DNA of 34,631 nt from Pseudomonadota bacterium. Its GTDB lineage: Bacteria; Pseudomonadota; Alphaproteobacteria; Rs-D84. Position numbers and translations under genes: made by a program. The notes beneath the pieces were generated by a model. The model was not told the DNA's origin and ran no database searches. It was given only the letters and a program-made list of their open reading frames with translations. Where the stretch lies: the NCBI GenBank assembly GCA_009781955.1, contig WQUT01000003.1, positions 1-34,631 on the forward strand, read 5' to 3'. Each line of letters opens with the position of its first letter. Position 1 is the first letter of the stretch. Of the stretch, positions 1-34,631 are shown in pieces.

Positions 1-68
1 ATTTCCGTGCCAACGTCGGTCGCATGCTTGCGGCTTTCTTTTGCGGCCAAGAATTCGGACATGGACAT
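1..68 (-). CDS. 5' end of an unidentified CDS (N-terminus MSMSEFLAAKESRKHATDVGTE...), runs off the window
   Basis: Minus-strand ATG at 68-66 overlaps the addA stop codon (TAATG), suggesting translational coupling. Only about 22 codons are visible. Confidence 0.5.
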   Translation of the reverse strand, partial: MSMSEFLAAKESRKHATDVGTE

Positions 69-3000
69 TATTTAATCCTTAGTATTCCATTCGCATCCGT
101 CGCGGCGTTCGGATGGCCCGGCAGAATTGCTGCCAGTTGCGTGTGCCACGCGATTTCGGCCGGGACCTTGGTCGGCGAAAACCCATAGATATACAGGCGG
201 TCCCGCGCGCGCGTCATCGCAACGTACAGCAGCCGGTAATATTCCGCAACCTGTGTTTGCAACCGGGCGTCCGCCGCGGCTTGAAACTTTTCGGACGCAT
301 TGCCGTCCGGCGACCAGAGGAACGCGGTTGTTTTTTGCTCCGTCGCATCTCCCCCCTCTTGGGGGGGGGTGGTTGCCGAAGGCAACCGAGGGGGGGCTAC
401 TTCATTTGAATATTTGTTATTACTATTTTTTTCGGAAATAGCCCCCCCCAGTCCGCCGTCGCTATCGCTACGGCGCAACAGCCCCACCCAAGAGGAGGGG
501 CACGCGACGGAGCTTATCGGAACAACCCTGCCCGCGCCTTCGCGCTTGGACTTTGGATTTTCTATCGTATCTATCAGAAATACGATTGGCGAATCCAGCC
601 CCTTGGCCGCATGCACGGTCATTACGCGCACGCCGGAATTCGCCTCCATATCGCGCTTGATTTCGCTGCCGCCCTCCATAAACCATTGGATAAACTCGCG
701 CAAGCCCCCTGATTGCGTGCGTTCATAAGACAGCGCGATGGTCAGAAATTCTTCCAACGGGTCAATAATCTGACCGCCCAGCGCGGCAATCATCTTTTCC
801 CGCCGGTCGCCGGTGTTCAATAACCGCATGAAAAAGGAATAAGGAGGCAGGTTCGCCCATTCCAAAATTTGTAAAAGCTCTTTATATATCTCCGGCCGCA
901 ATACATTGATACGACTGAATACAGTATCATCGCCGCGTTTATGGCAAATGGCGAATAAATCCGATTCCGAAAACCCGAACAATGGGCTTTTCAGCACGCA
1001 TGCCAGGGCATAGTCGTTCGCGGTATCCAAACAAAACCGCACCAGGTTCAGCAGGTCCCGTATAGCTGGAAATTCCGGCAATACTATACGGTCGCTGCCG
1101 GCGACGGCGATGTTTCTGGATTTCAGCTCTGCCACCAATGGCGCGGCGAAAGGCGCGCGTTTCTGGACCAGAACCATGATATCGCCGGGTGTGATCCGCC
1201 GCCCCGCGGATTCCAGTGTTTCATTGGTTACCAGATGTTCAATCTTGTCGGCTATTTCACGAATATATTCGCGACGGGCCACCGAATTCTTGATTTTTTC
1301 GGCTACCGGGGCCTTGTCATCGGCGTCAATTTCATCGTCATCGGCCGCGGTTTCGGTGTCCGAAAACGGAATTTTTACCGAATTTAATTCCACGAATCCC
1401 GCCTCGCCCGCGCGAAAGCATTTGTGAACATTATTCTTGAAGTTCGCTAAATTAGTTATTGATACATCGTTGAAAAAGTAATCTACGGTGGACAGGATGG
1501 CTGGCACGGAACGGAACGATTGCGACAGCGGAACCTCTGCAATAACCCGCTGGTCGCTGGCTATTTGTTCCGCGATGTTATTCTTGCTTAACATAAATTC
1601 AACCGGGTTCGCGCCCTGGAATGAATAAATGGATTGTTTTGTATCGCCGACCACAAACAAAGTGCGCGGATTTTCGCCTTCGCCGTTTGTGAAAAAGTTC
1701 GTGGCCAATGCCCGCAGGATCCGCCATTGTTCGGGACTGGTATCCTGGGCCTCGTCCACCAAGATATGCGACAACTGGACGTCCAGCTGCGACAATACCC
1801 ATCCCATCGTCGCCGGGTCTGAAAAAAGCCGTTCCGTATACAGGATAATATCGTCAAAGTCCATTAAATTACGCGATAATTTTAATTCCGCATATTTTTT
1901 TGTAAATGCGTCGGACAGCGTGAACAGCGCGACGGTGTCGTCGTAAATCGCCTGGTTTATCCGATTTTGGTCATATTCATAGACGCGGTCTTGTTCCGCG
2001 ACCAGATACTCTTTCTTGGTCACCCGCGTCGCGCGCGCGCCGGTGGTGGTTAGGAACGCGGTCTTGTACTCGTCAAAGTCAAAATTGGTGTCATGCATCA
2101 GTTTTTTTATCACCTGGGCCGCTTTTACCAGGTAGGCGGCCGGCTTTCTCGGGGATAAAATTTCGGATTCAAGCAGACCCAGTATTTTACGGCGGTCATC
2201 CATGGCCGCCGGCGACCAGAATTTCTGTCCAGCCAGCGGATCAATGGATAAAAAGTTTCTAACTGTATCAATGAATTGTTTCTGATAGTTAAAGCTTTGG
2301 TTCAATTGAAACATCACGCGATATTGATCGGTCAAAACGCCCAGCAACTGGTCATAAGAATACTCTGAAATCCGTTCGGTGATGCGGAAAAAGGCATCTG
2401 TCAGTCCCCCCACCGCATCGCGCTGCGCCGATACAAGGCTCGCGCTCTGCGACTCCCCCCAAGGGGGGAGTAATTCAGCACTCACTTGTTCGGAATTAAG
2501 AGAGCAATTAACTACTCCCCCCTTGGGGGGAGTCGGCGCGCATGGTTGCGGGCCGGTGGGGGGACTAGCATTCACCAATTCTTGAAAAGCGTCTTTCATC
2601 AAACGGGTTTGGTCGGCCTCTGTCACCAACCGCCAGGCCGGGGAAATGCCGGCCTCCATAGGAAAACGCCGCAGGATTTCTTCGCAAAAGCTGTGAATAG
2701 TGCGAATTTTCAGCATCTGGGGATTATCTATGTATTCATAAAATATCGCGCGCGCGGTTGCCAGATCCGCATCCGTCGGCGGCGTCTTTGGTATTTCCGA
2801 ATGCGCGATGTCCGCCAGCAGTTCGCGCAACTGCGCATCATCCGCATAGGCCCATTCGCGCAGCTCTGCCAATATTCGGTTCCGCATCTCGCTGGCCCCG
2901 GCATTGGTATAGGTCAGGCACAGGATTCCGGCATTTTTTCCGGCGCGGGGGTCGTCGTCGTTTCTGAACAGAATACGCAGCAGACGTTGCACCAAGACGC

Positions 3001-3103
3001 TCGTCTTGCCCGTGCCGGCGTTCGCCTGGACCCAGACGTTCATCGCCGGGTCGCTGGCCCGTGCCTGTTCCGTTGAAAGCGCGCGCTTTGCCGCCATTTT
3101 CAC
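68..3103 (-). CDS. addA: Double-strand break repair helicase AddA (UvrD/Rep-like), carrying two in-frame palindromic insertions
   Basis: Walker A VQANAGTGKTSVLVQRLLRIL, ILVDEAQDTSPEQWRIL, VVGDTKQSIYSFQGA, VMTVHAAKGLDSPIVFL and YYRLLYVAMTRARDRLYIYG motifs over 1011 aa. Confidence 0.93.
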   Translation of the reverse strand: MKMAAKRALSTEQARASDPAMNVWVQANAGTGKTSVLVQRLLRILFRNDDDPRAGKNAGILCLTYTNAGASEMRNRILAELREWAYADDAQLRELLADIAHSEIPKTPPTDADLATARAIFYEYIDNPQMLKIRTIHSFCEEILRRFPMEAGISPAWRLVTEADQTRLMKDAFQELVNASPPTGPQPCAPTPPKGGVVNCSLNSEQVSAELLPPWGESQSASLVSAQRDAVGGLTDAFFRITERISEYSYDQLLGVLTDQYRVMFQLNQSFNYQKQFIDTVRNFLSIDPLAGQKFWSPAAMDDRRKILGLLESEILSPRKPAAYLVKAAQVIKKLMHDTNFDFDEYKTAFLTTTGARATRVTKKEYLVAEQDRVYEYDQNRINQAIYDDTVALFTLSDAFTKKYAELKLSRNLMDFDDIILYTERLFSDPATMGWVLSQLDVQLSHILVDEAQDTSPEQWRILRALATNFFTNGEGENPRTLFVVGDTKQSIYSFQGANPVEFMLSKNNIAEQIASDQRVIAEVPLSQSFRSVPAILSTVDYFFNDVSITNLANFKNNVHKCFRAGEAGFVELNSVKIPFSDTETAADDDEIDADDKAPVAEKIKNSVARREYIREIADKIEHLVTNETLESAGRRITPGDIMVLVQKRAPFAAPLVAELKSRNIAVAGSDRIVLPEFPAIRDLLNLVRFCLDTANDYALACVLKSPLFGFSESDLFAICHKRGDDTVFSRINVLRPEIYKELLQILEWANLPPYSFFMRLLNTGDRREKMIAALGGQIIDPLEEFLTIALSYERTQSGGLREFIQWFMEGGSEIKRDMEANSGVRVMTVHAAKGLDSPIVFLIDTIENPKSKREGAGRVVPISSVACPSSWVGLLRRSDSDGGLGGAISEKNSNNKYSNEVAPPRLPSATTPPQEGGDATEQKTTAFLWSPDGNASEKFQAAADARLQTQVAEYYRLLYVAMTRARDRLYIYGFSPTKVPAEIAWHTQLAAILPGHPNAATDANGILRIK
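338..512. repeat. Palindromic mini-element, family C copy 1, in frame inside addA
   Basis: Terminal inverted repeats CTCCGTCGCATCTCCCCCCTCTTGGGGGGG ... CCCCACCCAAGAGGAGGGGCACGCGACGGAG. Contains an internal CGCCGTCGCTATCGCTACGGCG hairpin. Encodes low-complexity peptide VACPSSWVGLLRRSDSDGGLGG...TTPPQEGGDATEQ. Confidence 0.8.
2403..2566. repeat. Palindromic mini-element, family C copy 2, in frame inside addA
   Basis: Outer arms AGTCCCCCCACCG ... CCGGTGGGGGGACT, plus two internal ACTCCCCCCAAGGGGGGAGT-type hairpins. Encodes SPPTGPQPCAPTPPKGGVVNCSLNSEQVSAELLPPWGESQSASLVSAQRDAVGGL. Confidence 0.8.
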
Positions 3104-3193
3104 CTTGTTTTCACGGTTGGATTGTAGTATAGATTTTATAAGAATTCAAGGCGTAGAAATGACCCATGAAGATTTTATAAAACCGAGGCAGGA

Positions 3194-4003
3194 ATGATAC
3201 CGATATTGTTTCCTATTCAATTACCTGGCATGACACTTGCAAATAGGCAAGATGTTTTCCGTTACGTGATAAATAATTTTTCCGCATATTATGATTCTGT
3301 GGATATTGTGCAGGACAATGACGAGGACGGTTTGATTTTATCAAGCCATGACGACGCTCCGTATTTTAATTTTTGCATACACAAGGACGGCAAGCTTGAA
3401 GATTGTATTGCGCGATATTTGCCAATGTTCAAGAAATATCACCGAACGCCCCTGATTTATGTGTCGCCGGCCTCTTCTTATTATTGCGAACAAATAGAAT
3501 TTGAGAAAATTTCAGACGACGCCTTTATGTTTTTGGAAGACGAAAGCATTTTAAGTAATTATCCGGTGCCGGATTCCATAAAGGTTGAACTTACAGAAGA
3601 TGAAGATTTGTTTATTAAAATATGGGGCGATTCTAGACGCGATCCGAACGATATTTACGGCGTTGCGAGCGAGGCAATGGTAAACGGAATGCGACATTTC
3701 TTCAAGCCCCCGAAGAAAGGATTCAGTCATTTTGCAACAATGGCATACAAGGATGAAAAACCCGTTGCTAATGTTGTATCAGTTTATAACAAGGATTGGC
3801 TGTTGGTCATCGGGCTGGGCACATTACCGGAATATAGAAAACAAGGGCTGGGGACCGTGCTTATGAAAGACATAATAGAACGGGCGCACAAATTGGGAAT
3901 AAAAACAATAACGCTACAGACGGAAACCGGCACCTATAATGAAAAATATTATGAAAAAATAGGGTTTGTGACGAGATTTAACGGTGTGTATTACAAACCC
4001 TAA
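3194..4003 (+). CDS. GNAT-family N-acetyltransferase
   Basis: C-terminal LLVIGLGTLPEYRKQGLGTVLMKDIIERAHKLGIKTITLQTETGTYNEKYYEKIGF matches the GNAT acetyl-CoA binding motif and terminal strand. Confidence 0.85.
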   Translation: MIPILFPIQLPGMTLANRQDVFRYVINNFSAYYDSVDIVQDNDEDGLILSSHDDAPYFNFCIHKDGKLEDCIARYLPMFKKYHRTPLIYVSPASSYYCEQIEFEKISDDAFMFLEDESILSNYPVPDSIKVELTEDEDLFIKIWGDSRRDPNDIYGVASEAMVNGMRHFFKPPKKGFSHFATMAYKDEKPVANVVSVYNKDWLLVIGLGTLPEYRKQGLGTVLMKDIIERAHKLGIKTITLQTETGTYNEKYYEKIGFVTRFNGVYYKP

Positions 4004-4006
4004 GTC

Positions 4007-4804
4007 TTAATGCTGGAACAAATACTTTGCCGTCAGGTCCAGGCTGCACCGGCCCAGGTGCCGCGGAAACATGGATATTATCCTGCGCTTGAATTCAAAC
4101 CGCGACCGGGATTTTTTCGCCGCCGCCAGCACTGCTTCCAGATACTCCAGCTTTTTCGCCGCATCGCCCATATCTTCCGGCGCGTGGTGGGACGAAAGAA
4201 TCAGCCTATAATTTCGCGCAATCAAATTACGCAGCTTTTTTATCTCGGCATTCAAGATTGCCGTGCTGCGCATTACCGGATGAACGTCGTGCCCCAGAAT
4301 GTGTATATAGCGCGCGTTTACTTCCGGAAACTCTATATCAAACGCCGTGCGGTCTTTCCTTATGTTCATCTTTATGCCCGCAATCGCGACGCATCCGTAT
4401 TTCATATAGACGTCAATCTTGTGCGGGGACGCGCTGCACGACTTGCTGAACATTTTCGCAAAGCTTTTCAGCAGCGCGCCGCCCCGCCGCCCGTTGAATT
4501 CGGCGTTCTTGGTGGAATACCGCGGCACGCCGTGCAGGAATTCGTCCGCGCCGGCCATATGGTATGACAGTATGTGCCCCGCAATCTTTATGCCGGCCGA
4601 TTTCAAATACGATTCCAATTCCAGAATATTGTTGGCAAAGGCCGGGCTTTCCAAAACTATGCCGCTGCTGCCCTTGACTATGACGGGAACGACGCTTTGC
4701 AGCGGGTCGTTGGTCATATAAACGTGCAGTTTTATCGGCCCCAGATCATATAACAGAATTTCGCCGATCGCCAGTCGTTTTACAGTGCAATTTCTCTTGA
4801 TCAT
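4007..4804 (-). CDS. Metallo-beta-lactamase-fold-like protein with degenerate metal motif, function unknown
   Basis: Layout resembles MBL-fold proteins (VIVKGSSGIVLESP; HILSYHMAGADEFL where HxHxDH is expected; ILSSHHAPED), but the canonical motif is absent. Confidence 0.45.
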   Translation of the reverse strand: MIKRNCTVKRLAIGEILLYDLGPIKLHVYMTNDPLQSVVPVIVKGSSGIVLESPAFANNILELESYLKSAGIKIAGHILSYHMAGADEFLHGVPRYSTKNAEFNGRRGGALLKSFAKMFSKSCSASPHKIDVYMKYGCVAIAGIKMNIRKDRTAFDIEFPEVNARYIHILGHDVHPVMRSTAILNAEIKKLRNLIARNYRLILSSHHAPEDMGDAAKKLEYLEAVLAAAKKSRSRFEFKRRIISMFPRHLGRCSLDLTAKYLFQH

Positions 4805-4866
4805 GGCGGACTCCTTGGCTTCTTTATCATTATAATTTTTCAGATTTTGCTTGTAAAGTAGGGAGA

Positions 4867-4878
4867 ATCTTGTAAGAT
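4867..4878. promoter_or_regulatory. Candidate operator between the divergent MBL-like and HxlR genes
   Basis: Inverted repeat ATCTT-GT-AAGAT in the divergent intergenic region, with a nearby related CTTGTAAAG half-site. Confidence 0.3.
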
Positions 4879-4912
4879 GAGCATATAAAAGTAACTATTG
4901 GGGGAAAGCCTG

Positions 4913-5314
4913 ATGTCGGGCCAGAAAAAAATTTTGCATTCGCCGGCCGAAATCACGATCGGACTGATAAAAAGCAAGTGGAAGGTGCTGATTCTGCGCG
5001 AATTGCGGTCCGGCACAAAGCGATTCGGGGAATTGCTGCGCAATTTGGGCGGCGTCAGTCAAAAGGTTCTGACCCAGAATTTGCGCGCATTGGAAGACGA
5101 CGGGCTGGTCTGCCGCAAAGTATATGCAGAGGTTCCGCCGCGCGTGGATTATTCCATGACGGTCGTGGCGCTGGACCTGCACAACATATTGGTTCAAATG
5201 CGGGAATGGGGAATAAAATACAATACCAGATACGCGCGGAAAATTAAAAACAAAACAATATGCTCGCCCAAATGCCCGCATAAGCATCTGCATAAAAATA
5301 AAACTTTACCTTAA
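4913..5314 (+). CDS. HxlR-family winged-helix transcriptional regulator
   Basis: IGLIKSKWKVLILRELRSGTKRFGELLRNLGGVSQKVLTQNLRALEDDGLVCRKVYAEVPPRVDYSMT is a classic HxlR signature. ATG at 4913 follows GGGGGAAAG. Confidence 0.93.
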   Translation: MSGQKKILHSPAEITIGLIKSKWKVLILRELRSGTKRFGELLRNLGGVSQKVLTQNLRALEDDGLVCRKVYAEVPPRVDYSMTVVALDLHNILVQMREWGIKYNTRYARKIKNKTICSPKCPHKHLHKNKTLP

Positions 5315-5329
5315 AAATATAATTTTTTG

Positions 5330-5372
5330 CCTGCCCCGGAAATCACAGATTTCGTGATTTCTGGGGGTAGTC
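5330..5372. repeat. Miniature derivative of palindromic family A
   Basis: CCTGCCCCGGAAATCAC-AGATTTC-GTGATTTCTGGGGGTAGTC keeps the family A terminal sequence GACTACCCC but lacks the interior. Confidence 0.6.
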
Positions 5373-5411
5373 ACTTTAAGGGTATGTTTTGCGGAATAGG
5401 ATGAAATAAAA

Positions 5412-7364
5412 TCACATAAATCCTTTCAGAACCATATACATCTGGCCCAGATCGGTTTTAAGCAGCGTGGCGGTCAGCATTTCTTGATTATCCGTATGTT
5501 CCGCGCCCGCCAGCATTTTGGCAAAGCTGCGCACGAACTGCGTCGCTTGCGACCGGAATACCGCGTCGGATTTGAACAGCTCGCGCACGCGGCGCCGGTC
5601 CGCCGCGCCCAGCATTTTAGCGAACCATTTGGAAAATATGGTTTTGTCGCCGGCGTGATACTTGCTCCATATAGAATCAGGAATCTCCGCGCCGACGCTG
5701 CGCGTCAGATCAACCGACAGCTCGTGCATTTTTTCAATCAGCCGTTCGGATTGCCGGACGAATTCCGCGGGCGTCAGACGCGGCATAACGTTTATCGCGG
5801 CGGGATTGCCGGATGCCGCCGGCGCGGACGCCATCGCCGCCATGGGGGCGGTCGCCCTCGCCTCTGCCATTTGGCGGTTTAATGTTTGCATGGTATCAAC
5901 CGCTTTCGCGTAATCGGACAGCAAGTCTATCATCTGCTGGCGCGATTGGCCCGACAGATGGTCCAGTTTCAGCGAAGAATCCGCAATCCCCATCAGCGTC
6001 TCGCGCGCCGCCGTGTTCATCTCGCGCAGTTTTTCGTCCAGCGCCGTGATGCCGCCCTGCAGCTGCGCGGTCATTTCCGCGGAATCGTTCGCCAGATCGG
6101 GCAGCGCGTTATAGTATTTTTCAATCAGCTGGGACAGCGGGCGCAAACTTTCGGCCGTATCGGTGGACACTTTTATTAACTCTTGGGATTGGCCGGTCAA
6201 GACCTCGTGCGCGTTGCTCATCTCCGCCAGTGTTCCCTTGACCCCGTCGGCCATAGTGCGCACGGATTCGGAAAACGCGCCCGCCGCGGATTTGGTGTCG
6301 TCCAAGGTTTTATTCGCGACCGTATGCACGGTGTTCAGCTCGCCCACAACGCCGGTTGCGAATTCGCGTATTTCGCCCTGGAATTTTCCGGCCAGAACGG
6401 CGACCTCGCCCGATATATTGCGGATGAACGCCTCGGTCGTCTCGGCCGCCTCCATCAATTTGGTGACCGCTTCGGACAATGTGCGGCCCTGCTTTTCCAG
6501 CGAAGATTCGGCCAAACGTATCTGTCCGCCGACAACGTTCGCCGTGCTGGTCAGCCCGTTCATTTGGGACACCAGCATTGTTTTTGATTGCTTTGTAAAC
6601 GCGTCCATTTTTTCCAGCTGGCGGGCCAGTATTTTTTCGTTCGCGGCCATTGTCTTTTCATAGTCCGCGGATTCTTGGCGGACGCCCGCGAATCCGTTTG
6701 CAACGGCGGTTGACAGCGCGGCCATTTTTTCTTGCATCGCCTCGGACTCTGTCACCAATGAATTCATGTGGCTGGTGTTGTTTTCCATATCGGATTGCAG
6801 CTGGCCGGTCAGAATTTTCCCGGACTCGCACCATCCGTCTATGACGGTAGAGAGAGCGCGCGCCCGTTCCGTCGCGTCTTGAACGGTATTATTGATTTCC
6901 GACAATAACTTGTTGACATTGCTATCAAATTTCTCTATCGCGTCGGATATGCCTTTCCATTGTTTTGACCCCAGTATCTTTTCAAATCCGCCCAGCTGCT
7001 TTTCCAATTTTCCGGTCTGGTCCGCAAGGCTCTTGGTCGCCTCGGTCGCGGTGCCGACCAGCGCCTTGTTCCGTTCGCCCAGCTGTTTTTCCAATGCTTC
7101 GGCCCGCATGATATGCTGTTCCAGCGCCGCGGCCATTTTTTTGAATGACAGCTCTATGCTTTCAACCTCTGCATTCATCACATTTTTGACCACGCGCGAA
7201 GCGTCCGCGATTTTGGCGCGTTCCGGCGACATCAGCAGTTCCAGCAGCGATTCCATGACACGCTGTGACCGGCGCGATACAAAAAATAAGGCGACCGCCA
7301 GCCCCAGCAGCGCCAGCGCCCCAATCCCGCCGAAAATCCATAAAACTTCCACAGAAATATTCAT
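5412..7364 (-). CDS. Membrane-anchored long coiled-coil protein, function unknown
   Basis: Start taken at MNISVEVLWIFGGIGALALLGLAVALFFVSRR (single TM), then about 450 aa of heptad-rich sequence and a conserved-looking C-terminal domain. The upstream ORF extension is not needed. Confidence 0.7.
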   Translation of the reverse strand: MNISVEVLWIFGGIGALALLGLAVALFFVSRRSQRVMESLLELLMSPERAKIADASRVVKNVMNAEVESIELSFKKMAAALEQHIMRAEALEKQLGERNKALVGTATEATKSLADQTGKLEKQLGGFEKILGSKQWKGISDAIEKFDSNVNKLLSEINNTVQDATERARALSTVIDGWCESGKILTGQLQSDMENNTSHMNSLVTESEAMQEKMAALSTAVANGFAGVRQESADYEKTMAANEKILARQLEKMDAFTKQSKTMLVSQMNGLTSTANVVGGQIRLAESSLEKQGRTLSEAVTKLMEAAETTEAFIRNISGEVAVLAGKFQGEIREFATGVVGELNTVHTVANKTLDDTKSAAGAFSESVRTMADGVKGTLAEMSNAHEVLTGQSQELIKVSTDTAESLRPLSQLIEKYYNALPDLANDSAEMTAQLQGGITALDEKLREMNTAARETLMGIADSSLKLDHLSGQSRQQMIDLLSDYAKAVDTMQTLNRQMAEARATAPMAAMASAPAASGNPAAINVMPRLTPAEFVRQSERLIEKMHELSVDLTRSVGAEIPDSIWSKYHAGDKTIFSKWFAKMLGAADRRRVRELFKSDAVFRSQATQFVRSFAKMLAGAEHTDNQEMLTATLLKTDLGQMYMVLKGFM

Positions 7365-7542
7365 TCGGAATCCATTTTTTATAACGCTTGAAAGTATATC
7401 ACAAAACAAGCCCCGACTCAAAACATGATTTATAAAACGTTTAATAATATGGTTGACAAATGAAAAAAGACAGCTAGAATAGAAAAACACAAGGACTCAG
7501 AATAATGACGGATAATAATTTTAAAAATAAACGGAGACACTA

Positions 7543-8211
7543 ATGACACCGGATACATTCAACCTCAGAAACAATCGCCTTAAAAGGTCTTTTTACGCCC
7601 AGGTTCGGAAGTATGAATTATGGAACCCGCATATGTGGAAAGGGCTGTTCCCGGATAGCGATGTTTGCGAGCTGTGCGAAAAAGAGTGCAGAATCCCATG
7701 GGATTTTTTAGTCGGCAGATTGCGCGTAAGCAGCGACGAATTGAATTCGGAAAATCTTGCCCCGTCGCAAAAAACTCAAAATATATTTGCAGAAGTCATA
7801 AAAAACTTAAATATGGACAGCATTATCACAGACGATTTCTATGACTTGATCACGATAACGCAAAAATCTTTGCAAATTGTGAAAGAAGAGTGCCCAACGT
7901 TTGTCCTGCGCGATATTTCCCGTAGTTTTGTGGTCGGCATAGTTGAAGTAAAACTTGCGTCCGGCGAATCTTACAGAAGCGCATACGACAGGAGGCTGGT
8001 AAGCTATCCGCTGTCCGATGCGATTTATATAGAATCGGCGGGTCCGAAAATACTGCCTGTCTCGGACTATCCGTATTATGATTCCAAAACAAACAAGCTG
8101 ACAAGCATTTCTGTTATAGAAAAGATTGATGATGATTATATGAAATATCTTTTCAGTAAACATGTTTTGCATAATATGGCTGTCAGCGGCTACCTGTGCA
8201 GTCAGGGATAA
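7543..8211 (+). CDS. Hypothetical protein
   Basis: 222 aa ORF with RBS-like GGAGAC upstream. No family recognised. Confidence 0.6.
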   Translation: MTPDTFNLRNNRLKRSFYAQVRKYELWNPHMWKGLFPDSDVCELCEKECRIPWDFLVGRLRVSSDELNSENLAPSQKTQNIFAEVIKNLNMDSIITDDFYDLITITQKSLQIVKEECPTFVLRDISRSFVVGIVEVKLASGESYRSAYDRRLVSYPLSDAIYIESAGPKILPVSDYPYYDSKTNKLTSISVIEKIDDDYMKYLFSKHVLHNMAVSGYLCSQG

Positions 8212-8218
8212 CATGAAA

Positions 8219-8244
8219 CGGGCGCGAATAAATATCCGCGCCCG
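8219..8244. terminator. Hairpin between convergent genes (possible terminator)
   Basis: CGGGCGCGAATAAATATCCGCGCCCG inverted repeat between the 8211 and 8269 stops. No long T-run. Confidence 0.4.
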
Positions 8245-8268
8245 CCGGATTAAAATTGACCCACGTAA

Positions 8269-10347
8269 CTATTCTTCCAAGAAGCTGCGCAATTTGCGCG
8301 CGCGGGTCGGATGTTTCAGCTTGTTCAGCGCTTTCTGTTCAATCTGGCGTATGCGCTCGCGTGTCACGCCGATGTATTCGCCCACCTCTTCCAATGTGCT
8401 GGTCTTGTTGTTGGACATGCCGAAACGCATACGGATGACGGATTCTTCCTTGGAATCCAATTCGGACAATATTTCCGTCACGATTTTGCGCAGGTTTTTC
8501 TGCGCCGCCGACACGAACGGATTTTTCGCCGTTTCGTCCGCGATGATTTCTATGCGCGAACTATCGTCTTCCATTCCGACCGGCGCCTCCAACGAAATCG
8601 GTTTCAGATTGACCTTTTGCGCCTTGTGAATCTTGTCCACGGGCAGGTATATTATCTTGGACAATTCTTCGGCCGTCGGCGTGCGGCCGTATTTGTGCAT
8701 GAACTGGCGCGACGCTTTCTGAATCTTGTGAATATTGTCTATCATGTGCACGGGAATGCGGATGGTGCGCGCCTGGTCCGCGATGCTGCGCGATATGCCC
8801 TGTTGAATCCAGTTGGTCGCGTATGTTGAAAATTTGTTTCCCAAGCGATAGTCAAACTTGTCCACCGCCTTCATCAATCCGATGTTGCCGTCCTGGACCA
8901 GATCGGAAAAATCCAGCCCCAGCCCGCGGTTGGACGATTTCTTGGCGAATTTTATGACCAGGCGCAGGTTCGCCTCTATCATCTCGCGCTTTGCGCGCGC
9001 GGCTTCGGTCTGGCCGCGGCGGACCAGTTCCACGACTTTCTTGTATTCCGCCGTGGGCTGGCCCGTTTCGGCGGCGATTGCGGTGATGTCGTCCTGGATC
9101 TTGCGGATGTCCCGCTCGTGCTTGGTCGCGAATTTCTGCCATGCCGGCGATTTGTTGCGGCCCAGTTTCTTGACCCAGTTTTTGTTCAGCTCGTTGCCGG
9201 CGTATTCCGAAACGAAATCTTCGCGCTTTATCTTGCAAGAGAGGGCCAGGCGCATCAGCTTGCCTTCCAACCCCATCAACAGCTGGTTCCGCTTGGTCAA
9301 TTGTTCCAGAATTTCCGCGATTCGGTCGTCGTTCAGGCGGATCTGGCTGACATACTCAAACAATTCCAGGCGCATCTTTTCGTATTTCTTTTCCAATGCG
9401 TCGTCGGGACGCGCGGATGTCAGCAAGTTTTCCAACCGGTGATTCTGCAGCTTCTCCATCGCGCTGAAAATCTTTTTGATTTTTGCGAACAGCCCCAAAA
9501 CGACGGGCAGCAGCGATTCCTCCATAACCGGAATCGGCACGCCGGACGTTCCGCGGGCCGTTGGTTCCTTGGCGGCGCCTTCCTCGCCCTCTTCCTCTTC
9601 TTCCTCTTCTTCTTCGGTGGGCGTTTCTTCCATATCTTCCAGGTCTTCGTCGTCCAGGTCTTCCACGTTGTCCACGCCTTTTTGCTTTAATGCATCGGCC
9701 AGCGCGGCCAGGGATTTCTTTTCGGAATCGGACGAATACATTACTTCCAAGTTCACGATATAGCGCAGGCGGATTTCATCGGCCAACAATTGCTGATACC
9801 AGTTCAGCATCGCGCGGATGGTCATGGGGCTCTCGCACAGGCCGTATACCAGCAGGCGCAATGCGGCCTCTATCCGCTGCGCGATCGCGACCTCGCCCGC
9901 CGCGGTCAGCAATTGCACGGTGCCGATGGATTTCAGGTAAGACTGCACGGAATCCTGGACGCCCAGCGTCAGAGTGCCGGTGGAAGAATTCATCAGCTGC
10001 TTGGCGTAATAGTCGTAATCCTCGTCGCCCACGTCAACCTGTTCCGCGTCGGAATTCAGCAGATTGCGTATTTTATCGCGCGACGCGGGGTCTTCCTCGG
10101 CCTCGTCATACGGTTCGGTATCCGCTGTGAATACGGACGTTTCCAGGAATTCCAGCGCGAGATCCTGTTGAAAGAACGAGAGGACTTCCTCGCGCTCTGA
10201 TTTCGGAATCTCATCGGCCTCTATCGCGGAATCAAAGTCCATCTGGGACAGATACCCGGACTCGGTCGCCACGCCGGCCAGCTTTCGCAGGTTTTCCGGC
10301 AATGATTCAATCAGGAACTTTGTCGCTTCGTCAATTTGTCTTGGCAT
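8269..10347 (-). CDS. rpoD: RNA polymerase primary sigma factor RpoD
   Basis: [56 protein letters not shown] and [40 protein letters not shown]. Start set at [12 protein letters not shown] because the longer ORF reads through a repeat. Confidence 0.96.
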
Positions 10348-10360
10348 TGAAAATCCTATT

Positions 10361-10456
10361 TGTAGGGGCGCATTACCCGGGCCCCGACGACAAGCGAAGC
10401 GCGTCGTTGGGTGGGTCTTGCGCCCATTCTCTGGGGCGCAATAATGCGCCCCTACA
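10361..10456. repeat. Palindromic mini-element, family B copy 1, in the rpoD leader
   Basis: TGTAGGGGCGCATTA ... TAATGCGCCCCTACA perfect terminal arms with internal CCCGGGCCCCGAC...GTCGTTGGGTGGG. Confidence 0.8.
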
Positions 10457-10481
10457 ATTTTTGTTTTACGCAATTTATAGT

Positions 10482-11117
10482 TTATTCGTATTCTTTGTCG
10501 CGATGGTTTTTGTTATAATATTCAAAGAACCCTGGATTGACCGGATAAAGATATGCTTCGTTTTTATCAGTGAAATACCCTCTTCCTATAGCAATTTCAT
10601 CGCCATCTTTTGGTTCTTTACCCACGCCATTAAAAAATTCTATTTGCACGTCACATAGCCAAACCCCGTTTGTTCCGTCACCTTCTTCCCTGCGTAATGT
10701 TTTATTTGAAATTCTTATTTTATTTTGCAGTTTATAAGGAAAATTCGCGAACGGTCTCGGTGGGATTTCGCCTTCGGTGAAGATTTCATAAAAACTTTCC
10801 TCGCAATCGGTTTGCCCTTTGAAATCTTCCGGTTTTACATCGGCTATACAGTGACCGTTCGCGCAAGATTTTATCGGGCAATTTTCCGGGCAAACTGTTA
10901 TTTCCTGATCTCTGGGTGCTATGACATCGCCGGGTTTTGGGATTCTGCCGTCCAGTATTTGTGATGCATGAATTGCTTTTGCAAATCCATTAGGGTTAGT
11001 CAAAGCATAAAAATCCCCTTTTACGAATCTTGTTTGTTTTAATCCGGGCAAATCAATATGATAACCGCGGACATTTTGTGGTTCAACTTCCACGATAGTT
11101 TCAGCGTATTGTTTCAT
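10482..11117 (-). CDS. Hypothetical protein with clustered cysteines
   Basis: 211 aa [19 protein letters not shown] cluster. Confidence 0.6.
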
Positions 11118-11161
11118 AACAGGTCCTTTATTTTGCCATTCCCTCTCCTATATATTAGGTT

Positions 11162-11695
11162 TTAATTTTCGGTTTTGCCCTTCCGTGCCTTGGCCACGGC
11201 TTCTTGCAGCGCGGATTCGGATACAAGTCCCAGCACGATCGGGCTTTGAATATGGATTCCGGCATAGTTTTTATGAGTTTTATTGCGGATGGACGACACC
11301 GTCGGGTTCGTGCTGCGCATCAGTTTCGCAATCTGGCCGTCGGTCAGGTCGGGATAGTTCTTTACAATCCACAGAACCCCGCCCAGACGATTTTGGCGGT
11401 GCAGCATGGGGGTATAGCCAACGCCCTTTTTATTCTGATGCTTTTGCGCTTCTACAATCGCCTCGCGCAGTTCCAAACGCGCGTTCGGATCCGCCTCGCA
11501 CTTTACAATATCCTCGCGGGTCAATTGCCCGGAAAGAATGGGGTCAAGTCCTTGAATTTTGTGCCGTTCCGCATCGGCGATGTTTTTAACTTCCAGCTCG
11601 TGCAGGCCGCAGAACGCGCCGATTTGCTCAAAAGAAAGGCCGGTGTTTTCAATCAGCCACAAGGCTGTGGATCGTGGCATAAAAGGGTAATTCAT
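11162..11695 (-). CDS. trcR: DUF1013 family / TrcR-type cell-cycle transcriptional regulator
   Basis: MPRSTALWLIENTGLSFEQIGAFCGLHELEVKNIADAE...GLDPILSGQLTREDIVKCE...LGGVLWIVKNYPDLTDGQIAKLMRSTNPTVSSIRNKTH matches the alphaproteobacterial DUF1013 family from memory. Confidence 0.8.
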   Translation of the reverse strand: MNYPFMPRSTALWLIENTGLSFEQIGAFCGLHELEVKNIADAERHKIQGLDPILSGQLTREDIVKCEADPNARLELREAIVEAQKHQNKKGVGYTPMLHRQNRLGGVLWIVKNYPDLTDGQIAKLMRSTNPTVSSIRNKTHKNYAGIHIQSPIVLGLVSESALQEAVAKARKGKTEN

Positions 11696-11784
11696 AGGGG
11701 ATTCCTTTGTTGATACTATCTGTCAGTGCCCCGAAATATAATTCAAATTATCCGAAATTTCAAGGGGATTTTGTTAAAATTTAT

Positions 11785-12029
11785 GATTTAAGATTTACGG
11801 ATTTAAGATTTGCGACTACCCCGGAAAGCTAAGGTCGCCCGCCTACGCTTTGCTACGGCGCGGCTCCCAGCTTTCCTCCCCTTCTGCGAAGGGGAACTAG
11901 CGCTCATTTGGTTTAAAGATATGAGCGCTAAATTGCCCTTCTCAGAAGGGCCGGAAAGCTTGGCAATTTATTGCCCTAGCTTTCCGGGGTAGTCCAATCT
12001 TAAATCCGTAAATCTTAAATCTTAAATCA
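11785..12029. repeat. Composite repeat: outer TGATTTAAGATTTACGGATTTAAGATT inverted repeat enclosing a family A element
   Basis: Left flank gatttaagatttacggatttaagatttgc and right flank aatcttaaatccgtaaatcttaaatcttaaatca are inverted copies on both sides of the family A element. The right end includes the cysS stop codon. Confidence 0.75.
11814..11994. repeat. Palindromic mini-element, family A copy 1
   Basis: GACTACCCCGGAAAGCTAAGG ... CCCTAGCTTTCCGGGGTAGTC terminal arms; internal CCCCTTCTGCGAAGGGG and AGCGCTCAT...ATGAGCGCT stems. Confidence 0.9.
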
Positions 12030-13493
12030 CTTTTTTGTAATCTTCACGCCGTCTTTGCCATCCATGACGGCCCATCCCGCCGCATCAATCTGGGCACGAA
12101 TTTCATCCGCGCGGGCCCAATCCTTTGCCGCCTTGGCCGCATTTCGGTCATCCGCCAATTTTTGGATTTCATCCGGCACAGGCGCGTTTTCGGCCGCCAG
12201 CAATTTCTGGGCGCGGTCGGTAAACTGCAGCCCCAGCAAGCGGTCAATGAATTCAAACAGCGCGATTTTGGTTGCCGCGTCCGCGCCGTCGTCCGCCAGC
12301 AATTCTTGAACATAAACCAATGCCGTCGCGGTTTTGAGGTTGTCTGAAACCGCGCCCAGAATTTTACCATGCCATTCGGCGAAAACGATGTCTTGTAGGG
12401 GCAAATGATTATTTGCCCCTACGGTTTCAATAATTCCCGCTACTTTGCGCACGATGTTCTTGTAGCCCGCGGCGGCGGCATCCAGCGCGGCCCATGAAAA
12501 CTCTATCGGACTTTTATAGTGCCCCGTCAGCAGCAGATAGCGGAAAGCCATCGGATCATACCCGCGTCTTACAAGGTCCGGAACCGTCGCAACTTCGCCT
12601 TCGGACTTGCTCATCTTGCCTTCTTTGGACATAAGCCATTCGTGGTGGATCCAATAATTAACCCATGGTTTGCCAACGATCGGCTCGCTTTGCGCGATTT
12701 CATTCGTGTGATGAACCTTTATATGCTCTTGCCCGCCGGCATGCACGTCAAAGTGCGGGCCCAGATATTCCATGCTCATCGCGCTGCACTCTATGTGCCA
12801 GCCTGGAAACCCGACGCCCCACGGGCTATCCCATTCCATTTGGCGTTTTTCATCTTTCGGCGAAAATTTCCAGAGGGCGAAATCGGTAGGATTTTTTTTG
12901 CCCGTGTCGTCAATGCGCGCGCCGGCTTTCAGTTTTGATATGTCTTGCCCGCCGAGATTCCCATAGCTGGAAAATTTGCTGGTGTCGTAATATATCCCCT
13001 CGCCCGGAATTTCATAAGTATAGCCCAGGGCTTCCAGCTTTTGAATCAGTTCTATTTGCTGCTTTATATGGTCCGTCGCGCGCGTCAGATGCGTCGGACG
13101 AATTATGTTCAGGGTGTCCGTATCCCGCAAAAACGCATCCATATAGGTCTGCGCTATTTCCCAAACGCTTTTGTTTTCGCGTTTCGCGCCCTTTTCCATT
13201 TTGTCTTCGCCGGTATCGGCGTCGCTGGTCAAATGTCCGACATCGGTTATATTCATCACATGGTTGACTTCATAGCCGTTGGCCATAAACATTCTTTTAA
13301 TAATGTCAAAATGAACGGCGGCGCGCATATTGCCCAGATGCTGATACCAATAGACCGTCGGGCCGCAGCTGTAAAATCCCACATGACCCGGAATCAGCGG
13401 CACGAATTCTTCCAGCTTTCTGGACATGGTGTTATAAAGCCTGATTGGCGTTTGGTGGTTGGTGGCTGGTGACTGGTGGTTGGCGGGCGTCAT
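12027..13493 (-). CDS. cysS: Cysteinyl-tRNA synthetase
   Basis: IRLYNTMSRKLEEFVPLIPGHVGFYSCGPTVYWYQHLGNMRAAVHFD, GWHIECSAMS, DVHAGGQEHIKVHHTNEIAQSE and MSKSEGEVATV (KMSKS). Confidence 0.96.
   Translation of the reverse strand: MTPANHQSPATNHQTPIRLYNTMSRKLEEFVPLIPGHVGFYSCGPTVYWYQHLGNMRAAVHFDIIKRMFMANGYEVNHVMNITDVGHLTSDADTGEDKMEKGAKRENKSVWEIAQTYMDAFLRDTDTLNIIRPTHLTRATDHIKQQIELIQKLEALGYTYEIPGEGIYYDTSKFSSYGNLGGQDISKLKAGARIDDTGKKNPTDFALWKFSPKDEKRQMEWDSPWGVGFPGWHIECSAMSMEYLGPHFDVHAGGQEHIKVHHTNEIAQSEPIVGKPWVNYWIHHEWLMSKEGKMSKSEGEVATVPDLVRRGYDPMAFRYLLLTGHYKSPIEFSWAALDAAAAGYKNIVRKVAGIIETVGANNHLPLQDIVFAEWHGKILGAVSDNLKTATALVYVQELLADDGADAATKIALFEFIDRLLGLQFTDRAQKLLAAENAPVPDEIQKLADDRNAAKAAKDWARADEIRAQIDAAGWAVMDGKDGVKITKK
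12394..12424. repeat. Minimal family B palindrome in frame inside cysS
   Basis: TGTAGGGGCAAATGATTATTTGCCCCTACGG; encodes VGANNHLPLQ on the minus strand. Same GTAGGGGCAAA...TTTGCCCCTAC arms as intergenic family B. Confidence 0.75.
13451..13489. repeat. Family D (TGGTGGYTGGTG) repeat forming the CysS N-terminus
   Basis: tttggtggttggtggctggtgactggtggttggcgggcg; encodes NHQSPATNHQTP. Related to the inverted repeat at 19535-19616. Confidence 0.6.
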
Positions 13494-13651
13494 GGTAATT
13501 TTCCTTTTGTTGTCTATGATAAATAAAAGAAGGTCTTATTGCAAACGGAATTCGTTCGCGGATGCATGCGAATTAACAACAATCCGCCGTCGTCAAGACT
13601 ATGGCGGACAAGCAGGAAAAATTAAAAGAATCAAAGTTCATGGTAATGATT

Positions 13652-14017
13652 TTACCAGCCCAGCCCGAAAAAGTCAAGCAGCACCAGCCCCCAGACGATT
13701 CCCGCGCCGATAAAAGATGTTAAAACCATCAGGCTGCCGATATCTTTGGCTTTCTTGGACAACGGATGAATTTCATCGGATATCCGGTTGATTATTGTTT
13801 CAATTGCGGTGTTTGCCAGCTCGGCCAACAGGATTAAAACCAGCGAAGAAATCAGCGCCGCGCGCGCCAGCATGCCGCCGGGCAACAAAATCGCCGCAAC
13901 AAATCCGACAATAAAAATTATGATTTCCAAACGGAACGCGGCCTCTGACCGCCAGGCCGCGGTAAACCCGTCGCATGAATATTTGAATGCTCTGAAAATT
14001 CTTTTTATTTCGTTCAC
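13652..14017 (-). CDS. dgkA: Diacylglycerol kinase (DgkA family)
   Basis: AFKYSCDGFTAAWRSEAAFRLEI ... ELANTAIETIINRISDEIHPLSKKAKDIGS plus TM helices. Confidence 0.93.
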   Translation of the reverse strand: MNEIKRIFRAFKYSCDGFTAAWRSEAAFRLEIIIFIVGFVAAILLPGGMLARAALISSLVLILLAELANTAIETIINRISDEIHPLSKKAKDIGSLMVLTSFIGAGIVWGLVLLDFFGLGW

Positions 14018-14082
14018 GGTTATTCTTTGCTATGAAAAACTTTACAGATATACTTTTTGCCGCGCCCAACAATGAAAATTGG

Positions 14083-14172
14083 TGGCGGAGCGTATAGGAT
14101 TTGAACCTATGGACGGCATTTCTACCGTCACGGATTAGCAATCCGCTGCATTACCACTCTGCCAACGCTCCG
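14083..14172 (-). tRNA. tRNA-Ser (GCU anticodon)
   Basis: CGGAGCGTTGGCAGAGTGG...GGATTGCTAATCC...GGTTCAAATCCTATACGCTCCGCCA; long variable arm, encoded CCA. Confidence 0.95.
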
Positions 14173-14238
14173 TGTGCAAAGGATTGCAGAATTATACATG
14201 CATGCGGTCAAAATGCAAGCGGATATTTGCAGTAAAAA

Positions 14239-14269
14239 CAAAAAACCGGCCGTTGTGGTCGGTTTTTTG
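14239..14269. terminator. Bidirectional rho-independent terminator
   Basis: CAAAAAACCGGCCGTTGTGGTCGGTTTTTTG. Confidence 0.8.
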
Positions 14270-14289
14270 TTCAGGTTTTATTGATACAA

Positions 14290-14988
14290 TTAATACCTTG
14301 TCGTCGTGGTTTGGGTTTCCTTAAAGGTATTGTCCTTGCCCGAATCCTTCATGGTCAGATCCACGTTCCGGACAACGCCGCCTATTTTCGGATGGGTTTC
14401 CGCAAACCATTTTTTCGCGTCCGCGGTTTCATCCGCGATTTTTATGTTCTTCGGAACGACGAATTGAAACTCGTCGCGGTCGTATTCCTCGTCCCCCGTT
14501 TCGGCGAACGACTTGTCGGCCAGGTCAATCTTTATCGTGCCCAGATAATACACATTTCCCGCCTGGGGCGTGGTGCCAATCGCATAGGACGGATTGCTCA
14601 GGATGGTATTATACTCATACGTGGTGTTGGACAGCCAGAACGGCTTGTGCCGCGAATAAAATGCCAAACTGCGCACGGCCAGCTGTTGCCCGGACTTTAC
14701 CTCTATCGCAAAGAACTTGTTCGTGTCCAGGCGGGTATAGTCAACATCAACGTCGTCGTCCCATGCCTTGATTTTTGTGCCATCCCCGGGCGTCAGGGCC
14801 ATGGCAAACGTCATCAGATCGTCGCCCTTGTCCGCCTGGCCCCAATCATCGTTAATCGCGGGGTTCAGCTCTACCCGCGCGATAAACACCGCGCTGTCCG
14901 CGGCCGGCGTGTCGCCCGGCTTTAACGCGTGCATGCCGCCGCAGGCGCAAAGCGCGAACAGCAAAGAATAAAGAGCAAATTTTTTCAT
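14290..14988 (-). CDS. Predicted lipoprotein
   Basis: MKKFALYSLLFALCACGG signal peptide with lipobox; 232 aa. Confidence 0.75.
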   Translation of the reverse strand: MKKFALYSLLFALCACGGMHALKPGDTPAADSAVFIARVELNPAINDDWGQADKGDDLMTFAMALTPGDGTKIKAWDDDVDVDYTRLDTNKFFAIEVKSGQQLAVRSLAFYSRHKPFWLSNTTYEYNTILSNPSYAIGTTPQAGNVYYLGTIKIDLADKSFAETGDEEYDRDEFQFVVPKNIKIADETADAKKWFAETHPKIGGVVRNVDLTMKDSGKDNTFKETQTTTTRY

Positions 14989-15065
14989 GTTTTTTCCTAG
15001 ACTTAGATTCCTATGGGGCGCGCCGTCAAATACGTCGCGACACCGCGGGAGTTATAGCTTGGTTA

Positions 15066-15599
15066 TCAGAAGTTCCATCTCGCGCCGGCGCGAACGCTAA
15101 AGTTCGTCAGCGTGTAATCCAGCGCGGACACCGCGTCGTATCTGACCGCGCCGTCAATGCTCACATCGTCGGACAGGCCGAGCGTCACGCCCAGCTGCGC
15201 GTTCCAGGCGATTCCCGCGCTGCTGTTATCCGACACGTTGGAACCGATATACGCGCCGCCGAATCCCGCGCCGACATACGGCCGCAAAGGCCAGGTCCGC
15301 GCGCCGAAATCAGCGTAAAAGTTAATCAGCGCGGACATCGGCTGCAACTTTACGTCATCATGTTTTTGCGCGAAATAGCCCAGTTCCATTTCGCTGCGAA
15401 AGACCAGCCAGCTCTGCGATCTGTAATTCTGGCCGAACGCGAATGTCGCGCCGATTCCGTTCAGGCCGCTGACGTCGCCCGCCCGCCCGTTCACGTATCC
15501 CAGCCGCAGCGACACGTAATTATCATACCTGCCCGCAAAGGCGGGGGCCGCCGTCGCCAACAGAATCGCCGGCAAAACAAATAAAATCTTTTTGTTCAT
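15066..15599 (-). CDS. Outer-membrane beta-barrel protein
   Basis: Signal peptide MNKKILFVLPAILLATAAPAFA, alternating beta strands, LRPYVGAGFGGAYIG, terminal aromatic F. Confidence 0.8.
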   Translation of the reverse strand: MNKKILFVLPAILLATAAPAFAGRYDNYVSLRLGYVNGRAGDVSGLNGIGATFAFGQNYRSQSWLVFRSEMELGYFAQKHDDVKLQPMSALINFYADFGARTWPLRPYVGAGFGGAYIGSNVSDNSSAGIAWNAQLGVTLGLSDDVSIDGAVRYDAVSALDYTLTNFSVRAGARWNF

Positions 15600-15710
15600 T
15601 TTCGTCTCCTTGGTTTTAATATTGCAGATACTTTGTTATCAAAAGAATATAAAAACCGAACCCGAAAGTAAAGGAGATTTTATTTTGCCGATGCATGAAA
15701 AGATGATATA

Positions 15711-16880
15711 ATGCGGATTATGAGGGCTGTTAAGAATACAATCTCTTTCATCGGCGTTATAATTATGATCGCGATAATGCTGGCGGGTCAGGCGGCGTTC
15801 GCCGCGCGGGGCGATCTGGTCGGCATCCGCGCCGCGGCCCAGCCGAACGGCAACACCCGCCTGGTCATAGAAACAACAGACCGTCCGTCGTATAAACTGT
15901 CGTATCTGGCGGAACCCAACCGTCTGGTGATAGAGCTGTCAAACACCGGCGGCGGCGCGGCGGCGAATATATCCGACGGCTGTCTGGTGAAATCCGTTGA
16001 CACGGCCCAGGACGGCAATGCTTTGCGCGTTACCGCGGCCCTGCGGAAACCCATATCGGAAATCCCGAAAGAAAGCATAATGATACTGTCGCCCAACGGC
16101 GATTCCGGTTACAGATTGGTGCTGGATTTCGCCAGCGGGGCGGCCGCGACAAAAATAGCCACCGCCGTCACCGCGCCGCCAAAGGCGGCGGTCAAGAATC
16201 AGCGCAAGCCCGTAATCGTGATTGACGCCGGCCACGGGGGCAAGGATCCGGGATGCATCGGAAAATCCGGCACGCGCGAGAAAGACGTGGTGCTGGCCGT
16301 CGCCAAAAAGCTGCGCGATAGATTGGCCGATGCGGGATACACGGTGTATCTGACCCGATCAAACGACGTGTTCTTGAACCTGAATACGCGCGCCGATATT
16401 GCAGAGCAAAAAAAGGCGGACTTGTTTCTGTCGCTGCACGTGAATGCGAATCCTTCGGGGGCGGTAAAGGGCTTTTCAATATACACCTTGTCGCAGCAGG
16501 CGTCCGACGAAGAAACCAAAAAACTGGCCGAGGCGGAAAACGCGTCCGACCGGATTGACTTTGACGGGTTTGAAAAATACGAATCCGGCGTGCGTTACGC
16601 ATTGTCCGCGATACAACAGCGCGCGGTGGCAGAGGCGTCGCTTGAATTCGCACACGGCGCCGACCGCACCATGAAGGCCAACGGCATTACGGAACAGAGC
16701 AACGCGGGAATGCGCTCTGCCCCGTTTGCGGTCCTGCGCGCGGCGGTTCCGGCCGCCTTGGTTGAATTGGGGCATTTGTCCAACAGGGACGAGGAAAAAT
16801 TGCTGAATTCATCCGCGCACCAGAACAAGCTGGTGGGCGCGATCGTCGCCGCGATTAACGGCTATAATTTTGAGATGTAG
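15711..16880 (+). CDS. N-acetylmuramoyl-L-alanine amidase (AMIN + Amidase_3, AmiC-like)
   Basis: KPVIVIDAGHGGKDPGCIGKSGTREKDVVLAVAKKLRDRL, LTRSNDVFLNLNTRADIA, DLFLSLHVNA and AALVELGHLSNRDEEKLL. Confidence 0.93.
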   Translation: MRIMRAVKNTISFIGVIIMIAIMLAGQAAFAARGDLVGIRAAAQPNGNTRLVIETTDRPSYKLSYLAEPNRLVIELSNTGGGAAANISDGCLVKSVDTAQDGNALRVTAALRKPISEIPKESIMILSPNGDSGYRLVLDFASGAAATKIATAVTAPPKAAVKNQRKPVIVIDAGHGGKDPGCIGKSGTREKDVVLAVAKKLRDRLADAGYTVYLTRSNDVFLNLNTRADIAEQKKADLFLSLHVNANPSGAVKGFSIYTLSQQASDEETKKLAEAENASDRIDFDGFEKYESGVRYALSAIQQRAVAEASLEFAHGADRTMKANGITEQSNAGMRSAPFAVLRAAVPAALVELGHLSNRDEEKLLNSSAHQNKLVGAIVAAINGYNFEM

Positions 16881-16978
16881 TTTTCGGGTTTGCGATGATG
16901 ATTATCATATTGAAATGAAGACAAAAATAGTGCTAGTATTTACCCGAAGATTTAATTAAACTCTAATAACCATATGCA

Positions 16979-17914
16979 ATGACAGAAAACACCGCAAAAT
17001 TTATAAATAAAATACATTGTGAAGATTGCATAGCGGGAATAAAAAAACTCCCGAATGATTGCGCCGATATAATTATAATAGACCCCCCATATAATATAGG
17101 TAAAAATTTCGGAAATAATTCTGACAAGCAGGATCAATTGGATTATATTGAATGGGTCAAGGTATGGCTGGCCGAATGCCAAAGGGTGTTAAAGAAAACT
17201 GGAACGATGTTTATTTACGGCTTTGATGAAATACTTGCGCACATATCAGTATTGTTACCCATAAAGCAACAAAGATGGTTGGTTTGGTATTATACAAATA
17301 AAAACATTCCGTCGCTAAACTTTTGGCAACGAAGCCATGAATCTATAATTTGTTACTGGCGGGAAGACCCAATATTCAACCGGGATGATGTCAGAGAGCC
17401 TTATACGGATGGATTTTTAAAAGGCAGCGCCGGCCGGGTTCGACCGGCCGGCAAAGGCAGATTCTCAAAAAATTGCGGAAAAGAGACGATTTATAATGCG
17501 AACGAAAACGGGGCCCTCCCCCGCGATGTTTTGGCGATTTCAACATTAGCCGGCGGGGCATCGCTAAAAGAAAGAATTATGTTTTGCAAAGATTGCAACT
17601 GTATAATTGATCCGCATAAACGAAAAGAACATGACAATCACGATATAATAATGCACCCTACGCAAAAACCGATAGATCTTACTGACAAACTAATAAAATC
17701 TTGCCGCCCGCAGAAAAAATATAATGTTCTTATACCATTTTGCGGCAGTGGTTCGGAATGCATCGCTACTTTGCATAACAACGGGAATTATATAGCGTAT
17801 GAAATAAATCCCGAATATGTATTATTGGCAGAGAAAAACATACGGCATTATAAAAAACTCAAAAGAGATTCTGCCGATCTATTCAGCCGATATCCTGAAA
17901 CGCCCGTCGGGTAA
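16979..17914 (+). CDS. Type II DNA methyltransferase (beta-class N4/N6, PF01555-like) with putative zinc-finger insert
   Basis: IIIIDPPYNIGKNFG, then target-recognition region with CKDC...H...H, HPTQKPIDLTDKLIKSC and VLIPFCGSGSECIATLHNNGNYIAYEINPEYVLLAEKNI. Confidence 0.93.
   Translation: MTENTAKFINKIHCEDCIAGIKKLPNDCADIIIIDPPYNIGKNFGNNSDKQDQLDYIEWVKVWLAECQRVLKKTGTMFIYGFDEILAHISVLLPIKQQRWLVWYYTNKNIPSLNFWQRSHESIICYWREDPIFNRDDVREPYTDGFLKGSAGRVRPAGKGRFSKNCGKETIYNANENGALPRDVLAISTLAGGASLKERIMFCKDCNCIIDPHKRKEHDNHDIIMHPTQKPIDLTDKLIKSCRPQKKYNVLIPFCGSGSECIATLHNNGNYIAYEINPEYVLLAEKNIRHYKKLKRDSADLFSRYPETPVG
17429..17452. other. Perfect 9-bp inverted repeat with TCGA in the loop, inside the methyltransferase gene
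   Basis: GCCGGCCGG-GTTCGA-CCGGCCGGC. Confidence 0.85.
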
Positions 17915-18590
17915 AAATAACAAATCCATTGTCCAGCCTGTCAAGGGTTCCATTATCAGGGTTAAACTTTATAAATTCTTTTGCCCAAGGCTTTAATTGT
18001 CCTTTTTTGCCGCCAACCTTATAGATTGGGGATTCATAGTCGCCCGGAACAATATAATAAACATCGGATACCTGATCAGAGCTTCGGCCTGCTTGCATCC
18101 TTGCTATCTCGGGCCGGTGCGATTCTTTCTTGATTTGCACTTTAATCTCGCGACCATCTGCTTTTGTAATCAAGATATCTATATCTTGGTGATCTAGTTC
18201 TGTCCCCATTTTGACGCTATTTTTTCCATAAAGTGACTCGGCGACATAACCCCCTTGGATTTGTGTTATAAGCGATGCCCAAGTTCTGTATATTCTTGCC
18301 TCCAGTCCTTTCTTAAAGCAATCGCAATCTTTTCCAAATCCTGTTTTGCCCCAAAATTCATTAATATCTTTTTCGTGGGTTTTACAGTATAGCAAATAGT
18401 AGTCGTCAAAACAAAGGGGGGCGGATAAATTATCGGCATTTTGCCAATATTGTTCATAAATTGTCTTCAGGGCCTGAATATTTCGCGGCAAATCCATTTC
18501 CACTGTTTTTATATGGATATATTTTTCACGATACTCTTGCAAAGGCACAGACTTTAAGAATTTCTCGTATGCGGACAAAGAAAATCTCAT
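17883..18590 (-). CDS. Type II restriction endonuclease, TaqI-like (predicted TCGA specificity)
   Basis: YEKFLKSVPLQEYREKYIHIKTVEMDLPRNI...YEQYW...GLEARIYRTWASLITQIQGGYVAE resembles R.TaqI as recalled. Nuclease-like HQDIDILITKADGREIKVQIKKE. Convergent with the methyltransferase, overlapping it by 32 nt. Confidence 0.8.
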   Translation of the reverse strand: MRFSLSAYEKFLKSVPLQEYREKYIHIKTVEMDLPRNIQALKTIYEQYWQNADNLSAPLCFDDYYLLYCKTHEKDINEFWGKTGFGKDCDCFKKGLEARIYRTWASLITQIQGGYVAESLYGKNSVKMGTELDHQDIDILITKADGREIKVQIKKESHRPEIARMQAGRSSDQVSDVYYIVPGDYESPIYKVGGKKGQLKPWAKEFIKFNPDNGTLDRLDNGFVIFTRRAFQDIG

Positions 18591-18705
18591 GTTAAACTCC
18601 TTTATTTAATAAGAGTTTATCACATTTTTCTAATTCGTTGAATCAGTTTCGTCATTTATGATAGTTTTGTATGCGGTGCAATAACTTAATAGGCCCGCTC
18701 CGGCT

Positions 18706-18733
18706 AAAAAAATGGCGCGGATGCGCCATTTTT
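18706..18733 (-). terminator. Rho-independent terminator of the rubrerythrin gene
   Basis: AAAAAATGGCGCGGATGCGCCATTTTT just downstream of the stop at 18735. Confidence 0.75.
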
Positions 18734-18734
18734 C

Positions 18735-19355
18735 TTACTCGGTTTTCGTATACTCGCAGAAACCCTCGTTGGTGTCGCAGCGGTTGATTGTGCCTTCGGA
18801 TATAAAGTATCCCTGGGGATGCAGGCATGCGGGGCAGACCTTTGGCGCCTCTTTCCCGATGTGCCAGTTGCCGCAATTGGTGCAGCGCCACATGACGATC
18901 TTGTCCTGCTTGAACAAGGTGCCTTTTTCAATCGCCTCTATCAGGGCCTTGTAGCGCGCCTCGTGATACCGTTCGGCATAGCCTATGTGTTTCAGAACCT
19001 CGGCTATCGCTTCAAATCCTTCCTTGGCCGCAACCTGGGCAAATTTCGGATACATCTGGGTGTTTTCATAGTTTTCCCCGAATGCGGCCGCTTGCAGATT
19101 TTCCAAAGTTGTTCCTATTTTTCCGGCCGGGAAAGCGGCGGTTATCTCTACCTCGCCCCCTTCCAGATATTTGAACAGGCGCGACGCGTGCTCTCTTTCC
19201 TGTTCCGCGGTTTCCAGAAAGATTTTGCCAATGGCCTCGTAACCCTCTTTGGTCGCGGCGGATGCAAAGAATCCATAGCGATTGCGCGCCTGGGATTCGC
19301 CCGCGAACGCGGTCAGCAGGTTTTTCTCGGTCTGGCTTCCTTTTAATGTAGGCAT
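18735..19355 (-). CDS. Rubrerythrin
   Basis: Ferritin-like ExxH motifs (GESQARNRYGFFASAA, ETAEQEREHASRLF, HIGYAERYHEARY) plus rubredoxin-type CTNCGNWHIG...CPACLHPQGYF. Confidence 0.95.
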   Translation of the reverse strand: MPTLKGSQTEKNLLTAFAGESQARNRYGFFASAATKEGYEAIGKIFLETAEQEREHASRLFKYLEGGEVEITAAFPAGKIGTTLENLQAAAFGENYENTQMYPKFAQVAAKEGFEAIAEVLKHIGYAERYHEARYKALIEAIEKGTLFKQDKIVMWRCTNCGNWHIGKEAPKVCPACLHPQGYFISEGTINRCDTNEGFCEYTKTE

Positions 19356-19427
19356 GTTTTCATCTCCTTTTAGTTGTTATTAGCATTTTGTTCAAATGTT
19401 ACGATGCAACCTCACGACGCGCATCAT

Positions 19428-19456
19428 CAATTTTTTGCTTACAACGCAAAAAATTG
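19428..19456. promoter_or_regulatory. Perfect inverted repeat in the rubrerythrin leader
   Basis: CAATTTTTTGC-TTACAAC-GCAAAAAATTG (11-bp arms, 7-nt loop) about 75-100 nt upstream of the rubrerythrin ATG. Confidence 0.5.
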
Positions 19457-19534
19457 GATGCTTATACGCTCGGTTTCTCCTTTTTTATCCTGGGCGGATA
19501 ATAGCATGATTTTTGGAAAAGGAAAGGAAAAAAT

Positions 19535-19616
19535 TAGTGGTTGGTGGTTCGTGCTGGTGATTGTGAGATTTAGTTAAATCAAAACTACCAGCCGCCAGCA
19601 CGAGCCACCAGCCACC
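19535..19616. repeat. Family D inverted repeat
   Basis: TAGTGGTTGGTGGTTCGTGCTGGTGATTGTGA ... CTACCAGCCGCCAGCACGAGCCACCAGCCACC. Confidence 0.7.
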
Positions 19617-19643
19617 AAAAATCCGCCTTGCGGCGGATTTTTT
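19617..19643. terminator. Rho-independent terminator (aquaporin gene)
   Basis: AAAAATCCGCCTTGCGGCGGATTTTTT beside the aquaporin stop at 19642. Confidence 0.7.
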
Positions 19644-20316
19644 ATTTCTTGGACTTTACGGAATCCATATATTTCCATATGATGCCCGCAATTATCGCAC
19701 CGGCAATCGGCGCGACCCAGAATAACCACAGTTGCTCAACCGGCAGGCTGCTGGCCGCAAACAATGCTTGCGACGTGCTGCGCGCGGGGTTGACCGACGT
19801 GTTTGTGACCGGTATGCTGACCAAGTGTATGGCGGTCAGCGCCAAACCGATTGAAACGCCGGCGAACTTGCCGTCAGAGTTTTTGGACGTAGAGCCCAAT
19901 ATGACCAGCAAGAACACCGCGGTCAATACCAGTTCGGTAATCAGCGCGGCCCACATCGTGTATACCGTCCAGGTATTCGCCGCGAACATTCCGACGTCGC
20001 CCGCGCCGTATGAACGCCCCGTGGCGACGACATACAGCACGCCGGCCGCCGCGATCGCGCCGACCAACTGGGCGAGGATATACGGCACGACGCCCTTCCA
20101 CTCAAAACGGCCGGCCGTGGCGAGGCCAACGGTAACCGCCGGATTAAAATGTCCGCCGGAAATGGGGCCGACGGCGTATATCATAACCAAAACGGCCAGA
20201 CCGAAAGCGAGCGAAATGCCGGCAAAGCCGATATATTGGCCCGCCAGGACGGCGGCCCCGCAACCGAACAATACCAGGACAAAAGTGCCCAGGAATTCAG
20301 CAAACAGTTTTTTCAT
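19642..20316 (-). CDS. Aquaporin / MIP-family channel
   Basis: Two NPA boxes (GGHFNPAVTVGLA and SVNPARSTSQALF), six TM helices, AEFLGTFVLVLFGCGAAVLAG. Confidence 0.95.
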   Translation of the reverse strand: MKKLFAEFLGTFVLVLFGCGAAVLAGQYIGFAGISLAFGLAVLVMIYAVGPISGGHFNPAVTVGLATAGRFEWKGVVPYILAQLVGAIAAAGVLYVVATGRSYGAGDVGMFAANTWTVYTMWAALITELVLTAVFLLVILGSTSKNSDGKFAGVSIGLALTAIHLVSIPVTNTSVNPARSTSQALFAASSLPVEQLWLFWVAPIAGAIIAGIIWKYMDSVKSKK

Positions 20317-20418
20317 AAGGTTTCTCCTTTGTTATATGATGTTTTTTGAACATCTTGCTTTGTATTTTTACAAAAAATAGGAAAATTTACAAGAGAAAAA
20401 TTTAGAACGAGTTTGTAA

Positions 20419-20593
20419 GACTACCCCGGAAATCTACATCGTTTGCTTTGCAAACTCTAAGATTTCCTCCCCTTCGGAGAAGGGGAACTAGCGCTCATTT
20501 GATTAAAGATATGAGACCTAAATTGCCCTTCCCCGAAGGGCCGGAAAGCTTGGGCCGCGCTTTCTTGCAGGCCCTTAGCTTTCCGGGGTAGTC
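20419..20593. repeat. Palindromic mini-element, family A copy 2
   Basis: GACTACCCCGGAAATCTA ... TTAGCTTTCCGGGGTAGTC; same interior CCTCCCCTTC...GAAGGGGAACTAGCGCTCATTTGATTAAAGATATGAG as copy 1. Confidence 0.9.
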
Positions 20594-20598
20594 AAGTA

Positions 20599-21072
20599 TC
20601 ATTTCCCTTCCAGCTTGTCCATTATGCCGTTCAGCTTTCTTATGCTGCTGTTTTGACATCCGCGGCCGCGCCAGGACAGCAGTTCCCGACCCGTTTTCTG
20701 GTCGGCGACCGACACGTTAAAGTTCCACCACCAGAACCCGTTGAAGGGGCACCAATACCATGCGAACCGTTCGCGCCGCTCTTTCACGCGGACCGCATAC
20801 CGCGCATCGGTCGGAACGCTGCTGACGTCCAAGTCCATGTCTTCCAGGTCGTCGCCGTCGCCCTCTATCGTCTTGCCGGATTCGGCGCGCCCGACCAGGA
20901 CCTTGAACCCGCGTTTTTCCAGTTCGGTCTTTATCGCGGCCTTCATGGCGAACCCGCCGCGGTCGGCAAAGACCGTTTCCGATTTATCCAATGTGCCGGG
21001 GCGCAGGTTGTATACGGTGTTGCAACCGGAAAGCATAATGGCGGCAATCGTGCCAAATATAATCTTGTTCAT
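20599..21072 (-). CDS. Predicted lipoprotein
   Basis: Start taken at MNKIIFGTIAAIMLSGCNTVYNLRPG (lipobox LSGC). Confidence 0.75.
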   Translation of the reverse strand: MNKIIFGTIAAIMLSGCNTVYNLRPGTLDKSETVFADRGGFAMKAAIKTELEKRGFKVLVGRAESGKTIEGDGDDLEDMDLDVSSVPTDARYAVRVKERRERFAWYWCPFNGFWWWNFNVSVADQKTGRELLSWRGRGCQNSSIRKLNGIMDKLEGK

Positions 21073-21220
21073 AATTCTCTCCCCCAGTTTCTCTGAAAGA
21101 AAGCCTAGGATATTTTGCCGCCCGGGGCAAGGGATTTTTTCCGCGCTTTTATTTATAAAGAAAACTGTCCTAGTCAATTTTTGTGGGACCGGTGATATAA
21201 TCGGGTCAAGGAGAACCGGC

Positions 21221-22042
21221 ATGAAAAAACTCGCCCCGTCCGTTTTATTTTGCATCTTGTGCATTCTGCCGTTTGCGGCCCGCGCCGAGGCCAAATACTG
21301 GGGCGGATATTACGTGTCAATGAAGGCATCTTTCGCCACGCCGGTTGTTCACGGGAACAAAGAACGCTATTCAACCGCGGACGCCGGCGTGACCTATGTC
21401 AAAGACTTCGGCAGCGATTTCAAAACAGACACTGATTCCAGACTGGGGCTAAAGCCCGCCGTCGGCGTCATTTTCAATACCCCGGGAATCGGGGGGCATA
21501 TAATGGCAGAGGCCGAGTATTCAGACCTGGGGACCATGATAACGCGCATTCAACCAACCGGGGATACGATTGACACATCAAACATATCCACCAACCGCCC
21601 TGGCCAATCCCAGAATATGATTTCGGATTTCAGCAAACTGATGAATATGCAGACAAGGGCGCGCGCTTTTTGGGGCAATGTTTATTATTCGCTGGATATG
21701 GGATGGTCCGTATTACCGTATATCGGCGCGGGGGTCGGATATTCCACGCTCGGCATATCGTCAATATATTCCAACGGTGCGTATTTCGGCAAAGAGAGGG
21801 GTTCGTTCAGCAGACTCGCATACGGCTTTTCCGCCGGGGCGGAAATAAAGATTTCCAAAGATCTTAATATTGACCTGGGCTATCGCTATTCGCGGCTGGG
21901 CGCCGTTGAATTTTCAATGCTGATTTTTGATTTCAATACCGACCGCAACGGCGGCACGACCAGCGCCCTTATCTATCGCGACGACATAGACATGTCGTTC
22001 GCGACGCACGAAATAACGCTGGGCGCACGGTATTTGTTTTAA
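21221..22042 (+). CDS. Outer-membrane beta-barrel protein
   Basis: Signal peptide [49 protein letters not shown]-terminal [10 protein letters not shown]. Start chosen after GGAG. Confidence 0.85.
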
Positions 22043-22110
22043 TATATTCCGTCCGCACCATATAAAATCAATTGATTTTTGTGAAAAACCGGATATAATG
22101 CCGGGCACAA

Positions 22111-22187
22111 GCACCCATGGCTTAACTGGATAGAGCACCGCCCTCCGAAGGCGGGGATTGCAGGTTCGAATCCTGCTGGGTGCGCCA
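22111..22187 (+). tRNA. tRNA-Arg (CCG anticodon)
   Basis: GCACCCATGGCTTAACTGGATAGAGCACCGCCCTCCGAAGGCGGGGATTGCAGGTTCGAATCCTGCTGGGTGCGCCA. Confidence 0.95.
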
Positions 22188-22192
22188 ATTAT

Positions 22193-22330
22193 TCCCCCCC
22201 CCTTGGAGGGGTGGCGCCGGCACCGGTTTGTGCGGCGACGGGGAGGGTTCGGAAGTTCAGAAATCGTTCGTCAGGCCGCGCCATCCGCCTTTGTCCGCCT
22301 ACACTTCGTTTCGGCGCTCCCCCGGCGAGA
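22193..22330. repeat. Degenerate family C-like repeat downstream of tRNA-Arg
   Basis: CCCCCCCCTTGGAGGGGTGGCGCCGG...CCGCCTACACTTCGTTTCGGCGCTCCCCC shares C-rich arms and the CCGCC...CGGCG hairpin with other elements. Confidence 0.45.
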
Positions 22331-23399
22331 TTATTTTTGTAACATGCTTAACATAAACTCATCCAAATCCCCGTCCAGGACCGCCGCGGGGTTTGTGTTT
22401 TCGGTATCGGTGCGCAGGTCTTTGACCAATTGATAAGGTTGCAGCACGTATGAACGAATCTGGCTGCCCCACTCTATTTTCTTTTGCGCGGACTTTTGCG
22501 CATCGGCGGCCTCTGCCCTTTTCTGCATTTCCAATTCATACAATTTTCCGCGCAGGATTTTCATCGCCGTCTCGCGGTTCTGAATTTGCGAACGCTCGTT
22601 CTGGCACGTCACGACGATGTTTGTGGGCAAATGGGTAATGCGCACCGCGCTGTCCGTTTTGTTCACATGCTGGCCGCCCGCGCCCGACGCGCGATAGGTA
22701 TCGGTGCGCAAATCCTTGTCGTTTATATTTATTTCAATATTGTCGTCTATGTCCGGCGAGACCGCGACGGACGCAAAGCTGGTATGCCGCCGCGCGGCCG
22801 AGTCAAACGGCGAAATGCGCACCAGGCGATGCACGCCTATTTCGTTTTTCAGCCAGCCGTAAGCGCGGTCGCCCGAAATTCTGAATGTCGCGGATTTCAG
22901 CCCAGCAGTGTCGCCCGGATGTTCTTCCACAGTTTCCACCCCGAATCCGTGCCGCTCGGCCCATCTGACATACATCCGGCTCAGCATTTGGGCCCAATCC
23001 TGGGCCTCTGTCCCGCCCGCGCCCGCCTGGATAAACAGGAACGCGCCGGCCTGATCCGCGGGCTCGTTAAACAAAGTGATGAATTTCGCCGCATGCGCGC
23101 GCGCCGCCAAATCCAGGGCGGCGGATGCTATATCCGGATCATCCGGCGCGTCGGCCGCCAGCTCTGCCAGCGTATTGTATTCCGATTCCAGCGCGGCGAA
23201 ATCGGCAAGTGTTTTTTCCAGACCCGACTTCTTTTGCAGCAGTTGCCGCGCGGCGTCCTGATTGTTCCAAAGTTCGGGATTATTGGATTGTTCCGCAACC
23301 GCGGCAAGTTCCGCATTCAATTTATCGGGGTCAAAGAAACCCCCTGACGGCGGAAATGTCGTCGTGGATTTGCGTTAAAATCAAGTTCGGATTTTCCAT
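22331..23399 (-). CDS. prfB: Peptide chain release factor 2, expressed by +1 programmed frameshift
   Basis: ATG at 23399: MENPNLILTQIHDDISAVRGFL then UGA; AGGGGG TTT CTT TGA C slippery site at 23330-23336 joins the downstream frame LDPDKLNAELAAV...GAGGTEAQDWAQML...GAGGQHVNKTDSAVRITH. Confidence 0.95.
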
Positions 23400-23416
23400 T
23401 ATTATTCCAGCCTTTA

Positions 23417-23665
23417 TTATTCCAGCCTTATATTTTTTGGAAATTGAAACGTGCCGGCGTTGTCCCTGAACACGGTGTTCATGCTGATGATGCAATTGCC
23501 GCCGCCATCTATATTTCCGGTGCAGGATACGCAATTTCCGTTTGACAGAGTCAAAGGCGAATTGCACGAGGTATACGTCTTCACATTGCATTGAAATGCC
23601 GCATGCGCGGGCGCGGCGGCGCAAACGGCGAATATCAGACAGCAAACGGCGAACATTGTTTTCAT
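23417..23665 (-). CDS. Small secreted cysteine-containing protein
   Basis: Signal peptide MKTMFAVCCLIFAVCAAAPAHAA, then FQCNVKTYTSCNSPLTLSNGNCVSCTGNIDGGGNC. Confidence 0.55.
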   Translation of the reverse strand: MKTMFAVCCLIFAVCAAAPAHAAFQCNVKTYTSCNSPLTLSNGNCVSCTGNIDGGGNCIISMNTVFRDNAGTFQFPKNIRLE

Positions 23666-23762
23666 AGCCTGATTATAAATGTTTGAAACCTGTTTTTCAA
23701 GGAAGAAAAATTCCTTGTTTAACCCCCGGCTTTTTGATATAATTTCACAAGAGAGGGACTAT

Positions 23763-24932
23763 ATGAAAAAATCATTTTTGCTATTTGCCGCATGCTATCT
23801 GCTGCTCGCCCCCTTGGCGCAGGCCGCGACCGCGCCGGCCGGCCGCGGAAATGCCGGACTGGCCCAGGCGTATCAGATGAACCAGCGGAACACTTATTAC
23901 ATGGTGACCCAGCCGGACGTTGACACCGCCTGTCGGAGCAAGATATTCCAATGCCTGTCGGAATACTGCGGCGATGTGACGGTCGTTCCCGGACAGCGCG
24001 GCGAAAGATGCCCCGCCGCGTCAGAGAGCGAGCTGTATAACTGGGTCCTGCTCTGCCTGCAGAAAGATTCTTCAATCCTATTGCCGCAATACGGCGTCAC
24101 GACGGGCGGGGTCATGGGCATGAATACCGCGGCGCGCCTGTGTCCTTCGTATGTTCAACAGGAAATAATGACATATCTGTCCATGGCGAATATGGCGGAA
24201 AAGCTGACCTATCAGCGGTCCGATTTATGCATGCAAAGGCGCAGAGAGCTGGAAGCCGCGATGTCATGCCACGAAATCGCGCTGTCGTTCGGCAACGCGA
24301 CCAGCAACATGCTGACCACCCAATTGACCGATTTCTGCGGCGCGGGCGTGCCGGGCGGATCGGCGGAAATGGTCCAACGTTACGCATCCGCGGGCAATGT
24401 CGGCGCGAATATCTGGGGCTGGGCGGAAAAGATGGTGAACCTGGACCTGTCGCAAAAGGGAAAAGATTGGCAGAGCGCGGTTGACGCGGTTCTGGCCGGA
24501 TACATGAACCGGATGAACCTGGCCTGCGGCGACAATATGAAGATGAACACCGTCGCGCACCCGACGGATAAGAGCCCGACAACATTGCAAACCGCGGCCG
24601 CGCTGGCCGTCGGAATGGCGTTCCCCGGCGATTTTGAAGATAATTTCGGCCCGGACATCAAATTGTGGATGGAGGTTAAAAGCGCGACCGCCATCAATGA
24701 CTTCGCCTCGGCCAAGCAAGTGATCCAGGCCGGCCTGACCAATTCCCCGCTGACCCAGAATCCGTTCCTGACGTCCGCCCAAATGGGCACGATGCAAGAG
24801 TCGTATAGACTGGGCGTCAAGGTCTTTATCCTGCGCGATTCCGCGCGTTGCTGGATAGTCCCGGTTCAGACATTGACCACCAAAGAGCAATCCGTCCTCT
24901 CGCAAACCTTTGCGTCATGCGTCGCGAATTAA
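23763..24932 (+). CDS. Secreted cysteine-rich protein, function unknown
   Basis: Start at MKKSFLLFAACYLLLAPLAQAATAPAGRGNAGLAQ (signal peptide) after AGAGAGGGA; about 10 Cys in the mature part. Confidence 0.75.
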   Translation: MKKSFLLFAACYLLLAPLAQAATAPAGRGNAGLAQAYQMNQRNTYYMVTQPDVDTACRSKIFQCLSEYCGDVTVVPGQRGERCPAASESELYNWVLLCLQKDSSILLPQYGVTTGGVMGMNTAARLCPSYVQQEIMTYLSMANMAEKLTYQRSDLCMQRRRELEAAMSCHEIALSFGNATSNMLTTQLTDFCGAGVPGGSAEMVQRYASAGNVGANIWGWAEKMVNLDLSQKGKDWQSAVDAVLAGYMNRMNLACGDNMKMNTVAHPTDKSPTTLQTAAALAVGMAFPGDFEDNFGPDIKLWMEVKSATAINDFASAKQVIQAGLTNSPLTQNPFLTSAQMGTMQESYRLGVKVFILRDSARCWIVPVQTLTTKEQSVLSQTFASCVAN

Positions 24933-24954
24933 AATAGTCAAAGTTTCATTAAAT

Positions 24955-25017
24955 GTCATCCCGTGGGGCGTCCGAAATACGCACGTAGTGCGTATAAGGC
25001 GCAACCACGGGATCTCA
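24955..25017. repeat. Palindromic repeat, family E (GTCATCCCGTGG)
   Basis: ATCCCGTGG...ATACGCACGTAGTGCGTAT...CCACGGGAT nested inverted repeats. Confidence 0.6.
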
Positions 25018-25030
25018 TCGTATTATGATT

Positions 25031-27524
<2,494 letters not shown>

Positions 27525-27560
27525 TTAATAATGGCATACTTTTTTATAAAAAACAAGCAT

Positions 27561-27628
27561 TGTAGTGGCGGATAACAACCACCCGGCAAAATCGCAGATT
27601 TTGTCGGGGCCCGGCATCCGCCCCTGCA
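27561..27628. repeat. Palindromic mini-element, family B copy 3
   Basis: TGTAGTGGCGGATAACAACCACCCGGCAAAATCGCAGATTTTGTCGGGGCCCGGCATCCGCCCCTGCA; inverted orientation relative to 32412-32479. Confidence 0.75.
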
Positions 27629-27676
27629 AAAATAATCTTGACGCGCGAACGGGCATAGTATAACCTGTTTCGCACA

Positions 27677-27750
27677 GGCCTGGTGGCAGAGTGGTTATGC
27701 AGAGGACTGCAAATCCTTGTATGCCGGTTCAATTCCGACCCAGGCCTCCA
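27677..27750 (+). tRNA. tRNA-Cys (GCA anticodon)
   Basis: GGCCTGGTGGCAGAGTGGTTATGCAGAGGACTGCAAATCCTTGTATGCCGGTTCAATTCCGACCCAGGCCTCCA. Confidence 0.95.
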
Positions 27751-27751
27751 T

Positions 27752-27774
27752 CCGCCTTCGCTTACGCTACGGCG
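27752..27774. repeat. Family F hairpin next to tRNA-Cys
   Basis: CCGCCTTCGCTTACGCTACGGCG; reverse complement matches the tmRNA spacer segment 31854-31876 with one mismatch. Confidence 0.7.
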
Positions 27775-27786
27775 TGACAGAGAAAT

Positions 27787-27816
27787 AAAAACCGCCGTTT
27801 GGCGGTTTGTTTTTTT
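27787..27816. terminator. Bidirectional terminator
   Basis: AAAACCGCCGTTTGGCGGTTTGTTTTTTT between tRNA-Cys (+) and the collagen-like CDS (-). Confidence 0.75.
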
Positions 27817-27826
27817 ATCAATGCTT

Positions 27827-30472
27827 TTACGGCAACGGCGGGGTCGCGACGTTATACACCCCGGCCGTCATATCATAAGTTCCCGCGGCCGTCAGCACCA
27901 ATGTGTCGCTGGTCACGCCCGTCGGAATCAGTTTGCCCGACGAATTCGTCGCGACCAGATTGTTCGCCGTAGTGCCCAGCGCCGCGCCGTTTGACGGCAC
28001 ATTGCCGGCCGCGGTTCCGACGGTTGGTATTGTCGGCTTGTTCTGTATGTATGACGGATCGGTATCCAGGGTTTGGGCCCAATCCGCCTGCGCGCCGGGG
28101 GCCACGTTCACGTATGCCACGCCCGCGCTGTCCAGTTTCACGCGAATATTCTGGCCCGTCGTCGTATCCGCCGCCAATGTCGCCGCCGCCGCATCCGCCG
28201 GCTGGGCCAGCTTTATTCCGCCCAAAGCCACGTTTGTCGCCGGCGTCAATTCCGCGCCCGCCCATGGAACGTTCACAACCATTTGGCCGGCCGCGTTAAG
28301 CTGCACCGGATATGTCTGGCCCGCGACCGCGGTCGGCATAGCCACGGCCGCGACGGCTTGCACGGTATCGCTGCCTAATTTTACGGTGCCGAGCTTCGCA
28401 GATGTCGCGGCATTCGCAATATTGCTGAACTGATTAGTAATCAAGGTGTTTACCTGCGCCGTGGTGGAATACGAATTCAGCGCGGATGTAATCGCGTCCG
28501 TAATCAAAGTGTTCGTTTCCGACGTTGTGGAATACGAAGCAAGGGCGCCCGCAATCAGGTTTGTCACATCCGTATTGGAGAGAATCGTCGGCTTGTTCTT
28601 GATATAGTCGGGCGCGGTATCCAGCGACTGTTCCCAATCGCTTTGTATTTGGGCCGCGGTGCTGGTCCATGGAACGTTCACAACCATTTGGCCGGCTGCG
28701 TTGGTTTGAACCGCATATGTCCGCGCCGCCGTCGCGCTGGGCGTTTCGGCCGCAACCGTTTGCGCCGTCGCGGACCCAAGCTTTACAGTGCCAAGTTTGA
28801 CATCCGTGGCGGCATTTGCGATATCGCTGAACTGGTTCGTAATCAAGGTGTTTACCTGCGCCGTCGTTGAATATGAGTTCAGCGCGGATGTAATCGCGTT
28901 CGTAATCAGGATGTTTGTTTCAGATGTCGTGGAATATGAAGTCAACGCATCAGCAACCAAAGTGTTCGCTTCGGTATTCGTAATGAAATCCCCGGCCGCA
29001 AGCGCGCTGGCAATAAGATTGGCCACGTCCGCACTGGTCAGAATCGTCGGCTTGTTCTTGATATAGTCGGACGCGGTATCCAGCGCCTGGTCCCAGTCGC
29101 TTTGAATTTGGGCCGCGGTGCTGGTCCACGGAACGTTCACAACCATTTGCCCCGCCGCATTTTTTTGCACCGCATAGGTGCGGCCCGTCGTCGCGGTCAC
29201 GGCGTTCGCCGCATCGGTCTGCGCCGTCGCGGATCCCAGTTTCACGACGCCGTATTTCACGTCCGTCGCGGCATTGGCGACATCGGCGAAAGAATTTGCA
29301 ATCAGGTTATTCACCTCTGCGGTCGTGGAGTAATCCGTAAGCGCGCTGGCAATCAGATTAGTGACATCCGAAGTTGTCGTATAATTCTTGGTCGCAAGCA
29401 CGCCCGCGATCGCATCATTTATAATTGTGGTTGTTTCCGCGGTGGTGGAATACGGGGCCAGCGCGGATGCAATCAGGCTGGTTATATCCGATGTCGTCGG
29501 TATGGCCGGCTTGTTCTTGATATACGACGGGTCGGCCGCGGATATCTGGTCCCAGTCGCTTTGCGATGCGAGAAGCTTGTCATTAATCAAGCCGGTCACA
29601 TCCGTCAGCGCGTTTGTTATCGCGGTCGTGATCATGGAATTGGTTTCGGTGGTCGTGGAATAGGCCGCCAAGTCCGCCGCCGAGCCGTCTTTGCCGGCGG
29701 GGCCGGTCGGACCCGCGGGGCCTTGGATTCCCTGGGGACCGGGCGCGCCCTGGACCGTCAGCAGCCAATTGTTTATATTCCCCCACTTGCTGTCGCCGCC
29801 GGCCAATTCATACGTGGACAAACCATCGCGGCCAGGCAGACCGGGCAAACCCGGATCGCCCTTGTCCCCTTTGGGACCCGTTTCGCCCGCGGGACCGGTC
29901 AGGCCGATCGGACCCGGCGCGCCGGGGTCGCCCTTTTCGCCCTGCGGCCCAATTGGTCCCATCGGTCCGGGATCACCCTTTGCGGCCGCCGCGCCGGCAG
30001 GCCCCATGGGACCGACAGGTCCGACGGGTCCCGCGGGCCCGACCGGACCCTGGGGGCCCGCGGGACCGGCCGGGCCGGCGATTCCGCTTTGCAAGGTCAG
30101 CAAAGTGTCAACCTGAGTTTTGGTGTATACGTTGCCGGAATCGGCCTTGGCCGCATCCAACGCGTCTATCCGCGCGCCAAGCCGCGAATCGGCGCCGTCC
30201 ATTTGCGCGACCGTCGCGTATTTGGACAAATCCACATTTTGCGATGTTCCGCCGCCGCTGGATCCATAGAGGTTCCCGCCAATCGCGCCCGCGCCGGTCA
30301 ATAGCTTTGCCGCCGAAAGGCGCGCGGTTTCAGATGCGGCCGCGCCCGATGGCGCGCCGGACAGCGTCGCGCCGGTCGTCCCCGTCGGCGAAGCCACGCG
30401 AACCGTTGACGCCGCGTTTGCCGCGCTTATCACGGCCAATATGGCGATAAAGCTGGTAAATATTTTTCTCAT
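27827..30472 (-). CDS. Secreted collagen-like protein with tail-fibre-like repeat modules
   Basis: Start at [23 protein letters not shown] (signal peptide). Gly-X-Y tract [26 protein letters not shown]...[13 protein letters not shown], then repeated [15 protein letters not shown] / [11 protein letters not shown] / [28 protein letters not shown] modules. Confidence 0.88.
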
Positions 30473-30505
30473 CCCCGTTCCCCCCTTGCAATATTTGTCG
30501 TTTTG

Positions 30506-30570
30506 CTGGGGCAAACAATCACCTGGTCCCGACGAAATCGCAGATTTCGGCGGACGGTTCTTTGCCCCCG
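30506..30570. repeat. Palindromic mini-element, family B copy 4
   Basis: CTGGGGCAAACAATCACCTGGTCCCGACGAAATCGCAGATTTCGGCGGACGGTTCTTTGCCCCC. Confidence 0.75.
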
Positions 30571-30574
30571 CGCA

Positions 30575-31570
30575 TTAAAACTTATACCGCGCGCCCAGCA
30601 TCAGCGAATTGGTCAATATTCCGCTGATCTTGGCGACATACGTATCCCCGCCGATCACGCCGCGATTATGCGTCGCGCCGCCGTTATACATCAGCCTGTA
30701 TTGCGCGCCGACCGAAAACGAATCGGTCAGGGCGTATTCAAGGCCGATTATACCCTGGACCGCAAATGTCATCGTTGTCGCGCTGTCGTTGTTGTCAATC
30801 ACGAACAACGGGCCGGAAATGCGGCTGTTGATCATCGCGCCGCCCGCGCCCGCGCCGATATACGCGGATACCGATGTCCATTGCGCCATTGTATAAAGCG
30901 CGTTTAACATCAAATATTGCGCGGACATAGTAAAGTCCACAAGGCTGTCGGTATCATTAAAACTGCCATTATATCCGTAATTCAATTCCGCGCGCCAGTT
31001 GGGGGTGAACTGGTATCCCGCCGCCAGATCAAATCCCGGCATCATAACAAAAGAATACGAGTCGCTGAGAACATACGAAGGGTTAGAGGCAAGATGCTGC
31101 TTGTTAGAAAAATTGGCGAGGTTTAATGCGAAATGCGCGCCTATGTAAAAACGCCCCTGGTATTCGGGCGCCGCCTGGGGCGAATAAGGCCGCGCATTGG
31201 GATCGTAATACACCGGCTGGGGTTGCGGCTGGGCATACATCACGGGCTGGTCCTGGTATGCCATCGGCGCCGGCGCCAGAAACGGTTCTTGCGGTTCCTG
31301 GTATGCAACCTGGGGCGGCTGAACCTGCGGTTGCTGATAAACGTCCGGCTGGTAAACGACCGGCTGGTCATAGGCCGGGGCGCCGCCGGGCATAATCTGA
31401 ATTATCTGGGTGGTCGGCGGACAAGTCTTTGATCTGCATGGGGCGGCGGATCTGGTGACTATGTATTTCTGGGCGCCGTCATAAACGACCGTGGGCGCCG
31501 TGTCCGCCGCACGCGCCGCGCTTGCGGCGGTGACGGCAATGACTAGCGCAAGGAGTTTTTTTAGTTTCAT
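30575..31570 (-). CDS. Outer-membrane beta-barrel protein with N-terminal Pro/Gln/Tyr-rich linker
   Basis: Signal peptide MKLKKLLALVIAVTAASAARA, YQPDVYQQPQVQPPQVAYQEPQEPF linker, barrel strands, C-terminal LMLGARYKF. Confidence 0.85.
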   Translation of the reverse strand: MKLKKLLALVIAVTAASAARAADTAPTVVYDGAQKYIVTRSAAPCRSKTCPPTTQIIQIMPGGAPAYDQPVVYQPDVYQQPQVQPPQVAYQEPQEPFLAPAPMAYQDQPVMYAQPQPQPVYYDPNARPYSPQAAPEYQGRFYIGAHFALNLANFSNKQHLASNPSYVLSDSYSFVMMPGFDLAAGYQFTPNWRAELNYGYNGSFNDTDSLVDFTMSAQYLMLNALYTMAQWTSVSAYIGAGAGGAMINSRISGPLFVIDNNDSATTMTFAVQGIIGLEYALTDSFSVGAQYRLMYNGGATHNRGVIGGDTYVAKISGILTNSLMLGARYKF

Positions 31571-31665
31571 AGTTGATTCTTTTTATGTTTTGCTGCATGT
31601 ATTTTATCATATTTCAAGGTTTTCTTAAAGCGAAAAGTTATAGTGACATTTTGACTATTTAAAAC

Positions 31666-31693
31666 TTGCATTTTTCCGGCTTTTACCTATAAT
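31666..31693 (+). promoter_or_regulatory. Putative sigma70 promoter of ssrA
   Basis: TTGCAT - 16 nt - TATAAT shortly upstream of the acceptor-piece sequence. Confidence 0.55.
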
Positions 31694-31700
31694 TATAATG

Positions 31701-32050
31701 TTCCGCACCCGCCTTTGCGCTTTGCGCGGCGGCGAGGTTCGGGAAAGATGATTCTGAATCCGTTGTGAAATAGTCGTTTTGGACCCGGGTGCGATTCCCG
31801 GCAGCTCCACCAATTTTCACCGAGCGTAAGCGAGGGCTGAAAATTGAGTGTCGCGCCGTAGCGCAAGCGAAGGCGGACTATTCAATTTATTCTTATGGGG
31901 CTGTGCAGTTTCGACAGGCGATGAAAGACAAACCGGGTGAATCCGACATGGCGTCGTAAAAAGCCGAATAAAAATGAAAGCGAACGAAAACGTTCACTAT
32001 GCAATGGCCGCCTAACGGCACCGGGTTAATTCGGCGATTGTCGTTTTTTC
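31701..32050 (+). ncRNA. ssrA: Circularly permuted two-piece tmRNA gene; outer boundaries approximate
   Basis: Acceptor piece ends ...GACCCGGGTGCGATTCCCGGCAGCTCCACCA (31812). Coding piece starts GGGGCTGTGCAGTTTCGACAGG (31897). GGGGCTG/CAGCTCC acceptor stem has a G3-U70 pair. Tag frame 31980-32015 = ANENVHYAMAA*. Confidence 0.93.
31854..31876. repeat. Family F hairpin inside the tmRNA intervening segment
   Basis: CGCCGTAGCGCAAGCGAAGGCGG. Confidence 0.7.
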
Positions 32051-32072
32051 CCATTTTGCTATTGCGGGGCTT

Positions 32073-32108
32073 TTCCGTGTGCCTGGCACCAGAAACACGG
32101 TTTTCCCC
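32073..32108 (+). terminator. Probable terminator downstream of ssrA
   Basis: CCGTGTGCCTGGCACCAGAAACACGG followed by TTTT. Confidence 0.55.
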
Positions 32109-32139
32109 TCCTTAGGGGGAATTACTAAAAGGAATCATC

Positions 32140-32382
32140 ATGCTGTCTAAAATCAAAAAAATATTTTTTGTCGGGATGTTCGGCATCCTGTATATTTCTT
32201 TCGCCGCCCAATTGGTGTATGTGATTATGATGCTGCGCGATAACGCGGACAGCGCCTTTATCGCGCTGGGGCTGTTGTCCTTGGAATGGCTGGCGCTGAT
32301 CGGCGCGCGCTATCTGTCCAAGAAATCTTCGTCCGGCGGCCGCGAAGGATACTATAACGGCGGCAGTAACTATCGCAGATAA
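32140..32382 (+). CDS. Small membrane protein, function unknown
   Basis: 80 aa with two hydrophobic segments; preceded by AAAGGAATCATC. Confidence 0.6.
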   Translation: MLSKIKKIFFVGMFGILYISFAAQLVYVIMMLRDNADSAFIALGLLSLEWLALIGARYLSKKSSSGGREGYYNGGSNYRR

Positions 32383-32411
32383 CACACCCGCTAACACATG
32401 AAGCGGATGAC

Positions 32412-32479
32412 ATAGGGGCAAATAATTACCGGGCCCCGACAAAATCGCAGATTTTGGTGGGTGGTTCTTTGCCCCTACA
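32412..32479. repeat. Palindromic mini-element, family B copy 5
   Basis: ATAGGGGCAAATAATTACCGGGCCCCGACAAAATCGCAGATTTTGGTGGGTGGTTCTTTGCCCCTACAT. Confidence 0.8.
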
Positions 32480-32509
32480 TTATTTAGAAACGTTAAATAA
32501 GCCAAAATA

Positions 32510-33244
32510 ATGCAAAATACAGAAATCCATATTATTCCGACCGGCGAACTGGCGACCAATTCAATAGCGGTCGCGCGGGACGGCGCTTGCGCGCTGTTTG
32601 ATCCGGCCGGGGACCCGGACGCATGGGTTGCCTGGCTGGCCGCGCACAAACTGCGCCCGGCGGCGATTTACCTGACCCACGGGCATTTTGATCACATGAC
32701 GGCGGTGGCGGAATTGACCGCGCGGTTTAATATCCCCTGGTTTATGAATAACGCGGACCGACCGATTGTTAATATGAACAATTCTCTCGGCCGGTTGCCC
32801 CTATACGACAAGAACAGTGTTTTTGCCGGCTTTCCGGGGTTTGTCACGCCGCATGTGCCGATACCCGCGGGCGATAATTCCGCCCTGCCCGTTTCCGCCC
32901 CAGGGTCCCCGCGCGACTTGTCGCGTGGGGCGGACAAAGCGGAAATGACAGACATTGAGATTTTGCCCGGGATCATCGCGCAAGTAATACCAACGCCGGG
33001 ACATACGCCGGGCGGGGTATGCTTTTACTTGCCGGCTGAAAAATTGTTGATCTCTGGCGATACTCTGTTTGCGGATGGCGTGGGCCGGGCAGACATGCCG
33101 CTGGGGAATTATAGGCACCTTATGGAATCGGTCGCGCGTATCCGCGCAATGAATCTGCCGGATGATACGCGTATCATCCCGGGGCATGATCGTGAAAGCA
33201 CGATAGGCGCGGTTAAAACCGAAAATAGGTTTTGGAATTTATGA
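32510..33244 (+). CDS. MBL-fold metallo-hydrolase (glyoxalase II-like)
   Basis: IYLTHGHFDHMTAVAEL, IPTPGHTPGGVCFYL, LISGDTLFADGVGRADMP and IIPGHDRESTIG. Confidence 0.93.
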   Translation: MQNTEIHIIPTGELATNSIAVARDGACALFDPAGDPDAWVAWLAAHKLRPAAIYLTHGHFDHMTAVAELTARFNIPWFMNNADRPIVNMNNSLGRLPLYDKNSVFAGFPGFVTPHVPIPAGDNSALPVSAPGSPRDLSRGADKAEMTDIEILPGIIAQVIPTPGHTPGGVCFYLPAEKLLISGDTLFADGVGRADMPLGNYRHLMESVARIRAMNLPDDTRIIPGHDRESTIGAVKTENRFWNL

Positions 33245-33490
33245 TTTAAGATTTACAGATTTAAGATTTGCGACTACCCCGGAATTCTTAAATTCGCGCT
33301 TCGCTAACGCTCGTGCTCATTAACGAATTCCGGCCCTTCTAAGAAGGGTATCTTCGCGCTCATTTGATTAAAGCCAGTGAGCACTAGTTCCCCTTCTCAG
33401 AAGGGGAGGAAAGCTTGGCAGCTATGCTGCCTTAGCTTTCCGGGGTAGTCGCAAATCTCAAATCTTAAATCCGTAAATCTTAAATCTGAA
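33242..33490. repeat. Composite repeat: outer TGATTTAAGATTT inverted repeats enclosing a family A element
   Basis: Left TGATTTAAGATTTACAGATTTAAGATTTGC; right GCAAATCTCAAATCTTAAATCCGTAAATCTTAAATCTGAAATCA (approximate end). Confidence 0.75.
33272..33450. repeat. Palindromic mini-element, family A copy 3 (interior in opposite orientation)
   Basis: GACTACCCCGGAATTCTTAA ... CTTAGCTTTCCGGGGTAGTC; interior CATTTGATTAAAG...GAGCACTAGTTCCCCTTCTCAGAAGGGGAGG. Confidence 0.9.
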
Positions 33491-33558
33491 ATCAGTAACT
33501 TTTCCCCCTTGCAAATTTCATAAAATATTCTATATTGAATGACATGAGGAAAATTCTT

Positions 33559-34631
33559 ATGAAACAATACATACTCCCGCTTCGCGATCTTGTCTTTCAA
33601 CCCGGGCTGACCGTGCCGATTTACATGGACAATCCCGTATCGGTCCAGGTGCTGGAAACCGCGGCCAAGGAACAGAAATCCGTCGTGCTGGCCGCGCAAA
33701 AGGTCTGGAATTATCCGACCGTGCCCGAAGATTTGCACAAAACCGGAACGCGCGCGGATATTCTGCAGCTGCTGCGCCTGCCGGACGGGACGCTGCACGT
33801 TATGCTGCAGACGCGCGCGCCGGTGGACATTTCAAACATAGCGCTGGAAAACGGACTGTTCGTCGGCGATGCCGCGGACATAGAACAATCCGACGACAGC
33901 AGCGATTACACATCCGCATTGCGCGACAAGATTGCAGAGAATCTGCGATTCCTGGCCAAGACCAAGCGCGTCAATATGTCAAAGCTGCAGACGATCATCA
34001 GCAGCTATTCGCTGGCCGCGTTCATTGACGCCGTGATTCAGATGACCGACATAGAAGTGGCGGCCGCGAATAAAATTCTGCGGATGCGCGCTTATTCCGA
34101 AAAGCTGATGGCATTGCTGGAACAGGTCAGCCTGATGACCGAAATGGCGAAGATTGACGAGAATATAAACAAGCGCGTGAACCAGCAGATGGAATCCGGC
34201 CGCCGCGAAATATATCTGGCGGAAAAGATGAAGGCTTTGCAGCGCGAAATGGGCGAAGACGGCGCGGAAGGCATGGATGCAAAATCCCTGCATGATAAAA
34301 TCACCGAAACAAAAATGCCCAAAGAGGCCCATGAAAAAGCCCTGAACGAATGGAAGAGGATGAGCAATATGTCCCCCATGTCGGCCGAAGGCGCGGTGCT
34401 GAAAACATACTTGGACGAGTTGCTATCGCTGCCGTGGAATAAATCAGACAAATCCGAAATAGACCTGAACGCGGCGCGCGCCATACTGGACAAGGATCAT
34501 ACCGGAATGACGGGCGTCAAGGAACGCATACTGGAACATCTGGCCGTTATGAAAAAGACCGGAAATTCGCGCGGCTCCATCCTGTGCCTGGTCGGCGCGC
34601 CGGGTGTTGGAAAAACTTCATTGGGCCGTTC
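33559..34631 (+). CDS. lon: Lon protease, N-terminal part (truncated by window end)
   Basis: Open frame to the end of the window: MKQYILPLRDLVFQPGLTVPIYMDNPVSVQ..., KALQREMGEDG, LDELLSLPWN, ILCLVGAPGVGKTSLGRS (Walker A). Missing from the ORF track because it has no stop. Confidence 0.95.
   Translation, partial: MKQYILPLRDLVFQPGLTVPIYMDNPVSVQVLETAAKEQKSVVLAAQKVWNYPTVPEDLHKTGTRADILQLLRLPDGTLHVMLQTRAPVDISNIALENGLFVGDAADIEQSDDSSDYTSALRDKIAENLRFLAKTKRVNMSKLQTIISSYSLAAFIDAVIQMTDIEVAAANKILRMRAYSEKLMALLEQVSLMTEMAKIDENINKRVNQQMESGRREIYLAEKMKALQREMGEDGAEGMDAKSLHDKITETKMPKEAHEKALNEWKRMSNMSPMSAEGAVLKTYLDELLSLPWNKSDKSEIDLNAARAILDKDHTGMTGVKERILEHLAVMKKTGNSRGSILCLVGAPGVGKTSLGR

Follow-up and report, generated by a model that had tools for sequence, protein, structure and literature searches.

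Near-complete loss of TCGA from an alphaproteobacterial genome carrying a predicted TaqI-type restriction-modification cassette, with exchange of the nuclease partner among relatives

The window (the whole stretch of DNA analysed, 34,631 nucleotides of one contig) contains only three copies of TCGA, and the alphaproteobacterial genome to which it belongs has lost this word almost completely. The window also holds two convergent genes that, judged by homology and arrangement, form an orthodox Type II restriction-modification (R-M) pair with a predicted specificity for TCGA. It is very likely that a complete, mobile and modular TCGA-specific Type II cassette, through leaky self-cutting, has purged its host of target sites. 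The phenomenon is known R-M site avoidance in an extreme and well-resolved form; its unexpected part is partner exchange, with the same methyltransferase lying beside either the TaqI-family enzyme R1 or an unrelated protein, R2.

The cassette and the scarcity of its predicted target

The pair consists of the following two genes.

16979..17914, + strand: M1, beta-class DNA adenine-N6/cytosine-N4 methyltransferase (PF01555, 2.7e-35), predicted to protect TCGA
17883..18590, - strand: R1, TaqI-family Type II endonuclease (PF09573 RE_TaqI, 1.1e-35; PADLOC REase_II, 2.3e-33), predicted to cut TCGA

A first-pass annotation made from the sequence had described a convergent methyltransferase/endonuclease pair, a nuclease resembling R.TaqI and a methyltransferase of the beta class, and all three descriptions were borne out. 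The ends of M1 and R1 overlap by 32 bp, R1 matches the RE_TaqI profile over its full length (123.5 bits against a cut-off of 26.1; profile positions 1-224 of 229), and M1 has DPPY before an FxGxG-like motif (PFCGSG). The R and M genes are separate and adjacent, as in orthodox Type II systems. Alignment of 11 homologues, R.TaqI not among them, showed that R1 residues D133, D138 and Q152-x-K154 are invariant. PDB sequence searches with R1 gave no meaningful match, and a fold search with the R1 model returned weak restriction-enzyme-like matches, the best being AvaII at E 0.045. The nearest solved relatives of M1 are beta-class amino-methyltransferases. The GC content of the cassette is 0.39-0.40, compared with 0.53 for the genome.

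Direct counting across the 34.6-kb window found TCGA at 17440, 22166 and 31911 and nowhere else, exactly as the first-pass annotation had listed, and its expectation of about 135 copies from base frequency agrees with the computed 134. The Markov check that it had suggested was carried out, with the expectation taken as N(TCG)*N(CGA)/N(CG). This gave 3 observed versus 98 expected copies (O/E 0.03), far from expectation and in keeping with the proposed depletion. TCGA has the lowest ratio among the sixteen palindromic tetranucleotides in the window, but it is not alone: GTAC, which the annotation had missed, is nearly as rare (2 versus 42 expected, O/E 0.05). GATC, CCGG, GCGC and CGCG are plentiful, as had been stated, but GATC is mildly low (O/E 0.57). 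Genome counts were made from 237 kb of contigs of the underlying assembly (981 kb, 93 contigs, 77% complete). The 20 other contigs (203 kb) are depleted too (observed/expected: TCGA 14/594, GTAC 33/241), indicating that TCGA depletion is genome-wide. The pooled 237 kb contained 17 TCGA versus 694 expected (O/E 0.02) and 35 GTAC versus 283 expected.

To compare coding TCGA with a null expectation, codons were shuffled among positions of the same amino acid, which keeps amino acids and codon usage fixed. The coding sequences contained 7 copies versus 627 under the shuffle (ratio 0.011), and the ratios for the three codon phases were 0.01, 0.01 and 0.03. Intergenic DNA outside RNA genes (25 kb) contained 1 copy versus 67.5 expected. 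Of the Ile, Phe, Val and Leu codons (NTC or NTT) preceding GA-, 4 of 631 ended in C, versus 1540 of 2404 preceding other G- codons, and serine was encoded by TCG in 2 of 918 cases before A- versus 924 of 3177 elsewhere. In relatives lacking the locus, -TC before GA- showed no drop, and serine TCG dropped less, roughly two- to threefold. The one-base neighbours of TCGA were not broadly depleted, indicating that the effect is on the word. A deamination signature was also sought, and TTGA and TCAA showed no marked excess (0.93-1.21 of expectation in carriers, similar in non-carriers).

We investigated where TCGA survives. The 17 sites in the 237 kb comprise eight in tRNA genes called by ARAGORN, one in a tmRNA gene, seven in long open frames and one in intergenic DNA, so that 9 of the 17 lie in tRNA or tmRNA genes. 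The three sites of the window are placed as follows.

17440..17443: residual TCGA inside the M1 gene, one of the seven long-frame survivors
22111..22187, + strand: tRNA-Arg(ccg), found by ARAGORN and Rfam; the surviving TCGA at 22166 is part of its T-loop TTCGA
31662..32104, + strand: tmRNA gene of the alpha/permuted type (Rfam RF01849, 119 bits; RF04321, 131 bits), holding the TCGA at 31911

The ARAGORN tRNA genes account for 0.3% of the sequence sampled, yet hold eight of the sites (binomial P about 1.5e-16). A shift of the tRNA T-loop from TTCGA to TTCAA was looked for in carriers and was not seen. The retention of structurally required sites implies that they are protected. The tmRNA gene, of the alphaproteobacterial, permuted form, was missed by ARAGORN and detected by Rfam.

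Carriage and depletion among relatives

Among 202 genomes of the order, M1 was found in eight, six of which also contain R1. TCGA was counted in the 55 genomes with enough sequence, most of them at 20 kb or less. All eight M1 carriers had TCGA ratios of 0.02-0.17, and 46 of the 47 non-carriers had ratios of 0.40-1.19 (Fisher 7e-9, kinship ignored). The M1 orthologues of the seven relatives, all of them TCGA-depleted, share 68-79% identity with M1. Within one genus, four carriers had ratios of 0.03-0.12 and the non-carriers 0.40-1.05. Relatives lacking the R-M locus, a comparison proposed with the first-pass annotation, thus showed no matching depletion, with one exception in 47. This exception, G032 (TCGA 4/146, O/E 0.03), has no match to M1, R1 or a second methyltransferase, M2, and its genus-mates have ratios of 0.81-1.19; its assembly is 54% complete, and a gap may hide the locus. 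M2 was also considered as the cause of partial depletion in some relatives and was rejected, since the order contains no convincing M2 orthologue.

The M1 carriers span five genera, and the surroundings of the cassette differ between carriers where they are readable (in G033 it is flanked by ribosomal-protein and rpoA-like genes), a pattern that favours repeated acquisition. R1 was also found in Saccharibacteria, Elusimicrobium and Clostridia bins. These distant carriers had TCGA ratios of 0.08-0.37 (Elusimicrobium 0.08, a Clostridia bin 0.17, the genome of L012 0.16), except G208 at 0.70; G208 and G269 (0.62) are Clostridia with M2 in which depletion by the Markov measure is weaker. Its low GC content, its differing positions among relatives and its presence in distant phyla mark the cassette as mobile. 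In G205, R1 is an intact 241-aa frame despite an internal stop flagged by the profile search. An unannotated stretch of the Spiroplasma citri plasmid CP047444.1 (L195, about 3001-3745) aligns with M1 in two pieces at ~50% identity and reads as a remnant or recoded relative outside Pseudomonadota.

Partner exchange and the candidate nuclease R2

In G005 and G006, R2 comes after M1 (79% and 75% identical to that of the window, respectively) on the same strand, and no R1 was found. R2 is 206-210 aa long in these two genomes and is unrelated in sequence to R1. Five R2 genes were compared.

L134:9977-10609: R2
L137:10383-11003: R2
L011:9978-10649: R2
L154:10122-10802: R2
L157:9458-10102: R2

Searches of Pfam, NCBIfam, PADLOC and PDB with R2 gave no endonuclease-family match, the best hit being DUF3291 at 5e-4, below its cut-off, and no R2 relatives were found in viral contigs, phages or plasmids. 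AlphaFold prediction from the single sequence gave a pLDDT of 36 and an unusable fold. The five proteins share invariant E46, D69 and E81-V-K83, and the D-Xn-(D/E)-X-K motif of PD-(D/E)XK nucleases is present in them at a conserved position.

R2 is paired in Clostridia with M2, which is likewise of the beta class. The Clostridia bin L011 has R1, M2 and R2 side by side, R1 occurs with M2 in L008 and L014, and M2 occurs with R2 in G269 and G511, where the stretch read gave no R1 match. The pairings found are M1+R1, M1+R2, M2+R1, M2+R2 and M2+R1+R2. In the M1 tree, the R2-paired members are nested among the R1-paired ones, with weak support. The TCGA ratios of the R2 genomes are 0.17 (G005), 0.14 (G006) and 0.24 (G511), with G269 at the higher value given above. 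Protection against a TaqI-type enzyme requires the methyltransferase to modify TCGA; where another nuclease is its only partner, the simplest assumption is therefore that this nuclease cuts TCGA as well. R2 is a candidate for a new family of TCGA endonucleases.

We examined the flanks of the surviving coding sites, counting as C-flanked any TCGA with C before it or G after it. In G006 and G005 the survivors are mostly C-flanked: C-flanked contexts gave 16/32 versus 6/128 for all other contexts in G006 (P 1e-7), and 15/33 versus 10/118 in G005 (P 4e-5). The skew was absent in R1 genomes and was not significant in the Clostridia R2 genomes, which so far confines it to G005 and G006. Whole-genome counts point the same way: the numbers of TTCGAG and TTCGAT were 167:9 in G006 and 84:81 in G005, compared with 568:689 and 181:873 in the non-carriers G016 and G002 and 13:18 in the window's genome. 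ATCGAG was depleted in G006 (19, versus 248 in G016), indicating that C-flanked contexts are not all equally spared. We see about an even chance that R2 represents an undescribed restriction endonuclease family, unrelated to TaqI, that cuts TCGA, disfavours C-flanked sites and swaps with the TaqI-type enzyme as the partner of two beta-class methyltransferases, with host genomes recording the flank preference of the nuclease. If this is true, patterns of avoidance could serve to assay specificity in vivo.

Explanation, alternatives and known systems

In the explanation that we favour, R1 would cut unmodified TCGA and M1 would modify the host copies. Protection would be imperfect, with bare TCGA arising just after replication, when M1 is diluted or when the cassette is lost. 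Each host TCGA would carry a small constant cost, and substitution would have removed almost every replaceable site over evolutionary time, mostly through synonymous codon choice. The sites that RNA structure requires, in tRNA T-loops and tmRNA, would be kept and would have to be methylated. Members of the same methyltransferase clade are paired with R1 or with the unrelated predicted nuclease R2, and the purge is similar either way. The first-pass annotation had judged the system to be long-resident and not a recent acquisition. This is borne out in part. Depletion to 1% does require long exposure, yet the cassette is a mobile one, and its low GC content is not what long residence would lead one to expect, although R-M genes are often AT-rich. 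Its composition and its varied locations leave room for a succession of systems that replaced one another and shared one specificity.

In a related reading, most of the purge would date from earlier TCGA systems in the lineage, and the cassette now present would have replaced them recently, establishing itself easily because hardly any sites remained to be protected. The GC contrast between cassette and genome and the variable insertion sites would fit such a history, partner swapping implies turnover, and relic avoidance after loss of a system has been documented (PMC4687349). However, carriage and depletion coincide almost perfectly among the genomes sampled, whereas rapid turnover would give more depleted non-carriers. 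Only G032, and in part G010 and G067, fit this reading, which we consider rather unlikely. Loss of TCGA by mutation, for example by deamination of a methylated base, and not by selection, appears very improbable: some methyltransferases do raise the mutability of their target base, but the expected products TTGA and TCAA are similarly frequent in carriers and non-carriers, and the tRNA and tmRNA sites survive. The genome does have marked word biases, with CGCG and GCGC common and CTAG and GTAC rare, which might suggest that codon or dinucleotide bias, not an R-M system, underlies the depletion. This account is refuted by the codon-usage-preserving shuffle, the equally depleted intergenic DNA and the undepleted non-carrier relatives, and its probability is negligible.

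For the genomes with R2, the depletion of G005 and G006 could stem from a lost R1, with R2 an accessory protein and not a nuclease. The searches that returned no nuclease family, the coexistence of R2 with R1 in L011 and the failed single-sequence fold are compatible with this. Yet M1 in G005 and G006 and M2 in G269 and G511 have no candidate partner other than R2, R2 has the invariant E46, D69 and E81-x-K83 residues, and the alphaproteobacterial R2 genomes show the C-flanked residual context that R1 genomes lack. We regard the accessory role as doubtful.

R1 resembles the TaqI system of Thermus aquaticus (PF09573, TCGA) in its full-length RE_TaqI profile match, its predicted target and its orthodox Type II arrangement, whereas M1, a beta-class (PF01555) enzyme, is unlike M.TaqI, the partner in that system, which is of the gamma class. 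In H. pylori, m6A methylation of TCGA is carried out by two beta-class enzymes, M.HpyAX and M.Hpy99VII (PMC3936762), which are like M1 in class and predicted target, the only features compared; the class of M1 as such is therefore not new. TCGA is also rare in H. pylori, with 608 methylatable positions listed for strain 26695 (PMC3936762). Site avoidance has been described as a property of orthodox Type II systems that can persist as a relic after their loss (Rusinov et al. 2015, PMC4687349), and both that study and ours link avoidance to a resident orthodox system. The threshold used there was a Karlin ratio of 0.78, and the window's genome lies far below it, at a Markov ratio of 0.02 over 237 kb. 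Beyond that work, avoidance is resolved here to the level of codons, RNA-gene refuges and nuclease-specific flank context. Avoidance is known, and its strength and cause are debated; the purge found here is near complete, tracks the locus within a genus, spares mainly fixed RNA sites and varies in context with the nuclease. This host-associated alphaproteobacterial order with small genomes thus offers a natural experiment on selection by self-restriction, and a route to predicting the specificities of unknown R-M pairs, together with a candidate nuclease, from genome words alone.

The rarity of GTAC probably reflects a second system acting on the window's genome (G000). A second convergent R-M pair was found on its contig C45 (L032), comprising a PF01555 methyltransferase at 9370-10206 on the + strand and a partner at 10207-10785 on the - strand; the partner has 193 aa, a PD...ExK-like motif and a PADLOC REase_II match (9.6e-19). 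By sequence, this pair is a candidate cause of the GTAC depletion. TCATGA (2/32) and CTTAAG (1/12) are also low in this genome. In the order, single palindromic tetramers are often lost almost entirely: 25 of 49 sampled genomes (relatives G001-G080) had at least one at O/E <0.2 (GATC in 15, TCGA in 9, GTAC in 4, ACGT in 4 and CATG in 3), and the words concerned differ from genome to genome.
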